The position numbers were made by a program, and so were the translations under genes. This document shows positions 1 to 64,000 of a stretch of 64,000 nucleotides of DNA, piece after piece. Position 1 is the stretch's first letter. Every line of letters begins with the position of its first letter. The notes beneath the pieces are model-generated. The model was given only the letters and a program-made list of their open reading frames with translations. It searched no databases and was not told the DNA's origin. The DNA comes from Mumia sp. zg.B17 (lineage in GTDB: Bacteria > Actinomycetota > Actinomycetes > Propionibacteriales > Nocardioidaceae). The stretch lies in NCBI RefSeq assembly GCF_019550915.1, contig NZ_JAHWCI010000008.1:62001-126000 (forward strand), given 5' to 3'.

Positions 1-209
1 TGCGGGATGCCGCGGTCGTCACGCAGGACCTCCACCTCGGCACTCAGCCCGGGGATCTGGACGGAACCGGTGCGGTCGGGGAACGGCCGACGCACGGTCA
101 CCACGGCGACCGCCGCCATCGCGACGAGAGCGACCGCGAGGACGATCGCGACGACCACGACGAGGCGCCGGGTCAGGACAGGACGGAGTCGCAGGGCCAG
201 GGCACGCAC
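1..209 (-). CDS. Penicillin acylase family protein, N-terminal fragment
   Basis: Only the first 69 codons are in the window; the gene continues past the left edge. From a GTG at 209 the frame reads a basic start, one hydrophobic segment (about residues 14-36, a signal anchor) and then a stretch with RRPFPD and QIPGLSAEVEVLRDDRGIP. That is the way penicillin/aculeacin acylase-type N-terminal nucleophile hydrolases begin just after their signal peptide. It starts 16 bases after the CNNM gene stop at 226-228, so it may be last in that operon. No good Shine-Dalgarno is visible. The family call rests on this short conserved start; substrate cannot be judged. Confidence 0.7.
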   Translation of the reverse strand, partial: MRALALRLRPVLTRRLVVVVAIVLAVALVAMAAVAVVTVRRPFPDRTGSVQIPGLSAEVEVLRDDRGIP

Positions 210-225
210 CTGTGCATTGTGCCGC

Positions 226-1284
226 TCACGTCCCTCCGCCGGCACGGCGGGACGGGTCACGGACCTCGGCGCGGACTTCTCCGACCAGCTCCTCGAGGAC
301 GTCCTCGAGCATCACGACCCCCAGCTCGGCGCCGTCGTCGCCCACCACACGGGCCATGTGGGCGCCTCTCTGCTGCATCAGGCGGAGAGCGTCGTAGAGC
401 CGCGACCCTCGGCGTACGGAGCCGAGCGGGCGGATCCACTTCGCCGGGATCGGGCGTGTCGCCTCCGAGACCTCGAGCGCGTCCTTGATGTGCAGGTAGC
501 CGACGAGCGCGTCGTGGGAGTCGGTCACCGGGAAGCGCGAGTAGCCCGTCCGGGCGCAGGCCTCCTCGACGTCGGCACGGGTCGCCCCGACCGGGACCGC
601 GACGAGCTCGCCGCGTGGCAGCAGGACCCGCTCCACCGTGCCCGCCTCGAAGCCGAGCGCTCCGGACACCAGCTCGTACTCCTCGGAGTCGAGCAGACCC
701 TCGCGGTGCGACTCGTCGATCAGACCGGCGACCTCGTCGGAGGTGAAGGTGCTGCCGACCTCGTCCTTCGGCTCGAGACGGGCCAGGCGGACGGCACCGT
801 TGGCGATCGCGTTCAGCGCGACGACGAACGGCTTCAGCAACCAGATCATCCCGAGCATGAACGGTCCGAGCCACAGCACGGCCCGGTCGGGACCGGCCAG
901 TGCGATGTTCTTCGGGACCATCTCGCCCAGCACGACGTGCAGGTAGGTGACGATCGCCATCGCGATCACGAAAGAGATCGGGTGGACGAGCGCGTGGGGT
1001 ACGGCGAGCGCCTCGAAGAGCGGCTCGAACAGGTGCGCGATGGCGGGCTCGCCGACGGCACCGAGCCCGAGGGAGCAGAGCGTGATGCCGAGCTGCGCGG
1101 CGGCCATCGCGAGGCTGACCCGCTGCATCGCGCGGATCGCCAGCCTGGCGGGTCTCGAGCCCGCGCGCGCCTTCGGCTCCAGCTGGGTGCGGCGCGCGGA
1201 GATCAACGCGAACTCGGCGGCGACGAAGAGCGCGTTGAGGGCGAGCAGCACGATGACGAGGAGGATCGCGAGCAGGGGGTTCAT
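226..1284 (-). CDS. CNNM/CorC family membrane protein (DUF21-CBS), short form
   Basis: 352 residues. An N-terminal DUF21 domain with about three to four membrane helices carries the GEMVPKN motif at 120-126 and an N-terminal ALFVAAEFALISARR helix typical of CNNM/HlyC/CorC proteins. A pair of CBS motifs follows (about 200-340) and the protein then stops, so the C-terminal CorC_HlyC domain of the usual ~430-residue form is missing. The ATG lies inside the stop of the upstream long paralogue (4-base ATGA overlap, 1281-1284), so the two are translated together. Family members are linked to Mg2+/Co2+ transport or tolerance; the name hemolysin is historical. A heteromer with the long form is inference. 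Confidence 0.92.
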   Translation of the reverse strand: MNPLLAILLVIVLLALNALFVAAEFALISARRTQLEPKARAGSRPARLAIRAMQRVSLAMAAAQLGITLCSLGLGAVGEPAIAHLFEPLFEALAVPHALVHPISFVIAMAIVTYLHVVLGEMVPKNIALAGPDRAVLWLGPFMLGMIWLLKPFVVALNAIANGAVRLARLEPKDEVGSTFTSDEVAGLIDESHREGLLDSEEYELVSGALGFEAGTVERVLLPRGELVAVPVGATRADVEEACARTGYSRFPVTDSHDALVGYLHIKDALEVSEATRPIPAKWIRPLGSVRRGSRLYDALRLMQQRGAHMARVVGDDGAELGVVMLEDVLEELVGEVRAEVRDPSRRAGGGT

Positions 1285-2642
1285 CGGCCGTCCTCCTCGT
1301 CGTCGACCGGGTCCGCGTCGACGACGAGGATGACGCGGTCGATCCGACGACCGTCCATCCGGTCGACCCGCAGCCGGACCGCGACGGTGGTCACCTGCTC
1401 GCCCGCGACCACGGGCACCACGAGCGAGACCACGTCACCGACCGTCGCCAGTCGGCCGAGGTGCTGCACGATCAGGCCGGCGACCGTCTCGTAGTCGTCG
1501 CCCTCCGGCAACGGCACGCCGGTCTGCGCACGCACCTCGTCGGGACGCAGCATCCCCGACAGCACCCAGGTGCCGTCGGGCCGTGACCGCAGCTGCGCCG
1601 ACGCGCGGTCGTGCTCGTCGGAGATGTCGCCGACGAGCTCCTCGACGAGGTCCTCCAGCGTCACGACGCCGTCGGTCCCGCCGTACTCGTCGAGCACGAC
1701 CGCGATCTGGAGCCGCTGCTCGCGCAGCAGGACCAGCAGCGGATCCAGCTCGATCGAGTCCGGGACCGTCAGTGCGGGCGACGCGAGCTCCGCGAGGCGG
1801 ACCGTGCGCCGTCGGTCGGGGGGTACGGAGACCGCGTCCTTGACGTGGACGACGCCGACGAGGTCGTCGAGGTTCTCGCCGATCACCGGGAAGCGCGAGT
1901 GCCCTGAGGACCGCACGGCGTCGACGAGGTCCTGCGCGGTGTCGCGGCGGTCGAGGAACTTCACCCGGACCCGTGGCGTCCGGACGTCGGCGGCCGTGCG
2001 GTCACCGAACTCGATCGACCGGGCGACCAGGTCGGCCGTCGGACGGTCCAGCGCGCCCTCGTCGGCCGACCGCCGCACCAGCGAGCTGAGCTCGTACGGC
2101 GAGCGCGCCGACCGCAACTCCTCCTGCGGCTCGATGCCGATGCTGCGGAGCAGCGCGTTGGCGGACCCGTTCAGAGCGCGGATGGGCAGCGCCATCGCGG
2201 TCGTGAACCCGCGCTGAAGGCCTTGCACGGCACGAGCGGTGGCCATCGGCGCGGTGAGCGCGAGGTTCTTGGGGATCAGCTCGCCCACGAGCATCGTGAC
2301 GAAGGTGCTGAGCAGGAGCGCCACCAGGTAGGACGTCGCCGACAGCGAACCGCCGGTGATCCCCGCTCCCTCGAGCGGCCCGCGCAGGAGCTGGCCGATC
2401 GCCGGCTCGGCGAGGAAGCCGATCACCAGGTTGGTGATCGTGATGCCCAGCTGGGCGCTGCTCAGCTGGGTCGACAGCGTCCGAAGCCCGCCGAGCAGAC
2501 CCACGGCCCGCTTGTCGCCGGCGGCGGCGGCGCGCTCGACCGAGGGCCGGTCGACGGTGACGAAGGAGAATTCGGCGGCGACGAAGACGCCGCAGGCGAG
2601 CATGAGGAGGAAGGAGGTGAGAAGGAGTAACCACTCGGTCAT
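1281..2642 (-). CDS. CNNM/CorC family membrane protein (DUF21-CBS-CorC_HlyC), long form
   Basis: 453 residues with the full family layout: DUF21 membrane domain (about 1-190, GELIPKN at 120-126), a CBS pair (about 220-343, including GHSRFPV and VLDEYGGTDGVVTLEDL) and a C-terminal CorC_HlyC domain (about 355-440, with GDDYETVAGL). The ATG at 2642 opens the operon and the short paralogue follows with a 4-base overlap. The same long-then-short pair occurs again at 10319-11689/9303-10322, in the same order and with the same overlap. Role inferred from family: divalent cation homeostasis, with CBS domains sensing nucleotides. Confidence 0.93.
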   Translation of the reverse strand: MTEWLLLLTSFLLMLACGVFVAAEFSFVTVDRPSVERAAAAGDKRAVGLLGGLRTLSTQLSSAQLGITITNLVIGFLAEPAIGQLLRGPLEGAGITGGSLSATSYLVALLLSTFVTMLVGELIPKNLALTAPMATARAVQGLQRGFTTAMALPIRALNGSANALLRSIGIEPQEELRSARSPYELSSLVRRSADEGALDRPTADLVARSIEFGDRTAADVRTPRVRVKFLDRRDTAQDLVDAVRSSGHSRFPVIGENLDDLVGVVHVKDAVSVPPDRRRTVRLAELASPALTVPDSIELDPLLVLLREQRLQIAVVLDEYGGTDGVVTLEDLVEELVGDISDEHDRASAQLRSRPDGTWVLSGMLRPDEVRAQTGVPLPEGDDYETVAGLIVQHLGRLATVGDVVSLVVPVVAGEQVTTVAVRLRVDRMDGRRIDRVILVVDADPVDDEEDGR

Positions 2643-2691
2643 CAGAGAACCAGCGTAGCGGGGCGCCAGGGAATCTCAGGTGGGGCCGACG

Positions 2692-2720
2692 TTGTTCTCC
2701 CAGGTGGCGCCCCGCACAAT
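2692..2720 (+). promoter_or_regulatory. Candidate promoter of the FmdB-like gene
   Basis: A -35 TTGTTC at 2692-2697 and a -10 CACAAT at 2715-2720 are separated by exactly 17 bases and point toward the zinc ribbon gene that begins at 2788. The spacing is ideal; the hexamers are moderate matches to the vegetative consensus. Confidence 0.45.
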
Positions 2721-2787
2721 GGGCGCTGGAATCGGTACGGCTGCCCGCCCGGGGCGGCCGTACGCGCGAGCGCCAGAAGGAACGACC

Positions 2788-3120
2788 GTGCCGACTTACC
2801 AGTACCAGTGCACCGACTGCGGCGAACCGCTGGAGGTGCAGCAGAGCTTCACCGACGACGCCCTGACGGTGTGCCCGTCCTGCGAGGGACGCCTGCGCAA
2901 GGTGTTCAACGCGGTGGGTGTCGTCTTCAAGGGCAGCGGGTTCTACCGCAACGACAGCCGCTCGACCTCCTCGAGCGCCTCACCGGCGACACCGTCGTCC
3001 TCGTCGAGCGACGGGGGAAGCGGCTCGTCAGGCACCACGACCGACACCGCGTCCTCGTCGAGCACCTCCTCGTCGAGCACCTCGTCGTCGACCACCAGCC
3101 CCGCCAAGACGACCGCCTGA
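2788..3120 (+). CDS. FmdB family zinc ribbon protein
   Basis: 110 residues starting from GTG at 2788, chosen because GAAGG lies 7 bases upstream and the family start PTYQYQC follows at once; the in-frame extension to 2680 has no such signal. C8-x2-C11 and C29-x2-C32 form the FmdB/CxxC zinc ribbon, ended by the VFKGSGFYRNDS motif (47-57). The last ~50 residues are almost pure Ser/Thr with a few Ala, Pro, Gly and Lys, a low-complexity tail common in actinobacterial members. Function of the family is not settled (putative regulator or zinc-binding adaptor). A strong terminator follows. Confidence 0.9.
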   Translation: MPTYQYQCTDCGEPLEVQQSFTDDALTVCPSCEGRLRKVFNAVGVVFKGSGFYRNDSRSTSSSASPATPSSSSSDGGSGSSGTTTDTASSSSTSSSSTSSSTTSPAKTTA

Positions 3121-3135
3121 CCCGACCACCTCGTC

Positions 3136-3167
3136 CGCACCCCGTCTCCCTGTGGAGACGGGGTGCG
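3136..3167 (+). terminator. Intrinsic terminator after the FmdB-like gene
   Basis: CGCACCCCGTCTCC (3136-3149) pairs perfectly with 3154-3167 around a 4-base loop, giving a 14-bp GC-rich stem 15 bases after the stop codon. No long T tract follows, as is usual in high-GC actinobacteria. Confidence 0.8.
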
Positions 3168-3229
3168 CGACTGTCGGCGGCTGTGGACGGTGGTGACGGG
3201 CGCCACCGTCGTCGCGCCAGAGTGCGGTC

Positions 3230-3853
3230 ATGCCCGCCTCGCGCCTTCTCGACGTCCTGGGACCGTGGCGCCGTCGCATCCGGACTCACCGCCGCCCTCT
3301 CGCGGCTGCCTGCGCGGCGGCGTCGGTCCTCGTGGCCATCCACGCGGCGCGCCCTGATCCCGGTCCGACCGCGACGGTCCTGGTTGCGACAGAGACTTTG
3401 AGGTCCGGGAGCCGGCTGGGCCCTGGCGAGGTCGAGCAGGTCGCGGTGCCCACCGACCTCGCGCCTGCCGAGGCGCTCTCGTCGCTCGAGGAGGCCCACG
3501 GACGTGTGGTCGCGGCTCCGGTCCCGGACGGAGCGGTCCTCACCCGGTTCTCCGTCGTCGGGCCTGGTCTCCTCGAGGGTTACCGTCGTGGCACCGCCCT
3601 GGTCAGCGTGCGGCTCGCTGACCCGGCGACGGTGACGCCGGTGCGCGTGGGCGACAGCGTGGACGTGGTGGGCACCGACCCCCGCGGCAGCGCGCCGCCA
3701 CGAGTGCTCGCCCGGAGAGCGCAGGTCGCAGCGCTCCCCGCGGCCGAGGGCGACGACCGCGCCGTGCTGGTCCTCGCCGTGGATGCGACGACCGCGCGGA
3801 CGCTCTCCGGTGCCGGCGTCTCCTGGCACCTGTCGGTGACCGTGGTCGTCTGA
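3230..3853 (+). CDS. SAF domain protein (CpaB/RcpC-like), membrane anchored
   Basis: 207 residues. A basic N-terminus is followed by one hydrophobic segment (about 23-40) and a SAF domain (about 46-110: VLVATETLRSGSRLGPGEVE, then VVAAPVPDGAVLTRFSVVG). The second half (LVSVRLADPATVTPVRVGDSVDVVGTD) resembles the C-terminal part of CpaB/RcpC Flp-pilus assembly proteins. No other Flp/Tad genes are near, so a pilus role is uncertain. It sits between the FmdB-like gene and mscL. CAGAGT six bases before the ATG may be a leaderless -10 box. Confidence 0.85.
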   Translation: MPASRLLDVLGPWRRRIRTHRRPLAAACAAASVLVAIHAARPDPGPTATVLVATETLRSGSRLGPGEVEQVAVPTDLAPAEALSSLEEAHGRVVAAPVPDGAVLTRFSVVGPGLLEGYRRGTALVSVRLADPATVTPVRVGDSVDVVGTDPRGSAPPRVLARRAQVAALPAAEGDDRAVLVLAVDATTARTLSGAGVSWHLSVTVVV

Positions 3854-3933
3854 GGGGGGCGACGGGTCGCCCCAGGGGGGCCGATTGTGGTGAGGTTGGT
3901 GCGTCACACCACCGCATTCACGGGAGGCTCCGC

Positions 3934-4389
3934 ATGGCCGGGATGGTCGCAGGGTTCAAAGAGTTCATCATGCGCGGCAACGTCGTGGACCTCGCGGTCG
4001 CGGTCGTCATGGGCACAGCCGTCACCCAGCTGGTGACCGCCTTCACCGCGTCCTTCATCGATCCCCTCCTGGCAGCGATCGGTGGGACGGACGCCAACGG
4101 GCTGGGCTTCCAGCTCACCGGCTCCGGAAAGGACACGTTCGTCGACGTCGGCGCGTTCATCACCGCGGTGATCAACTTCCTGATCATCGCCGCGGTGCTG
4201 TATTTCCTCATCGTGCTGCCGATGAACAGGTTCCGAGAGCGGTTCGCCAAGCCGAGCGACGACGCGCCCCCGCCCGAGGACGTGGCGCTGCTGCGCGACA
4301 TCCGGGACGAGCTGCGCCTGAGCCGCGAAGGCCGCAACCGCCCGAGTGACGGACCGAGCAACCGCCCGAGCGCCACGCCCGACGCCTGA
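3934..4389 (+). CDS. mscL: Large-conductance mechanosensitive channel MscL
   Basis: 151 residues. The N-terminal amphipathic segment GFKEFIMRGNVVDLAVAVVMG and first pore helix, the periplasmic loop, and the second helix (VINFLIIAAVLYFLIVLPMN, about 76-95) match MscL in order. The C-terminus carries the cytoplasmic helix EDVALLRDIRDELR and then a hydrophilic tail rich in Arg, Ser, Pro and Asn that lengthens the protein relative to the ~136-residue E. coli form. MscL opens under membrane tension to release solutes during osmotic downshock. GGGAGG at -12 supports the ATG at 3934. Confidence 0.96.
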   Translation: MAGMVAGFKEFIMRGNVVDLAVAVVMGTAVTQLVTAFTASFIDPLLAAIGGTDANGLGFQLTGSGKDTFVDVGAFITAVINFLIIAAVLYFLIVLPMNRFRERFAKPSDDAPPPEDVALLRDIRDELRLSREGRNRPSDGPSNRPSATPDA

Positions 4390-4406
4390 CCGACGAAGGT
4401 CGTCAG

Positions 4407-4625
4407 TCAGCCGCCGTGGTGCGGCGGGACGTCTCGGCGCATCTCCTCGTCACGGCCGCCCTCGCGCTCGCTCCATCCCTCGGCGGTCTCGTCGCGGGTC
4501 GTCGCCGGGACGATGTCTCCGAGCAGGCGGGCTGCTCGGAGACGTCGCTGGCGCGCCTGCTCGGCCGTGCGGACATCGGACGTCTGCGGAGACGTCCGGT
4601 CAGGACCAGGGGCGTCCTCAGGCAC
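4407..4625 (-). CDS. Small conserved-type acidic/basic protein of unknown function
   Basis: 72 codons from a GTG at 4625 that overlaps the last 8 bases of the epimerase gene (GTGCCTGA), so translation is probably coupled. The product is charged and soluble: an Arg-rich helix (EQARQRRLRAARLLGDIVP, about 22-40), then TTRDETAEGW and a C-terminal RDVPPHHGG. This pattern, a GDIVPATTRDE-like block with a terminal PPHHG, is in my memory of other actinobacterial small hypothetical proteins, but I cannot check it. No known domain. Coding potential is supported by the overlap and by the absence of any other gene in 4390-4617. Confidence 0.6.
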   Translation of the reverse strand: MPEDAPGPDRTSPQTSDVRTAEQARQRRLRAARLLGDIVPATTRDETAEGWSEREGGRDEEMRRDVPPHHGG

Positions 4626-5532
4626 TCGCGGCCTCCATCACCATCGGTGCGAGCCACCCGGCGTCGAACCGCGGGTGGGCGGGTGTCCATCCGGTCGCGC
4701 GATGGAACCGCTCGGAGCTGACCCGCTGCGACCGCGTCAGCCACTCGAGGCGGTCCCCGCCGAGACGGAGCACGAGGCGTCGGTAGAACCCCGCCTGCTC
4801 CTGCCCCACCGCCTCGGCGAACGCAGCGACCAGCTCGCTGCGACGGACTGGCTCCGCCCCGACGTTGTAGGTGCCCGACGGCGCGTCGAGGGCGGCGAGC
4901 ACCGCGCCCCCGATGTCGTCAGGGTGGACGACGTGGGTCCATGACTGCGGTCTGCCCATGCCGACCGCCTGGCCGGCGCGCGCGCGGGCCAGACGCCACC
5001 GGGTGACCGCGTCGTCGCCGACGATCGTCCCGAACCGGAGGACCACGGCCGCCCGGTGCGCTGACGCGAACTGGTCGGCGTGGGTCTCGGCAAGGACGAC
5101 GGGCTCCGCGGCGCACGACACGGCGATGGGGCTGTCCTCGTCGATCAACCGGTTGCCGTGGTCGGCGTACACGAACGAGACGCTCTCCTGGACCAGTCTC
5201 GTGACACCGGCCTCCGCTGCGGCCTCGGCGACGTTGCGAGAGCCCTCGACGTGGATGCGGTCGTTCGACTTCCACGCACCGGGCCTGATGCCGGTGGTGC
5301 CGACGGGCATGTGCGTGGCGAGGTTGGCGACGGCCTGGCAGCCTCGCATGGCGTCGACGAGACCAGCGCGGTCGAACAGGCTCGCCCGGACGGAGGCGAT
5401 GCCACGCGCCCGGTGGGTCGCGGCATTGTCATCGCTGCGGGCGAGGGCGACGACCTCGTGACCGGCGCCCTGGAGGGCTGCGGTCACGGAGCGACCCATC
5501 ACTCCGGTGCCGCCTGTGACGAAGACTCTCAC
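4618..5532 (-). CDS. NAD(P)-dependent epimerase/dehydratase-like protein (extended SDR)
   Basis: 304 residues from a GTG at 5532, chosen because the Rossmann strand begins there (VRVFVTGGTGVMG, nucleotide-binding TGGTGVMG at residues 6-13) and GGAG lies about 12 bases upstream. The fold is that of atypical/extended short-chain dehydrogenases, with a mid-protein SVSFVYADHG strand and a C-terminal substrate lobe. I do not see the usual YxxxK catalytic pair where it should lie after SFVYADHG; the matching segment reads LAETHADQF. It may therefore be an atypical SDR rather than a true epimerase. The small gene 4407-4625 follows with an 8-base overlap. Confidence 0.85.
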   Translation of the reverse strand: MRVFVTGGTGVMGRSVTAALQGAGHEVVALARSDDNAATHRARGIASVRASLFDRAGLVDAMRGCQAVANLATHMPVGTTGIRPGAWKSNDRIHVEGSRNVAEAAAEAGVTRLVQESVSFVYADHGNRLIDEDSPIAVSCAAEPVVLAETHADQFASAHRAAVVLRFGTIVGDDAVTRWRLARARAGQAVGMGRPQSWTHVVHPDDIGGAVLAALDAPSGTYNVGAEPVRRSELVAAFAEAVGQEQAGFYRRLVLRLGGDRLEWLTRSQRVSSERFHRATGWTPAHPRFDAGWLAPMVMEAASA

Positions 5533-5636
5533 CGTGGTGCTGCTCCAGGTGCTGTCCGGGGCAGATCGGGCCACGAACGGGGGGGTTCCATCACAAAAGG
5601 ATAACGGACGTGTCGAAGATCGTCACCGCAGGAGGC

Positions 5637-6710
5637 TCAGGCGTCGCTCGAGCCCGCCCAGATGTTGAGATTCCCGTTCACCGCGTGCTCGTCGATCCGT
5701 CGGATCTCGTCGTCGTCGAAGTCGAGCGTCTTGAGCGCGCCGAGACTGTCCTCGAGCTGCGTCACGCTGGACGCGCCGACGAGTGCGGAGGTCACCCGCG
5801 AGTCCCGGAGCACCCACGCGATCGCCATCTGCGCCAGGGTCTGGCCCCGCTCCCGGGCGATGCCGTCGAGGGCTCGGACGTGGGCGAGGTTCTCCTCGAT
5901 CATCTGCGGGTCGAGCGACTTGTCCTCCGCGGCCCTCGACCCGGCCGGGACGCCGTCGAGGTAGCGGTTGGTCAGGACCCCCTGCGCGAGGGGCGAGAAG
6001 GCGATGCACCCGACGCCGGCGTCCTCCAGCTCGTCGAGGAGCCCGTCCTCGACCCAGCGGTTGAGCATCGAGTACGACGGCTGGTGGATGAGCAGCGGGG
6101 TCCCGAGACCGCGGAGGATCTCGACCGCCTCGCGGGTGCGCTCCGGGCCGTACGAGCTGATCCCGACGTAGCGCGCCTTGCCGGCACGGACCGCGGCGTC
6201 GAGCGCCCCCATGGTCTCCTCCAGCGGGGTGTGCGGGTCGAAGCGGTGGCTGTAGAAGATGTCGACGTGGTCGAGACCCATCCGCTGCAGGGAGTCGTCG
6301 AGGCTGGAGAGGAGGTACTTCCTGGAGCCGAGGAACCCGTACGGTCCGGGCCACATGTCCCAGCCTGCCTTGGTCGAGATCACGAGCTCGTTGCGGTACG
6401 GCGCGAAGTCCTCGGCGAGGATCCGCCCGAAGTTCTTCTCCGCCGCGCCGTACGGGGGTCCGTAGTTGTTGGCGAGGTCGAAGTGCGTCACGCCGAGGTC
6501 GAAGGCACGGCGAAGGATCGCCCGTTGGGTGGCCAGCGGCTTGTCGTCACCGAAGTTGTGCCACAGGCCCAGCGAGACCGCCGGCAGCTGGAGGCCCGAG
6601 CGTCCGCAGCGGCGGAACGACGCGAGCCCGCCGTCGTCGGGGCCGGCGTAGCGGTCGTCCGACGCGCGGTAGAGGTCGTGCGGGTCCAGGATCGTGCGTC
6701 GCTCACTCAT
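5637..6710 (-). CDS. Aldo/keto reductase, YghZ/L-glyceraldehyde-3-phosphate reductase type
   Basis: 357 residues. A (beta/alpha)8 aldo-keto reductase with the catalytic tetrad visible: D78 and Y83 in DLANNYG, K114 in ISTKAG, H155 in FYSHR. The extended start (LYRASDDRY) and the block [19 protein letters not shown] are characteristic of the YghZ/AKR14 group that reduces L-glyceraldehyde 3-phosphate and methylglyoxal with NADPH. The ATG at 6710 overlaps the stop of the HAD-IIA gene by 8 bases (ATGAGTGA); a longer frame upstream has no homology to the family. A detoxification role shared with the phosphatase is inference. Confidence 0.93.
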
Positions 6711-7515
6711 GGTCACTCCGGTCGTTGGGGGGCGGGACGACGTCGTCCACGAGGTCGGCGATCGACTCGACGACGCGTGTCGGACGGTACGGGAAACGCT
6801 CGATGTGCTCCTGACGGGTCGAGCCGGTGAGGACGAGGACGGTTCGCAGGCCGGCCTCGATCCCCGACACCACATCGGTATCCATCCTGTCGCCGACCAT
6901 GACCGTGGTCTCGGAGTGAGCCTCGATGCGGTTGAGGGCGTTGCGCATCATCAGCGGGTTCGGCTTGCCGACGAAGTACGGAGCCACACCGGTCGCGCGG
7001 GTGATCAGGGCAGCGACGGACCCGGTCGCCGGGAGCGGGCCGGCCGGCGACGGGCCGGTGGAGTCGGGGTTCGTGGCGATGAAGCGAGCGCCCTTGACGA
7101 TCAGCTGGATGGCGGCGGTGATGGCCTCGAAGGAGTACGTGCGCGTCTCGCCGAGGACCACGTAGTCGGGGCGCGACCGGGTCAGCACGTAGCCGACCTC
7201 GTGCAGCGCCGTGGTCATGCCCGCCTCGCCGACGACGTACGCGCTGCCGCCCGGGCGCTGGTCGGAGAGGAACTTGGCGGTCGCGAGCGCAGAGGTCCAG
7301 ATGTTCTTCTCCGGGACGTCGAGTCCCGACTCGGCCAGCCGCGCCCTCAGGTCGCGAGGCGTGTAGATCGAGTTGTTGGTCAGCACGAGGAACTTGCAGC
7401 CCGACTCGGTGAGCCGGCGGAGGAACTCCGCAGCGCCTGGGATCGCGTCCTCCTCGCGGACGAGGACGCCGTCCATGTCGGTGAGCCACGTCGTGACGGG
7501 CCGGTTCTCGGTCAT
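6703..7515 (-). CDS. HAD-IIA family sugar-phosphatase-like hydrolase (NagD-like)
   Basis: 270 residues. Motif I is TDMDGVLV (nucleophile D13, D15), motif II LTNNS (45-49), motif III the Lys in GKPNP, and motif [11 protein letters not shown]. The large C2B cap between motifs II and III ([12 protein letters not shown], then FVGKPNP) places it with NagD/4-nitrophenylphosphatase-like enzymes that dephosphorylate small phosphometabolites. It is translationally coupled to the downstream aldo-keto reductase. The ATG at 7515 has no Shine-Dalgarno; GATACT ends six bases upstream, which fits a leaderless start. Confidence 0.92.
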
Positions 7516-7582
7516 GGCCGAAGTATCGCTGTCCGGACCAGGGCGAGCGACCCAGACGCGGCTCCCCGCGGCGAGGGCGAGC

Positions 7583-8197
7583 TCACGGTGTCGCAGCGGG
7601 GGGTGTGGCGAGATCGGCGAGGTGCGCGCGTACGACCGCCCGCGACATCCGTCCTGCGTCGTCGGTCGTCGCGAGGAGCCCGTGCACGATCAGCCCGTCG
7701 ACGAGCGCGGAGAGCCGCTCGGCCTCCAGGGCAGGGTCGCGCCCCGCGCCGAGCAGGCCGGCACCGGCCAGGTGGTCGACCATCGATCCGAACGCCTGCT
7801 CCAGCCGGCGGTTGGTCAGGGCCCGCTGCTCCGCGAGGTGCTGGTCGGTCAGCGACCGGACGGCGAAGGCGATCCAGACCGTGCACTCGGCCCGGCGTTC
7901 GTCGTCGAGCGGCAGCATCTCCTCGATCATCGCCGGAACGAAGACCTGCGGGCCCGCACTCCTGTCGACGCCGACGATGCGTCGCTCGATGCGGTCACCC
8001 ACCAGCTCGAGCGCGAACCCGAGCAGCTCGGAGTGAGATCCGAACGAGTGCCGGAGCGACCCTGTCGACAGGCCTGCCTCGGCGGCGACGTTGCGCACCG
8101 ACGCGTGGTCGAGGCCGTCGCGCACGATCACCCGCCACACCGCTCGCCCCAGCGCGTGGTGACGCTCCCGCCTGTCGATGGTCCTCGGCATTGACAT
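7583..8197 (-). CDS. TetR/AcrR family transcriptional regulator
   Basis: 204 residues (or 202 if translation starts at the second ATG, 8191). The N-terminal helix-turn-helix reads [37 protein letters not shown], classical TetR. The C-terminal half (about 60-195) looks like the BetI/TetR_C ligand-binding fold. It is divergent from the membrane protein gene at 8265; a directly repeated TCTAGCAC lies in the shared 67-base gap, so regulation of itself and that gene is likely. Ligand unknown. Confidence 0.93.
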
Positions 8198-8199
8198 TT

Positions 8200-8232
8200 T
8201 CTAGCACACCTGTGATGGTCAGGATCTAGCAC
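8200..8232. promoter_or_regulatory. Candidate TetR operator: repeated TCTAGCAC
   Basis: TCTAGCAC occurs at 8200-8207 and again at 8225-8232, 25 bases apart, between the divergent TetR gene and the membrane protein gene. An 8-base exact direct repeat containing CTAG in a 67-base gap is unlikely by chance in this GC-rich sequence. Confidence 0.5.
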
Positions 8233-8264
8233 GGTCGTACTACTACGTTGCCGGGGAGACTCCG

Positions 8265-9293
8265 ATGAGCCAGGAAACCTCAGCCCCACCGGCTCCTGGG
8301 GTGTTCACCCACCCCCGACGGTGGATCGCTGCTGCCGCGGCCGCCTGGATCGCCTCGGCGGTGGTCCTGGTGCTGCTCGGAGGGGACCCTCTCCCTCTGG
8401 GGGACGGGCACCACGCGCCGTGGAGCACCGCCGAAAGGCTGACCGCGACGACGGTGGTGGCGGTCGACCTCGCCCTTCTCTCCGTCGTCGTCGTCCTTCT
8501 CACGCGGCGCCACCCCGGCCGGCTGATGGCCGGTCGCGGCGACATGGCCGGTCGAGCGCGGGCACGTGGCGATCTTCTGCTCCTCGCCGCGTACGCCGTC
8601 GTCGCTCAGATCGTCGGCGCCGTGCTCGGCGAGCAGATCGGAGGCACGGCGATCAGCTCCCACCTGGCGGGATCGATCCACAGCAGCGACGCCACACCCA
8701 CGGTGGGGTCGGTGCTGGCGTGGGTGACGTTCAACGTGACTGCGTACGTCGTCGTCCCGCTCTGGTGGTTCGCCCGGCGCGGATCGCTCGATCGTCGGTG
8801 GTTCCACTCCCACGACCGCGGGACGGACGTCCGGGTGGTGCTGATCGTCCTCGTCTGGGAGTCGGCGTTCCAGATGCTCGTGTTCGGGGCCGCGTTCTTC
8901 GCGCTCACCGGCCGGCAGATGGCGGTCGGATCCGTGATCGCCCTGATCGTCTCGTTCCTGGGGACGGTGCTCCCGACCTTGGTGATGGTCACCGCGCTGG
9001 TGGTGCCCCTCGTCCTGAGGGCGAGCGGCTCAGCCGCCACCGCCGTCGTCTGCGGAGGTCTGGCGTACACCGCGCTCCACGCCTTCGACGGCTGGACCGA
9101 CTACCGGTCGGTCACGGCGGCGGTCCTGTCCGTGGCTCTCCTGGTCCTCCAGTACCTGCTGCCCGGCATGTTCAAGGCGCTGCTCACCGTACGGACGGGC
9201 AACGTCTGGGTGCATGCGTGGGCGTACCACGCGGTCGCCCCGCACGTCTGGGCGGACACCCCGCTGATGGTCCGCGTCTTCGGCGTCCGGTGA
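8265..9293 (+). CDS. Multi-pass membrane protein, possibly CPBP-like
   Basis: 342 residues with about eight hydrophobic segments (near 19-40, 57-80, 99-121, 148-170, 192-215, 220-255, 260-280, 285-305). The segment FNVTAYVVVPLWWFARRG and a later TALHAFDGWTDYRS have a loose likeness to the motif spacing of CPBP intramembrane proteases, but the EExxxR motif of that family is absent, so I give no enzymatic call. GGGGAG eight bases before the ATG is a good ribosome site. Divergent partner of the TetR gene and its likely target. Confidence 0.8.
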   Translation: MSQETSAPPAPGVFTHPRRWIAAAAAAWIASAVVLVLLGGDPLPLGDGHHAPWSTAERLTATTVVAVDLALLSVVVVLLTRRHPGRLMAGRGDMAGRARARGDLLLLAAYAVVAQIVGAVLGEQIGGTAISSHLAGSIHSSDATPTVGSVLAWVTFNVTAYVVVPLWWFARRGSLDRRWFHSHDRGTDVRVVLIVLVWESAFQMLVFGAAFFALTGRQMAVGSVIALIVSFLGTVLPTLVMVTALVVPLVLRASGSAATAVVCGGLAYTALHAFDGWTDYRSVTAAVLSVALLVLQYLLPGMFKALLTVRTGNVWVHAWAYHAVAPHVWADTPLMVRVFGVR

Positions 9294-9302
9294 CGGTGAC
9301 GC

Positions 9303-10322
9303 TCACGCCACCGCGGTCCCTGGGAACAGCATCCGGAGGACGTCGGCGAGGGTGATGACACCGACGGCGCTCTCGTCCGGCCCCGTCACGACCACCAGGT
9401 GGTTGCGCCCCTCGCGCATCTGCGCCAGCGCTCGAGACAGCGGCGTCGTCGCCCCCAGCGCGAGGACCGGCCGAGCGACCGGAGCGGCCGGCGCGTCCGC
9501 CGGCAGGTCCAACGTGTCGCGGACGTGCACGACCTCACGCAGGTCTGCGCCGTCACCGAGGAGCAGGCGCAGGTGCCCCGACCGCCGGGTGGCGTCCTGC
9601 ACGTCGGCGACGGTCGCTCCCCGCGGCACGGAGGTGGGTGTCGAGCCGGCGTCGCGCACCAGGTCTCCGAGGGTCGTCGAGTCGAGGTCCAGGGCGCCCG
9701 ACAGCTGGGCCGAGTACGACGCGTCGAGCGCACCGACGTTCGCCGAGTGCTCGAGCAGCTGGCGCAGTGCGCGCGGGTCCTGACCGGAGGCCGCCTCGTC
9801 GACCGGCTCGACGCCCACGGCTCGCACGCACCGGTTGGCCAGTGCGTTGAGCCCGATCAGCACGGGTCGGAAGACGGTCATGAACGCACGCATGGGGATC
9901 GCCAGCGCGATCGCCGAGCGTTCCGGGTGCGCGATCGCCCACGACTTGGGGGCCATCTCGCCGACGACGAGGTGGAGGAACGTCACGACCACCAGCGCCA
10001 GCACGAAGGAGGCGACGTCGGCGGTCCACAAGGGCATGCCCCACGCCTCGAGCACCGGGGTGATCGCGTGGTGGACGGCCGGCTTGGTGACGGCGCCGAG
10101 CGCCAACGTGCACGCGGTGATCCCGAGCTGCGAGCCCGCCAGGACGATCGTGAGCTCGGCGGAGCTGCGCAGGGCGGCGCGCGCCGACCTGCTGGATGCC
10201 GCCGCATCCTCGAGTCGGTGCCGCCTGGCCGCCAGCAGAGCGAACTCGACCGCCACGAAGAACGCACTGAGGGCGATGATGACGACGGTCGCCGCCACGA
10301 CGACCCAGGGTTGGCTGCTCAT
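9303..10322 (-). CDS. CNNM/CorC family membrane protein, short form (second operon)
   Basis: 339 residues, again DUF21 plus a CBS pair with no CorC_HlyC domain. The DUF21 motif reads GEMAPKS at 121-127; the usual final Asn is Ser here, unlike the three other copies in this window, which all have PKN. The second CBS ends in VGVITLADVLRMLFPG. Its ATG overlaps the stop of the long partner by 4 bases (10319-10322). Organisation matches the pair at 226-2642 exactly, so this is an old duplication of a two-gene unit or a second recruitment of it. Confidence 0.92.
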   Translation of the reverse strand: MSSQPWVVVAATVVIIALSAFFVAVEFALLAARRHRLEDAAASSRSARAALRSSAELTIVLAGSQLGITACTLALGAVTKPAVHHAITPVLEAWGMPLWTADVASFVLALVVVTFLHLVVGEMAPKSWAIAHPERSAIALAIPMRAFMTVFRPVLIGLNALANRCVRAVGVEPVDEAASGQDPRALRQLLEHSANVGALDASYSAQLSGALDLDSTTLGDLVRDAGSTPTSVPRGATVADVQDATRRSGHLRLLLGDGADLREVVHVRDTLDLPADAPAAPVARPVLALGATTPLSRALAQMREGRNHLVVVTGPDESAVGVITLADVLRMLFPGTAVA

Positions 10323-11689
10323 CGGTCGACCTCCGGCGTACGAGGCGCGAGCACCTGCACGCGCAGTCGGGACGGGACGTGGCGCCCGACGTCGAGCACC
10401 ACCAGGCGCAGGACAGCACGCGGCGGGTCGTCGTCGAGAGCGAGCTCGGCGGGGTCTGGCGGCAGGACCACGTCGACCGAGTCTCCAACCTCGGGGAACG
10501 CGCCTCGGTAGGCGATCGCGAGGCCGGCGACAGTCTCGAAGTCGCCATCGGGGACGACGTGGTCGACGAGACGTGCCAGCTCGTCCAGCGGCAGGTCCCC
10601 GGCCGTGACCCAGATGCCGTCACCGACGGACTCGACGAAGACGTCCACGGGGTCGTGCTCGTCGGCGATCTCTCCGACCAGCTCCTCGGCGAGGTCCTCG
10701 GAGGTGAGGACGCCGACGAAGCCGCCGTACTCGTCGAGCACGCACACCAGCTGCTCGCTCCCCTCGACCATGGTGTCGAGCACGTTGGGCAGCGTCATGG
10801 AGGTCGGCACGAACAGTGGCCGGCGCATCAGGTCTGCGGCGCTCGCCCGGGCATCCTCCCGGTCGCGCACGAGCAGGTCCTCGAGGTGGACGACACCCAA
10901 GACGTCCTGGTCCGCGCCGAGAACGGGGTAGCGGGAGTGTCCGTGGCTCATCCTCGCGCGCACCTCCGCCAGGGAGGCGGACGGACCCAAGGTGTCGACA
11001 CGCGAGCGCGGGATCATCGCGTGCTCGGCATCGCGGTGAGGGAAGTCGAGGATGCGGTCGAGCAGGACCGACAGGTGGGGCGAGAGGTCACCGGACTCGC
11101 GGGAGTCGGCCACGATGTGCGCGAGGTCTCGTACGGTCGCCGCGTGCTCGACGTCGTGCACCGGCTCGATGCGCAGGGCCCGCAGCAGCAGGTTGGACGC
11201 GCGGTCGAAGACGGCGATGAGCCAGCCGAAGATCTTCAGGTAGAGCACCGTCGAGCGCGCCAGCGCGAGCGCGAGCGGCTGGGGCCTGGCGATCGCGAGG
11301 TTCTTCGGGAAGAGCTCACCGAACAGCATCTGCACGAACGTCGAGAACACCAGGGCCAGCACCGTGCCGACGGCGATGCCGACACCGCGCGGGACGTCGG
11401 CTCCACCGAGAAGGTCGCCGATCGCCTGGCCGATCAAGGGCTCGGCGACGTACCCGACGAGGAGACCGGTCACCGTGATGCCCAGCTGGGCTCCCGAGAG
11501 CATGAACGACGTCCGTCGCGTCACGGAGAGCGCACGCTCGGCTGCGGTCGAGCCGTCCGCCGCCCCGGCCCGCAGGGCCGAGCGGTCGACGGACATGTAG
11601 GCGAACTCCTGGGCCACGAAGTACGCCGTGACCGCCGTGATCGCGAGGACGACGACGACGCCGGCCAGCAGCGACAAGAACGTCACCAC
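10319..11689 (-). CDS. CNNM/CorC family membrane protein, long form (second operon)
   Basis: 456 residues: DUF21 (about 1-190, GELFPKN at 124-130), CBS pair (about 225-345, with GHSRYPV and VLDEYGGFVGVLTSEDL), and a C-terminal CorC_HlyC domain (with GDFETVAGL). It starts at a GTG (11689) preceded by a run of G residues that can pair with 16S rRNA. The sequence is clearly paralogous to the 453-residue protein at 1281-2642 but diverged throughout, so the duplication is not recent. Probable cation-homeostasis role as for the family. Confidence 0.92.
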   Translation of the reverse strand: MVTFLSLLAGVVVVLAITAVTAYFVAQEFAYMSVDRSALRAGAADGSTAAERALSVTRRTSFMLSGAQLGITVTGLLVGYVAEPLIGQAIGDLLGGADVPRGVGIAVGTVLALVFSTFVQMLFGELFPKNLAIARPQPLALALARSTVLYLKIFGWLIAVFDRASNLLLRALRIEPVHDVEHAATVRDLAHIVADSRESGDLSPHLSVLLDRILDFPHRDAEHAMIPRSRVDTLGPSASLAEVRARMSHGHSRYPVLGADQDVLGVVHLEDLLVRDREDARASAADLMRRPLFVPTSMTLPNVLDTMVEGSEQLVCVLDEYGGFVGVLTSEDLAEELVGEIADEHDPVDVFVESVGDGIWVTAGDLPLDELARLVDHVVPDGDFETVAGLAIAYRGAFPEVGDSVDVVLPPDPAELALDDDPPRAVLRLVVLDVGRHVPSRLRVQVLAPRTPEVDR

Positions 11690-11783
11690 CGCCGTTCACC
11701 CCCTCCCAGAACCCGTTCCGGAAGGGGGTCGATACTGCCTGAGCTCATCTCACACTCTCGGTCTGGGGATCGGGCTCATCAGG

Positions 11784-11823
11784 ACGAACGCGCCCCGCTG
11801 ACGTTCGTTCCCCGCGCTAGTGT
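11784..11823 (+). promoter_or_regulatory. Leaderless promoter and inverted repeat before the LLM oxidoreductase
   Basis: TAGTGT at 11818-11823 ends 7 bases before the GTG at 11831, so transcription should begin at the start codon. ACGAACG (11784-11790) and CGTTCGT (11802-11808) form an exact inverted repeat with an 11-base spacer that covers the -35 position, a typical place for a repressor operator. No adjacent regulator is present. Confidence 0.55.
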
Positions 11824-11830
11824 CGGGTTC

Positions 11831-12862
11831 GTGAGCGACCTCGAGCTGGGCCTCGACACGTTCGGCGACATCTCGGCCGACTCTAGCGGTGAGCCGCTGC
11901 CCGCCCCGGTGGTGCTTCGCCAGGTGGTGGAGCAGGCCGTGCGCGCCGACGAGGTCGGGCTCGCGTTCATCGGCCTCGGTGAGCATCATCGCGCCGACTT
12001 CGCCATCACCGCGCCGGACATCGTGCTGGCGACCGTCGCCGGTCGCACCGAGCGCATCCGCCTCGGCTCCGCGGTCACGGTCCTCAGCTCGGACGACCCG
12101 ATCCGGGTGTACGAGCGCTTCTCGACGCTCGACGCCCTCTCGAACGGGCGCGCCGAGGTGATCCTCGGCCGTGGCTCGTTCATCGAGTCGTTCGGGCTGT
12201 TCGGGCTGGACCTCGACGACTACGAGGTGCTGTTCGACGAGAAGCTGGACCTGTTCGCACGTCTGCTCGAGGAGAAGCCGGTCACGTGGTCGGGCACGAT
12301 CCGTCCCCCGTTGACCGACCAGCGCGTCTATCCGCCGATCGAGTCGGGTCGGCTGCGCACGTGGATCGGTGTCGGCGGCACACCGGCCTCGGTCGAGCGC
12401 GCGGTGCGCTACCGGATCCCGATGATGCTCGCCATCATCGGTGGTCCACCGCTGCAGTTCGTCCCGTACGCCGACCACTACCGCCGCCGCCTCGCGGAGG
12501 AGGGTGTCGGCCCTCTCCCGGTCGGGATGCACTCCCCGGGTTACGTGGCCGAGAGCGACGAGCAGGCACGCGAGGAGCTTCACGACCACTGGATGGCACA
12601 GCGCGCGCAGATCGGGCGAGAGCGAGGATGGCCGCCGCCGAGCCGCAACGAGTTCGCCCAGGCGGCCGGCCCCGACGGCGCCCTGTACGTCGGATCGCCG
12701 GAGACGGTCGCCCGTAAGATCGCTCGCAACGCCGCCGCGCTCGGCGTGAGCCGCTTCGACCTCAAGTACGCCAACGGCGCGATGCGGCACGACCAGCTCC
12801 TGCGGTGCATCGAGCTGTACGGCACGCAGGTCGCACCGCTCGTGTACGACATGCTGGCCTGA
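11831..12862 (+). CDS. Luciferase-like (LLM class) flavin-dependent oxidoreductase
   Basis: 343 residues beginning at GTG 11831. The start GLDTFGDIS, the FIGLGEHHRADFAITAPDIVLATVAGRT block, the RIRLGSAVTVLSSDDPIRVYERFSTLDALSNGRAEVILGRGSF region and the C-terminal YVGSPETVARKIA motif are diagnostic of F420/FMN-dependent LLM-class monooxygenases. Whether it uses FMNH2 or F420 cannot be told. A much longer open frame upstream is antisense to the CNNM gene and rejected. It overlaps the GNAT gene by one base (TGATG), so the two form an operon. Confidence 0.93.
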   Translation: MSDLELGLDTFGDISADSSGEPLPAPVVLRQVVEQAVRADEVGLAFIGLGEHHRADFAITAPDIVLATVAGRTERIRLGSAVTVLSSDDPIRVYERFSTLDALSNGRAEVILGRGSFIESFGLFGLDLDDYEVLFDEKLDLFARLLEEKPVTWSGTIRPPLTDQRVYPPIESGRLRTWIGVGGTPASVERAVRYRIPMMLAIIGGPPLQFVPYADHYRRRLAEEGVGPLPVGMHSPGYVAESDEQAREELHDHWMAQRAQIGRERGWPPPSRNEFAQAAGPDGALYVGSPETVARKIARNAAALGVSRFDLKYANGAMRHDQLLRCIELYGTQVAPLVYDMLA

Positions 12863-13353
12863 TGCAGATCCGTCCGGCGCTCGAGGCCGACTGGCCGTCC
12901 ATCTGGCCGTTCTTCACGACCATCGTCGACTCCGGCGACTCCTACGCCTATCCCCTGGACCTCGACCTCGCGTCGGCACGGGAGCTGTGGATGGAGCGGC
13001 CCCAGGGTCGTACGACCGTGGCCGTCGACGACGAGGGCGTGGTGATCGGCTCGGCCACGATGGGACCGAACCGGCCCGGCCGCGGCGCGCACGTCGCGAC
13101 GGCCAGCTTCATGGTGGATCCGGCCGTTCGCCGGGCAGGCGTGGGGCGAGCGCTCGGCGTCGAGATGATCTCCTGGGCACGCGAGGCCGGCTACCGCGCG
13201 ATCCAGTTCAACGCGGTGGTGGAGACCAACACGGCCGCCGTCGCGCTGTGGCGCGACCTCGGCTTCGAGATCGTCGGGACCGTCCCCGAGGCGTTCGACC
13301 ACGCGACGCGAGGCCTCGTGGGTCTGCACGTGATGCACAAGCGGCTGGTCTAG
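12862..13353 (+). CDS. GNAT family N-acetyltransferase
   Basis: 163 residues. The acetyl-CoA-binding motif A is FMVDPAVRRAGVGRALG (about 92-108), followed by EMISWAREAGYRAIQFNAVVETNTAAVALWRDLGF, the usual motif B region of phosphinothricin/Rim-type acetyltransferases. The ATG at 12862 shares its first base with the stop of the oxidoreductase gene. Substrate unknown; the closest general pattern is small amine or antibiotic acetyltransferase. Confidence 0.93.
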   Translation: MQIRPALEADWPSIWPFFTTIVDSGDSYAYPLDLDLASARELWMERPQGRTTVAVDDEGVVIGSATMGPNRPGRGAHVATASFMVDPAVRRAGVGRALGVEMISWAREAGYRAIQFNAVVETNTAAVALWRDLGFEIVGTVPEAFDHATRGLVGLHVMHKRLV

Positions 13354-13359
13354 CCTGCG

Positions 13360-13788
13360 TCACCGCGTGACCAACCCCCCGATCCACCGCCGTTGCCGAC
13401 GGGTCTCCACCGCACGCGGGTGGTAGTGCCGGCGTACCCACGTCACGGCCTCGTCGACGTCCAGTCCGCCCATGACGGCAAGGGCGGCCAGCGCCGTCCC
13501 GGTCCGCCCGACGCCGCCTCCGCACGCGATCTCCACACGCTCGACGGCTGCTCGCTCGTGAGCCGATCGCAGCGCCGTCACGGCGTCGACGGTCGAGGCC
13601 GGCAGACCGAAGTCGCGCCAACGGACCCAGCGATAGGGCCAGTCGCTGACCCGCGGGTCACGACCGAGCAGGTAGACAGCGAAGTCGGGCGGGGCGACCC
13701 CGCGCCGAGGGCGGCGCAGGCCTGTCCCCCGCACACGTCGGCCGTCGGGCAGCTCCACCACCCCGACGACGGCGCCCCAGGAGTCCAC
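13360..13788 (-). CDS. Small protein-tyrosine-phosphatase-like protein
   Basis: 142 residues. The phosphate loop ACGGGVGRTGTALAALA contains the C(X)5R signature (CGGGVGR), with a candidate general acid Asp in VRWRDFGLP about 30 residues before it, in line with dual-specificity/tyrosine phosphatases. The His that usually precedes the catalytic Cys is Ala here. The GTG start at 13788 has TAGCGT (rc of 13795-13800) ending six bases upstream, a leaderless arrangement. Target unknown. Confidence 0.82.
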   Translation of the reverse strand: MDSWGAVVGVVELPDGRRVRGTGLRRPRRGVAPPDFAVYLLGRDPRVSDWPYRWVRWRDFGLPASTVDAVTALRSAHERAAVERVEIACGGGVGRTGTALAALAVMGGLDVDEAVTWVRRHYHPRAVETRRQRRWIGGLVTR

Positions 13789-13804
13789 GACCCCACGCTA
13801 GTCG

Positions 13805-13877
13805 TGCCCCCGGCTGGATTCGAACCAGCGACACCCGCTTTAGGAGAGCGGTGCTCTATCCCCTGAGCTACGGGGGC
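13805..13877 (-). tRNA. tRNA-Arg (anticodon CCU)
   Basis: A complete cloverleaf on the minus strand, 73 nt. Acceptor GCCCCCG pairs with CGGGGGC, discriminator A; D arm GCTC..GAGC; anticodon stem CCGCT/AGCGG with loop CTCCTAA, giving anticodon CCU (codon AGG); T arm with GGTTCGAATCC. CCA is not encoded. It lies in the 100-base gap between the phosphatase and methyltransferase genes. Confidence 0.97.
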
Positions 13878-13903
13878 GCACCGCCCAAGACTAGCGGGGA
13901 GCC

Positions 13904-14473
13904 TCACCAGTCGAGCAGCGGCACGAAGCGGTACGACCCGTGCTCGCTGACGGCGACCTCCCCGCCCGCCTGACGGGCGACACGAGTCATCCGCCCGCGA
14001 ACCGGGACGACCATGGCACCCTGCTCTGCCAGCTGCTCGACGAGAGGCGTGGGGAGCGATCGCGCCTGCGCCGACACCAGCACTCGGTCGTACGGCGCAT
14101 CGACCGGCCAGCCCAGGACGCCCCGCTCCGCCAGCTCGACCCGAGCCTGGTCGAGATGCAGCCTCCCGAGTGCCGCAGTCGCGCGGACGCGAAGCTGGGG
14201 GACGAGCTCCACCCCCACGACCTGACCCTCCGCCCCGACCAAGGTCGCGAGAAGAGCCGTCGTCCATCCAGAACCGGCTCCGACGTCGAGGACCCGCATG
14301 CCGGGCAACACGTCGAGCAGCCGCAGCATCGCCGCGACGGTCCTCGGCTGCGAGCTGGTCTGCCCCCACCCGATCGGCAGCGGCTCGTCCAGGTCTGCGA
14401 AGCGCTTCTGGTCGTCCGGGAGGAAGTCCTCGCGTCGCAGGCGCCCCATCACCTCACTGATCTGATCCCCCAT
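13904..14473 (-). CDS. Protein-L-isoaspartate O-methyltransferase-like protein
   Basis: 189 residues. The N-terminal RREDFLPDDQKRFADLDEPLPIGWGQTSSQP block is the family signature that sets the acceptor site (IGWGQTSSQP), and MRVLDVGAGSGWTTALLA is SAM motif I. Shorter than the ~215-residue E. coli enzyme but typical of the actinobacterial short form. The role would be repair of isoaspartyl residues or methylation of a related acceptor. The ATG at 14473 is leaderless: CATACT (rc of 14481-14486) ends seven bases upstream, and that box overlaps the -10 of the divergent gene. Confidence 0.9.
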   Translation of the reverse strand: MGDQISEVMGRLRREDFLPDDQKRFADLDEPLPIGWGQTSSQPRTVAAMLRLLDVLPGMRVLDVGAGSGWTTALLATLVGAEGQVVGVELVPQLRVRATAALGRLHLDQARVELAERGVLGWPVDAPYDRVLVSAQARSLPTPLVEQLAEQGAMVVPVRGRMTRVARQAGGEVAVSEHGSYRFVPLLDW

Positions 14474-14480
14474 GGCCTCA

Positions 14481-14488
14481 AGTATGGT
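14481..14488. promoter_or_regulatory. Overlapping divergent -10 boxes for two leaderless genes
   Basis: Reading rightward, TATGGT (14483-14488) ends 7 bases before ATG 14496. Reading leftward, CATACT (rc of 14481-14486) ends 7 bases before ATG 14473. The two -10 boxes share four base pairs, so two polymerases cannot open both promoters at once and the two start sites are only 23 bp apart. Confidence 0.65.
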
Positions 14489-14495
14489 TCGGCCC

Positions 14496-14840
14496 ATGGA
14501 GACGCTTCGACTCGTCCTGCTCGCGATCCACCTTCTTTCCTGGGCATTCGTGGTGGGGGCGTGGGCATCACGACTGCGGACCCCGGTCCCGATCGCCAAA
14601 GGCGTCTGGCACGCCGCGGCGACCGCTCTGGTGACCGGTCTGCTGCTCGTCGGCGTCCGCGAGATGGACGACCTCGACGTGAACCACGTCAAGATCGGCA
14701 TCAAGCTGGTCGTCGCGATCGTCGTCACCGTGCTCGCGTTCGTGGCCACCCGCAAGGGCGACCGCGCCCCAGTCTGGATGGCGCACGCGATCGGAGGGCT
14801 CGCAGTCCTCAACGTGCTGATCGCGGTGCTCTGGCAGTAG
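14496..14840 (+). CDS. Small four-helix membrane protein
   Basis: 114 residues beginning METLRLVLLAIHLL. Four hydrophobic segments fill the protein (about 5-23, 38-54, 66-86, 93-112). No known catalytic motif; the pattern HLLSWAFVVGAW and later MAHAIGGLAVLNVLIAVLW is seen in actinobacterial conserved membrane proteins. Two upstream in-frame ATGs (14472, 14484) lie in or before the -10 box, so the leaderless ATG at 14496 is preferred. Confidence 0.8.
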   Translation: METLRLVLLAIHLLSWAFVVGAWASRLRTPVPIAKGVWHAAATALVTGLLLVGVREMDDLDVNHVKIGIKLVVAIVVTVLAFVATRKGDRAPVWMAHAIGGLAVLNVLIAVLWQ

Positions 14841-14875
14841 CGCCGCCCGCGCGGCCGGGGCCTCCGGTGCTGCGG

Positions 14876-15415
14876 CTAGCGGTCCTCGGCATCGCGTCGG
14901 CCGTCCTCGCGATCACCGACCTCGGCCTCGAGCAGCTCGGCCTCCACGAGGTCGCCGTCCACCCGTTCGTCGTCGTCACCGCCGTAGCGGAAGCGCGCCA
15001 CGCTGAAGCCGAGCAGGCCCAGCGCGATGACCGAGGAGATCATGAGGCTCAGTCCGGTGCCCCACCCGCTGAACGGCAGCTCCGGGCCGAGCGGTCCCAC
15101 GGTCGGGACGGCCGGAGCCATCCACCAGATGACGCCGAAGGCCATCACCGAGAGCGCGCCGAGGACGCTCAGAGCGATCCTGGGCCAGGTCGCGACGCCG
15201 TAGCGGGCAGCCTCGAAGGCCTTGGCCTTGACCGGCTCGACCCGCCGCCTCGCCCACTCGTAGCGGTTGGACAGGACCGCGAGGCCCCCGAACACCATGA
15301 GCAGACCGGGGCCGGGCAGCACCAGCGCGGCGATGCCGGCCACCACGAGCAGCCATCCCAGCAGCTCCGTCCCCGTGGCGCGCAGCCACGAACCGAATCC
15401 TCGTACGGTGCTCAT
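14876..15415 (-). CDS. PGPGW-type (TIGR02611-like) transmembrane protein
   Basis: 179 residues from ATG 15415, chosen for the GAGGGAGGG ribosome site; a longer frame has no such signal. The sequence has the LGWLLVVAGIAALVLPGPGLLMVFGGLAVLS helix pair with the PGPG turn, then ARRRVEPVKAK, and two further helices (about 78-100 and 115-137). The C-terminus is strongly acidic. This is a widespread actinobacterial membrane family without known function. Confidence 0.88.
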   Translation of the reverse strand: MSTVRGFGSWLRATGTELLGWLLVVAGIAALVLPGPGLLMVFGGLAVLSNRYEWARRRVEPVKAKAFEAARYGVATWPRIALSVLGALSVMAFGVIWWMAPAVPTVGPLGPELPFSGWGTGLSLMISSVIALGLLGFSVARFRYGGDDDERVDGDLVEAELLEAEVGDREDGRRDAEDR

Positions 15416-15488
15416 CACCCTCCCTCGTCCCACCGGACCAGCATGCCAAAGCGTCTGAAACGGCCGACCGTCCTGCGGCCCACCGTGG

Positions 15489-17831
15489 TCACCGCCGCCG
15501 CAGCGAGGCCGCCCGCGCCCGCTGCCCCGACCAGCGGACAAGAGTCGCCGGACTCATCGGTCCGCCGAAGTAGTAGCCCTGGAGCGCGAGCGTGCGACGC
15601 CCGCGAGCACTCAGGTCCGAGAGGACGGCCTCCACCTGCGACCGCCGCTCGATGCCCTCCACGACCGTCTTGAGATTCGTGGCCGACGCCATCTCGAGCA
15701 TCGAGGTGAGGAACGCCGCCTGCTCCTCGCCCGTGTCGACGTCTCGCGAGAAGACCCGGTCGAGCTTCAGCACCTGCACGGGCAGCCGCATCAACCGTTC
15801 GAGCGAGGAGAATCCCACCCCGAAGTCGTCGACCGCCAGGATCGCCCCGCGTTCGACCAGGTCCTCCATCACCCTCGACTCGATGACCTCCTCACTGATC
15901 GTCTCCGTCTCGGTGATCTCGAGCGTCAGCGGATGCGGGGCCAGCAGGCCGATGGCGCGATGGATGCGAGCGAGAAACCGCGGCGAGTCGAGCTGACGCG
16001 CAGACAGGTTGATCGCGATCGCGGTGTCGGGGTCGAGCGCGTGACCGAGCTGCTCCAGGTCGTCGCAGACCTGGTCGAGCACCAGCTCACCGATCGGCTC
16101 GATGAGGTTGGCATCCTCGGCGAGCGGGATGAACTCCTCCGGTGAGACGACCTCGCCGTCCTCGGTCCACCGGGCCAGTGCCTCCACGGCAAGGAGCCGC
16201 TGCTCGTCGGCGGAGACGATCGGTTGGTACACGACACGGAGCCGGCGCTCGTCGATCGCCCGGCGCAACCGGTCGACCAGCTCCAAGGACCGCACGCGCT
16301 CCTCCCCCATGGCCGCACGGTAGACGACGACGCGGCCACCGCCTTCTCGTTTGGCCACGTACATCGCGATGTCGGCGTTGCGCAGGAGCTCGGAGGCACT
16401 CACGCGTTCCGTGTCGGTCCAGGAGACGCCGATGCTGGTGGCGATCTCGATCGTGCGGGCGTCCAGCACCATCGGTCGGGCGACGATCTCGCCGACCTGC
16501 GCGGCGAGATCCATCGTGCGCTCGCGGAGTCCGACCGCTCCGCTCGCCGACGCCGTCACGAGGATGGCGAACTCGTCGCCACCGAGGCGAGCCACCCGCA
16601 CGTCGTCAGGAAGGTCGGCGACGAGGCGGCGCGCGATCTCCACCAGCGCTGCGTCGCCGCTCGCATGTCCCAGCTGGTCGTTGACCCGCTTGAAGCCGTC
16701 GAGGTCGCAGAACAGGATCGCGCACGACTGTCTCCCGCCCTCGGCGGACAACGCCTCGTCCACGGTGTCGAGGAAGACCGCGCGGTTGCTCAACCGCGTC
16801 AGCGGATCGCGCTCCGCGCTGTCGACGAGGTCACGGTTCATCCGCATCCGCGAGAGCGCCTCCTCGGCCTGCTGGGCGATCGACTCCAGGGCCTCCGTGC
16901 GTCGGAGCGTCGCGGCCTGCGGGCCACCGGTGCCGTGGATCACGAGCCAGTAGACGTCGTCGCCGGAGATGAAGAGCCGCCGGACGTCACCGGGAGCGGG
17001 CAGCTCGCTCCGCAGTCCGGAGCCGGCGGACTTCCCGAGTCGCCGGACCCCCGCGTCGAGCACGGCCAGCACCTCCCCCTCCGTCGAGGCGGAGTGGAGC
17101 GCGTTCGCGGTCTCGAACAGCACCTTGAGCCGCCGCGCGGTCTCGCGCTCGCGGGTGAGACCCTTCACCGCCATCAGCACGATCGCCAGCGCAGGCAGGA
17201 CCGCGAGAAGCGCCCACGGTGACACCGCCCGGTAGAGGAGCACCGAGACGTACCCCATCGCGGTCACCCCGACGTACAGCCCGTAGAGGGTGAGGACCTC
17301 GTATCCCCGCGCCGCGATGCTCCCGGGGTCGGGCGGCTCGGCGGCGTGGACACGCAGCACCGAGACACCGATGTCGATCAGGAACGCGAGCGTGAAGGCC
17401 GCCCCGACAACCATCACCTCGCGATAGCCGGACGTCCCGGTGCCCAGGATCGACACCACGGCGACGGCGACGGCACCGCAGACGATGGAGAGCGACGCGT
17501 CGAACGCTCGAGGGGCCCGCGCCACCGGCACGAGCTGGGCCAGCACGACGCCGATGATCCAGAGGGAGAGGGCCTGCGGCCAGTCGAGCGCGAGCGACAG
17601 CATCACCAGGACGCAGAACTCGGTGCCCACCGCCAGCCAGTCGTCATAGCGGTCGAGGTAGAGCGGCGCCGCGCTGGTGAGCACGATCGCCGGGACGGCG
17701 AGCAGCCACCACGGGTCGAGAGACTCTCCCTGCGCGACGAGCGCCGCCACGGTGAGCACGGTGACGACGACGGCCGCGAGCACCACCGAGGCGCTGAGGA
17801 ACCAGCGTGCGTGACGCTGCGCTGCGTTCAT
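15489..17831 (-). CDS. Membrane-bound diguanylate cyclase/phosphodiesterase (GGDEF-EAL)
   Basis: 780 residues. Residues 1-225 hold six to seven hydrophobic segments (MASE-like sensor), followed by a helical linker (225-340), a GGDEF domain (340-510; intact RLGGDEFA at 416-422) and an EAL domain (520-775; EAL at 550-552, NLSARQL at 608-614, DDFGVGFSSL at 668-677, KLDR at 689-692, and VEGIE near 724-728). Both catalytic signatures look intact, so it could make or break cyclic di-GMP depending on the signal. It is the only cyclic-di-GMP gene in the window. Confidence 0.95.
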   Translation of the reverse strand: MNAAQRHARWFLSASVVLAAVVVTVLTVAALVAQGESLDPWWLLAVPAIVLTSAAPLYLDRYDDWLAVGTEFCVLVMLSLALDWPQALSLWIIGVVLAQLVPVARAPRAFDASLSIVCGAVAVAVVSILGTGTSGYREVMVVGAAFTLAFLIDIGVSVLRVHAAEPPDPGSIAARGYEVLTLYGLYVGVTAMGYVSVLLYRAVSPWALLAVLPALAIVLMAVKGLTRERETARRLKVLFETANALHSASTEGEVLAVLDAGVRRLGKSAGSGLRSELPAPGDVRRLFISGDDVYWLVIHGTGGPQAATLRRTEALESIAQQAEEALSRMRMNRDLVDSAERDPLTRLSNRAVFLDTVDEALSAEGGRQSCAILFCDLDGFKRVNDQLGHASGDAALVEIARRLVADLPDDVRVARLGGDEFAILVTASASGAVGLRERTMDLAAQVGEIVARPMVLDARTIEIATSIGVSWTDTERVSASELLRNADIAMYVAKREGGGRVVVYRAAMGEERVRSLELVDRLRRAIDERRLRVVYQPIVSADEQRLLAVEALARWTEDGEVVSPEEFIPLAEDANLIEPIGELVLDQVCDDLEQLGHALDPDTAIAINLSARQLDSPRFLARIHRAIGLLAPHPLTLEITETETISEEVIESRVMEDLVERGAILAVDDFGVGFSSLERLMRLPVQVLKLDRVFSRDVDTGEEQAAFLTSMLEMASATNLKTVVEGIERRSQVEAVLSDLSARGRRTLALQGYYFGGPMSPATLVRWSGQRARAASLRRR

Positions 17832-17963
17832 CGTGTCCCCCCGGTCGTCGGTCGACCTAGCAGCCCGCCGACCTCATGAGCACCCTGCACCATCGGTCCG
17901 GCAGCCCGCGAGTCCGAGCGTCGCGGGCACGACGCCGCGAGGAGCCGGAGCCGGAGGCGACGC

Positions 17964-18665
17964 TCACGGCCGCGTGACGAAGATGTGGCTGGCGGCGTCC
18001 GCGTCGATCTCCGCCGTCTCGCCGCCCCGCGCGACGACGACACCGCCGTCGGGCGCCGAGGACACGAGAACGTCGTTGCCGGGGAGCACACCGACGCGAC
18101 GCAGGACCGACATCGCGGTCGTGTCCTTCTGCAGCTCCTCGCCGATGCGTCGCACCACGAGCCGCGACGCATCACCGTTGGTCGCCAGGGTCGCCGTCAG
18201 GTGCATCACGCCGGCCCCGAGGAACGCCTCGGCCTGCACCGCCGCCTCGTCCAGCTCGCCCAGCCCGGGGATGGGCGTGCCGTACGGCGACTCGGTCGGG
18301 TGCTCGAGCAGTCGGACCAGCTTGCGCTCGACCTGCTCGGAGATGACGTGCTCCCAACGGCACGCCTCCTCGTGCACGTACTCGATCTCGAGCCCGATGA
18401 TGTCGGTCAGGAGGCGCTCGGCGAGGCGGTGCTTGCGCATCACCCGCGTGGCGAGCGCGCGCCCCTGGTCGGACAGCTCGAGGTGGCGGTCGCCCTCGAC
18501 CGTGAGCAGCCCGTCCCGCTCCATCCGGGCTACCGTCTGGCTGACCGTGGGCCCGCTCTGGTGGAGACGCTCGGCGATGCGCGCGCGCAGAGGGACGATG
18601 CCCTCTTCCTCGAGCTCGTAGATGGTCCGCAGGTACATCTCGGTGGTGTCGATCAGGTCGCTCAC
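17964..18665 (-). CDS. ideR: Iron-dependent repressor, DtxR/IdeR type
   Basis: 233 residues from GTG 18665. The winged helix (1-65, SGPTVSQTVARMERDGLL), dimerisation/metal domain (66-140) and C-terminal SH3-like FeoA domain (about 150-225) are complete. All DtxR metal ligands are at their standard numbers: primary Met10, Cys102, Glu105, His106; ancillary His79, Glu83, His98. Cys102 favours Fe2+ sensing (DtxR/IdeR) over Mn2+ sensing (MntR). The start carries no Shine-Dalgarno and AACAAT ends six bases upstream, fitting a leaderless mRNA. Divergent from the photolyase gene with a 54-base gap. Confidence 0.93.
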   Translation of the reverse strand: MSDLIDTTEMYLRTIYELEEEGIVPLRARIAERLHQSGPTVSQTVARMERDGLLTVEGDRHLELSDQGRALATRVMRKHRLAERLLTDIIGLEIEYVHEEACRWEHVISEQVERKLVRLLEHPTESPYGTPIPGLGELDEAAVQAEAFLGAGVMHLTATLATNGDASRLVVRRIGEELQKDTTAMSVLRRVGVLPGNDVLVSSAPDGGVVVARGGETAEIDADAASHIFVTRP

Positions 18666-18719
18666 GCGCCTATTGTTCCAGATCGTGCACAGACCCCGTG
18701 CACCGTCGAGGATGGGCGG

Positions 18720-20066
18720 ATGCCGATCTCGGTGCTGTGGTTCCGGCGAGACCTCCGCCTCGGGGACAACCCGGCCCTCGTGACGGCGTTGGAGGCCGGC
18801 GGCGACGGCGTCGTCCCGCTCTTCGTCCTGGACCCGCGGTTGTGGGACGCGGCCCCGCCGCCGAGACGGGCCTACCTCGCGGGCTCGCTGCGCGACCTCT
18901 CCCGACGACTGGGCGCCACGGGACTCCACGTGGTCGCCGGGGACCCTGCGAGAGAGGTGGTCGGGGTGGCCCGCCGGGTCGGCGCGGCCAGCGTGCACGT
19001 CGCGGGCGACCACACGCCGTACGGACGCCGCCGAGACACCCGGGTCGCCGACGCCCTCGGCGAGCACGGCGTCGCGCTCGTCCGCACCGGCTCGCCGTAC
19101 GCGGTCGCTCCCGGCCGGGTGACCAGGCGCGACGGGGGCCGCTACCAGGTCTTCACCCCCTACTACGCCGCGTGGCTCGAGCACGGTTGGCGGGCCCCCG
19201 CACGAGACCCCTACGACGGGGCGTGGGTGTCGCCAGGGCCGCCCACCGTCGAGGTCCCGGACGCCGAGCTGCCGGACGGTCTCGCCCTCCCCGTCCCAGG
19301 AGAGGTCGCGGCCCGACGGCGGTGGGACGAGTTCGTGGCCGACGGCCTCGACGACTACGCGACCGAACGGGACCTTCCCGGTGACGACCGCACCTCACGG
19401 ATGTCGGTGCACCTGCGGTGGGGCGAGATCCACCCCCGCACCCTGCTCGCCGGGCTCGGACGTGGCCCAGGCTCCGAGGCGTACCGTCGGGAGCTGGCGT
19501 TCCGCGAGTTCTACGCCGACGTGCTCGACCAGCGCCCGGACTCGGCGTGGGATCCGTGGGTGCCGGCCTTCGCCTCGATGGCCTACGACACTCCCGCGGG
19601 CGACCTCGAGGCGTGGAAGGAGGGACGTACGGGGATCCCGGTCGTGGACGCGGGCATGCGGCAGCTGCTCGCGCAGGGGTGGATGCACAACCGCGTGCGG
19701 ATGATCGTGGCGAGCTTCCTGGTGAAGGACCTGCATCTGGCGTGGCAGCACGGCGCACGTCACTTCGCCGAGCACCTCGTCGACTTCGACCTCGCCTCCA
19801 ACCAGCACAACTGGCAGTGGGTGGCCGGCTGCGGCACGGACGCGGCGCCCTACTTCCGGGTCTTCAACCCGGTCACCCAGGCGAAGAAGTTCGACCGAGA
19901 CGGCACCTACGTACGCCGGTGGGTTCCCGAGCTCGCCGACGTCCCGACCCGGTGGGTGCACGAACCCTGGCTGCTCCCGGACCCGCCGGCGAGCTATCCG
20001 CCGCCACTGGTCGACCACGCCGAAGAGCGCCGGGAGGCGCTGCGGAGGTACGAGGAGATCCGCTGA
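18720..20066 (+). CDS. phr: Deoxyribodipyrimidine photolyase (class I CPD type)
   Basis: 448 residues. The antenna domain starts SVLWFRRDLRLGDNPAL (4-20); the FAD domain contains GIPVVDAGMRQLLAQGWMHNRVRMIVASFLVKDLHL, then DFDLASNQHNWQWVAGCGTDAAPYFRVFNP, the hallmark of class I photolyases, with WQW Trp residues suited to electron transfer. The enzyme splits UV-induced pyrimidine dimers using light. Cryptochrome function cannot be excluded from sequence alone. The ATG at 18720 is preferred over upstream starts that read through the divergent ideR gene. Confidence 0.95.
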   Translation: MPISVLWFRRDLRLGDNPALVTALEAGGDGVVPLFVLDPRLWDAAPPPRRAYLAGSLRDLSRRLGATGLHVVAGDPAREVVGVARRVGAASVHVAGDHTPYGRRRDTRVADALGEHGVALVRTGSPYAVAPGRVTRRDGGRYQVFTPYYAAWLEHGWRAPARDPYDGAWVSPGPPTVEVPDAELPDGLALPVPGEVAARRRWDEFVADGLDDYATERDLPGDDRTSRMSVHLRWGEIHPRTLLAGLGRGPGSEAYRRELAFREFYADVLDQRPDSAWDPWVPAFASMAYDTPAGDLEAWKEGRTGIPVVDAGMRQLLAQGWMHNRVRMIVASFLVKDLHLAWQHGARHFAEHLVDFDLASNQHNWQWVAGCGTDAAPYFRVFNPVTQAKKFDRDGTYVRRWVPELADVPTRWVHEPWLLPDPPASYPPPLVDHAEERREALRRYEEIR

Positions 20067-20110
20067 CCCGCCCTGGTCCGACGGGCGCCGCCGCATGAGA
20101 GCGTGGCCCG

Positions 20111-20863
20111 ATGACGACCACGACCATCTCGCGGCAGTTCAACGGACCGGACAGCTCCGGCAACGGAGGCTACGTCGCCGGACTGGTCTCGCACCCCGTC
20201 GCCGACCACGGCGCCGCCGTGGTGACGTCGACGCTGCGGGTCCCGCCGCCGCTCGACGTCCCGCTGGACCTCGCCTTCGACGGGCACCGGTCGGTGCTCT
20301 CCGACGGCGCGACAGTGGTGGCCGACGCGGTCGCAGGAGCCTTCGACGTGGATCCCGCGCCGTTCGTCGGGGAGGTCCTCGCCCGCTTGGGGAGCGAGGC
20401 GTACGAGGGGCGTCTCGAGCATCCGTTCCCGCACTGCTTCACCTGCGGGACGGCGCGGACGCCCGGTGACGGGTTGCTCGTGTTCTCGGGTCCGGTCGAC
20501 GACCCGGGGTTCCCCGGCACGGTGGCGGCGAGCTGGACGCCGCACCCGGCCTTCGCCGACGCCGAGGGCCGTCTCGGCACGGAGGTCGTCTGGGCGGCGA
20601 TCGACTGCCCGGGCGGCTGGGCAGCACACATCGACCGGACCCCGATGGTGTTGGGGCGGATGACCGGTCAGATCCTCTCGCCCGTCGTCACCGGGCACGA
20701 CTACGTCAGCGTGGGCACGCTTCGCGGCGTCGACGGGCGCAAGCACCGCACCGGCACCGCGCTCTACGGCGTCGACGGGACGCTCGTCGCGCGTGCGGAG
20801 CAGACCTGGATCGCGATCGACATCACCGACTTCCGCCGACCGACTCGTCACGTACCCGCCTAG
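20111..20863 (+). CDS. Hotdog-fold thioesterase-like protein
   Basis: 250 residues. The start QFNGPDSSGNGGYVAGLVS is the first strand-helix of a hotdog fold, and FPHCFTCGTARTPGDGL (about 108-124) is the loop that precedes the second hotdog repeat in this family; WAAIDCPGGWAAH and the C-terminal strand ALYGVDGTLVARAEQTWIAID complete it. Probably an acyl-CoA thioesterase or a non-catalytic relative; substrate unknown. It follows phr on the same strand after 44 bases. Confidence 0.75.
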   Translation: MTTTTISRQFNGPDSSGNGGYVAGLVSHPVADHGAAVVTSTLRVPPPLDVPLDLAFDGHRSVLSDGATVVADAVAGAFDVDPAPFVGEVLARLGSEAYEGRLEHPFPHCFTCGTARTPGDGLLVFSGPVDDPGFPGTVAASWTPHPAFADAEGRLGTEVVWAAIDCPGGWAAHIDRTPMVLGRMTGQILSPVVTGHDYVSVGTLRGVDGRKHRTGTALYGVDGTLVARAEQTWIAIDITDFRRPTRHVPA

Positions 20864-20933
20864 ACTTGTCGTGCCCTGCTCGCACCGCTGAGGGCCGCGG
20901 ACGCGACCGCCGCCCCCCACGGAGGAACCACTC

Positions 20934-22550
20934 GTGACCCAGTCCTCAGAGTCTGTCGTGCCATGGTGGCGCAACGCCGTCTGCTACGAGATCTACGTCC
21001 GCTCGTTCGCCGACGCCGACGGTGACGGGGTCGGCGACCTCTTGGGCGTCACCTCTCGGCTCGACTACCTGGAGCAGCTCAACGTCGACGCGCTGTGGCT
21101 CACGCCGTTCTACCGCTCGCCGCAGGCCGACCACGGCTACGACGTGGCCGACTACCGCGACGTCGACCCGCTCTTCGGCACGCTCGCCGACTTCGACGAG
21201 ATGCTCGCCGGCGCCCACGAGCGCGGTCTCAAGGTCATCGTCGACCTCGTGCCCAACCACACGGCCTCGGCTCACCCGTGGTTCCAGGAAGCCCTCCGGG
21301 CGGGCCGGGGCAGCTCGGCACGAGAGCGCTACCTCTTCCGGGACGGCCGCGGACCCGACGGCTCGCTGCCGCCCAACAACTGGCAGTCGGTGTTCGGCGG
21401 CCCGGCGTGGACCCGGGTCGAGGACGGCCAGTGGTACCTCCACCTGTTCGACGCCGGGCAGCCCGACCTCAACTGGGATCACCCGGAGGTCGGCGAGGAG
21501 TTCGAGTCGGTGCTGCGCTTCTGGCTCGACAGGGGCGTGGACGGCTTCCGCGTCGACGTGGCGCACGGCCTCTTCAAGGCGTCCGGCATGCCCGACGTCG
21601 AAGGGCTCGGACCCGCGGGCGAGACGCTCGACGCCACGATGACCGAGTGGGACCGCCCCTACTGGAACCAGCCGGGCGTGCACGAGGTCTACCGCGGCTG
21701 GCGCACGGTGCTCGACTCCTACCCCGGTGACCGGATGATGATCGGTGAGGCGTGGGTCGGCTCGGCCGAGGCGATGGCGCACTACGTCCGCCCTGACGAG
21801 ATGCACCAGGTCTTCAACTTCCACTGGCTCTCGACTCCCTTCTCCGCGCCCGCGCTACGCCGCGTCCTGGACGAGACGTACGCCGCGGTGGGCCCGGTCG
21901 GCGCGAGCCCCACGTGGGTGCTCTCCAACCACGACGTCGTCCGTACGGTCACCCACTACGGTGGCGGCGACCTCGGGCTGTCTCGGGCCAAGGCGGCGAT
22001 GTTGACGATGCTGGCTCTGCCCGGGTCCGCGTACGTCTACCAGGGCGAAGAGCTCGGCCTCCCCCAGGTCGACGTGGCTCCCGAGGACCGGCAGGACCCG
22101 ACCTGGCTGCGTGGCGGCGGTGTGGGCCGCGACGGCTGCCGGGTCCCGATGCCGTGGTCGGGCTCGGAGCCTCCGTTCGGCTTCTCCCCCGGCGGACCCG
22201 GGGAGGTCCGCACGTGGATCCCGCAGCCAGACTGGTTCCGTGATTACACCGTCGAGCACGAGACCCGCGACCCGTACTCGACGCTGAACTTCCTCACGTT
22301 CGCCCTGCAGCAACGTCGAGAGCTCGTCGGCGGCCTCTCGACGACCTTCGAGATGCTGGAGCGCGGTGACGACGTGGTCGCGTTCCGGCGTGACGGTGTC
22401 GACGGTGCGCGTGGTCTGGTGTGCGTCGTCAACTGCGGAACGGTCGACCATCCGGTCGACGATCTCGGCACGCCGGTCGTGCTCTCCGCGGCGCTCGCCG
22501 AGGGCACCGGTCAGCTCCTTCCCGACTCGGCGGCCTGGTTCCTGTCCTGA
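20934..22550 (+). CDS. GH13 alpha-glucosidase (oligo-1,6-glucosidase/AglA-like)
   Basis: 538 residues. All GH13 motifs are present: DLVPNHT (104-110), GFRVDVAHG with nucleophile D208, IGEAWV with acid/base E272, and LSNHDVVR with D334. The opening WWRNAVCYEIYVRSFADADGDGVGDL and the short B-domain place it with cytoplasmic alpha-glucosidases that release glucose from malto- or isomalto-oligosaccharides or trehalose/sucrose analogues. No signal peptide. GGAGGAA lies nine bases before the GTG start. Confidence 0.94.
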   Translation: MTQSSESVVPWWRNAVCYEIYVRSFADADGDGVGDLLGVTSRLDYLEQLNVDALWLTPFYRSPQADHGYDVADYRDVDPLFGTLADFDEMLAGAHERGLKVIVDLVPNHTASAHPWFQEALRAGRGSSARERYLFRDGRGPDGSLPPNNWQSVFGGPAWTRVEDGQWYLHLFDAGQPDLNWDHPEVGEEFESVLRFWLDRGVDGFRVDVAHGLFKASGMPDVEGLGPAGETLDATMTEWDRPYWNQPGVHEVYRGWRTVLDSYPGDRMMIGEAWVGSAEAMAHYVRPDEMHQVFNFHWLSTPFSAPALRRVLDETYAAVGPVGASPTWVLSNHDVVRTVTHYGGGDLGLSRAKAAMLTMLALPGSAYVYQGEELGLPQVDVAPEDRQDPTWLRGGGVGRDGCRVPMPWSGSEPPFGFSPGGPGEVRTWIPQPDWFRDYTVEHETRDPYSTLNFLTFALQQRRELVGGLSTTFEMLERGDDVVAFRRDGVDGARGLVCVVNCGTVDHPVDDLGTPVVLSAALAEGTGQLLPDSAAWFLS

Positions 22551-22621
22551 CGCCGTTCGCCGAGCCCTTCGTCGAGCCGATCGAGATGAACGCAGGCGCT
22601 GCGGCGTGCGCGATTGCGTAA

Positions 22622-22647
22622 CGATATATCGCGTTCTATCATCGATA
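22622..22647. promoter_or_regulatory. Candidate PadR operator (CGATA/TATCG half-sites)
   Basis: CGATATATCG at 22622-22631 is a perfect 10-bp palindrome made of CGATA and TATCG half-sites. TATC at 22637-22640 and CGATA at 22643-22647 add further half-sites before the PadR gene at 22677. Autoregulation is the simplest reading. Confidence 0.6.
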
Positions 22648-22676
22648 CTCCAACGCTTGCCACAGGAGGATGCCTC

Positions 22677-23300
22677 GTGCGAAACCCAGACTTCGACCTC
22701 AGAGAGACCTTCGATCCCACCTCCGGGCGTCGCCGACCGCGTCCAGGTCGTCGCGACCCGCGCGGCCGCGGTCACGGCCATGGTCCCGGATTCGGCCCTG
22801 ACTTCGGCCCCGGCTCAGGTCCCGGCTTCGGACCGGGCTTCGGCGAGCGCCGGCGTGGCGGGCCCCGCGCCCGCCGTGGCGCCGTACGCCTCGCCGCGCT
22901 CTCGGTCCTGGCCGACGGCCCGACCAACGGGTACGGCCTGATCACCACCTTCACCGAGCGCACCGAGGGACGGTGGCGGCCCAGCCCGGGGTCCATCTAC
23001 CCCGTGCTCCGACGGCTGACCGCGGACGGCCTCGTCGAGCCCGTCGACGCGGAGGGCACCCAGTTCCAGATCACCGAGGACGGTGCCGCCTACCTCGCCG
23101 ATCACGCCGCGGAGGTCGCGCAGGCCTGGGACAGCGGGCGACCCGGCTCGCAGACCCAGGAGGAGCTGCACGTCAGCGCACGCAAGCTCGTACGGGCCGC
23201 CCGCCAGGTGGGCGAGGACGGCAGCGACGACCAGCGCGAGCGGGCCGCTCAGATCCTGGACGAGGCGCGCCGTCAGCTCTACGGCCTGCTGGCCGAGTGA
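22677..23300 (+). CDS. PadR family transcriptional regulator with a Gly/Pro/Phe-rich N-terminus
   Basis: 207 residues from GTG 22677, preceded by AGGAGGA. The PadR winged helix occupies about 66-140 (VRLAALSVLADGPTNGYGLI, then GSIYPVLRRLTADGLVE). Before it, residues 36-56 are a tandem G-P-x-F-G repeat flanked by Arg-rich segments, a low-complexity tail used in some actinobacterial PadR proteins. The C-terminus ends in a helix (ERAAQILDEARRQLYGLLA). It converges with the MFS gene at 23301-24569; no other target is adjacent. Confidence 0.92.
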   Translation: MRNPDFDLRETFDPTSGRRRPRPGRRDPRGRGHGHGPGFGPDFGPGSGPGFGPGFGERRRGGPRARRGAVRLAALSVLADGPTNGYGLITTFTERTEGRWRPSPGSIYPVLRRLTADGLVEPVDAEGTQFQITEDGAAYLADHAAEVAQAWDSGRPGSQTQEELHVSARKLVRAARQVGEDGSDDQRERAAQILDEARRQLYGLLAE

Positions 23301-24569
23301 CTACGGCGACGGGTCGCGTGCGTCGTAGGTGAGGAAGCCCCGCTGGAGGGCGACCGCCACCAGCGTCCCGACGACGCACGCGACTCCGCCGCAGAGCATC
23401 GCGACCCCGATCGTCGTGATCTCGGCGAGCGATCCGGCCAGGAACTCGCCGAGGCGCGGGCCACCGGCGACGACGACCGTGAACAGACCCTGGAGCCTCC
23501 CCCGCAGCGCGTCGGGGGCCGCCTGCTGGAGCATCGTGCTCCGGTACGCCGCGCTCACCATGTCGGCCGATCCCGAGAACGCCAGCATCGTCACCACGAG
23601 CCACATCAACCCCGGCGCACCGATCGCACTCGCACCCGCGAGCGCCACGGCGACCCCGTACGCGACGACGGCCACCACGATCGCGACCCCGTGACGGTGC
23701 ACGCGCCCGACCCATCCCGAGAGCATGAACGCCACCAAGGACCCGATCGCCGGCGCGGCCTGCAGCAGCCCGAGCGCCGACGGCCCGCCCGCATAGACCG
23801 TCAGCGCGAGCGCGGGGAACAGCGCCCGGGGCTGCGCCAACACCATCGCGCACAGGTCGAGGACGAACGTCATGCGCAGGTTCGGCGCGCGCCGCAACCA
23901 CGCCATCCCCTCGACCACCGACCGGAAGCCCGGCACCCCCCGAGGCGCCTCGAGGGGCGGGATCGGCGGCAGGCGCACCAGCGCGTAGACGGCGGCGGTG
24001 AACGTCACGAGGTCGATCGCGTACGTCGCCGCCACCCCGAGCCAGGCGATCACGACACCGCCGACCAACGGGCCCACGGTGAAGCCCAGGTTGTACGCCG
24101 CCATGCTCAGCGCGTTGGCCGCCGGGAGCAGGTGCGCCGGGATCAGCCGCGGGATGATCGCGGACCGCGCCGGGCTGTTCACCGCGAACAGACCCGACTG
24201 GACCGCGACCACGGCGTACAGCAGGACCACCGACTCGAGGCCCACCAGCGCCTGCGCCAACAGCACCGCCGTGCACACCCAGAGCCCGACCGCGGTCACG
24301 AGCGCGACCGTCCGCCGGTCGAAGTGGTCGACCAGCGCCCCGCCGTACAGGCCGAGCACGATCAACGGGACCAGGGCGACGATCCCGACGACCCCGACCG
24401 CGAAGGAAGAGTCGGTGATCACGAAGACCTGGTAGGCGACCGTGACCGTCGCCATCTGCTGACCCAGCTGAGACACCGTGTGACCGACCCAGAGACGCCG
24501 GTAGTCGACCGACTCCCGGAGCGGACGGATGTCGGTGAGGATCCGCCCTACGCCCCGTGGTGCCGTCAC
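23301..24569 (-). CDS. MFS transporter (MFS_3/EntS-like exporter)
   Basis: 422 residues with 12 predicted membrane helices. The start DYRRLWVGHTVSQLGQQMATVTVAYQVF and the GGALVDHFDRRTVALVT loop (MFS motif A position) match the EntS/MFS_3 group that exports siderophores, macrolides and other drugs; NSPARSAIIPRLIP and GLFAVNSPARSAI are typical of helix 4-5 in that group. It ends tail to tail with the PadR gene, with adjacent stop codons. Substrate unknown. Confidence 0.9.
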   Translation of the reverse strand: MTAPRGVGRILTDIRPLRESVDYRRLWVGHTVSQLGQQMATVTVAYQVFVITDSSFAVGVVGIVALVPLIVLGLYGGALVDHFDRRTVALVTAVGLWVCTAVLLAQALVGLESVVLLYAVVAVQSGLFAVNSPARSAIIPRLIPAHLLPAANALSMAAYNLGFTVGPLVGGVVIAWLGVAATYAIDLVTFTAAVYALVRLPPIPPLEAPRGVPGFRSVVEGMAWLRRAPNLRMTFVLDLCAMVLAQPRALFPALALTVYAGGPSALGLLQAAPAIGSLVAFMLSGWVGRVHRHGVAIVVAVVAYGVAVALAGASAIGAPGLMWLVVTMLAFSGSADMVSAAYRSTMLQQAAPDALRGRLQGLFTVVVAGGPRLGEFLAGSLAEITTIGVAMLCGGVACVVGTLVAVALQRGFLTYDARDPSP

Positions 24570-24635
24570 GGGAACGATTGTCCCGCCCTGCGGATCACCC
24601 TGGGGATCGCCTCTGGAACCGGCCCGGGAAAGGGG

Positions 24636-24664
24636 TTGGCCCGGGCGGGAGCGCGGCGTAATCT
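24636..24664 (+). promoter_or_regulatory. Promoter of an orphan short transcription unit
   Basis: TTGGCC (24636-24641) and TAATCT (24659-24664) are exactly 17 bases apart. This is one of the best vegetative-type promoters in the window, and it points to a stretch with no long gene. Expected start about 24671. Confidence 0.6.
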
Positions 24665-24696
24665 CGTCCGTACACGGGAAGGAGGTGGTCCGAAGA

Positions 24697-24735
24697 ATGA
24701 TTGACTTCAGGACATGTGAGGTGGCTGTCAGCTAG
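24697..24735 (+). CDS. 12-residue micro-ORF with an extended Shine-Dalgarno
   Basis: ATG 24697 to TAG 24733-24735 encodes MIDFRTCEVAVS. AAGGAGGTGGTCC at 24679-24691 matches the complement of the 16S rRNA 3' end over nearly 13 bases, ending five bases before the ATG. No downstream gene on this strand could be attenuated within 800 bases, so a classic leader peptide is not obvious. Supported only by the ribosome site, promoter and terminator. Confidence 0.45.
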   Translation: MIDFRTCEVAVS

Positions 24736-24787
24736 CCACGGTGCCGTGGGAACGCCAGCACCGTGCGGCGAATCCCAGGCAGCCACC

Positions 24788-24841
24788 CGACCCGCGGGGG
24801 CCGAGAGCAAAGTCCGCTCGGCACGCAAACCCCGCGGGTCG
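24788..24841 (+). terminator. Long branched hairpin, likely terminator
   Basis: CGACCCGCGGGG (24788-24799) pairs perfectly with 24830-24841, and inside it GCCGAG (24800-24805) pairs with CTCGGC (24817-24822). A pyrimidine-rich TTCCTGTCTTC follows. It could also stop transcription leaving pdxH on the other strand. Confidence 0.7.
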
Positions 24842-24882
24842 TTCCTGTCTTCACCCTCCTGCGGCCCGGCCCTCTGCCCGGC

Positions 24883-25524
24883 CTACGGCGCGAGGCGCTC
24901 GCGAAGCCATTGCCCACCGACGGCACGGAAGCGGATCCGGTCGTGCATGCGGCCCGAGCGTCCCTGCCAGAACTCGATCGAGTCGATGGACACGCGATAG
25001 CCGCCCCACCACATGGGACGCGCCACGTCGTCGGGGTACGAGACCTCCGCCGCGTCGTACGCCCGCTCGAGGGCGACCCGGTCGGCGACCACCCGCGACT
25101 GGTCGGAGGCGACGGCGCCCAGCTGGGACGCCCGAGGCCGTGAGCTGAAGTAGTCATCGCTCTCGCTGTCAGACACCCGCGTCACCGAGCCCTCGATCCG
25201 GACCTGCCGCTGCAACGGGTGCCACAGCATCACCAACGCCGCGTGCGGGTTGCCCTCGAGGTCGTCGCCCTTGCGCGACTCACGGTTGGTGTAGAAGACC
25301 GCCCCCTCGGCGTCGAAGCCCTTGAGGAGCACGATCCGGACCGACGGCAGCGCACCGGGCGTCGCCGTCGCCAGCGCCATCGCGTTCGGCTCGTGCATCC
25401 CCGAGGCGACCGCCTGGTCGAACCACGTCCCGAAGAGCCACACCGGGTCGTGCCCGGCGTCGGCCTCGCTCAGTCCGGATGCCTCGTACTCCTCGCGCAG
25501 TGCCGCGATCGCGTGGGACTCCAT
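24883..25524 (-). CDS. pdxH: Pyridoxamine 5'-phosphate oxidase
   Basis: 213 residues. The family blocks are complete: MALATATPGALPSVRIVLLKGFDAEGAVFYTNRESRKGDDLEGNPHAALVMLWHPLQRQVRIEGSV (FMN site), then YFSSRPRASQLGAVASDQS and the C-terminal WWGGYRVSIDSIEFWQGRSGRMHDRIRF with the substrate-contacting RxH motif. It oxidises pyridoxine/pyridoxamine 5'-phosphate to PLP. Leaderless: TAGGGT (rc of 25532-25537) ends seven bases before the ATG. Divergent from citrate synthase with a 52-base gap. Confidence 0.96.
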   Translation of the reverse strand: MESHAIAALREEYEASGLSEADAGHDPVWLFGTWFDQAVASGMHEPNAMALATATPGALPSVRIVLLKGFDAEGAVFYTNRESRKGDDLEGNPHAALVMLWHPLQRQVRIEGSVTRVSDSESDDYFSSRPRASQLGAVASDQSRVVADRVALERAYDAAEVSYPDDVARPMWWGGYRVSIDSIEFWQGRSGRMHDRIRFRAVGGQWLRERLAP

Positions 25525-25531
25525 GGACAGC

Positions 25532-25569
25532 ACCCTACGAGACCTGGCGTTGCGCGGGCGGGGCAGAAT
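25532..25569. promoter_or_regulatory. Divergent leaderless promoters for pdxH and citrate synthase
   Basis: TAGGGT on the minus strand (25532-25537) ends 7 bases before the pdxH ATG at 25524. CAGAAT on the plus strand (25564-25569) ends 7 bases before ATG 25577. The two -10 boxes face away from each other with 26 bases between, so each -35 region falls on the other promoter. Confidence 0.55.
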
Positions 25570-25576
25570 GACTGGC

Positions 25577-26695
25577 ATGACTGACGCATCCGAGACGGTG
25601 AAGGTCCACGAGGGCCTCGAAGGCGTCGTCGCCTTCGCCACAGAGATCGCCGAGCCGGACAAGGAAGGCTCCGCGCTGCGCTACCGCGGCGTCGACATCG
25701 AGGACCTCGTGGGGCGAGTGCCCTTCGAGAAGATCTGGGGCCTCCTGGTCGACGGCACGTACGAGCCGGGCCTCCCGCCCGCCGAGCCCTTCCCCATCCC
25801 TGTGCACTCGGGTGACATCCGGGTGGATGTCCAGAGCGCGATCGCACTGACCGCTCCCGCCTGGGGCCTCCGCCAGCTGTACGACATCGATCCTGAGCAG
25901 GCTCGCGACGACCTCGCCCGTACGGCCGTCATGGTGCTGTCGTACGTCGCCCAGGCCGCACGGGGCGTCGGTCAGCCGATGGTCCCGCAGACCGAGATCG
26001 ACAAGGCGAGCACCATCACCGAGCGGTTCCTCACCCGGTGGCGCGGCGAGGCCAACCCCGCTCACGTCAAGGCCATCGACGCCTACTGGGCCTCCGCCGC
26101 CGAGCACGGCATGAACGCCTCCACGTTCACCGCACGCGTGATCGCCTCGACCGGCGCCGACGTCGCTGCCGCGCTGTCGGGTGCCGTCGGCGCGATGTCG
26201 GGTCCGCTGCACGGCGGCGCGCCGTCGCGCGTGCTCGGCATGATCGGTGATGTCGAGAAGTCCGGCGACGCGCGGACCTATGTCAAGGGCCTGCTCGACG
26301 CCGGCGAACGCCTGATGGGGTTCGGCCACCGCGTCTACCGCGCCGAGGACCCGCGCGCCCGTGTCCTGCGCCGGACCGCGCGCGAGCTCAACGCCCCGCG
26401 GTACGCGGTGGCCGAGGCGCTGGAGGACGCCGCGCTCGCCGAGCTGCGCGAGCGCCGCCCGGACCGGGTGCTGGAGACGAACGTCGAGTTCTGGGCAGCG
26501 ATCGTCCTCGACTTCGCCGAGATCCCGCCGCACATGTTCACGTCGATGTTCACGTGCGCTCGCACGGCCGGATGGAGTGCGCACATCCTCGAGCAGAAGC
26601 GCACGGGGCGGCTGATCCGTCCGTCCGCTATCTACACCGGCCCGCCGTCGCGCAAGCCGGAGGACGTCGAGGGCTGGGACCCGGCCTGGGCCTGA
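25577..26695 (+). CDS. citA: Citrate synthase (actinobacterial type 2)
   Basis: 372 residues. Catalytic and substrate histidines are at H177 (EHGMNAS), H212 (LHGG) and H251 (GHRVY). The position of the usual catalytic Asp in NVDF reads NVEFW, so Glu304 replaces it; as far as I recall this is normal for the actinobacterial citrate synthase 2 branch. FAEIPPHMFTSMFTCARTAGWSAHILEQ and RLIRPSAIYTGP close the active site. It condenses acetyl-CoA and oxaloacetate; a methylcitrate synthase activity cannot be excluded, notable because propionyl-CoA genes lie next door. Leaderless start. Confidence 0.92.
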   Translation: MTDASETVKVHEGLEGVVAFATEIAEPDKEGSALRYRGVDIEDLVGRVPFEKIWGLLVDGTYEPGLPPAEPFPIPVHSGDIRVDVQSAIALTAPAWGLRQLYDIDPEQARDDLARTAVMVLSYVAQAARGVGQPMVPQTEIDKASTITERFLTRWRGEANPAHVKAIDAYWASAAEHGMNASTFTARVIASTGADVAAALSGAVGAMSGPLHGGAPSRVLGMIGDVEKSGDARTYVKGLLDAGERLMGFGHRVYRAEDPRARVLRRTARELNAPRYAVAEALEDAALAELRERRPDRVLETNVEFWAAIVLDFAEIPPHMFTSMFTCARTAGWSAHILEQKRTGRLIRPSAIYTGPPSRKPEDVEGWDPAWA

Positions 26696-26715
26696 CCTCC
26701 CCCTCGTGCATCCCC

Positions 26716-26773
26716 GATCCGACGGGTTGCGCACCGGATCGGCACGTGATCTCGGTGCACAACCCGTCGGATC
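26716..26773. terminator. Bidirectional terminator / dispersed-repeat-like palindrome
   Basis: Two 21-base arms (26716-26736 and 26753-26773) are inverted copies with a single T/C difference, separated by 16 bases, in the 105-base gap between the convergent citrate synthase and meaB genes. It can fold on either strand. The arm includes CGACGGGTTG; such near-perfect long arms are also seen in genome-wide intergenic repeats. Confidence 0.75.
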
Positions 26774-26800
26774 ACGGGGCGCAGCGGATGCGGGAAGCGG

Positions 26801-27775
26801 TCAGGGGCGGTCGTAGGCAGCCAGGATCGCGTCCGCGGCACTCGTCGCGGGCATGTCACCGGAGAGCACCTCGGCACGGACCTCGTCGAGCACCCCGCGT
26901 ACGGCCTCCGAGCGCCGCAGCCGTTGCTCGAGCTCGTCGCGCACCAGCGCCCACATGAACTCGAGCTGCTGCGCCGCCCGCTTGTCGCGCAGGCCGCCGG
27001 CACCGAGGAACTCGCGGTGCCTCAGCACCCGCATCCACACCGTGTCCACCTCCGTGCCCTCGAGCCCGGAGCAGGTCAGCACCGGCGGGACCCACCCGGT
27101 GGTCCCGGCGTGGACGAGGCGGATCGCCCCGGCGAGGTCGCGGGCAGCGACGCGTGCCTCCGGCTCACGGTCACCGTCGGCCTTGTTGACCGCGATGACG
27201 TCAGCGATCTCGAGGATGCCCTTCTTGATGCCCTGGAGCTGGTCACCGGTCCGCGCGAGCGTGAGGAACAGGAACGTGTCGACCATCCCGGCGACGGTCA
27301 CCTCCGACTGCCCGACGCCGACCGTCTCCACGAGCACCACGTCGAATCCGGCCGCCTCGAGCACGAGGATCGCCTGGGTCGTCGCGCGCGCGACGCCGCC
27401 GAGGGTGCCGGCCGACGGCGAGGGGCGGATGTACGCCCGGGGGCTCGCCGCGAGCTCCGGCATCCGCGTCTTGTCGCCGAGGACCGAGCCCCCCGTACGC
27501 ACCGACGACGGGTCCACCGCGAGGACCCCGACCTTGTGGTCGGTCGCGGTCAGGTGGGTGCCCAGCGCCTCGATGAACGTCGACTTCCCGACCCCCGGGA
27601 CCCCCGAGATCCCCACGCGGACAGCGCCACCCGAGTGCGGGGTGAGCAGCGCAAGCAGCTCCCGTGCCGCCTCTCGGTGGTCGGGTCGACGAGACTCGAC
27701 GAGGGTGATGGCTCGCGCGACCGCAGCACGCTGCCCGGCGCGTACGCGGTCAGCGAGCTCGTCGACGTCGACCAT
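26801..27775 (-). CDS. meaB: Methylmalonyl-CoA mutase chaperone GTPase MeaB
   Basis: 324 residues. G1 is GVPGVGKST (58-66); DPSSVRTGGSVLGDKTRM and FDVVLVETVGVGQSEV (G3) and NKAD (G4) follow as in MeaB/ArgK GTPases. MeaB guards methylmalonyl-CoA mutase against inactivation and gates cobalamin loading. It overlaps the end of mutB by one base, completing a mutA-mutB-meaB operon. Confidence 0.95.
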   Translation of the reverse strand: MVDVDELADRVRAGQRAAVARAITLVESRRPDHREAARELLALLTPHSGGAVRVGISGVPGVGKSTFIEALGTHLTATDHKVGVLAVDPSSVRTGGSVLGDKTRMPELAASPRAYIRPSPSAGTLGGVARATTQAILVLEAAGFDVVLVETVGVGQSEVTVAGMVDTFLFLTLARTGDQLQGIKKGILEIADVIAVNKADGDREPEARVAARDLAGAIRLVHAGTTGWVPPVLTCSGLEGTEVDTVWMRVLRHREFLGAGGLRDKRAAQQLEFMWALVRDELEQRLRRSEAVRGVLDEVRAEVLSGDMPATSAADAILAAYDRP

Positions 27776-29958
27776 CAGTGCTGCAGCGTCGCCCGGAGCT
27801 TGTCCAGCAGCTCGAGCGCCGACTCGGCGATGACCGTGCCCGGCAGGAAGACCGAGGCCGCGCCCATCTGCTTGAGCGTCTCCACGTCGTCCGGCGGGAT
27901 CACGCCGCCCACGACCACGAGGACGTCGGGGCGGCCCAGCTCGGCCAGCGCGTCACGGAGCGCCGGCACGAGCGTCAGGTGGCCCGCAGCCAGGGACGAG
28001 ACGCCCACCACGTGGACGTCGGCGTCGACCGCCTGCTGCGCCACCTCCTCCGGCGTGGAGAAGAGCGGGCCCACATCGACGTCGAAGCCCATGTCGGCGA
28101 AGGCGGAGACGATGACCTTCTGGCCCCGGTCGTGCCCGTCCTGGCCCATCTTGGCCACCAGGATGCGTGGACGTCGTCCCTCGGCCTCCTCGAAGGCGTC
28201 GGTCGCCGCGATCACGCGCTCGACGTTCTCGGCCTTGCCTGCCTCGGATCGGTACACACCAGAGATCGTACGGATGACCGCCTTGTGGCGTCCGTAGACC
28301 TTCTCGAGCGCGTCGGAGATCTCGCCCACCGTGGCCTTGGCCCGGGCGGCGTCGACGGCCAGCGCGAGGAGGTTGCCGTCGAGCGAGCCGTCCTTGCTCG
28401 CCCCACGTCCCGCCGACTCGGTCAGGGCGTGCAGCGTACGGCGGACCTCGTCGTCGTCACGCTCGGCCCGCAGCCGCTCCAGCTTGGCGACCTGCGCGGC
28501 GTAGACCGCGCGGTTGTCGACCTTGAGGACCTCGAAGGGTTCCTCGGTGTCGACGCGGTAGGTGTTGACGCCGATGACGGCCTGGTGCCCGGCGTCGATC
28601 CGCGCCTGGGTGCGGGCGGCAGCCTCCTCGACGCGCATCTTGGGGATCCCGGCCTCGATGGCCTTGGCCATGCCGCCGGCCCGCTCGACCTCCTCGATGT
28701 GCGACCAGGCACGGCGGGCGAGGTCATGGGTGAGGCGCTCGACGTAGTAGGAGCCGCCCCACGGGTCGATCGTCGCCGTGGTGCCCGACTCCTGCTGGAG
28801 CAGGAGCTGGGTGTTGCGGGCGATCCGCGCGGAGAAGTCGGTCGGCAGGGCGATCGCCTCGTCGAGCGCGTTGGTGTGCAGCGACTGCGTATGCCCCTGG
28901 GTCGCCGCCATCGCCTCGATGGCCGTCCGCTGCACGTTGTTGAACACGTCCTGCGCCGTCAGCGACCACCCCGACGTCTGGGAGTGGGTCCGCAGCGAGC
29001 TCGACTTGGGGTTCTTCGGGTCGAACGGGGCGACGAGCCGTGACCAGAGGGCGCGCGCAGCCCGGAGCTTGGCGACCTCCATGAAGAAGTTCATCCCGAT
29101 CGCCCAGAAGAACGACAGCCGCGGCGCGAACGCGTCGATGTCGAGCCCGACGTCGAGGCCCGCGCGGAGGTACTCGACACCGTCGGCCAGGGTGTAGGCG
29201 AGCTCGAGGTCGTTCGTCGCTCCGGCCTCCTGGATGTGGTAGCCGGAGATCGAGATCGAGTTGAACTTCGGCATCCGCTGCGCGGTGTAGGCGAAGATGT
29301 CGGAGATGATCCGCATCGACGGCGCCGGCGGATAGATGTAGGTGTTGCGGACCATGAACTCCTTGAGGATGTCGTTCTGGATGGTCCCCATGAGCTGCTC
29401 CGGCTTCACCCCCTGCTCCTCGGCCGCCACGATGTAGAGCGCGAGCACCGGGAGCACCGCACCGTTCATCGTCATCGAGACGCTCATCTTGTCCAGCGGG
29501 ATGCCCTCGAAGAGGGTGCGCGCGTCGTAGATCGAGTCGATCGCGACCCCGGCCATGCCCACGTCGCCCACGACGCGAGGGTTGTCCGAGTCGTAGCCGC
29601 GGTGGGTCGCGAGGTCGAAGGCGACCGACAGGCCCTTCTGGCCCGCGGCGAGGTTGCGCCGGTAGAAGGCGTTCGACTCCTCCGCCGTGGAGAACCCCGC
29701 GTACTGGCGGATCGTCCACGGCTGGGTGGTGTACATCGTCGGGTACGGACCCCGCAGGAACGGCGCGAGCCCGGGGTACGTGTCGAGCGCGTCCAGACCC
29801 TGGACGTCGGCCCCCGTGTAGAGCGGCGCGATGTCGATGCCCTCGGGCGCAGGCCAGGGCTCGGCACCGTCGGCGGCGCGGTCGTAGGCCGTACGGTCGG
29901 CCGCGTACGGCTGGTCCGGGTCGAGCGGCAACCCGGCGAAGGACTCGGGGATGCTCAT
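27775..29958 (-). CDS. mutB: Methylmalonyl-CoA mutase, large (catalytic) subunit
   Basis: 727 residues. The TIM-barrel CoA domain (about 50-560) has the family sequences [28 protein letters not shown] and [12 protein letters not shown]; the C-terminal B12 domain starts near 598 with GQDGHDRG (base-off cobalamin ligand His609) and ends with GGVIPPDD...[10 protein letters not shown]. It interconverts succinyl-CoA and (R)-methylmalonyl-CoA with adenosylcobalamin. ATG 29958 overlaps the mutA stop by 4 bases. Needed for propionyl-CoA use or for making methylmalonyl-CoA. Confidence 0.97.
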
Positions 29959-31802
29959 GCGTCTGCTCCGTTCTCGGCCGCGGGTCCGCCCGCGGCTCGC
30001 GCCGCGCCGAGGTGTCCGCGCGTCTCGTGCAAGAAGGCCAGGGCGTCGACGCCGGTCGCCGCCGTGGCGTCGACGGCGACACCGTCGACGGGCTTCCCGG
30101 CGAGGATCACCCACTGCGCCCCGGCCGCGCGCAGTGCGGTCACGAGGTCGGCGCCCCACTCGGCGTAGGCACTGTCGGGTCCGGCGAGGCAGACCACCGG
30201 AGCTCCGTCGTACGCCGCGAGGACGGCGTCGACGCCGGCCGTCGGGCCGGCGGTCACCGTCTCGATGCCACCCGCCGCCAGCAGGCTGGCGATGAAGGTG
30301 ACCCGCGCGGTGTGCGCCGAGATCGGCCCCATGGTGGCGAGGAAGACAGGCGTGGGGACGGGGTTGTCCCGCAGCGCCTCGAAGGCCGCACCGTAACGCT
30401 GGACGGGCTCGGCGCCCTCGGGGTACGGAGTGCGCTCAGGCAGCACCTCACGCAGGTTCGGGAACTCCGACAGACCGGTGAGCGGGCGCTTGCGCCGGGC
30501 GATCTGGCTCTCCCGCTCGCGGGCGACGGCGCGGTGGCGCCCGACGAGCGACCCGTCCTCGATCGCGTCGACGGCGCCGCCTGCCTCCTCGATGCGGCCG
30601 AGCTCGTCCCAGGCCGCGCGGGCGAGGTCGTCGGTGAGGCGCTCCACGGCGTACGCGCCGCCGGCGGGGTCGGTGACGGCGCCGACGTGCGCCTCGGCGG
30701 TCAGCAGCGACGACGTGTTGCGCGCGATCCGACGGCTGAACGCGTCGGGGAGCCCCAGCGGGGCGTCGAACGGCAGCACGGTCACCGACGAGGCGCCACC
30801 GACGCCCGCAGCGAACGCGGCGACCGTGGTCCGCAGCATGTTGACCCAGGGGTCGTACTTGCTGAGCATCACCCGGGAGGTGACCACGTGCTGGACCTGG
30901 CCGCGTGCCACGTCCGCAGCACCGCAGAGCTCGGCGAGGCGGTTCCAGGTGCCGCGTGCGGCGCGAAGCTTGGCGATGGTCGTGAACTGCTCGTCCGTCG
31001 CGGCGAACCGGAACTCGATCATCGCGAGTGCGTCCTCGACCGAGAACCCGGCAGCGGTGAGGAGGCGCAGGTACGCCGCACCGACCGCGAGCGCGTAGCC
31101 GACCTCCTGCGCCTCGGACGCTCCACCGTCGTGCGCCGCGGTCGCGTCGACCACGAACGCGGCGATGCCACGCTCGGCCGCCTTGCGGGCGCCCTCGACG
31201 ACCACGGTCTCGAGCACCATCTCACCGGTGTATCCGCGCAGCGAAGCACCGATCGGGTCGAGCCCGAGGTTGGTGCCGGGGGCCGGTGTGACCCCACGCT
31301 CGTCGAGGTAACGGCAGAACGCGTCGGCGGCGCCCAGGCCGTCGGCCCGTGCCTCGACGACGACGGGCGCGAGATCGACGAACACCCGGTCGAGCACCGT
31401 GCCGAGGGCAGCGGGGTCGATCGCCTCGGGGCCGAGTCGCAGCCACACGGAGGTGGCGCCGTTCTCGAGGTCGTCGAGCACCGCCTCGGCGGTGTGCGTC
31501 GCGTCCGGGTCCTCGTGCAGCACCCGGATGTCCCACGAGCCGTCGTCACGTCGCGCGCGGGTCCCGCGGACGTACGGCGCCTGACCCGGCAGTCCGGGAT
31601 CCGGGAGGCCGGCGGCGAGCTCCGGCGTACCCAGCGGGGTGACGGCGATGCCGTCGAGCGTGCGGGTCGTCAGTGCCTCCCACACCGCGGCGTCGGGCTG
31701 GTCGTCCGACAGCCGTCGGGCCTTGCGGAGCACAGCCGCCGCGGCCTTCTCCCACGCTTCGCGGGAGGAGACCGCGCCGCCGCTCAACGACAACTCGCTC
31801 AT
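29955..31802 (-). CDS. mutA: Methylmalonyl-CoA mutase, small subunit
   Basis: 615 residues from ATG 31802. It has the same two-domain plan as MutB but the B12 domain (about 490-600) lacks DxHxxG: the segment reads [17 protein letters not shown], as expected for the non-catalytic subunit. The barrel contains [28 protein letters not shown]. The leaderless box TACGAT decides for ATG 31802 over the in-frame ATG at 31811. First gene of the mutA-mutB-meaB operon. Confidence 0.95.
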
Positions 31803-31809
31803 GCTGCGC

Positions 31810-31815
31810 ATCGTA
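31810..31815 (-). promoter_or_regulatory. -10 box of the mutAB-meaB operon (leaderless)
   Basis: TACGAT on the minus strand ends exactly 7 bases before ATG 31802. No Shine-Dalgarno precedes that ATG. The upstream ATG at 31811 would lie inside this box. Confidence 0.6.
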
Positions 31816-31887
31816 CGGATGACGCCGGTGTTACAGCCACCCGCCGGGCGTTGGTGTGACGCACCGCACCCTCGCGGGGCGGGCGGG

Positions 31888-32712
31888 TCAGATCGTCCGC
31901 TTGACCTTCCAGATGCCGACCCACAGGCCGACCGCGCACGTCGCGAGCGCGGCGAGCAGGCCCCACGCGACGGTCGAGTCCCACATCGTGCCGGCGAAGA
32001 GCGCGCGCTCGGCGTCGACGATGTAGGTCAACGGGTTGAACTTCGAGACGACCCGCATCCACTCCGGCCCCGCCTCCAGCGGCAGCATCATGCCCGCCAG
32101 GAGCAGCAGCGGAAAGATCAGCGACTGCTGAACGCCCCAGAACACCCACTCCCGATTCTTCGAGGCCAGCCCCAGCGCGTAGGACAGGGAGCCCAGCCCG
32201 ATTCCGAAGATGCCCAGGATGAGCAGCCCGAGCAACACGTGCGCCGGATAGAACGCCAGCCCGAACGGGATCGCCACCACCGTGATCAGCAGCGCCTGCA
32301 CGACCAGCGGCGCGAACTCCTTGAGGGCGCGCCCGACCAGGATCGACGAGCGGTCGAGCGGTGTCGCGAGGATCCGCTCGTACGCTCCGGTCATCAGCTC
32401 GTAGAGCAGGTTGCCGCCGACCATGCCGGTCCCGAAGACCGCGATCATCACGAGCACCCCGGGCAGGAACCACTGCAGCGCCGACTCGCCGTCGATCGCC
32501 GCGTCCCCCAGCATCCCGTCGAGCAGCGGACCGAAGAGGCCGAGGAAGACCAGCGGCTGCAGCAGCGAGAAGATCAGCGTGAACGGATCGCGCAGCGTCA
32601 CGAGGATCTCTCGGACGAAGACCGCGGCGGTGTCGTGGAGCCACTTCGCCGAGCGCGACCGCTCCGGCAACGGGCTCGCGACCTGGACGTGGGTCTGGAT
32701 CGTGGTGGTCAT
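31888..32712 (-). CDS. ABC-2 type exporter permease (DrrB-like)
   Basis: 274 residues with six predicted helices (about 43-60, 83-105, 130-160, 165-190, 195-215, 245-268). The sequence VFVREILVTLRDPFTLIFSLLQPLVFLGLFGPLL and the later LIFPLLLLAGMMLPLEAGPEWMRVVSKFNPLTYIVDAERALF are characteristic of daunorubicin-resistance-type permeases. ATG 32712 overlaps the ATPase stop by 4 bases. With the ATPase at 32709-33719 it forms an efflux pair under the divergent TetR. Confidence 0.94.
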   Translation of the reverse strand: MTTTIQTHVQVASPLPERSRSAKWLHDTAAVFVREILVTLRDPFTLIFSLLQPLVFLGLFGPLLDGMLGDAAIDGESALQWFLPGVLVMIAVFGTGMVGGNLLYELMTGAYERILATPLDRSSILVGRALKEFAPLVVQALLITVVAIPFGLAFYPAHVLLGLLILGIFGIGLGSLSYALGLASKNREWVFWGVQQSLIFPLLLLAGMMLPLEAGPEWMRVVSKFNPLTYIVDAERALFAGTMWDSTVAWGLLAALATCAVGLWVGIWKVKRTI

Positions 32713-33719
32713 GCTGCCTCCTCGCGCAGGCTCCGGCCGGTCAGGTTGAGGAAGACGTCGTCCAGCGACGCCTGCTTGACGTCCGCCGACCCCACGGTCA
32801 CGCCCACCGCCTCGAGCGAGCGCAGGACGGTCGGCACGAGATCCGGCCCGTGGTTGGTCGACAGGACGAGCCGGACGGACCCGTCGTCCTCGTGGTGGTC
32901 CTCGACGCGGCTGATCTCGTCGGGGAGGACGGAGCGGGCCTTCTCCACGACGACGGCAGTGGTGTCGGCGCCTGGGACGAGCCCGAGCGTCACGACGTCG
33001 TCGGCGAAGTCGCGCTTGAGCGAGGTCGGGGTCGCGTCGGCGATCACCGTGCCGTGGTCGATGAGGACGATGCGCTCGGCCATCGAGTCGGCCTCGTCGA
33101 GGTAGTGGGTGGTCAGGAGCATCGTCATGGTGTTCTCGACCCGCAGGCGCATGATGTGCTCCCACAGGTTGGCCCGCGCGTGCGGGTCGAGCCCCGTGGT
33201 GGGCTCGTCGAGGAACAGCAGGCCCGGATGGTTCATCAGCCCCATGGCGACGTCGAGCCGTCGGCGCTGGCCCCCAGAGAGCGACAGCACCGTGCGCTTC
33301 TCCATCCCCGAGAGCTCGAGCGCCTCGAGCAGCTCGCCGGCCCGCCGCCGGGCCACGTCGGCCGGCACCGAATAGAAGCGTCCCTGGTTCTGGAGCTCGT
33401 CACCCACCCGGTACGAGTAGCCGCCGGCGTTGCCCTGACCGATGTAGCCGATGCGGGCTCGTACCTCGGCGGGGTCACGCACCACGTCATAGCCGGCGAC
33501 GGTCGCAGTGCCGGCTGTCGGTCGGAGCAGCGACGTGAGCATCCGCAGGGTGGTCGACTTGCCTGCGCCGTTGGGACCGAGGAAGGCGACCAGCTCCCCG
33601 TCCGCGACGTCGAGGTCGACGTCCTTGACTGCCTCGACGACCTCCTTCTTCCGTGTGAAGGTCTTCGTGAGACCTCGTGCAGAGACCATACTTGTCGTAC
33701 GGCGTACTGAATCTGTCAT
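32709..33719 (-). CDS. ABC exporter ATPase (DrrA-like)
   Basis: 336 residues. Walker [12 protein letters not shown] (about 50-60), Q-loop YIGQGN, signature LSLSGGQRRRLDVAMGL, Walker B LLFLDEPTTGLD and the switch His in TTHYLDEAD are intact. The ~100-residue C-terminal domain ending in ASLDDVFLNLTGR is typical of DrrA. Start ATG 33719 is leaderless (TACCGT, rc of 33727-33732, ends 7 bases upstream). One GTACNNNGTAC operator copy lies inside its first codons and another on the -10 box. Confidence 0.95.
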   Translation of the reverse strand: MTDSVRRTTSMVSARGLTKTFTRKKEVVEAVKDVDLDVADGELVAFLGPNGAGKSTTLRMLTSLLRPTAGTATVAGYDVVRDPAEVRARIGYIGQGNAGGYSYRVGDELQNQGRFYSVPADVARRRAGELLEALELSGMEKRTVLSLSGGQRRRLDVAMGLMNHPGLLFLDEPTTGLDPHARANLWEHIMRLRVENTMTMLLTTHYLDEADSMAERIVLIDHGTVIADATPTSLKRDFADDVVTLGLVPGADTTAVVVEKARSVLPDEISRVEDHHEDDGSVRLVLSTNHGPDLVPTVLRSLEAVGVTVGSADVKQASLDDVFLNLTGRSLREEAA

Positions 33720-33743
33720 GCGAGCAACGGTACGCTGTACGAT
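33697..33743. promoter_or_regulatory. Twin TetR operators on divergent promoters
   Basis: GTAC-GGC-GTAC (33697-33707) and GTAC-GCT-GTAC (33730-33740) start 33 bases apart, about three helical turns. The copies are inverted relative to each other; aligned they agree as GTACGCYGTACGAYA. The right copy covers the -10 TACCGT of the ABC operon (33727-33732) and touches TACGAT (33738-33743), the likely -10 of the TetR gene. Confidence 0.7.
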
Positions 33744-33776
33744 AAAGTCCGGCAAGGCCTTTTCCAGGAGACTCCG

Positions 33777-34598
33777 ATGACCGACCCAGATCCCCCACGG
33801 CACCGCTACGCCGCCCTGTGGGAATCGCCGGTCGCGTCGACCCGGGGCCGACCGGCGAGGGTGAGCCGCCCCCAGGTCGTGGACGCCGCTGTCGCGATCG
33901 CGGACGCCCAGGGCCTGGACGCGGTCTCGATGCGGTCTGTCGCCCGGTCCCTCGGTGTCGGGGCGATGACGCTGTACTCGCACGTGCCAGGTCGCGACGA
34001 GCTCCTCGACGCGATGGTCGACCGGGCCTACGCCGACGTCGACCTGCCCGAGCCGGGCCTGCCGTGGCGTCCGGCGCTCGAGCGCTATGCGCGCGGCTAC
34101 TGGCAGCTGCTGCGCCGGCACCCGTGGCTGCTCGACGTCAACCGGTGGCGTCTCCCCCTGGCACCACACGTCTTCGCGTTCGACGAGGCGGGCTACCAGA
34201 TCCTCATCGACACCGGGCTCACAGCCAGCCAGGTGATCGACACGATCGGCATCGTGCACGACACGGTCGTCGGGTCGGCCCGCGCTGCTGCGGCCGAGGA
34301 CGCCGACCGGCGCAGCCAAGGCACCGACTACGCCGCCTACTGGGCGTCCACGAGCGACTTCTGGGAGGAGACCTTCGACCCGTCCCGGTTCCCGGCGATG
34401 ACGAGGCTCTGGAGCGTGGGGGCCTTCGAGAACGCCTCCACCCCGTTCGACCCCCACATCAAGGGCCTGCTCGACACGCTCGAGCTGCTCATCGACCGTG
34501 CACAGGCCGAGGGCGGCAGCCCGATCCCGTCGTTCGAGGAGTGCATGGCGCGCTACACCGCAGCTCTCGACGAGCAGCGGGAGGCAGGTCAGGCCTGA
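33777..34598 (+). CDS. TetR/AcrR regulator of the divergent ABC exporter
   Basis: 273 residues. A disordered start with GRPARVSR precedes the HTH ([53 protein letters not shown]); the long C-terminal domain (about 95-265) resembles TetR_C of tetracycline/anthracycline-responsive repressors. CAGGAG precedes the ATG, and the start lies ~27 bases after the predicted transcription start. Its last codons overlap the stop of the opposite hydrolase gene by 10 bases. Confidence 0.94.
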
Positions 34599-35461
34599 CC
34601 GTCGAGCACCTCCCGCAGCGCCTTGGCGAAGTCGTCGGGCTGGCCGGTCATCCCGTACTCACCACCGAGGAAGCCCGCGTGGTCACCCGGGAACACGGTG
34701 ACCGAGGTGCCGAGCAGGTCGGCCAGGGCGTACGTCGCGCGCGACGCCAGCTGCTCGGCCGACTCCGCCCCGGCGACCAGGACGATGCGCGACAGGACCT
34801 CGCGCAGCGCATCGACGTCGGGAGCGAAGTGCGTGCAGGACACGAGGTTCTGGGCGAGCAGGACGTCGTCGCGCGATCCATCGTCCTCCACCGGCAGCCC
34901 GAACGCGGACGGCTCCGGCGCGGGCATCTCGACGAACCCGTCAGGGACCGGCCCCTGGTGCGAGACGAGCATGATGAAGCGCACCATCGCGGGTCCGAGA
35001 CCGTCCTCCAGGTAGGTCCGTCGGATGCCGGTGGTTGCCGCGAGCGCCTGGTCCCGATCCGGCAGCAGCTGGGCCAAGGGCGGCTCGTGCGCCACCAGGG
35101 TCCGGATGAGGTCGGGATGCTCGGCCACGAGCGCGAGGGCGTTGACCGCCCCGCCGCTGGTGGCGAACACGTCGACCGGTCCCCCGCCCGTCGCCTCGAT
35201 GAGTCGGATGAGGTCGTCGGCGTGCTCCGTGGGGGTCGACTCGCTCGCTCCGTCGGTCCGGACGCTGCGCTCGGCGCCACGGGGGTCGTAGGTGACGACC
35301 GTCCGGTCGGAGAAGTGGCCCGCGAGCGTACCGAACCCCGACGCGGCCATCGGGGACCCGATGACGAGCAGCGGCGGAACGGAGGCGGAGGGCTGCGGAC
35401 GGACGTCGTAGGCGATCTCGGCGCCGGGCACGGTCAGTCGGTGGGTGTGAGGCTCGGTCAT
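34589..35461 (-). CDS. Alpha/beta hydrolase
   Basis: 290 residues from ATG 35461 (GAGGAG eleven bases upstream). Strands and the oxyanion region [20 protein letters not shown], the DPRGAERS loop, the nucleophile elbow [14 protein letters not shown] (Ser102, elbow A-T-S-G-G rather than G-x-S-x-G) and a final His in [11 protein letters not shown] form the catalytic triad of the family. Substrate unknown. The frame stays open upstream into the truncated ABC ATPase, so automated calling could produce a false ~486-residue chimera. Confidence 0.9.
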
Positions 35462-35514
35462 AGCGGCTCCTCGATCGGTGCTTTGAGGGGGTTGACCGTG
35501 CGCCACCACCGAAC

Positions 35515-35728
35515 TCATCCCTGCTCGCCGAGCAGCCATCCGTTCTCCACCGCGATCCGCACCGCCTCGGCACGTGTCCGCGCCGACGTCTTGCCGATCG
35601 CGCTCGACAGATGATTGCGGACGGTCCCCTCGGAGAGGGCGAGCACGATCGCGCGCGATCCGTGAGCGCTCTTCTTGCAGCCGCGCATCGCTGAGCTCAC
35701 GCTCGGTGGCCAGGAGGGCCCGCTGCGT
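35515..35728 (-). pseudogene. Remnant of a LuxR-type response regulator (C-terminal HTH only)
   Basis: The frame ending at 35515 encodes [19 protein letters not shown] followed by [19 protein letters not shown], the recognition and final helices of NarL/LuxR response regulators. Nothing of the receiver domain is present. Just upstream, [10 protein letters not shown] (the usual start of the LuxR HTH) is found in the frame of the neighbouring ATPase fragment, so there is a fusion followed by a frameshift near 35690-35700. Confidence 0.75.
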
Positions 35729-38144
<2,416 letters not shown>

Positions 38145-38248
38145 GGACTCCGGGTCACTCCTGCTCGTTGTCGGCGCTGCCCCCGACGGACGAGATTAGC
38201 CCCTCGTCCCGTCCGGCGTACAGGCGCGCCGCCTGCACCGGTGGAGAA

Positions 38249-39067
38249 CTAGTCGCCCGACTCCGCAAAACGGCCTGCCAGCTCGTCGAGCAGCTCCTTG
38301 CGGCCGTCGAGGGCGAGCGCGGACGCGGTGCCTCGACTCCACAGCCAGAGGTAGAGGTCGTGCGGGCTCCCCTCGATCGTGAGGTCGGCCTCCCCCTCGT
38401 CCCCCTGGACCACGACGACCTGCCTCGCCGACAGGTCGAGCGTCCATGCCCTCCCGCCGGAACGGATCCGTACGACGGCGTCGACCGGGTAGGGGGTCTC
38501 GTCCCCACCGTCCCACCACGGGCCTCCGACGATGATGGTGAGGAATTCGTCGATGCCGTCGAGCGCCACCTCGTCCTCGATGGGCGTGACCTGCGCCCCG
38601 GCCGCCTGCTCGGCGTCGACCCGGTGCACCGTGCCCTCGAGCGCCATCCGGCGGAACCAGAAGCCGTTGGACTGGTCGGAAGGGTTCCAGGTGTAGCGGA
38701 CCTGACGAGGCCCTCGCTGCTGGAGCTCGGCGAGCAGGGTCGCCGACTCCTCGGCCAGCAGGCGGCGGACGTCGGAGGTGTCTCTGTCGTCGACAGGCCA
38801 CGGGGGCTCGCTCGCACTGCGGATCGACTCGACCTTGTGCCGGAAGACGAGGGCCACGTGCTCGAGCAGGTCACGCACCGTCCAGCCGGGACAGTTGGGG
38901 ACCGCCGCGTCGAGGTCGGCAGCGGCCTCGAGCATGCGGTCCACCTCGGTACGGATCACCGTGAGATAGAGATCCCACGGGAGCCGGTTCTCGACGTCTG
39001 TCGACACCATGCCCTCCAGGGTGCCACGCGCACCGAGCGGCACCAGGGTTTCGTGCGCCATGGTCAT
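38249..39067 (-). CDS. Maleylpyruvate isomerase-family mycothiol-dependent-type protein
   Basis: 272 residues from ATG 39067, or 253 from ATG 39010. The N-terminal DinB-like helical bundle has AAADLDAAVPNCPGWTVRDLLEHVALVFRHK, the MDMPI_N pattern with the conserved CPGW and the His used for metal; the C-terminal half is the SCP-like MDMPI_C domain (LDLSARQVVVVQGDEGEADLTIEGSPHDLYLWLWSR). Either a 4-base overlap with the MFS gene (39067) or the GGAGGG just before 39010 could set the start. Fits an actinobacterium that makes mycothiol. Confidence 0.88.
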   Translation of the reverse strand: MTMAHETLVPLGARGTLEGMVSTDVENRLPWDLYLTVIRTEVDRMLEAAADLDAAVPNCPGWTVRDLLEHVALVFRHKVESIRSASEPPWPVDDRDTSDVRRLLAEESATLLAELQQRGPRQVRYTWNPSDQSNGFWFRRMALEGTVHRVDAEQAAGAQVTPIEDEVALDGIDEFLTIIVGGPWWDGGDETPYPVDAVVRIRSGGRAWTLDLSARQVVVVQGDEGEADLTIEGSPHDLYLWLWSRGTASALALDGRKELLDELAGRFAESGD

Positions 39068-40491
39068 GCGTCGGACCGCGCGCGGGAACGCTGCTCGAGC
39101 GGCCGCTCGACCGGCCGGGACGATTCGGACGGCTCGGGGGCGGACTCGCCCGCGTCGAGCCGGTCGGTCTGGTCCAGCGCCCCAGCAGCGTCGGCTCTCC
39201 GGTCCGCGGCGGCCGCAGCGCGGGGGTCGCGCGGGACCACCCTGATCCGCGGACGCTGTCGAAGGTCGACCTGCAGGTGCATGCCCGCCCGCAGGAGGTA
39301 GAACGCCGTGGCGGACAGGATCCCGACCGCGGCGACGAGGCCGCCGAGGATCAGCGTCCAGCGGGCCCCGAAGGTGTCACCGATCCATCCGATCACGGGT
39401 GCTCCGAACGGGGTTCCGCCCATGAACACCATCAGGTAGAGAGCCGCCACCCGCCCGCGCATCTGGGGCGTCACGGTGAGCTGGATGTAGGCGTTGGCGG
39501 CCGTCACCATCGTCAGGGCGCTCAACCCGAGCAGCGGGAGGATGACGGCGAAGGCGAGATAGGTCGGCATCAGGCCGGCCGCGATCTCGACCAGCACGAA
39601 GGAGAGGGCCGCACCGACGACCAGGCGCCGGGTCGGCAGCTCCCGGCGGGCAGCGACGAGCGCCCCGGCGAGGGAGCCGATCGCCATGATCGACCCGAGG
39701 ATCCCGTACTCGGTGGCGCCCTTGTCGAACACCTCGGTCGCCATCAGCGCCGACGTCATCTGGAAGTTCATCCCGAACGTGCCGACGAAGAAGACCGTCG
39801 TCAGGATGAGGACGAGGTCGGGGCGGGAGCGTACGTAGCCGACTCCTGCGCGGACCGCCCCCCTCCCGCGCGGGGAGGGTGTGGCTGGCCGCAGGTCGTG
39901 GACGCGCAGGGCCGCCAGGGAGAGGAAGACCGCGGCATAGCTCACGGCGTTCAGGAGGATGACCCATCCGGTGGCCACGACGCCCGAGCCGAGCGCGGCG
40001 ATCATCACGCCGGCTACCGCCGGACCGATCATCCGCCCCGAGTTGAACGAGGCGCTGTTGAGACCGACGGCGTTGGCGAGGTCGTCCCTGCCGACCATCT
40101 CCACGACGAACGACTGACGCGCGGGTGCGTCGAAGGCCGTCCCGACGCCGAAGAGGAACGCGAGGACGTAGACGTGCCATGCCTGGGCGACGCCGGTGAT
40201 GGCGAGCACACCCAGGACGGCTGCGGGCACGGCCATCGCGATCTGCGTGACCATGAGGACGCGACGCTTGGGGAAGCGGTCGGCGACGACTCCCGCGACC
40301 GGGGAGAAGAGGAGTGCGGGGAGCAGCTGAAGACCGGTCGTGATGCCGAGGGCCGTGCCGCTCCCGGTGAGCGCGAGCACGAGCCAGTCCTGGGCGACGC
40401 GCTGCATCCACGTCCCGATGTTGGAGACGAGCCCTCCGGTGGCGTAGACCCGGTAGTTGCGGACGGACAGCGAGCGGAAGGTGGGGCTCAC
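39064..40491 (-). CDS. MFS exporter (MFS_3 type)
   Basis: 475 residues, 12 predicted helices plus a hydrophilic C-terminal tail of ~55 residues rich in Arg, Ala and Asp. RSLSVRNYRVYATGGLVSNIGTWMQRVAQDWLVL and GVVADRFPKRRVLMVTQ (motif A) and DAPARQSFVVEMVGRDDLANAVGLNSASFN are diagnostic of this drug-exporter group. It starts at a GTG overlapping the MarR stop by 4 bases, forming a MarR-MFS-MDMPI operon. Confidence 0.93.
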   Translation of the reverse strand: MSPTFRSLSVRNYRVYATGGLVSNIGTWMQRVAQDWLVLALTGSGTALGITTGLQLLPALLFSPVAGVVADRFPKRRVLMVTQIAMAVPAAVLGVLAITGVAQAWHVYVLAFLFGVGTAFDAPARQSFVVEMVGRDDLANAVGLNSASFNSGRMIGPAVAGVMIAALGSGVVATGWVILLNAVSYAAVFLSLAALRVHDLRPATPSPRGRGAVRAGVGYVRSRPDLVLILTTVFFVGTFGMNFQMTSALMATEVFDKGATEYGILGSIMAIGSLAGALVAARRELPTRRLVVGAALSFVLVEIAAGLMPTYLAFAVILPLLGLSALTMVTAANAYIQLTVTPQMRGRVAALYLMVFMGGTPFGAPVIGWIGDTFGARWTLILGGLVAAVGILSATAFYLLRAGMHLQVDLRQRPRIRVVPRDPRAAAAADRRADAAGALDQTDRLDAGESAPEPSESSRPVERPLEQRSRARSDA

Positions 40492-40901
40492 TCACTCACC
40501 ACCAGCTTCTCGAGAAGCGCGGTGGCGTCACGGAGCAGCGCGCGCTCCTGGGTGGGCAGGGCGGCGAGACGGGACGCGAGCCAGGAGTCGCGGCGGGCAC
40601 GCTCGGTGTCCACGACGGCGGCGCCCTCGTCGCTGATCGTGACGACGACCTGGCGGCGGTCGGACGGGTTGGCGGCTCGGGCGACCAGGCCCTTGTCGAA
40701 CAGGCAGTTGAGCGTACGGGTGACCGAGGGCGGCTGGACGCGCTCGAGCGCGGCGATGGCTCCTGGTGTCAACGGCCCGTGGTTGCGCAGCACCCCGAGC
40801 ACGCTCATCTGGTTGGGCGTCAGGTCGGAGTGGCGCTCCTGCCGGAGCCGACGGTTGAGACGAGCCACCGACGTCGCGAGCTTCTGGGCATCAGTGGGCA
40901 T
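40488..40901 (-). CDS. MarR family regulator of the MFS operon
   Basis: 137 residues from ATG 40901. The winged helix reads LTPNQMSVLGVLRNHGPLTPGAIAALERVQPPSVTRTLNCLFDKGLVARAANPSDRRQVVVTISDEG, a standard MarR DNA-binding domain with the DRR wing. TATCCT (rc of 40908-40913) ends six bases upstream, so the start is leaderless and the longer frame from 40925 is rejected. Probably represses its own operon. Confidence 0.93.
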   Translation of the reverse strand: MPTDAQKLATSVARLNRRLRQERHSDLTPNQMSVLGVLRNHGPLTPGAIAALERVQPPSVTRTLNCLFDKGLVARAANPSDRRQVVVTISDEGAAVVDTERARRDSWLASRLAALPTQERALLRDATALLEKLVVSE

Positions 40902-40907
40902 ACGACC

Positions 40908-40935
40908 AGGATAGGTCGTTGCCATTGTTAATTAA
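40908..40935. promoter_or_regulatory. -10 box and AT-rich palindrome before the MarR-MFS operon
   Basis: TATCCT on the minus strand (40908-40913) is the -10 box. TTAATTAA at 40928-40935 is a perfect 8-bp palindrome in an unusually AT-rich island where the -35 should be, a probable MarR operator. Confidence 0.5.
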
Positions 40936-41006
40936 AGCCGTTAAGGATGTCGTGCGTCACCCCGGGCGGCGGGCGCGCCACGGCCCACCGCCCGGGATGG
41001 TCGAGA

Positions 41007-42458
41007 TCAGCTGATCCAACCCGTGATCGGGTCGATCGCGAAGTAGAGCACGAACAACGCCGCCACGATCCACATCAGCACGTGGACGTCACGAGCCTTG
41101 CCGCGCACCGCCTTGATGAGCACGTACGTCACGAAGCCGGCACCGATGCCGGCGCTGATCGAGTAGGTGAACGGCATGAGGGCGATGGTGAGGAACGCGG
41201 GGATCGCGAGCTCGATGTCGTCCCACGGGATGTCGACGACCTGCTGCATCATCAGGAAGCCGACGAGCACGAGCGCCGGGACGGCGGCCTCGTTGGGGAT
41301 GTGCACGACGACCGGCGAGAGGACCGTCGCCAGCAGGAACAGCAGGCCGGTGACGATGCCTGCCAGCCCGGTGCGCGCACCGTCTCCCACACCGGAGGCC
41401 GACTCGACGTATGCGGTGTTGCTCGACACGCTGGCCGCGCCGCCGGCGACAGCGCCGAGCGAGTCGACGATGAGGATCCGCTGAGCACCTTCCGGTGTGC
41501 CGTCCTCGTCGTTGAGTCCGGCCTCGGCGCCGATCGCGGTCATCGTGCCCATCGTGTCGAAGAAGTCGGCGAGCAGGAGCGTGAAGACGAGCAGGACGGT
41601 CGTCACGAACCCGACCTGCTCGAACGACCCCAGGAGGGAGAACTGGCCCAGCAGGGAGAAGTCGGGCAGATCCACGAAGGCGTCGGGGACGGTCGGGACG
41701 TTGAGGTTCCAGCCCTTCGACTGCGGGTCGCCCCCCGAGGCGCCGGAGTCGGTGATCGCCTCGACGACGACAGCGATGACGGTGGTCGCCAGGATGCCCA
41801 GCAGGATCGCGCCGTGCACACCGCGGGCGTACAGGGCCAGCATGATCAGCAACCCGACGCAGAAGACGAGGACCGGCCATCCGGAGAGCGTGCCCCCGAT
41901 GCCGAGGCCGATCGGCGGGGAGGCGTTGCCCGTCGTCCGTACGACTCCGGCGTTGACGAGCCCGACCAGGGCGATGAACAGGCCGATGCCCACCGAGATC
42001 GCGGTCTTGATCGGCAGCGGGACGGCGTCGAAGACCGCCTTGCGGAAGCCGGTGAGGACCAGCACGAGGATGATGAGGCCCTCGAGCACCACGAGCCCCA
42101 TGGCGTCGGCCCACGTCATCCGGTTGGCGATCGAGTACGCGACGAACGCGTTGAGGCCGAGTCCGGCCGCCATGGCGAGCGGGAAGTTGGCGACGGCGCC
42201 CATCAGGATGCTCATGACGCCCGCGACCAGCGCCGTACCGGCCGCTACGAGCGCGAAGGCCTCCGCCTGCGACCCGCCGCCCAGGTAGTTACCGTCCACG
42301 TCCTGCACACCGGCGATGATGATCGGGTTCAGCACGATGATGTAGGCCATCGTGAAGAACGTGACGACACCGCCGCGGATCTCGCGGGTGACGCTCGAAC
42401 CTCGTTCTGAGATCTTGAAGAACCGGTCGAGAGACCCGGTCTCGGTCTGGGTGGACAT
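41007..42458 (-). CDS. NCS2-type purine (guanine/hypoxanthine/adenine) permease
   Basis: 483 residues, 12-14 helices. REIRGGVVTFFTMAYIIVLNPIIIAG, AMAAGLGLNAFVAYSI, LADFFDTMGTMTAIGAEAGL (the DxxGT motif) and SSNTAYVESASGVGDGARTGLAGIVTG are the AzgA/GhxP branch motifs, separating it from xanthine/uracil carriers. It imports purine bases by proton symport. AGGAG precedes ATG 42458; the DUF2530 gene is divergent with a 55-base gap. Confidence 0.94.
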   Translation of the reverse strand: MSTQTETGSLDRFFKISERGSSVTREIRGGVVTFFTMAYIIVLNPIIIAGVQDVDGNYLGGGSQAEAFALVAAGTALVAGVMSILMGAVANFPLAMAAGLGLNAFVAYSIANRMTWADAMGLVVLEGLIILVLVLTGFRKAVFDAVPLPIKTAISVGIGLFIALVGLVNAGVVRTTGNASPPIGLGIGGTLSGWPVLVFCVGLLIMLALYARGVHGAILLGILATTVIAVVVEAITDSGASGGDPQSKGWNLNVPTVPDAFVDLPDFSLLGQFSLLGSFEQVGFVTTVLLVFTLLLADFFDTMGTMTAIGAEAGLNDEDGTPEGAQRILIVDSLGAVAGGAASVSSNTAYVESASGVGDGARTGLAGIVTGLLFLLATVLSPVVVHIPNEAAVPALVLVGFLMMQQVVDIPWDDIELAIPAFLTIALMPFTYSISAGIGAGFVTYVLIKAVRGKARDVHVLMWIVAALFVLYFAIDPITGWIS

Positions 42459-42513
42459 GACGCTCCTGACAGGACGAATGAGGACGGAATCCGCCGCGGG
42501 GTACTGTATGGGC

Positions 42514-43101
42514 GTGGCGGAAGGCAGGCGGAAGCTCAACTCGGACGCGGCCCCCAAGCGTGGTCGCGGCCGAGCCGAGACCCGTCGCGCCGGGAGCCGC
42601 AAGGCTGATCGTGCCGTGCCGAAGGACCGACCCGCAAGCACTCGCCGCGCCGGACAGGCTGTGGCCCCGGTCACGGCGGCACCGGCACCTGAGCCGGTGC
42701 GCGCCGAGCCGCCGCCACAGGCACGTCCCGAGCCGCAGCCCGGGCCACGCCACGAGCCGAAGGCAGACCCATCACCGCCTCGTCGTCGGGCCCACGGGCT
42801 GGACCGCCCAGAGGTCACCGAGCTGGAGATCGGCAGCACGGTCCACCGCGTGGTCCCCGACCCCAAGCCGCTCGACGTCGACGGCATCCGCACGATGACG
42901 GTCGGATCCATCCTGTGGCTCGCCGCAGGGCTGGCGCTCCTTCCCTTCCTCGGCACGCTGCAGCGCAACGGTGACGTGTGGTGGCTGTGGACCTGTCTCG
43001 CCGGGTTCGGGCTGGGGCTGCTCGGCGTCGAGTACTGTCGCCGACGCAAGCTCGCGCTCGAGGCCGACGACCTGGCCGACGAGGCCGAGCCGAGCCGCTG
43101 A
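42514..43101 (+). CDS. DUF2530 family membrane protein
   Basis: 195 residues from GTG 42514. Residues 1-115 are a basic, Pro/Ala/Arg-rich disordered region; residues ~120-185 are DUF2530 proper: PDPKPLDVDGIRTMTVGSILWLAAGLALLPF, WWLWTCLAGFGLGLLGVEYCRRRK, with two helices. TACTGT (42502-42507) ends six bases before the GTG, selecting this start over ATG 42508. Function unknown; it sits next to the purine permease, as I recall in other actinobacteria. Confidence 0.9.
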   Translation: MAEGRRKLNSDAAPKRGRGRAETRRAGSRKADRAVPKDRPASTRRAGQAVAPVTAAPAPEPVRAEPPPQARPEPQPGPRHEPKADPSPPRRRAHGLDRPEVTELEIGSTVHRVVPDPKPLDVDGIRTMTVGSILWLAAGLALLPFLGTLQRNGDVWWLWTCLAGFGLGLLGVEYCRRRKLALEADDLADEAEPSR

Positions 43102-43112
43102 CCCCGTACGAC

Positions 43113-43147
43113 GAGGAGGGCCGCCCCCGGTGGGGGCGGCCCTCCTC
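43113..43147. terminator. Strong bidirectional terminator
   Basis: A perfect 16-bp stem (43113-43128 with 43132-43147) closes on a 3-base loop between the convergent DUF2530 and DHA2 MFS genes. The longest perfect hairpin of the window with such a small loop. Confidence 0.9.
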
Positions 43148-43162
43148 GCGCTCACGCGGGTG

Positions 43163-44734
43163 TCAGCGTGTGCCGACGGTCTCCGAGACGACGTCCTCGG
43201 CCTCGACGTCGTGCTTGCGCACGGTGGTCCGCAAGGGGACCTCCTTGATGAAGATGACCGCCAGGAGCGCGACCAGCGCGACACCCGCGGCTACCAGGAA
43301 GACCTCGCCCGTCGCGTCCCCGTACGACATCCTGACCACGTCGGCGACGGGCCCGGGCATGCCGTCGAGGTCGAGCGTGCCGCTGCCGCCGGACTGAGAG
43401 GCGGGGATGCCCAGCCTCACCAGGCCGACGCTGATCTTGTCCGTGACGCTGGAGGCGAGGATCGCACCGAGGACGGAGACGCCGACGGTGCCGCCGAGCG
43501 AGCGGAAGAACGCGACGGCGCCAGACGTCATGCCCACCTCGGTGATGTCGACGGTGTTCTGGACGGCGAGCACCAGGTTCTGCATGAGCATGCCCATGCC
43601 GAGACCCATCAGCGCCATGAAGGTCCACAGCTGCCAGAGCGCCGTTGCGTGATCGATGGTGCCGAGCAGTCCGAGCCCGGCGATCAGCAGGGTGGCGCCT
43701 CCCACGAGGAAGCCCTTCCACCGCCCGTAGCGGACGATCAGGTTGCCTGAGCCCACCGTGCCGATCAACGAGCCGATCATCATCGGGATGGTGATCAGGC
43801 CGGCCTCCGTCGGCGTGTAGCCGCGGGCGACCTGCAGGTACTGGCCCAGGAACACCGAGCTGCCGAACATCGCGATGCCCACGGCGATGCTCGCGACGAT
43901 CGCGAGAGCCGTGGTCCGGTCGCGGAAGACCTTCAGCGGGACCAGCGGCTCGGGGACGATCGACTCGACCACCACGAACGCGACGGTGGCGACGATCGTG
44001 CCGCCGATGAAGAGCGCGCTGGTCCAGGAGACCCAGGCGTACGAGCTGCCCGCGAAGGTGACCCACAGCAGCGGAAGGCTGGCCGCGACGGCGATGAGCA
44101 CCGCGCCGGCGTAGTCGACCTTGACGTCCTTCACGAGCGTCGGGAGACGCAGGTAGCGCTGCAGCACGAAAAGGCTGAGCACCGCGAAGGGCACGCAGAC
44201 GAAGAAGGTCCAGCGCCAGCCGAGCGGGGAGTCGACGATCACGCCGCCGACGAGCGGACCGCTGATGGTCGCGAGCGTCATCACGGCGCCCATGTAGCCG
44301 CTGTAGCGACCGCGCTCCCGCGGCGGGATGATCGAGCCGATGATCGCCTGCGCGAGTGCTGTCAGGCCACCCATCGCCAGCCCTTGGAGGGCTCGCGCGG
44401 CGAGGAGCGTCGGCACGTCGTGGGCGAACCCGGCCAGCACCGATCCCACCACGAAGGTGACGAGGGAGATCTGGATCAGCAGCTTCTTGTTGAGCAGGTC
44501 CGAGAGCTTGGCCCAGATCGGTGTCGACACCGTCATCGCGAGCAACGACGACGTCACGACCCAGGTGTATTGCGCCTGGGTCCCGTCGAGGTCTCCGATG
44601 ATCGTGGGCAGTGCGTTGGCGACGATCGTCGTGCTCAGCATGGCGGTGAAGAGCGCGGCGAGGATGCCGACCATCACCTCCATGATCGCGCGGTGGTCGA
44701 GCTCGTCGTGGCTCTGGGGTGGAGCGGTGGTCAC
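43163..44734 (-). CDS. DHA2 (EmrB/QacA) family drug exporter
   Basis: 523 residues, 14 predicted helices. Motif TMLSTTIVANALPTIIGDL-like start (LSTTIVANALPTI), YTWVVTSSLLAMTVSTPIWAKLSDLLNKKLLIQ (motif A), ALQGLAMGGLTALAQAIIG and GYMGAVMTLATISGPLVGGVIVD (motif C) identify a 14-TM proton antiporter. The GTG start overlaps the MarR stop (GTGA). Probable multidrug exporter controlled by the upstream MarR. Confidence 0.95.
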   Translation of the reverse strand: MTTAPPQSHDELDHRAIMEVMVGILAALFTAMLSTTIVANALPTIIGDLDGTQAQYTWVVTSSLLAMTVSTPIWAKLSDLLNKKLLIQISLVTFVVGSVLAGFAHDVPTLLAARALQGLAMGGLTALAQAIIGSIIPPRERGRYSGYMGAVMTLATISGPLVGGVIVDSPLGWRWTFFVCVPFAVLSLFVLQRYLRLPTLVKDVKVDYAGAVLIAVAASLPLLWVTFAGSSYAWVSWTSALFIGGTIVATVAFVVVESIVPEPLVPLKVFRDRTTALAIVASIAVGIAMFGSSVFLGQYLQVARGYTPTEAGLITIPMMIGSLIGTVGSGNLIVRYGRWKGFLVGGATLLIAGLGLLGTIDHATALWQLWTFMALMGLGMGMLMQNLVLAVQNTVDITEVGMTSGAVAFFRSLGGTVGVSVLGAILASSVTDKISVGLVRLGIPASQSGGSGTLDLDGMPGPVADVVRMSYGDATGEVFLVAAGVALVALLAVIFIKEVPLRTTVRKHDVEAEDVVSETVGTR

Positions 44735-45264
44735 GAGGTGGGGTTCCTGTCGGTCGTACGGTCGGGGGATGCGGCGACCGCGGTCGCTGCATCGGTGTCT
44801 GTGGTGAGGTGGCGGTCGAGGACCCGTTCACGCTCGTGGACCAGACGCTCAGCGAGCTGGCTGATGAGGTCTGCCACGCGCTCGGTCTCGGTGTCGTCCC
44901 AGTCGGCCAGCGCCGACTGGACGACGCCGACGGAGCGGCGCGTGACGTGCTCGAGCCGGGCACGACCGAGATCGGACAGACGGATCAGGCCCACGCGGGC
45001 GTCGGTGGGATCGGCACGTCGCTCGACGAGCCCGTCCTGCTCGAGGGTCGTGATCTGCCGGCTGATGACCGAGGCTGTCACGCACTGGGCGTCGGCGAGA
45101 TCACTCACGCGCTGCTCACCGTGCCGTTGGAGCCGTCGGAGCAGCGTCAGGTCGCTGCCCCGCATGCCGACAGCAAGCTCCCACCGATGGCTGGACGAGC
45201 GCAGCGCCCGGTTGAGCGTGCCGAGCACGCCGACCATCCGCTCCGCCGTCTCGACCGTGAGCAT
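44731..45264 (-). CDS. MarR family regulator of the DHA2 exporter
   Basis: 177 residues. MRGSDLTLLRRLQRHGEQRVSDLADAQCVTASVISRQITTLEQDGLVERRADPTDARVGLIRLSDLG is the MarR winged helix with a DAR wing. A Cys (AQCVT) just before the recognition helix could be redox sensitive; this is speculation. GAGGTGG precedes the ATG. The upstream region has several TTAGTTG/CAACTAA and GGTTG/CAACC repeats. Confidence 0.93.
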   Translation of the reverse strand: MLTVETAERMVGVLGTLNRALRSSSHRWELAVGMRGSDLTLLRRLQRHGEQRVSDLADAQCVTASVISRQITTLEQDGLVERRADPTDARVGLIRLSDLGRARLEHVTRRSVGVVQSALADWDDTETERVADLISQLAERLVHERERVLDRHLTTDTDAATAVAASPDRTTDRNPTS

Positions 45265-45282
45265 CCGCGTTCCACCTCAACG

Positions 45283-45334
45283 TTAGTTGGTTGTGAAAGG
45301 CAACCTTAATTCGGATGCTTTCGTCACGCAACTA
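45283..45334. promoter_or_regulatory. Candidate MarR operators upstream of the DHA2 operon
   Basis: GGTTG (45289-45293) and CAACC (45301-45305) form an inverted repeat with a 7-base spacer. TTAGTTG (45283-45289) and CAACTAA (45328-45334) form a wider inverted repeat around it. This 50-base block is clearly AT-richer than its surroundings. Confidence 0.5.
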
Positions 45335-45437
45335 AGTGAGCTCAAACGTTGCCACATCGCCCGAAAGGTCACCTCAGACAGCGAGGACGGAGGTCAGCGG
45401 GACAGAGTCTGATCCCGCTCGACGTGTCAGGTGGGGG

Positions 45438-46250
45438 TCAGACCGACTCGACCTCGGACATGTCGTCCGTGAGGGTGTCGTGCACGGTGGGGGCGACCGG
45501 CACGGTCGCCTGCTTCACCCGAGCCGCCGAGTGCGCTCCGCAACCGTGGTCGAACGAGACCACGCCGCCGTCGTCGTTCGCCATCGCGTTGGCGCAGACC
45601 CCGAACATGGTGCCGAGCGGCGGCGAGAGCCACACCATGAAGCCGCAGGTGCGGCATCGCCCCGGCGCCTGACGAGACATCGGCGTGTCGGGTCCGTGGT
45701 CACTGTCATACCAGCGCTGGGCGGCATCGTCGCGGCCCTGGATCGACAGCACTTCCGTACGGCCGAGGCCGACCTCGGCGGCGATCGGCCGGACCGACGT
45801 CGGATCGATCTCGGCATCGACCGCGTCGTCCCCCACGAACCATGCCGGCGCCAGACGGGAGTCGTCCTCCTCCGGAGGCAGGACGTCACCGGGGGTCATG
45901 TCGCCGGACCGCACACGGTCCTTGTAGGGGGTCCAGTCGGGCGCGAGGATCGCGTCGTCGCCCGGCAGCAGCACGATCTCGTCGACCGTGACCTTCTTCT
46001 GGCGCGGTGCCCGGGCGACGGTCACCGACCAGTGCCAGCCGCGGTATCCGGCCTGAGCCGACTCGAACAGGTGGGTCACGACCCGATCACCCTCGGCACG
46101 TACGCCGAGGTGCTCGCCCACCTGTCGCTCCCCCACCTCGTCGACGAGGGCGTCGCGGGCGACGTCGACCGCGGCGGCAGCGACGGCGTCCAGCTTGGGC
46201 GCGCGCCCTGAGGACGCGCGGGAGCCCGCGGCACGACTGATGGGAGGCAT
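45438..46250 (-). CDS. DUF3027 family protein
   Basis: 270 residues from ATG 46250 (AAGAAT six bases upstream). The core HLFESAQAGYRGWHWSVTVARAPRQKKVTVDEIVLLPGDDAILAPDWTPYKDRV is the DUF3027 signature. The C-terminus has CRTCGFMVWL, VCANAMANDDGGVV and HGCGAHS, a probable CxxC...C...HxC zinc site. Conserved in actinobacteria, often beside a cold-shock protein as here; function unknown. Confidence 0.9.
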   Translation of the reverse strand: MPPISRAAGSRASSGRAPKLDAVAAAAVDVARDALVDEVGERQVGEHLGVRAEGDRVVTHLFESAQAGYRGWHWSVTVARAPRQKKVTVDEIVLLPGDDAILAPDWTPYKDRVRSGDMTPGDVLPPEEDDSRLAPAWFVGDDAVDAEIDPTSVRPIAAEVGLGRTEVLSIQGRDDAAQRWYDSDHGPDTPMSRQAPGRCRTCGFMVWLSPPLGTMFGVCANAMANDDGGVVSFDHGCGAHSAARVKQATVPVAPTVHDTLTDDMSEVESV

Positions 46251-46302
46251 AGGCTCATTCTTCCGTACGAGGCAAGTCTTCACCAGGCCGGGGGCAGCCC
46301 TC

Positions 46303-46698
46303 TCAGGAGGACAGCTCGTCGGCCAGCGCCCGCAGGAGCGCGGCCGTCTGCTTGGACGTCCGCCCCTCAGGGAACCGGCCGGCGCGGAAGGTGCCTTCGA
46401 GCTGGTCGAGCAGACGGATGGTGTCCTCGACGATGACGACCATGTCCTCCGGAGGCTTGCGGCGAGCCTTCGCCTGCTGCTTGGCGACCGACGGCGTCGG
46501 GTCCAGCACCCGGACCTGCAACGCCTGGTCCCCTCGGCGCCCGGCAGCGATCCCGAACTCGACCCGGGTGCCCGGCTTCAGGGTGGTCACACCGGCCGGC
46601 AGCGCGTCGGCGCGTAGGAAGACGTCGTCACCGTCCTCGCGGCTCACGAACCCGAACCCCTTGTCGGAGTCGTACCACTTGACCTTGCCAACAGGCAC
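46303..46698 (-). CDS. Cold-shock domain protein with C-terminal extension
   Basis: 131 residues. The cold-shock domain (1-66) has VKWYDSDKGFGFVSREDGDDVFLRADAL with RNP1 (KGFGFV) and RNP2 (VFLRA). The extension (67-131) is a charged, helical tail (AKQQAKARRKPPEDMVVIVEDTIRLLDQLEGTF) absent from 65-70-residue Csp proteins. Probably binds RNA or single-stranded DNA. Start GTG 46698 after AAGGTGAGG. Upstream of DUF3027 on the same strand. Confidence 0.93.
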   Translation of the reverse strand: MPVGKVKWYDSDKGFGFVSREDGDDVFLRADALPAGVTTLKPGTRVEFGIAAGRRGDQALQVRVLDPTPSVAKQQAKARRKPPEDMVVIVEDTIRLLDQLEGTFRAGRFPEGRTSKQTAALLRALADELSS

Positions 46699-46752
46699 GG
46701 CTTGACCTCACCTTCGTCGCGGGCGGCGGCACCACAGGGACAGATTCCCAGC

Positions 46753-47394
46753 CTAGGCCACGGCGCGCGGCGGCCACACGGCGTCCAGGACCGCGGGCAG
46801 CTCCTCGAGCGAGCCGACGACACGAGACGCCCCTGCAGCCGCCAGCTCAGCAGGGGTGCACGGGCCTGTCGACACGGCGAGACCGGGGACGCCGGCGAGC
46901 TGCGCCGCCTCCATGTCGTGCACGTGGTCGCCGACGTAGGCCACGGCCCCCAGCTCGCGCAGCGCGTCGGCCTTCCCCGACCGCCACGCCCTGCCTCGGA
47001 CCTCGTCGGCACGGAGCCCGAGGTGATCGAGGTGTCGGGCTGCGTCGGCGGTGTTCTTCGCCGTGATGACGGCAAGCCGTGCCCCACGAGCACGCACCGC
47101 CTCGAACGCCACGGCTGCACCCGGGAGCGGCCTCACCCGCTCGATCGCCAGGTCCGGGTAGAGCGCGCGATAGAGATCGGCCATCTCGGGAACGTCGGAC
47201 GCCGCGAACCAGTGGCCGAGCTCAACCTCCACGGGCGGACCGAGCCGCGACACGACGAGATCGGAGTCGATCGCCACCCCGGTGCGGGCGGCGAGCTCGT
47301 CATAGACCGCCTTGATCCCCGGACGCGAGTCGATCAGCGTCATGTCGAGGTCGAAGCCGACGAGCGGAGAGGTCCCGAGATCTGTGGTGGGCAC
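46753..47394 (-). CDS. HAD family phosphatase (phosphoglycolate phosphatase-like)
   Basis: 213 residues. Motif I FDLDMTLIDS (D15, D17), motif II VITAKNT, motif III Lys in WRSGKADAL, motif IV VAYVGDHVHDMEAA, with a helical C1 cap between residues 30-95. Substrate unknown. The GTG start at 47394 is leaderless: TAGCCT (rc of 47401-47406) ends six bases upstream, overlapping the last part of the 43-residue gene's 3' region. Confidence 0.9.
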   Translation of the reverse strand: MPTTDLGTSPLVGFDLDMTLIDSRPGIKAVYDELAARTGVAIDSDLVVSRLGPPVEVELGHWFAASDVPEMADLYRALYPDLAIERVRPLPGAAVAFEAVRARGARLAVITAKNTADAARHLDHLGLRADEVRGRAWRSGKADALRELGAVAYVGDHVHDMEAAQLAGVPGLAVSTGPCTPAELAAAGASRVVGSLEELPAVLDAVWPPRAVA

Positions 47395-47411
47395 TCCCGC
47401 AGGCTACGCGG

Positions 47412-47543
47412 TCAGGACGAGGACTTGACCTCCCTGGTGACCCGCTCCGCGCCATCGGCGGCTGCCCGCCGGAGTGCGACCAGCTGCGCGATGCGCAGCC
47501 GTGCGGCCCTTCTCTGTCGTTCTGCAAGATCGATGTGCGACAT
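47412..47543 (-). CDS. Small basic protein, 43 residues
   Basis: ATG 47543 to TGA 47412-47414 encodes a helix-forming, Arg-rich peptide starting MSHIDLAERQRRAARLRIAQ and ending EVKSSS. A GGGGG run lies 5-9 bases before the ATG. It ends 17 bases before the HAD gene on the same strand. The ERQRRAARLR pattern resembles the 39-residue protein at 59097-59216 (REERRRRAETR). No known domain. Confidence 0.55.
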   Translation of the reverse strand: MSHIDLAERQRRAARLRIAQLVALRRAAADGAERVTREVKSSS

Positions 47544-47665
47544 CAGTGCCCCCTACACCTTGTGCCGTACCTTATGAACACTGTAAACGCGGCAGGTACT
47601 CAGATGCTGTCCGTTCCGCGATAACGGTTCTGTAACACCAAGTGACAGCGACGTGAGTGCCGACC

Positions 47666-50287
47666 TCATTGAGCGAGCCTGCGGGTGAGCGGAACCCGGC
47701 CACGGGTGACGATCGCGGACGCCACCGCGGCGATCAGCGGGACCACAAAGACGAGGGTCGCGAGGATCCCCCAAGGAACGTCGATGACCGGCCCGCTGCC
47801 GGTTCCCTCAAGCGCTCCCCACCGCCCGGAGGTCAACGGCCAGGCCGCCGCGAGCCCGGGCGCGAAGCCCACAAGGACGCCGAGCAGTGCCCCGAGAGCG
47901 CCGAGCACCACTGCCTGGGCGGCAGCGACTCCCCGACGAGTCCGAGGCCCGGCACCGACCGCCGCGAGCGTGGCGAAGTCCGGACGGGCATCGGCGAGCG
48001 CCAGGCCGGTCGCGCTGAGCGTGCCGATCAGGACCGCGATCCCACCGGCGCCGACCAGGAGCAGCAGCTGGACGGTGAACGTCCCGTCGAACCCCTGCTC
48101 GGTCCATGTGCTCTGCTCCCCGGGCAGCTCACGCAGGGCCGCGCGGACGTCGCGGAGCTGCTGGGCCGTGAGGGTCGAGTCGGCGAGCGCCCTGCTCCGC
48201 TCGTACGGGATGGCCTGGGCCTGCGCGGTCTGCGGGGCGATCACGGCGAGCGCGACGACGGGTTCGCGCCCTTGCGGTACCGCCCCCATGCCGAGGTCGG
48301 CGGCCGAACCGTCGAGCGCGACCGTGCGCGGGTCCTCCGAGGCCCCGTCGGACGTTTCCTCGTACGTCCCCAGCGTGACCCGCCCGTCACCATCGAGCAG
48401 GGAGGGTCCGGCGACCAGCGCGCCCCCGGTGCGAAGGGTCTCGCCCTGTTCGGGTGTCAGCTCGATCCCCCACCCGGCAAGCTCCTCGGGTGTCGCGACG
48501 GCGACCTCACGGGTGTCCCACCGACCCCAGTCCTCGGTCTCCACCGCGACGTCGATCCATCCCTCGCCGGCCGCGTCGCTCCCTCGTTGCCCGGCCGTCC
48601 CGATCGGGGTGAAGGTGACGCGGGCAGCCTCGCCGGCCGCCTGCGCCGCCGTATCGACCGGCCCGCTTTCTTCGCTGAGCATGGTCGTCCCGAGCGGATA
48701 GGTGAACTCGTAAGACCGGCGGTCGTGCTCGAAGTCGCTCGCGTTCGCGATCGCGAGCGCGGTGAGACCGGCGACGGTCGCCATCACGGCCGCGATGGCA
48801 GGCGTGCTGCGGGAGCGCTGCCGGGCAGTGTCGCGCACCGCCAGGCGAAGCGTCAGCGGCATGCGTCCACCGACCCTGCCCACCAGCCCAATGACCAACG
48901 GCGTGAGGAACACTGTGCCGAGGACGATCGCGACCGTGCTGGCGGCGACCGCCGTCTCGCCACCAGGCTGGATCCCTGCGGTGAAGCAGACACCCAGCCC
49001 GACGGCCACCAGCACGAGACCGACGAGCGGCCACCCGTTGCGCCGGCTCGGCGCGGCGCGGCGCCCGACAAGGGCGGCGGTGACGTCCTGGTTCGCGACC
49101 TGCCGCGCCGGGACCAGCGCCGCGAGCAGCGAAGCCGCCACCCCGAGGACGACCGCCGCGGTGACCGCCGGCCACATCACGTCGTACGGCCCGAACCCCT
49201 CGTCGAACCATCGCGGCAGGACCGCGATCACGAGCGGAGACAACGCGAGCCCGAGCGCGGCACCGACGACGGACGAGCCCGCGCCCAGGACCGCCGCCTG
49301 AGCGAGCACCGTACGGCGGACGTCGGCCGGCGTCCCGCCCGCAGCGGCCAGGAGTGCGAGGTCGCGGCGCTGGCGTCGCGCTCCGACAGCGAACGCCGGA
49401 CCCGCGAGCAGCACGACCTGGAGGAGCACCGCGGTCACGATGATCACGAGGACGGCTTCCGCGGATGTGTCCCGCCCCCCGTCCCACGCGTCGAGGTCGT
49501 ACCGGGCCGACGCGGGCGGCGGGTTCTCGAGAACGTGCCGCGAGATGACCCAGAAGCCCTCGCTGTTGAGGCGCTTCACGTCCTCCCAGGTGACGGGCGC
49601 GTCACGGTCGACGAGGTACTCGCGCTCCGCGCCGTCGCTCTCGCCGAGGTCAAACGTGCCCGGGAACCCGACAGCGCCGGACGCAAAGGGATTCGGGTCG
49701 ACCGACCCGAACGTCCCCACGCCGACCACGGTCACGTCCCGACCGGCGACGTCGACCGTCTCGCCGAGGGCGGCGTCCAGGCGGTCGCGCACGTGCGGCG
49801 TGAGCACGATCTCGCCGACGCGCTCCGGCGTACGCCCCTCGGTGAGGTCGACGAGGCCGTCGGCCATCGGAGGCGTGGTGTCGACCTCGCGGAGCCGGCC
49901 GGTGCCGGCTCGCCCGACGAAGGTGACGTACGTCGACCGCACCTCGAGGATCTCGGCTCCCGGCAGGAGCGCGCGGACGCCGCCCGGGCCCGGGTCGGGC
50001 TCAGGGGCGCGGTCCTCAGCGCTCGAGCCGCCACCTTCCTGGCCGTCCGGCGACTGCTCGATCGGGTAGCCGTGCCACGACAACCGCGCATCGGACGAGC
50101 CGAGCTGAGCGGTCATGTCCTCAAGCGGTGTGACGTCGTCGGTGGCGTAGAGCGTCGAGAGCATCACCGCGAGCATGACCGGCGTCCCCACCATCACGGC
50201 GACGAGAGCGCTGCGACCCTTGGAGCGCCGGACGTCGCGTCGGGCCATGCGCAGCGCGAGCCGCCAACGGGCGAGTGCGGCGCTCAT
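47666..50287 (-). CDS. FtsX-like ABC transporter permease (MacB/SalY type)
   Basis: 873 residues from ATG 50287. One N-terminal helix (about 27-45), a large extracytoplasmic domain (about 50-255), then two FtsX domains: helices around 270-400 (LLAAAGGTPADVRRTVLAQAAVLGAGSS) and 755-870 (TLAAVGAGPRTRRGVAAAQAVVLGALGALLG), with four further helices and a second outer domain between. This layout belongs to lipoprotein or peptide exporters with two FtsX halves. It overlaps the ATPase stop by 4 bases. Confidence 0.92.
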   Translation of the reverse strand: MSAALARWRLALRMARRDVRRSKGRSALVAVMVGTPVMLAVMLSTLYATDDVTPLEDMTAQLGSSDARLSWHGYPIEQSPDGQEGGGSSAEDRAPEPDPGPGGVRALLPGAEILEVRSTYVTFVGRAGTGRLREVDTTPPMADGLVDLTEGRTPERVGEIVLTPHVRDRLDAALGETVDVAGRDVTVVGVGTFGSVDPNPFASGAVGFPGTFDLGESDGAEREYLVDRDAPVTWEDVKRLNSEGFWVISRHVLENPPPASARYDLDAWDGGRDTSAEAVLVIIVTAVLLQVVLLAGPAFAVGARRQRRDLALLAAAGGTPADVRRTVLAQAAVLGAGSSVVGAALGLALSPLVIAVLPRWFDEGFGPYDVMWPAVTAAVVLGVAASLLAALVPARQVANQDVTAALVGRRAAPSRRNGWPLVGLVLVAVGLGVCFTAGIQPGGETAVAASTVAIVLGTVFLTPLVIGLVGRVGGRMPLTLRLAVRDTARQRSRSTPAIAAVMATVAGLTALAIANASDFEHDRRSYEFTYPLGTTMLSEESGPVDTAAQAAGEAARVTFTPIGTAGQRGSDAAGEGWIDVAVETEDWGRWDTREVAVATPEELAGWGIELTPEQGETLRTGGALVAGPSLLDGDGRVTLGTYEETSDGASEDPRTVALDGSAADLGMGAVPQGREPVVALAVIAPQTAQAQAIPYERSRALADSTLTAQQLRDVRAALRELPGEQSTWTEQGFDGTFTVQLLLLVGAGGIAVLIGTLSATGLALADARPDFATLAAVGAGPRTRRGVAAAQAVVLGALGALLGVLVGFAPGLAAAWPLTSGRWGALEGTGSGPVIDVPWGILATLVFVVPLIAAVASAIVTRGRVPLTRRLAQ

Positions 50288-51024
50288 GCGGGTGCCACCT
50301 CGCCAAGACCGGACAGGCTGCCGCGCACGGAGCTGTCGTCGACGACCAGCCCGTCGCGGAGGAACACGACGCGGTCGGCCCATGCGGCATGGCGTGGTTC
50401 GTGAGTGACCAGGAGCCCGCCTGCACCGGCGTCGACGCGGGCACGCAGCACCGCGAGCACCTCCTCGCCCGTCTCCGAGTCGAGGGCGCCGGTCGGCTCG
50501 TCCGCGAGCAGCACGCGACGCGGTCCGACGAGGGCGCGCGCGATCGCGACTCGCTGCTGCTGACCTCCGGACATCTCGTCGGGAAACCGCTCGGCGCTCG
50601 ATGCCAGGCCGACCTCGTCCAGCGACCGCAGCGCCTCGGTACGGGCGTCCTTCGCCCGGACGCCGTCGAGCTCGAGCGGCAGCGCGACGTTCTCCGCAGC
50701 CGACAGGGTCGGGATGAGGTTGAGATCCTGGAAGACGAAACCGAGGCGCCGGCGCCGTACGCGGGCCAGCTCGCTGCGTCCGTACGAGCGCAGCGGCGTC
50801 CCCTCGACGACGACCTCCCCCGAGGTCGGCGAGTCCAGGCCGCCCGCGATGTTGAGAAGCGTCGACTTGCCGGAGCCGGAGGGGCCCATCACGGCGACGA
50901 GCTCCCCGGCACGCAGCGTCAGGTCGACGCCGCGTAGCGCGTGGACCGTGGCAGCCCCGTCACCGTGGGTGCGGTGCACACCGCGCAGCTCGAGCAGGGT
51001 CTCCGGGTGGTGCGCAGCGGTCAT
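50284..51024 (-). CDS. ABC transporter ATPase (MacB/LolD type)
   Basis: 246 residues. Walker A GPSGSGKST (47-55), Q-loop FVFQDLNLIPTLSAAENVALPL, signature MSGGQQQRVAIARAL, Walker B VLLADEPTGALD and H-loop VTHEPRHAAWADR are intact; the sequence is of the LolD/MacB/SalX group that partners with FtsX-like permeases. ATG 51024 overlaps the PadR stop by 4 bases. Confidence 0.95.
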   Translation of the reverse strand: MTAAHHPETLLELRGVHRTHGDGAATVHALRGVDLTLRAGELVAVMGPSGSGKSTLLNIAGGLDSPTSGEVVVEGTPLRSYGRSELARVRRRRLGFVFQDLNLIPTLSAAENVALPLELDGVRAKDARTEALRSLDEVGLASSAERFPDEMSGGQQQRVAIARALVGPRRVLLADEPTGALDSETGEEVLAVLRARVDAGAGGLLVTHEPRHAAWADRVVFLRDGLVVDDSSVRGSLSGLGEVAPA

Positions 51025-51581
51025 CGGTCTGTCTCCTCTTCGGCAGGCGGGGTGGTCGTGCGGCGGCGGGCGCGGCGGATCCGGGACTCCATGTGGTCGA
51101 GCCAGCGGACCTGCGCCTCGATCGCGAAGATGGAGCGCTCGACGACGAGCTCCCGGGCGAGGTCGTCCGTGGCGACCGCGTCGCGCTTGTCGCGCGTCAG
51201 GGCCTGAAGGTGGCGCAGAGAGTCGGCACGTTGGGTCTGGACGACCTCTCCGACGTCGACGTCGGAGAGGGTCACGCCGAGCGCGACCTTGATCGTGAGC
51301 TCGTCGCGCGGCGCGGAGTCCGGCGACACCGACGAGGCGAACCACTCCCCCACGGAGGTCCGCCCGGCATCGGTGAGCCCGTACGTGATCCGACCTTCGT
51401 CGTCCCCCTCGCCGTCAGCCTCGACGAGGCCGTCGCGCTGGAGCCGGCCCAACGTCGTGTAGACCTGCCCGACGTTGAGCGGCCACGTGCCCGCGGTGCG
51501 GCGCTCGAACTCCGACCGCAGCTGCGCGCCGTACATCGGCTGCTCCGAGAGCAGCGCGAGCATGGCTTGGCGGATCGACAT
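51021..51581 (-). CDS. PadR family regulator of the FtsX-type ABC operon
   Basis: 186 residues. The winged helix MSIRQAMLALLSEQPMYGAQLRSEFE..., with GQVYTTLGRLQRDGLVE, is PadR; a C-terminal coiled-coil-like helical region (about 105-175, VVQTQRADSLRHLQALTRDKRD) dimerises it. First gene of the PadR-ATPase-permease operon; a pair of GTATACC-type palindromes lies in its promoter, so it probably represses the whole operon until a peptide or drug binds. Confidence 0.94.
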   Translation of the reverse strand: MSIRQAMLALLSEQPMYGAQLRSEFERRTAGTWPLNVGQVYTTLGRLQRDGLVEADGEGDDEGRITYGLTDAGRTSVGEWFASSVSPDSAPRDELTIKVALGVTLSDVDVGEVVQTQRADSLRHLQALTRDKRDAVATDDLARELVVERSIFAIEAQVRWLDHMESRIRRARRRTTTPPAEEETDR

Positions 51582-51590
51582 CCTGGCCCC

Positions 51591-51636
51591 CTATACCGAG
51601 TATTCATCCAGGTAGAGAGATGTATACCGGGTATAC
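51591..51636. promoter_or_regulatory. Two PadR operators (GTATACC-N-GGTATAC)
   Basis: 51622-51636 is a perfect palindrome, GTATACC G GGTATAC. 51591-51605 is a weaker copy (CTATACC G AGTATTC). Starts are 31 bases apart, about three helical turns. Both lie upstream of the PadR-ABC operon. Confidence 0.7.
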
Positions 51637-51665
51637 CCCGCAGCCCGCAAGCGGCGAGACAGAAC

Positions 51666-51706
51666 GATGAGACGTTCCGACCACCGGGTGGTCGGAACGT
51701 CTCATC
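51666..51706. terminator. Terminator downstream of lon
   Basis: 51666-51685 is perfectly complementary to 51687-51706. About 18 bp can pair round a short loop, starting 18 bases after the lon stop codon. It also shields lon from the divergent PadR promoter region. Confidence 0.85.
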
Positions 51707-51724
51707 TCGTGGAGGGGTCAGGCG

Positions 51725-54064
51725 TCAGGCCGCGACCTGGGACGCCCCCTCGGCCGCCGGCTCGAGCGCCTGCGCGACGATCTCGGCCACGTCCGTCATC
51801 GGACGGACGTCGATCGCCTCGCGGACCTCGGCCGGGACCTCGTCGAGGTCGGGCTCGTTGCGGTGCGGGACGAACACCGTCGTGAGCCCAGCCCGCTGGG
51901 CGGCGAGCAGCTTCTGCTTCACGCCGCCGATCGGCAGCACCCGCCCGTTGAGCGTCACCTCGCCGGTCATGCCGACCTCGGAGCGGACCTTGCGGCCCGT
52001 CGCGGCCGACACGAGCGCCGTCACCATCGTCACGCCCGCCGACGGCCCGTCCTTGGGGATGGCCCCCGCCGGGACGTGGATGTGGACGTGGTGGTCGAAG
52101 AACGCCGGGTCGACCCCGAGCGCCTCGGCGTGCGAGCGGACGTAGGAGTGGGCGATCTGCGCCGACTCCTTCATCACGTCACCGAGCTGACCTGTGAGCG
52201 TGATGCCGGGCTTGCCGTCGGTCGGTGTCGCCTCGATGTAGAGGACGTCACCCCCGAAGCCGGTGACCGCGAGACCGGTCGCCACGCCGGGGACCGCCGT
52301 ACGTTCGTCGGACTCCGGAGTGAACCGTGGACGACCGAGGTACTCCTTCAGATCCGCCTCGTCGACGACGACGGTCTCTTGCCCCGTCGCCCCGGCCAGC
52401 TTCGTGGCCACCTTGCGGAGGATCTTGGCCAGCAGCCGCTCGAGCTGGCGTACGCCCGGCTCGCGGGTGTAGTCGGCCACGATCTTCGCGAGCGCGGCGT
52501 CGGTCAGCGTGACCTCGTCGGCGTCGAGCGCCGCGCGCTCCAGCTGGCGGGGCCAGAGGAAGTCACGGGCGATCGCGGCCTTGTCGTCGGCGGTGTAGCC
52601 GTCGAGGGTCACGAGCTCCATCCGGTCGAGCAGCGCCTGCGGGATCTGCTCGACGACGTTGGCCGTCGCGAGGAACAGCACGTCCGAGAGGTCCAGGTCG
52701 AGGTCCAGGTAGTGATCGCGGAACGTGTGGTTCTGCGCCGGGTCCAGGACCTCCAGCAGCGCCGCTGCCGGGTCTCCACGGAAGTCCGCGCCGAGCTTGT
52801 CGACCTCGTCGAGCAGCACGACCGGGTTCATCGAGCCGGCCTCGTTGATCGCGCGGACGATGCGGCCCGGAAGGGCACCGACGTACGTACGACGGTGGCC
52901 GCGGATCTCCGCCTCGTCACGGACGCCGCCGAGGGCGACGCGGACGAACGTCCGGCCGAGGGCGCGGGCGACCGACTCGCCGAGCGAGGTCTTGCCGACT
53001 CCCGGCGGTCCGGCGAGCACCATCACGGCACCGGACCCTCGTCCACCGACGACCTGCAGACCGCGCTGCGCACGACGCGACCGCACGGCGAGGTACTCGA
53101 CGATCCGGTCCTTGACGTCGTCCAGGCCGTGGTGGTCGGCGTCGAGCACCGCACGAGCCGCCTCGACGTCGTCGTTGTCGTCGGTCTTCACGCTCCACGG
53201 GATCTCGAGGACCGTGTCGAGCCAGGTACGGATGTAGCCGGTCTCCGGGTTCTGCTCCGAGGACCGCTCCAGCTTGTCGACCTCGCGCAGCGCGGCCGTC
53301 CGGACGCCGTCGGGCAGGTCGGCCGCCTCGACACGCTCGCGGTACGAGTCGGCGCCGTCCGGCTCGTCCTCGCCGAGCTCCTTGCGGATCGCGGCGAGCT
53401 GCTGGCGCAGCAGGAACTCGCGCTGCGTCTTGTCCATGCCCTCGCGGACGTCCTCGGCGATCTTCTCGGCCACGTCGGCCTCGGCGATGGTGGCCTTGGT
53501 CCACCCGAGCAGCACCTCGAGGCGCTCGGCCGTGTCCGGCGTCTCGAGCAGCTGGCGCTTCTGGACGTCGGTGAAGTAGGGGGCGTAGCCGGCCATGTCG
53601 GCCAGCGCCGACGGGTCGGTGACCTTGTTGACCATGTCGACGACCTGCCAGGCGTCACGGCGCTGCAGGTTGGCGATCACGAGCGACTTGTATTCCTTGG
53701 CGAGCTCGGGGATGCGCTCGTCGTCGAGATTCTCGTCGACCTCCTCGGCCTCCACCCAGAGGGCGGCACCGGGGCCGGTCACGCCGGTGCCGATCCGGGC
53801 ACGGCGCTCCGCCTTGAGGACGGCGGCGGACTCGCCGGACTGCGTACGGCCGGTCTGCAGGATCTCGGCCACGACACCGAACGAGGCGTAGCGGTCCTCG
53901 AGCCGGGGAGCGACCAGGAGTCGGTCGCCGGAGCTGGCGCGCGCGGCGTCGACCGCGGCGCGGGCAGCCTCGTCGAGCTCGATCGGCACCACCATCCCAG
54001 GGAGGAGGACGGGCTCGGTCAGGAACAGGACGGGCAGCTGCTGGGGGGTGCGTGGCTCAGTCAT
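51725..54064 (-). CDS. lon: ATP-dependent protease Lon
   Basis: 779 residues. Lon substrate domain (10-200), coiled region (200-290), AAA+ module with Walker A GPPGVGKTS (352-360) and Walker B LLDEVDK (417-423), and protease domain with the KDGPSAG nucleophile Ser675 and Lys718 (PIGGVKQKLL). It degrades misfolded and regulatory proteins. ATG 54064 follows AAAGG; an in-frame TTG just upstream is rejected. A HAIR-like site upstream suggests HspR control with heat shock. Confidence 0.97.
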   Translation of the reverse strand: MTEPRTPQQLPVLFLTEPVLLPGMVVPIELDEAARAAVDAARASSGDRLLVAPRLEDRYASFGVVAEILQTGRTQSGESAAVLKAERRARIGTGVTGPGAALWVEAEEVDENLDDERIPELAKEYKSLVIANLQRRDAWQVVDMVNKVTDPSALADMAGYAPYFTDVQKRQLLETPDTAERLEVLLGWTKATIAEADVAEKIAEDVREGMDKTQREFLLRQQLAAIRKELGEDEPDGADSYRERVEAADLPDGVRTAALREVDKLERSSEQNPETGYIRTWLDTVLEIPWSVKTDDNDDVEAARAVLDADHHGLDDVKDRIVEYLAVRSRRAQRGLQVVGGRGSGAVMVLAGPPGVGKTSLGESVARALGRTFVRVALGGVRDEAEIRGHRRTYVGALPGRIVRAINEAGSMNPVVLLDEVDKLGADFRGDPAAALLEVLDPAQNHTFRDHYLDLDLDLSDVLFLATANVVEQIPQALLDRMELVTLDGYTADDKAAIARDFLWPRQLERAALDADEVTLTDAALAKIVADYTREPGVRQLERLLAKILRKVATKLAGATGQETVVVDEADLKEYLGRPRFTPESDERTAVPGVATGLAVTGFGGDVLYIEATPTDGKPGITLTGQLGDVMKESAQIAHSYVRSHAEALGVDPAFFDHHVHIHVPAGAIPKDGPSAGVTMVTALVSAATGRKVRSEVGMTGEVTLNGRVLPIGGVKQKLLAAQRAGLTTVFVPHRNEPDLDEVPAEVREAIDVRPMTDVAEIVAQALEPAAEGASQVAA

Positions 54065-54079
54065 GAGCAACCTTTCAAA

Positions 54080-54100
54080 GTTGAGCGTGCCCTACTCAAC
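54080..54100. promoter_or_regulatory. HspR (HAIR-like) operator upstream of lon
   Basis: GTTGAGC (54080-54086), a 7-base spacer, then ACTCAAC (54094-54100). The HAIR consensus bound by the HspR heat-shock repressor is CTTGAGT-N7-ACTCAAG. The TTGAG and ACTCAA cores and the 7-base spacer are exact. Placed 16-36 bases before the lon start, over its promoter. Confidence 0.75.
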
Positions 54101-54204
54101 CTCGCGTCGGCCCGGGGTGTTCCCGTCCCGCGCGCCACGACGTTCGCCCCGCGCGAACAAGCGCGCGAACGCGGCAGAAGGCGACTGCGCCCTAGGCTCG
54201 GCGC

Positions 54205-54795
54205 ATGACCTCAGAGGAACCGGCACCCGCTCCGCGCGAGCCGGGCCGCGGCGCCCCCGGCGCCGCACGGACGTCGATCCTGCAGTCGGCCCGTGCCGAG
54301 TTCGCGCGCGTCGGGTACGGCGCGGCGACCGTCCGTGCGATCGCCCGCGGCGCGTCCGTGGACCCGGCGCTCGTGATCCACTACTTCGGCAGCAAGGAAA
54401 ACCTGTTCGCCGCCACCATCGCCGACGCCGGCTTCGTCGCCGACCAGGTCCGAGCGGCCGTCGACGGTCCGTCGGAGGCCTTCAGCGAGCGGTTCGCCCG
54501 CGCCTACTTCGGCGCCTGGGAGCACCCGGACACCTCCCTGGTCCTGCACAGCGTCGTGCGCTCCGCAGCGAGCTCGTCGACCGCGGCCCGAGTCGTCAGG
54601 ACGACCATCGAGAGCGCACTGTCCGTGGACGGGACGTCGCACTGGGCCCCCGAACGCCTCAACCTGCTGGGAGCGCAGGTCTTCGGGATCGCGATGGCGC
54701 GCTACGTCCTCGGCACCGAGCCGCTCGCCTCGATGGCCCTGGAGGACCTGGTCGCGACGGTCTCCCCTCCGCTCCAGGCTCTCCTGAACGAGTGA
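54205..54795 (+). CDS. TetR family regulator upstream of an ABC exporter
   Basis: 196 residues. HTH: SILQSARAEFARVGYGAATVRAIARGASVDPALVIHYFGSKENLFAATI, followed by a TetR_C_7-like domain. TAGGCT (54193-54198) ends six bases before ATG 54205, a leaderless start. The palindrome 54814-54827 lies between this gene and the ABC operon on the same strand, so it is a likely target; whether it also controls itself is unclear. Confidence 0.93.
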   Translation: MTSEEPAPAPREPGRGAPGAARTSILQSARAEFARVGYGAATVRAIARGASVDPALVIHYFGSKENLFAATIADAGFVADQVRAAVDGPSEAFSERFARAYFGAWEHPDTSLVLHSVVRSAASSSTAARVVRTTIESALSVDGTSHWAPERLNLLGAQVFGIAMARYVLGTEPLASMALEDLVATVSPPLQALLNE

Positions 54796-54813
54796 CCAGG
54801 CATCTGACCTGCT

Positions 54814-54852
54814 TCAACACCTGTTGAGGATCTGATGAACCTGTCGTAACGT
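54814..54852 (+). promoter_or_regulatory. TetR operator and leaderless promoter of the ABC exporter
   Basis: TCAACA CC TGTTGA (54814-54827) is a perfect 14-bp palindrome placed at the -35 region. TAACGT (54847-54852) ends 7 bases before the GTG at 54860. Confidence 0.6.
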
Positions 54853-54859
54853 GTCGTGG

Positions 54860-55918
54860 GTGAGAGCCATGATCATCAAGGAGTTCCGCGAGCTCGTCCG
54901 GGACCACCGGACCCTTGCGCTGCTGGTCGCGATGCCGCTGCTGCTGCTCGTCGTCTTCGGCTACGCGGCCAACTTCTCCGTCGACAGGGTCGACACCGCT
55001 GTCGTCGGGCCCGAGGCAGAGCAGGTCGCCGGCACCTTGCCGGGCTTCTTCGACGTCTCGACGACGGAGCCGTCGGAGGGCGAGGACGACGCGCGGGACC
55101 TCCTGCGCGACGACATCGTCGACGTGGCGCTGGTGACCGGCGAGGGCGGCACCCGAGCGCTCGTCGACGGCTCCAACCTGTTCGCTGCCCAGTCCGCGGT
55201 GGCCGCGCTCAAGACCTCGGGCCAGGGAATGACGGTCGAGGTCCTCTACAACCCCGACCTGAAGACGTCGTGGGTCATGATCCCGGCGATCATCGGACTG
55301 ATCCTGACGTTCATCGGCACGATCATCACGAGCATCGGACTGGTCCGCGAGCGCGAAGCGGGCACGCTGGAGCAGCTGGCCGTGATGCCGATCGGTCCGA
55401 GCACCGTCATCCTCGGGAAGGTCACCCCGTACTTCGTCCTCGCCGCGCTCGACATGGCGGTCGTCACCGTCCTCGGGATGCTGCTCTTCGACGTCCCGTT
55501 CAACGGGCACGTCCTCACCTTCGCCCTGGGCGCGGTGCTCTTCCTGCTGGTGGTCCTCGGGATCGGCATCTTCATCTCGACGATCTCCCAGACCGCGGGC
55601 CAGGCGATCCAGAGCGCGTTCTTCGTGCTGCTTCCCCAGATCCTGCTGTCGGGGATGATCTTCCCGCTCGAGGCGATGGCAGCCGGCGTCAGGTGGATCG
55701 GCTACCTGCTGCCGCTCACGTACTTCACGATGATCTCGCAGGGCGTCATGCTGCGCGGCGCACCGATCACTGCCCTGTGGTTGCCCCTGGTGGTCCTGGC
55801 CGTCATGGCACTGGTCGTGTTCACCGCGGCCACGCTGCGCTTCCGTCGAGACCTCGCACCCGAGCGCAAGGTCAAGGACCAACCCCGGTCCACCGACCGT
55901 TCCCGGAGCCCGGCATGA
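54860..55918 (+). CDS. ABC-2 type permease (YhhJ/YbhS-like)
   Basis: 352 residues from GTG 54860 (leaderless; an in-frame GTG at 54851 lies inside the -10 box). Helix 1 at about 19-38, an extracytoplasmic domain (40-130) that mimics a membrane-fusion-like fold, then five helices (about 145-170, 190-215, 225-250, 255-275, 310-330). IIKEFRELVRDHRTLALLVAMPLLLLVVFGYAANF and SGMIFPLEAMAAGVRWIGYLLPLTYF are typical of YbhS/YhhJ permeases. Starts a permease-ATPase-ATPase operon. Confidence 0.93.
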   Translation: MRAMIIKEFRELVRDHRTLALLVAMPLLLLVVFGYAANFSVDRVDTAVVGPEAEQVAGTLPGFFDVSTTEPSEGEDDARDLLRDDIVDVALVTGEGGTRALVDGSNLFAAQSAVAALKTSGQGMTVEVLYNPDLKTSWVMIPAIIGLILTFIGTIITSIGLVREREAGTLEQLAVMPIGPSTVILGKVTPYFVLAALDMAVVTVLGMLLFDVPFNGHVLTFALGAVLFLLVVLGIGIFISTISQTAGQAIQSAFFVLLPQILLSGMIFPLEAMAAGVRWIGYLLPLTYFTMISQGVMLRGAPITALWLPLVVLAVMALVVFTAATLRFRRDLAPERKVKDQPRSTDRSRSPA

Positions 55919-56742
55919 CGTACGGATTGGACTCGGTCGACGTGTCGTTCGGAGGCGTGCCGGCCCTGCACGGCGTCACGGTGGAGATTCCCGCGGGCGA
56001 GGTCGTCACGATCGTCGGGGGCGACGGTGCCGGCAAGACGACGCTCCTCCGCACGTTGGTACGCGAGGTGGCGCCCGAGGCCGGCGAGGTCGACGCACCG
56101 CCGAAGGCGGAGATCGGCTTCCTGCCCGCCTCGTCCGGCAGCTGGGCCGCCCTGACCGTGACGCAGAACCTCGACTTCGCCGGCGGCGCGTACGGCGTCC
56201 GTGGCGCGGAGCTCGACGAGCGACGGACGACCCTGCTCACCGCGGCGGGGCTGAGTCAGGCCGCCGACCGGCTCGCCTCCCAGCTGTCCGGCGGCATGCG
56301 GCGCAAGCTCGGCGTGTGCATGGCGATCGTCCACCGCCCGCGGCTGCTGGTCCTCGATGAACCCAGCACCGGCGTCGACCCGGTCAGCCGCGTCGACCTC
56401 TGGCGGATGGTCTCCGAGACAGCGGCGGCGGGCTCGGCGGTGGTGATGTCCACGACGTACCTCGACGAGGCCGAGCGGGCGAGCCGTCTGGTCGTCCTCG
56501 ACGCGGGACACATACTCGTCCAGGGCTCGTACGACGAGGTCCGCGCCGGTTTCCAGGGGACGGTGACCCGGGCCGACCCCAGCGTCCGCCCCGAGTGGTC
56601 ATGGCGGCGAGGCCGGGAGCGGCACGAGTACTGGCCCGACGGTGACGCCCCTCCTCACCTGCCGGTCGTCGAGCCCGATCTCGAGGACATCGTGATCGCG
56701 CTCTCGCTGGTACGTCGCGCCGACCGCGGAGCAGCGGCATGA
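55915..56742 (+). CDS. ABC ATPase 1 (N-terminal-half-of-YbhF type)
   Basis: 275 residues. Walker A VGGDGAGKTT (about 33-42), signature QLSGGMRRKLGVCMAIVHRPRLLVLDEPSTGVD, H-loop STTYLDEAERAS (Tyr replaces the usual switch His). A C-terminal extension (about 205-265: WSWRRGRERHEYWPDGD) follows the nucleotide-binding domain. ATG overlaps the permease stop by 4 bases. Confidence 0.92.
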   Translation: MTYGLDSVDVSFGGVPALHGVTVEIPAGEVVTIVGGDGAGKTTLLRTLVREVAPEAGEVDAPPKAEIGFLPASSGSWAALTVTQNLDFAGGAYGVRGAELDERRTTLLTAAGLSQAADRLASQLSGGMRRKLGVCMAIVHRPRLLVLDEPSTGVDPVSRVDLWRMVSETAAAGSAVVMSTTYLDEAERASRLVVLDAGHILVQGSYDEVRAGFQGTVTRADPSVRPEWSWRRGRERHEYWPDGDAPPHLPVVEPDLEDIVIALSLVRRADRGAAA

Positions 56743-57602
56743 CCGCCACGGTGCTCGAAGCGCGTTCGGTCACGAGGCGGTTCGGGTCGTTCACGGCCGT
56801 GGACGACGTGACCATGGACGTGGCGCCGGGGGAGGTCGTGGGACTGCTGGGGGCGAACGGCGCCGGCAAGACGACGCTGATGCGGATGCTCCTCGGGCTG
56901 CTCCCCACGACGGAGGGAACCGTCCAGATGCTCGGCGGACCTCCTCGTCGCGAGCGGCGTCGTCGGCTCGGCTACGTCCCTCAGAACCTCGGGCTGTACC
57001 GCGACCTCACGCTGACCGAGAACCTCGCCTTCGTCGCCGACGCGTACGGCACCACCGTCCCGGTCCTGCCCGACGGCATCTCCCGGTACGCCGACGAGCT
57101 CGTCGCCGACATGCCCCTCGGCGCTCAGCGTCAGGGCGCCTTCGTCGCCGCGTTGTCGCACCAGCCGGAGGCGGTGCTGCTCGACGAGCCGACCTCGGGC
57201 GTCGACGCACTCGCGCGGGCCACGTTGTGGGACACCATCCGGGCACAGGCCGACCGAGGTGTGGGGGTCTTGATCACCACGCACTACATGCAGGAGGCGC
57301 AGCAGTGCGACCGGCTGCTGCTGATGTCGCAGGGCAGGCTCGTCGCACAGGGCAGCGAGACCGACATCATCGGACCCACCCGCGCCCTCGTCGTACGGAC
57401 CGACGACTGGGCCGCCGCGTTCTCCGCGCTCAACGACGCCGGGGCCGCGGTGATCCTGGACGGACGCACCGTACGCGTCGCCGATGCCGGACGCGACGAG
57501 ATCACCCGGATCCTCACCGCCGCACGCGTCGACGCGTCGGTCGAGCCCGTACCCGCAACCATCGAGGAACGCATGCTCGTCCTCGCTCGCGAGGCGCGCT
57601 AA
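56739..57602 (+). CDS. ABC ATPase 2 with a degenerate signature motif
   Basis: 287 residues. Walker A LLGANGAGKTT, Q-loop YVPQNLGLYRDLTLTENL, Walker B VLLDEPTSGVD and switch His ITTHYMQEA are intact, but the LSGGQ region reads MPLGAQRQGAFVAALSHQPEA. With the preceding ATPase it looks like the two halves of YbhF-type double ATPases coded separately, one half bearing the degenerate site. C-terminal domain 205-285 of unknown role. The order permease-ATPase-ATPase has only one permease gene. Confidence 0.92.
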   Translation: MTATVLEARSVTRRFGSFTAVDDVTMDVAPGEVVGLLGANGAGKTTLMRMLLGLLPTTEGTVQMLGGPPRRERRRRLGYVPQNLGLYRDLTLTENLAFVADAYGTTVPVLPDGISRYADELVADMPLGAQRQGAFVAALSHQPEAVLLDEPTSGVDALARATLWDTIRAQADRGVGVLITTHYMQEAQQCDRLLLMSQGRLVAQGSETDIIGPTRALVVRTDDWAAAFSALNDAGAAVILDGRTVRVADAGRDEITRILTAARVDASVEPVPATIEERMLVLAREAR

Positions 57603-57609
57603 CGCGCCC

Positions 57610-58644
57610 TCACTCGCGGACGGCAGGCCGGTCCGCGCGCTTCACGGGCGGCGGGAGCTCGACCCGGGGCCACTCCTCTGGCCGACCGAAAATCACGCGG
57701 ATCGACTCGAACCCCTTGTGGCGCTGCGCCTTCGCGTAGTCGGAGTACGCCCGCTGGTCGGCCTTGGTGAGGTTGACGTTGTCGGTGAACGGCGTGAGGA
57801 GCGCACGTGGATAGAGGCGCTTGGTCCTGACCACGTTGATCTGGACGCCGATCATCGCCATCACCGCACCGATGTAGATCAGCCCCATCATCCCGAGGAC
57901 GACGGCGAAGATCTGGTTGAGGTTGCTCGATCGCCCGATCACGTTCTGGACGTACGCCGTCCCGGCCAGCTGCAGGCCCTGCCACATGACCGCGACCGCG
58001 AAGGCGCCCGGAGCCGCCGACCGGAAGCTGTGCTTGCGCGCCGACGCCAGCAGGAACAGCACCGTGAACGCAGCGCCGCTCAGCACCAGCGTGCCGCCGC
58101 GCACCAGCCATCCCGCCCAGGAGTGCTGGTCGTCGAACCACGGGTTGGTCGACAGGAACCCGGTCAGTGCGGCGATCACGAGCAGCGCGAGCCCGGCGAA
58201 CCCGAGCATCACCAGGCTCACGCCGCGCCCGATGAACGGGTTCGGTCGCGAGTTGCGCGGGACGGCCCACGCCACGTTCATCGCGTACTGCGACGACTGC
58301 CCGAGCCCGAGCACGCCGTACAGAGCGACGAGGGCTCCGAACACCACCGCGGTCGTCGAGCCGTGCAGGCCCTCGGTGCTCTCGATCTGGTCGGCGATGA
58401 TCGGGAAGCTGCCGATCGCGGTATCGAGCAGCTGCTCGCGGAGCTTGCCGTCGTTCTGGAGGAAGAAGCCGAGGATGCTCGACCCGATGAGCAGCAGCGG
58501 GAAGATCGCGACGAACGCGTAGTAGGTGACGGCCGCGGCGAGGTAGTTGCTCGAGTCGTCGAAGAACTTGTAGGTGACAGCGATCGGGAACCCGACGAAC
58601 GGGTGACTCCGCTGGAAGCGGTCGATCCGCTCGACGACTGACAC
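57610..58644 (-). CDS. YihY/BrkB family membrane protein
   Basis: 344 residues, six helices in the order of the YihY/UPF0761 family: YLAAAVTYYAFVAIFPLLLIGSSILGFFL (35-63), then about 98-120, 140-165, 180-205, 215-235, 245-270; the LYRAxxP-like LYPRAL follows. Historically called BrkB or ribonuclease BN by error. Leaderless: TAGTTT (rc of 58651-58656) ends six bases before GTG 58644. Ends 8 bases from the ABC operon's stop, tail to tail. Confidence 0.93.
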   Translation of the reverse strand: MSVVERIDRFQRSHPFVGFPIAVTYKFFDDSSNYLAAAVTYYAFVAIFPLLLIGSSILGFFLQNDGKLREQLLDTAIGSFPIIADQIESTEGLHGSTTAVVFGALVALYGVLGLGQSSQYAMNVAWAVPRNSRPNPFIGRGVSLVMLGFAGLALLVIAALTGFLSTNPWFDDQHSWAGWLVRGGTLVLSGAAFTVLFLLASARKHSFRSAAPGAFAVAVMWQGLQLAGTAYVQNVIGRSSNLNQIFAVVLGMMGLIYIGAVMAMIGVQINVVRTKRLYPRALLTPFTDNVNLTKADQRAYSDYAKAQRHKGFESIRVIFGRPEEWPRVELPPPVKRADRPAVRE

Positions 58645-58716
58645 CTGGCAAAACTACCCGTTGCCGGGACCGCATGTGTCGGCAGCGCTCGACTGGCTCC
58701 CCGCTCGAGGCCCGCC

Positions 58717-59100
58717 TCAGTCGCAGGTGCAGAGACAGAAGGGATGCCCTGCGGGGTCGGCGTAGACGCGGAAACCGCGCGAGAAGGAGGGGGCCGGAGG
58801 CTCGACGGGATCGAGCGGCGTGGCGCCGAGCGAGATCGCCAGCGCGTGCGGCGCCTCGTACGAGTCCACCGCCAGGTCGAGGTGCGCCTGCTGCGGGAGA
58901 CCGTCCGGCCACCGGGGCGGCTCGTAGTCGGCGACACGCTGGAACGCCAGTGTGGGGCCGTCACCGGCGAGCTCCACCCACCGGTCGGTGCTGTCGTCGG
59001 CGACCGGGAGGCCGAGCATGCTCCCGTAGAAGCGGGCCAGCGCGAGCGGGTCGGGGCAGTCGAGGACGTAGGCGCCGATCCGGACCTCCGTCCCGCTCAC
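58717..59100 (-). CDS. VOC family (glyoxalase/bleomycin-resistance fold) protein
   Basis: 127 residues from GTG 59100. One beta-alpha-beta-beta-beta pair: IGAYVLDCPDPLALARFYGSMLGLPV, then HLDLAVDSYEAPHALAISLGATPLDP and FRVYADPAGHPFCLCTCD; PAGHPFCL is the common VOC ending. Short form acting as a dimer. The GTG overlaps the stop of the 39-residue gene, so they are one operon. Substrate unknown; the CGNR regulator on the other side is a likely controller. Confidence 0.9.
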   Translation of the reverse strand: MSGTEVRIGAYVLDCPDPLALARFYGSMLGLPVADDSTDRWVELAGDGPTLAFQRVADYEPPRWPDGLPQQAHLDLAVDSYEAPHALAISLGATPLDPVEPPAPSFSRGFRVYADPAGHPFCLCTCD

Positions 59101-59216
59101 AGGGCGCACCCCCTGGCCCGGGCGTGCCGGGACGGCGCTCTGGTCTCCGCCCGCCGTCGACGCTCCTCGCGGGCGAGGTAGTCCTGACTGATCAGATATG
59201 CGGCCCACGGGTGCAT
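59097..59216 (-). CDS. Small protein, 39 residues, first in the VOC operon
   Basis: ATG 59216 to TGA 59097-59099 encodes MHPWAAYLISQDYLAREERR then Arg-rich RRAETRAPSRHARARGCAL. GGAGGGG eight bases upstream is an excellent ribosome site, and the stop overlaps the VOC start by three bases (GTGA). The hydrophobic start plus basic tail resembles other actinobacterial micro-proteins (MHP...AREER). No known domain. Confidence 0.6.
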   Translation of the reverse strand: MHPWAAYLISQDYLAREERRRRAETRAPSRHARARGCAL

Positions 59217-59233
59217 GGTGTCCCCTCCGTTAG

Positions 59234-59260
59234 TAACTGTCATACGGACTTTGCCAGTTA
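59234..59260. promoter_or_regulatory. Inverted repeat between the VOC operon and the CGNR gene
   Basis: TAACTG (59234-59239) and CAGTTA (59255-59260) are an exact inverted repeat with a 15-base spacer, centres two helical turns apart, in the divergent promoter region. GTTAGT also recurs directly at 59229-59234 and 59257-59262. Likely operator for the CGNR protein. Confidence 0.55.
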
Positions 59261-59301
59261 GTCGGATCAGGCGCAACCAGTCAAGCAAGTACGGTGGTTG
59301 C

Positions 59302-59778
59302 ATGAGCGAGTACGAGGATGCCGGCAACGATCCCGCCGACCAGGTGGTGGCCTTCCTCAACACGCTCGATGTCGAGGGCGTGGTCGACCGGCTCGCGACG
59401 ACGTCGGAGTACGCCGACTGGTCGGGCCGACCGCAGACCGACCGTGACCTCGAGGTCGCGCGGAGCCTGCGCGACCACCTCCGGGCCCTCGCTGCCGGAG
59501 AGCCGCCACCGGAGGACCCTCTGCGGGTCCCGATCGAGGTGACGGTGGACGCAGGCGCTCGGCTCAGCGGAGCCGGAGTCGTGGGCGAGGTCGCCGCGGC
59601 AGCGGCGCGGCTCGCGATCGAGGGGAGGCTCGGGCGCGTCAAGATCTGCCCGGCCGACGACTGCCGCTGGGCGTTCTACGACCGCTCCAAGAACCACTCC
59701 CGCCAGTGGTGCTCGATGGAGGTGTGCGGCAACCGCGCCAAGGTCCGCAACCACCGGGAGCGCAGCGCGTCCACCTGA
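59302..59778 (+). CDS. CGNR zinc finger protein (putative regulator)
   Basis: 158 residues. The N-terminal ABATE-like domain (15-105) is followed by ICPADDCRWAFYDRSKNHSRQWCSMEVCGNRAKVRNHRER, the CGNR zinc finger (Cys-x5-Cys ... Cys-x4-CGNR). TACGGT (59290-59295) ends six bases before ATG 59302, a leaderless start. Members bind DNA and are believed to be transcription factors. Divergent from the 39-residue/VOC operon. Confidence 0.93.
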   Translation: MSEYEDAGNDPADQVVAFLNTLDVEGVVDRLATTSEYADWSGRPQTDRDLEVARSLRDHLRALAAGEPPPEDPLRVPIEVTVDAGARLSGAGVVGEVAAAAARLAIEGRLGRVKICPADDCRWAFYDRSKNHSRQWCSMEVCGNRAKVRNHRERSAST

Positions 59779-59794
59779 GGGCCGCCGGCCGCAG

Positions 59795-60283
59795 TCAGCC
59801 CACGTCGGCGTACTGGCGGACACCCGCGACGACGGCGTCGAAGCGCGGCCGGTCGAGCACCGCACCCTCCCGCCGGACGCGGCTCGGATCGACCGTGATC
59901 AGGCGGTCGAGCCGCACCTCGCTGGGACGCCGCCGAGGGTCCCACCCGCCGGCCCCGATGTCGAGCCACTGGCGTCCCCACCGGGCCTCGTCGGCAGCAT
60001 CCCGGTCGTGGTCCTTGCTGCTCAGCATCACGCCGACCAGCCCGGGTCCGCGCCGGCCGACGACCAGCACGGGGCGGTCCTTGCCCTGACTCGGGTCATC
60101 CTCGTACGCGACCCACGTCCAGACGATCTCGCCCGGGTCGGGCCGTCCGTCCGGCGTCGGCCCGTACGTCATGTCGAGAGCGCCTGACGCTCCTGCCGTG
60201 CTCTGCGACGTCCGCGGAGACGACGCGCGACCACGAGTCAGCGTGGAGACGAGACGGGACAGGAGATCGCGCGTACGAGGCAT
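59795..60283 (-). CDS. PemK/MazF-like protein without antitoxin
   Basis: 162 residues. After a basic, disordered 40-residue start, the core IVWTWVAYEDDPSQGKDRPVLVVGRRGPGLVGVMLSSKDHD matches PemK/MazF (the GKDRPVLVV box). The C-terminal half WLDIGAGGWDPRRRPSEVRLDRLITVDPSRVRREGAVLDRPRF is family-typical. No antitoxin gene lies on either side: downstream is CGNR, upstream a divergent helicase-associated gene. Leaderless: TACGCT (rc of 60290-60295) ends six bases before the ATG. Confidence 0.85.
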   Translation of the reverse strand: MPRTRDLLSRLVSTLTRGRASSPRTSQSTAGASGALDMTYGPTPDGRPDPGEIVWTWVAYEDDPSQGKDRPVLVVGRRGPGLVGVMLSSKDHDRDAADEARWGRQWLDIGAGGWDPRRRPSEVRLDRLITVDPSRVRREGAVLDRPRFDAVVAGVRQYADVG

Positions 60284-60289
60284 GGGGGA

Positions 60290-60326
60290 AGCGTAGTGCG
60301 GGACGCTCCCGCCCCCGGACTACCGT
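60290..60326. promoter_or_regulatory. Divergent leaderless promoters of pemK-like and helicase-associated genes
   Basis: TACGCT on the minus strand (60290-60295) ends 6 bases before ATG 60283; TACCGT on the plus strand (60321-60326) ends 7 bases before ATG 60334. The boxes are 25 bases apart, so both -35 regions overlap. Confidence 0.6.
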
Positions 60327-60333
60327 GGGAGGG

Positions 60334-62199
60334 ATGACGATGTCCGACGCCCCACCGCGCACCCTCGCGGACGACCTCCGGGCCCGTAGCGACGAGGCGC
60401 TGGTCGTCCTGCTGCGCGCACGTCCGGACCTTGGGGCGACCCCGCCGGCCGATATCGGACAGCTCGCGTCTCGAGCCGCCTCGCGACCCTCGGTGCTGTG
60501 GGCCCTGGACCGGCTCGACACCGCTCACCTCTCGACGCTCGCCGCGATGGCGGCCCTCGAGCCGCCGGTGTCGCTGGACGGACTGCGCCGGCAGGTCGAC
60601 GCCGACGACGCCCGCATCGCGGCGATGGTGGCCCGTCTGCACGCGAGCGCACTGGTCTGGGGGCGTGACGGCGCGTGGCACGTCGTCCGCGAGGCGCGAG
60701 AGGTGCTGCGGACCTACGGGCCACGAGGCCCCTACGACGGGCCGCCGCCGGTGCGCACCCGCGAGGTCGACGACCGCCGTCATCGCAACGCGAGCGCGGG
60801 CACGGTGATGGAGGTCCTGCAACGTCTCGAGCACCTGCTCGGGTCGTGGGGCGAGAGTCCTCCACCGGTCCTCCGCTCCGGCGGGCGAGGCGTCCGCGAC
60901 GTCCGCAACGCCGCCACAGCACTCGGCGTCACGGTCGACCACGTCGAGTTCCTGCTCGACCTCACCGAGTCCGCCGGTCTGCTGGCCCGCGCACCGGATG
61001 ACGGCGCCGGTGAGGTGTGGGCCCCCACGACACTGTTCGACACGTGGCGCGACAGCCCGCCCGCCGCCCGGTGGGTGGCGGTCGCCACGGCGTGGCTCGC
61101 CGGCCCTGGGCGCCGGGTGCGGACACAGGTGCTCCGCGTGCTGTCGTCGCTCGACGGGGCCGCCTACGTCGACGCCGAAGAGGTCGTCGAAGCAGTGGCG
61201 TGGGCCGTGCCTCGGGCCGACGCCGATCGCGACGACCTGGTGCGACGAACGCTCGTCGAGGCGACCCGGCTCGGTGTCGTCACCCTGGATGCGTTGAGTC
61301 CTGCCGGCGCCGGTCTCGGGCTCCCGGACGCCGCGGCGGTCGTGGAGGGGCTGCTGCCGTCCCGGGTCGACCACGTTCTCGTTCAGGCTGACCTCACCGC
61401 GGTCGCCCCTGGCCCGCTCGAGCCCGCCGTCCGTGACCGGCTCGAGGACGTCGCCGACGTCGAGTCGCGCGGCGGTGCGACCGTCTACCGCTTCACGGCC
61501 GACTCCGTACGCCGCGCTCTCGACCGCGGTTGGCCGGCCAGCGAGATCCACGCCTTCGTCGAGCAGGTGTCGGTGACGCCGATCCCGCAGCCGCTGACCT
61601 ACCTCGTCGACGACACCGCACGGCAGCACGGCCGGCTGCGGATCGGCGACGCGTCGGCGTACCTCCGCTCCGACGACCCCGCGGAGCTCGAGGCGCTGCT
61701 CGCCGACCCGACCATCGGCCCGATGCTGCACCGGATCGCCCCGACCGTCGCCGTCAGCACGGTCCGGCACGAGGTGCTCGCCGACCGGCTCTCGACCGCA
61801 GGGCACCGACCTGTCGGCGAGGAGCCGGGCGGCGTCCTGCGGGTGCGCCGTCGCGACCAGCGCCGCGCCGAGGTGGTCGACGCCGGCGTCCGGAGGATGG
61901 GCGACCCGGCCGAGGCCGTACGCGCGATCCGCGCCGGTGAGCGTGCGGCGTCGTTGCGACCGGCCGGCGGCCGCGACGAGCACCAGGGCTCGCTCGCGAC
62001 CATGGCCCAGCTGCGGGAGGCCGCGGACGCGCAGGAGCCGGTCTGGGTCGCCTACATGGACCAGGCGGGCACCCGGACCGAGCGGGTCGTGGAGCCGCTG
62101 CGGGTGGACGCGGGATGGCTCACCGCCTTCGATCACCGTTCCCAGCGTGTGCAGCGCTTCGCGGTCCACCGGATCGTGCAGGTAGCGTCCGCTCCGTGA
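60334..62199 (+). CDS. Helicase-associated domain protein (Helicase_C_3 type)
   Basis: 621 residues from ATG 60334. Actinobacterial partner-type protein with a helical N-terminal part (LADDLRARSDEALVVLLRARPDLG, SVLWALDRLDTAHLSTLAAMAAL), a central winged-helix region with HVLVQADLTAVAPGPLEPAVRDRLEDVADVESRGGATVYRFTADSVRRALDRGW (the Helicase_C_3 signature), and a C-terminal WYL-like tail (VWVAYMDQAGTRTERVVEPLRVDAGWLTAFDH). No ATPase motifs. It is somewhat shorter than related proteins of 700-800 residues. Three genes from XPB. Confidence 0.88.
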   Translation: MTMSDAPPRTLADDLRARSDEALVVLLRARPDLGATPPADIGQLASRAASRPSVLWALDRLDTAHLSTLAAMAALEPPVSLDGLRRQVDADDARIAAMVARLHASALVWGRDGAWHVVREAREVLRTYGPRGPYDGPPPVRTREVDDRRHRNASAGTVMEVLQRLEHLLGSWGESPPPVLRSGGRGVRDVRNAATALGVTVDHVEFLLDLTESAGLLARAPDDGAGEVWAPTTLFDTWRDSPPAARWVAVATAWLAGPGRRVRTQVLRVLSSLDGAAYVDAEEVVEAVAWAVPRADADRDDLVRRTLVEATRLGVVTLDALSPAGAGLGLPDAAAVVEGLLPSRVDHVLVQADLTAVAPGPLEPAVRDRLEDVADVESRGGATVYRFTADSVRRALDRGWPASEIHAFVEQVSVTPIPQPLTYLVDDTARQHGRLRIGDASAYLRSDDPAELEALLADPTIGPMLHRIAPTVAVSTVRHEVLADRLSTAGHRPVGEEPGGVLRVRRRDQRRAEVVDAGVRRMGDPAEAVRAIRAGERAASLRPAGGRDEHQGSLATMAQLREAADAQEPVWVAYMDQAGTRTERVVEPLRVDAGWLTAFDHRSQRVQRFAVHRIVQVASAP

Positions 62200-63044
62200 G
62201 CGAACTCTCCACGTCGAGCACGACGGTGCCGCTGCCCGAGCTCCCCGCCGCGAGCTTCTACGAGCGCGAGGACGACCACGCCTTCCGATCGACCGCAGCC
62301 ACCGAGAGCCCGTGGGATCCCCGTGCGCAGCACGGGGGACCGCCGTCGGCGCTGCTCGCCCGCGCGATCGAGCACGGCGTGGACGACGCGTCGATGGCCG
62401 TGGCCAAGATCGACGTCGACTTCCTCGGCCCGATCCCGCAGGGCGTCTGCGAGGTCGCCGTCACGACGCTCCGCCCGGGCCGCCGCGTGCGGCTGGTGGA
62501 GGCGACGCTGACGGCGGACAGGCGGGCCGCCGCCAGCGCCCGGGCGTGGCTGGTGTCCCACGAGGACGGGCGCGCCCCCGCCACCGGCGCCACCACCGCC
62601 GTGCCCGGACTCCCTGCCCCGCAGCCTCATCCGCCGATGGTCGGGGTGCGGCCGGACTGGGGGTACGGGCGGGCGATCGAGTGGCGGTACGTCGTCGGCG
62701 CGCCGGACGGACAGGCGTCGGCCGACGACGGCGCGACCAGCGTCTGGATGCGCGCGCGGGTCCCGCTCGTGGCGGGCGAGGACACCTCGGCCCTCGCGCG
62801 GCTGATGGTGGTCGCGGACTCCGCGAACGGCGTGAGCGCGAACCTGGACCTGCGTGACTGGCTCTTCATCCCGCCAGGTCTCGGCGTGACGCTCCAGCGG
62901 CCGCCGTCGTCGGAGTGGGTGCACCTCGAGGCGGCCTCGTGGTCGCAGCCGCGCGGCACCGGGGTCGCCCACGCGGTCGCCAGCGACACGGACGGGCTCT
63001 GCGGCTTCGTGATGCAGCCGCTCCTGGTCGCGCCACGGCGCTGA
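62196..63044 (+). CDS. Acyl-CoA thioesterase family protein (double hotdog)
   Basis: 282 residues from GTG 62196, which overlaps the helicase-associated stop (GTGA). SPWDPRAQHGGPPSALLARAIEHG is the first hotdog helix with the HGGPP motif of TesB-like/4HBT_3 proteins, followed by MAVAKIDVDFLGPIPQGVCEV; the second hotdog covers 150-280. TAGCGT (62183-62188) ends seven bases before the GTG, so it also has its own leaderless promoter. Substrate unknown. Confidence 0.9.
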   Translation: MSELSTSSTTVPLPELPAASFYEREDDHAFRSTAATESPWDPRAQHGGPPSALLARAIEHGVDDASMAVAKIDVDFLGPIPQGVCEVAVTTLRPGRRVRLVEATLTADRRAAASARAWLVSHEDGRAPATGATTAVPGLPAPQPHPPMVGVRPDWGYGRAIEWRYVVGAPDGQASADDGATSVWMRARVPLVAGEDTSALARLMVVADSANGVSANLDLRDWLFIPPGLGVTLQRPPSSEWVHLEAASWSQPRGTGVAHAVASDTDGLCGFVMQPLLVAPRR

Positions 63045-63067
63045 CGCCCTCGACCCCGCACACGACA

Positions 63068-63107
63068 TCACCCTCGCCATGTCGGGGGGGTACATCGGCG
63101 AGGGTGA
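63068..63107 (+). terminator. Terminator after the thioesterase gene
   Basis: TCACCCTCGCC (63068-63078) pairs perfectly with 63097-63107 across an 18-base loop, 24 bases after the stop codon. Confidence 0.7.
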
Positions 63108-63143
63108 CGGGTAACAGGCATCTCTGCCGCTACGTCTTACATA

Positions 63144-63157
63144 CTACCGGGCGGTAG
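63144..63157. promoter_or_regulatory. CTACC-GGGC-GGTAG palindrome upstream of CGNR-XPB
   Basis: A perfect inverted repeat with a 4-base spacer in the 175-base gap before the second CGNR gene, 51-64 bases ahead of its -10 box. Resembles TetR-type operators in shape; no TetR gene is adjacent. Confidence 0.5.
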
Positions 63158-63219
63158 GTGAGGTCCAAAGCGGCTTCCAGGCCTTACCGCCGACGGGAGT
63201 GCGCCAGTAGGATGGAGGG

Positions 63220-63810
63220 ATGGACTTCGTCGGGTACGCCGAGCGCGCCGCCGAGCTCGTGAACGCCCGCCTGGTCACCGTCGACGACGTCCGCGCCCAC
63301 CTCCGCGAGCGCCAGTGGCTGGTCCGGCAGGCCACCGAGCGCGACGTCCGCGCGCTCCGACGCTTCCAGCGTCGGCTGCGCACGGTCTTCGAGCAGGGCA
63401 GCGCCGGACAGCCCGACGCGGTGGTCTACTCCCTCAACGCACTGCTCGCGTCGCACCGGATCACGCCTCTCATCGTCCCCACCGACGCAACGGCCACCGA
63501 CACCGCCACCGACACCACGAAGGTCGCCGACGGCGCCGCGAGCGGATGGCGGCTGCACGTCGCCGACCGCGCGGCCTCGGTCGCGGAGCTGCTGGTGGCC
63601 GAGTCCCTCATGGGACTCGCCACGCTCGTCTGTGACCTGACGCCGGCGAGGCTCGGCGTGTGCGCCGCCCATGCGTGCACCAACACCTATGTCGACCTCT
63701 CACCCAACCGCTCGCGGCGATTCTGCTCCGAGCGGTGCTCCTCCCGCGCGAACGTCGCGGCCTACCGGGCACGCCAGAAGTCGCGCCCGATCCCTGGAGG
63801 TATCGCATGA
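63220..63810 (+). CDS. CGNR zinc finger protein coupled to XPB
   Basis: 196 residues. An ABATE-like N-terminal domain (about 8-140) precedes GVCAAHACTNTYVDLSPNRSRRFCSERCSSRANVAAYRARQ, the CGNR finger with CSSR in place of CGNR. A Thr/Asp/Ala-rich stretch (TDATATDTATDTT, about 88-100) interrupts the first domain. TAGGAT (63208-63213) ends six bases before the ATG and GGAGGG overlaps it. Its stop overlaps the ATG of XPB by 4 bases. Confidence 0.92.
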   Translation: MDFVGYAERAAELVNARLVTVDDVRAHLRERQWLVRQATERDVRALRRFQRRLRTVFEQGSAGQPDAVVYSLNALLASHRITPLIVPTDATATDTATDTTKVADGAASGWRLHVADRAASVAELLVAESLMGLATLVCDLTPARLGVCAAHACTNTYVDLSPNRSRRFCSERCSSRANVAAYRARQKSRPIPGGIA

Positions 63811-64000
63811 CCGACGGACCGCTGATCGTGCAGTCCGACAAGACGCTGCTGCTCGAGGTCGACCACGAGCAGGCTGCCGAGTGTCGTCGGGTCATCGCGC
63901 CCTTCGCCGAGCTGGAGCGCTCGCCCGAGCACATCCACACCTACCGGATCACCCCGCTCGGACTGTGGAACGCCCGGGCCGCCGGCCACGACGCCGAGCA
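63807..64000 (+). CDS. DNA repair helicase XPB, N-terminal fragment
   Basis: 64 codons are in the window, continuing past the right edge. The start GPLIVQSDKTLLLEVDHEQA, then CRRVIAPFAELERSPEHIHTYRITPLGLWNARAAGHDAE is the conserved opening (damage-recognition region) of bacterial XPB/ERCC3-type helicases. CTGGAGG lies seven bases before ATG 63807. The ATG overlaps the CGNR stop (ATGA), so both are translated from one mRNA. Helicase motifs lie outside the window. Confidence 0.88.
   Translation, partial: MTDGPLIVQSDKTLLLEVDHEQAAECRRVIAPFAELERSPEHIHTYRITPLGLWNARAAGHDAE

Follow-up and report, generated by a model that had tools for sequence, protein, structure and literature searches.

The locus between an MFS gene and pdxH in the window, the 64,000-nucleotide stretch of Mumia sp. 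zg.B17 DNA analysed here, holds a promoter, a ribosome site, a 12-codon open reading frame (ORF), competing hairpins and a nested 12+6 bp terminator. It raises the question of what matters in such a unit: the RNA, the peptide or the act of translation. The first-pass annotation had described all five features, and each lies at the position claimed; the observation is real, base-exact and not a product of chance. Pfam agrees on both neighbours, of which pdxH (24883-25662, minus strand; PF01243/PF10590) is convergent and lies outside the RNA. The interpretation offered with that description is, as a whole, partly supported, as set out below.

Identity and distribution of the element

Searching the window with cmscan matched positions 24672-24847 of the plus strand to Rfam family RF02471, Ms_IGR-5 (115.7 bits, E 2.2e-25). 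The score is far over the curated gathering score of 45 bits and the match is complete, spanning model positions 1-184 of 184, so that the element is almost certainly Ms_IGR-5. These results refine the earlier bounds, with the conserved element beginning at 24672 and the Rfam match stopping at 24847. The RNA is single-copy in its own 3.86-Mb genome, and its architecture is common to 91 Actinomycetia homologs. The only other Rfam match within the window is a tRNA gene (13805-13877, minus strand).

Rfam describes RF02471 as an actinobacterial sRNA first reported from M. smegmatis. Ms_IGR-5 has RNA-seq support in S. lividans (PMC8079986), in S. avermitilis it is catalogued among the sRNA transcription units (PMC8780764), and IGR-5 has been equated with ncMSMEG15794c, with transcription in M. 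smegmatis (PMC10454040). The M. abscessus and M. smegmatis homologs carry significant ribosome reads, in a study cautioning that many non-coding RNAs not thought to be translated likewise bear ribosome footprints (PMC4974804). These four papers, the Ms_IGR-5 literature covered here, mention neither the ORF nor a function, and a literature search on the peptide letters returned chance word matches only. The RNA family is already catalogued, entered in Rfam as an sRNA gene; what our analysis of 129 homologs adds is a reading frame that appears to be selected when its peptide does not.

A sigma-70-type promoter can be read directly at 24636-24664 on the plus strand (-35 TTGGCC at 24636-24641, a 17-nt spacer and -10 TAATCT at 24659-24664), and the predicted transcription start, 24672, falls 7 nt past the -10 box. 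In every one of the 91 Actinomycetia homologs a TANNNT -10 box sits 6 or 7 nt 5' of where the element begins, compared with 0.03% in the background; this fixed position marks the RNA as a gene transcribed from its own promoter rather than a fragment of some untranslated region. At the other end, the terminator hairpin P4 (24788-24841, plus strand) comprises an outer stem of 12 bp (24788-24799/24830-24841) in which an inner stem of 6 bp is nested (24800-24805/24817-24822), and its loop carries GUCC at 24812-24815.

Within the class, 249 of 394 sampled genomes and 85 of 137 genera carry Ms_IGR-5, nearly always as one copy. A DNA pattern search recovered it in 231 of the 394, with almost no matches for the reversed control. 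Sampling the phylum yielded 38 weaker matches outside the class (25-68 bits), whose 5' architecture looked alike on inspection and for which we found no second Rfam family. Our comparative set therefore comprises 129 homologs, 91 from Actinomycetia and 38 from other classes. The first-pass annotation had called the element familiar from other actinobacteria and had staked its reading on conservation in related genera. Both points hold: the family is spread through the phylum, and both the ORF and the stems are conserved far beyond related genera.

The distribution is also patchy. No match was found in about 145 of the 394 class genomes or in 14 control genomes including Corynebacterium glutamicum, and a lenient Rfam search of 34 match-less genomes returned none over the cut-off, one clear relict (L162, a decayed relative that has no terminator-loop domain) and otherwise unconvincing candidates. 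In genus g2, from the window's own family, the RNA is missing from most genomes even with a lenient search. Complete genomes of this genus are among those without it (G026, G104, G115, G229, G256 and G343), although it is present in G247; the pattern suggests loss. Absence from many genomes of the class implies that the RNA is dispensable in some lineages.

An exceptional ribosome site

The extended Shine-Dalgarno sequence GGGAAGGAGGUGGUCC (24676-24691, plus strand) complements the 3' tail of 16S rRNA. The earlier description put the complementarity at nearly 13 bases; against the 16S tail of its own genome, ggatcacctcctttct, it extends to 16 consecutive pairs, wobbles counted, at -29.3 kcal/mol. 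Of 63,980 window sites scanned, this one paired best; ribosome sites ahead of long ORFs reached -19.8 kcal/mol at most. Across the 3.86-Mb genome the 13-mer AAGGAGGTGRTCC is present at two sites only, this element and the strand complementary to the 16S 3' end. Looser 13-mers (RRGGAGGTGGTCC) occur in a few copies each in other class genomes, at about the frequency of the reversed control, so the uniqueness of AAGGAGGTGRTCC holds for its own genome only. The heptamer GAGGUGG is present twice in the RNA, within the Shine-Dalgarno and again in codons 8-10. The second copy lies 6 nt ahead of codon 12 with a computed pairing energy of -11.3 kcal/mol, a spacing that could fit the holding of a terminating ribosome.

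A conserved reading frame

Downstream of this site, the 12-codon ORF MIDFRTCEVAVS and its TAG stop occupy 24697-24735 on the plus strand (ATG at 24697, stop at 24733-24735), and the ORF is conserved in the 129 homologs, with a length of 10-17 codons and of 12 in most. The triplet seven codons 5' of an invariant GAG GTG is NTG in 90 of 91 Actinomycetia loci. We compared the homologs with 500 shuffles in which only the loop bases between GGUCC and the GGAC codons were permuted. An in-frame canonical start and stop were present in 78 of 81 distinct Actinomycetia loops versus 9.7±2.9 in shuffles (maximum 18 among the 500), a comparison that ignores kinship in a sample covering dozens of families. 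For the other classes the canonical count was 20 of 34 loops versus 3.3±1.6; counting the near-cognate starts CTG, ATT, ATC, ATA and ACG raised it to 34 of 34 versus 7.9±2.5. Such near-cognate starts occur in 16-18 of the 38 other-class homologs, behind a very strong ribosome site. The loci in which they are apparent are L102, L104, L105, L107, L110, L112, L113, L116, L117, L119, L121, L123-L125 and L127-L129.

Independent of any assumed frame, canonical starts 2-8 nt past GGUCC fell in the ORF frame at 109 of the 129 loci, compared with 10 and 6 for the two alternative frames. Stop triplets 15 nt past GAG were present at 125 of 129 loci and interchangeable in kind (TAG 111, TGA 10, TAA 4); the four exceptions are two frame-shifted loci, one with CAG then TAG and one with TGG. 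From these comparisons we are highly confident that the ORF is under selection.

The encoded amino acids follow a different pattern. Third-position change is not in excess in codons 2-4, where no helix constrains the sequence: entropy at the third position was 1.08 bits versus 1.28 and 1.57 at the first and second in codon 2, 1.45 versus 1.62 and 1.75 in codon 3, and 1.60 versus 1.22 and 1.70 in codon 4. In codons 5 (R/W/G), 7 (R/C/S/G) and 12 (R/S/G) it is the first position that varies, the other bases being fixed, and the other classes carry P, L, S or H in place of R. A synonymous form of GAG GTG was never seen among the homologs. L131 and L134 score only ~30 bits but can still be recognised as relatives; each has lost one base ahead of the stop, a loss offset by a start in another frame, so that a TTG..TAG ORF appears to be kept with an unrelated peptide. 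The relict L162, whose Rfam score has dropped to 30.6 bits, retains a 12-codon ATG..TAG ORF, MVNFRIKEVADR (L162:1500-1600). The shared T-R-E-V-A core is accounted for by codons that RNA helices constrain, and beyond those helices we found no amino-acid conservation of the kind expected of a functional peptide in a dual-function RNA. The peptide is very probably dispensable.

Helices built partly from codons

The predicted fold is more stable than shuffled sequences (z -3.73, 0 of 200), and folding confirms that competing hairpins exist. The 5' strand of helix P1 (24673-24676, plus strand) pairs with 24715-24718, in ORF codons 7-8. Across the 129 homologs 504 of 516 P1 cells are paired, compared with 36-348 when the partner is slid; pairs 2-4 are Watson-Crick in 126, 128 and 115 homologs versus 75, 91 and 72 in shuffles, and the compensatory types include CACG/CGUG, CACA/UGUG, CCAG/CUGG, CGCG/CGCG, CGUG/CACG and CGGG/CCCG. 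A nearly invariant GGAC in codons 5-6 (24710-24713, plus strand) has two possible partners: 24688-24691, the GUCC that ends the Shine-Dalgarno and doubles as the 5' strand of helix P2, or the terminator loop at 24812-24815, as a pseudoknot. Both need GGAC and are mutually exclusive. Covariation in P2 was not found among the homologs. The GUCC of the terminator loop is invariant. Four other-class homologs combine an ORF CGAYC with a loop GGUCG; on these four sequences, a thin basis, the loop contact is favoured over P2.

Helix P3 joins GGUGGCUGUC (24720-24729, plus strand; codons 8-11, including the second GAGGUGG) to GGCAGCCACC (24778-24787, plus strand), as indicated by alignment and folding, at -20.9 kcal/mol. 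Pairs 5, 7, 8 and 9 covary, as in GGUGACCAUC/GAUGGUCACC of L027, and at pair 5 G-C is replaced by U-A in L047-L049. Between the stop and the 3' strand of P3, constrained folding places a hairpin region, P3a (approximately 24736-24770, plus strand), that varies in sequence and forms a hairpin nonetheless. It is followed by GAAUCC (24770-24775, plus strand), which is predicted to be single-stranded and is conserved phylum-wide in the alignment; a search for its complement in 16S found none that was convincing. Placing a ribosome at the stop during folding abolished P3. Because P1, the GGAC contacts and P3 are all built partly from ORF codons, the folded and translated states exclude one another.

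Rfam draws a different 5' helix, between the Shine-Dalgarno and codons 10-11. We rejected it, as two-sided change is absent in the bulk of sequences and the helix is disrupted in the other classes, where its pair 2 is standard in 6 of 38 homologs; P1 and P3, in contrast, covary. The 5' half of the RF02471 consensus structure is apparently incorrect, and P1 and P3 offer a basis for redrawing it.

Alternative explanations

With a leader ORF, competing hairpins and a terminator, the element looks like an attenuator or leader controlling whatever gene lies downstream. That reading is extremely improbable, and we rejected it on gene order. The window has no same-strand gene before convergent pdxH, and the downstream neighbour changes over loci: pdxH and citrate synthase flank about 22-23 of 129 loci, mycobacteria and their relatives have a convergent THAP4-like heme-binding protein, and ten other-class loci have a convergent DNA ligase that looks LigA-like from its sequence. 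Upstream genes differ as well, downstream neighbours vary by clade and are mostly convergent, and no same-strand downstream gene is consistent across loci, which implies that the RNA acts on its own. The view of the first-pass annotation that this orphan unit is no ordinary attenuator is borne out. We also considered the synteny with pdxH and citrate synthase as a functional link and discarded it at only about one sixth of loci. In one other-class genome, a selenocysteine tRNA (L137:1132-1223, minus strand) adjoins the homolog.

Three readings had been proposed at the outset: a micropeptide gene, a ribosome-sequestering RNA and a dual-function small RNA. A gene for a 12-residue product, M-x-x-x-[RW]-T-[RC]-E-V-A-[AV]-[RS], was our initial preference for its recurring T-R-E-V-A-like core, its conserved ORF and its strong ribosome site. 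We now disfavour it as improbable. The codons of the core coincide with P1, with P2 or the pseudoknot, and with P3; codon-position entropies show amino acids varying freely where the RNA permits, with GAG GTG lacking synonymous codons and P, L, S or H replacing R in other classes; and two relatives read another frame. The ORF is kept and its amino acids are not. The other two readings remain viable. A decoy that lowers translation by tying up free 30S subunits in a 16-bp Shine-Dalgarno duplex would explain why the strongest 16S complement in the window is found here, with a 13-mer unique in the genome bar the 16S complement. Accommodation could be slowed by 16S pairing that stops just 5 nt short of the start codon, many of the starts are weak, and a second Shine-Dalgarno-like GAGGUGG is suitably spaced from codon 12. 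A decoy, however, would make the reading frame, stop codon and covarying P3 superfluous and would have to be present at thousands of molecules in each cell, and comparable 13-mers recur within other genomes; we consider it unlikely, if worth keeping in view. An ordinary antisense sRNA, its ORF a by-product of a ribosome-binding stretch that pairs elsewhere, would suit the sRNA catalogues and could use the loop GUCC and single-stranded GAAUCC as seeds, but it leaves the frame-specific start and interchangeable stop codons unexplained and strikes us as a poor prospect.

A proposed model of ribosome-driven refolding

The reading we prefer, to which we give about an even chance, is that Ms_IGR-5 is an autonomous ribosome-recruiting RNA switched by being translated, in which the existence of the ORF and not the peptide is selected. 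An ORF preserved without preservation of its peptide indicates that ribosome passage, not the product, is probably what counts. We propose that the 5' end folds into P1 and P2, with the Shine-Dalgarno in a bulge that separates the two helices and with the P2 loop containing the start codon, and that the folded RNA could still catch a 30S subunit via the bulge. Initiation and 12 codons of elongation would then melt P2, the pseudoknot, P1 and P3. A ribosome at the stop would mask one strand of P3 and release the other (GAAUCC..GCAGYCACC), and the second GAGGUGG near the stop may help the terminating ribosome keep P3 open. When translation is scarce the RNA would refold, giving two states set by ribosome availability. 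The freed 3' strand and the terminator-loop GUCC would be the likeliest contact sites for an output, which might involve a partner, either protein or RNA, an effect on RNA stability, or the holding of subunits. More tentatively, and with less than even confidence, Ms_IGR-5 could be a free-standing, phylum-wide ribosome-sensing RNA whose ORF exists solely for ribosomes to reset the fold, and which reads out or captures translation capacity.

Actinobacteria form a phylum that includes mycobacteria and antibiotic-producing Streptomyces, and Ms_IGR-5 is among their widely conserved small RNAs. If it is indeed switched by translation, it would be a regulatory RNA that passing ribosomes drive and that lacks any cis-linked gene, and sRNA catalogues would include translated members. 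Apparent selection on the ORF but not on the peptide turns the question of Ms_IGR-5 function into simple tests.

Comparison with known systems

In the dual-function sRNAs SgrS and RNAIII, the peptide is functional and conserved. Like dual-function sRNAs, Ms_IGR-5 is a small RNA with a promoter of its own, a short ORF and a structure suggestive of regulation; unlike those of SgrS and RNAIII, its peptide is not conserved. Leader-peptide attenuators and translated upstream ORFs offer another parallel: there, the act of translation alters RNA folding. In Ms_IGR-5, too, translation itself and not the peptide would change the fold (for an upstream ORF case, see PMC13009471). Unlike these systems, it has no downstream gene and finishes at its own terminator. 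A third comparison is with 6S RNA and Ms1, with which Ms_IGR-5 may share the logic of binding core gene-expression machinery, a likeness drawn here from computed 16S complementarity. RNAs of the 6S type act on RNA polymerase, whereas the putative target of Ms_IGR-5 is the ribosome. Lastly, extended Shine-Dalgarno sequences have been described in Staphylococcus aureus on ordinary mRNAs, with two extra pairs in long duplexes near the start codon and with non-canonical starts (PMC13009471). Ms_IGR-5 likewise combines a long duplex with the 16S tail beside the start and non-canonical starts, but its duplex reaches up to 16 pairs and sits on an RNA of 12 codons.
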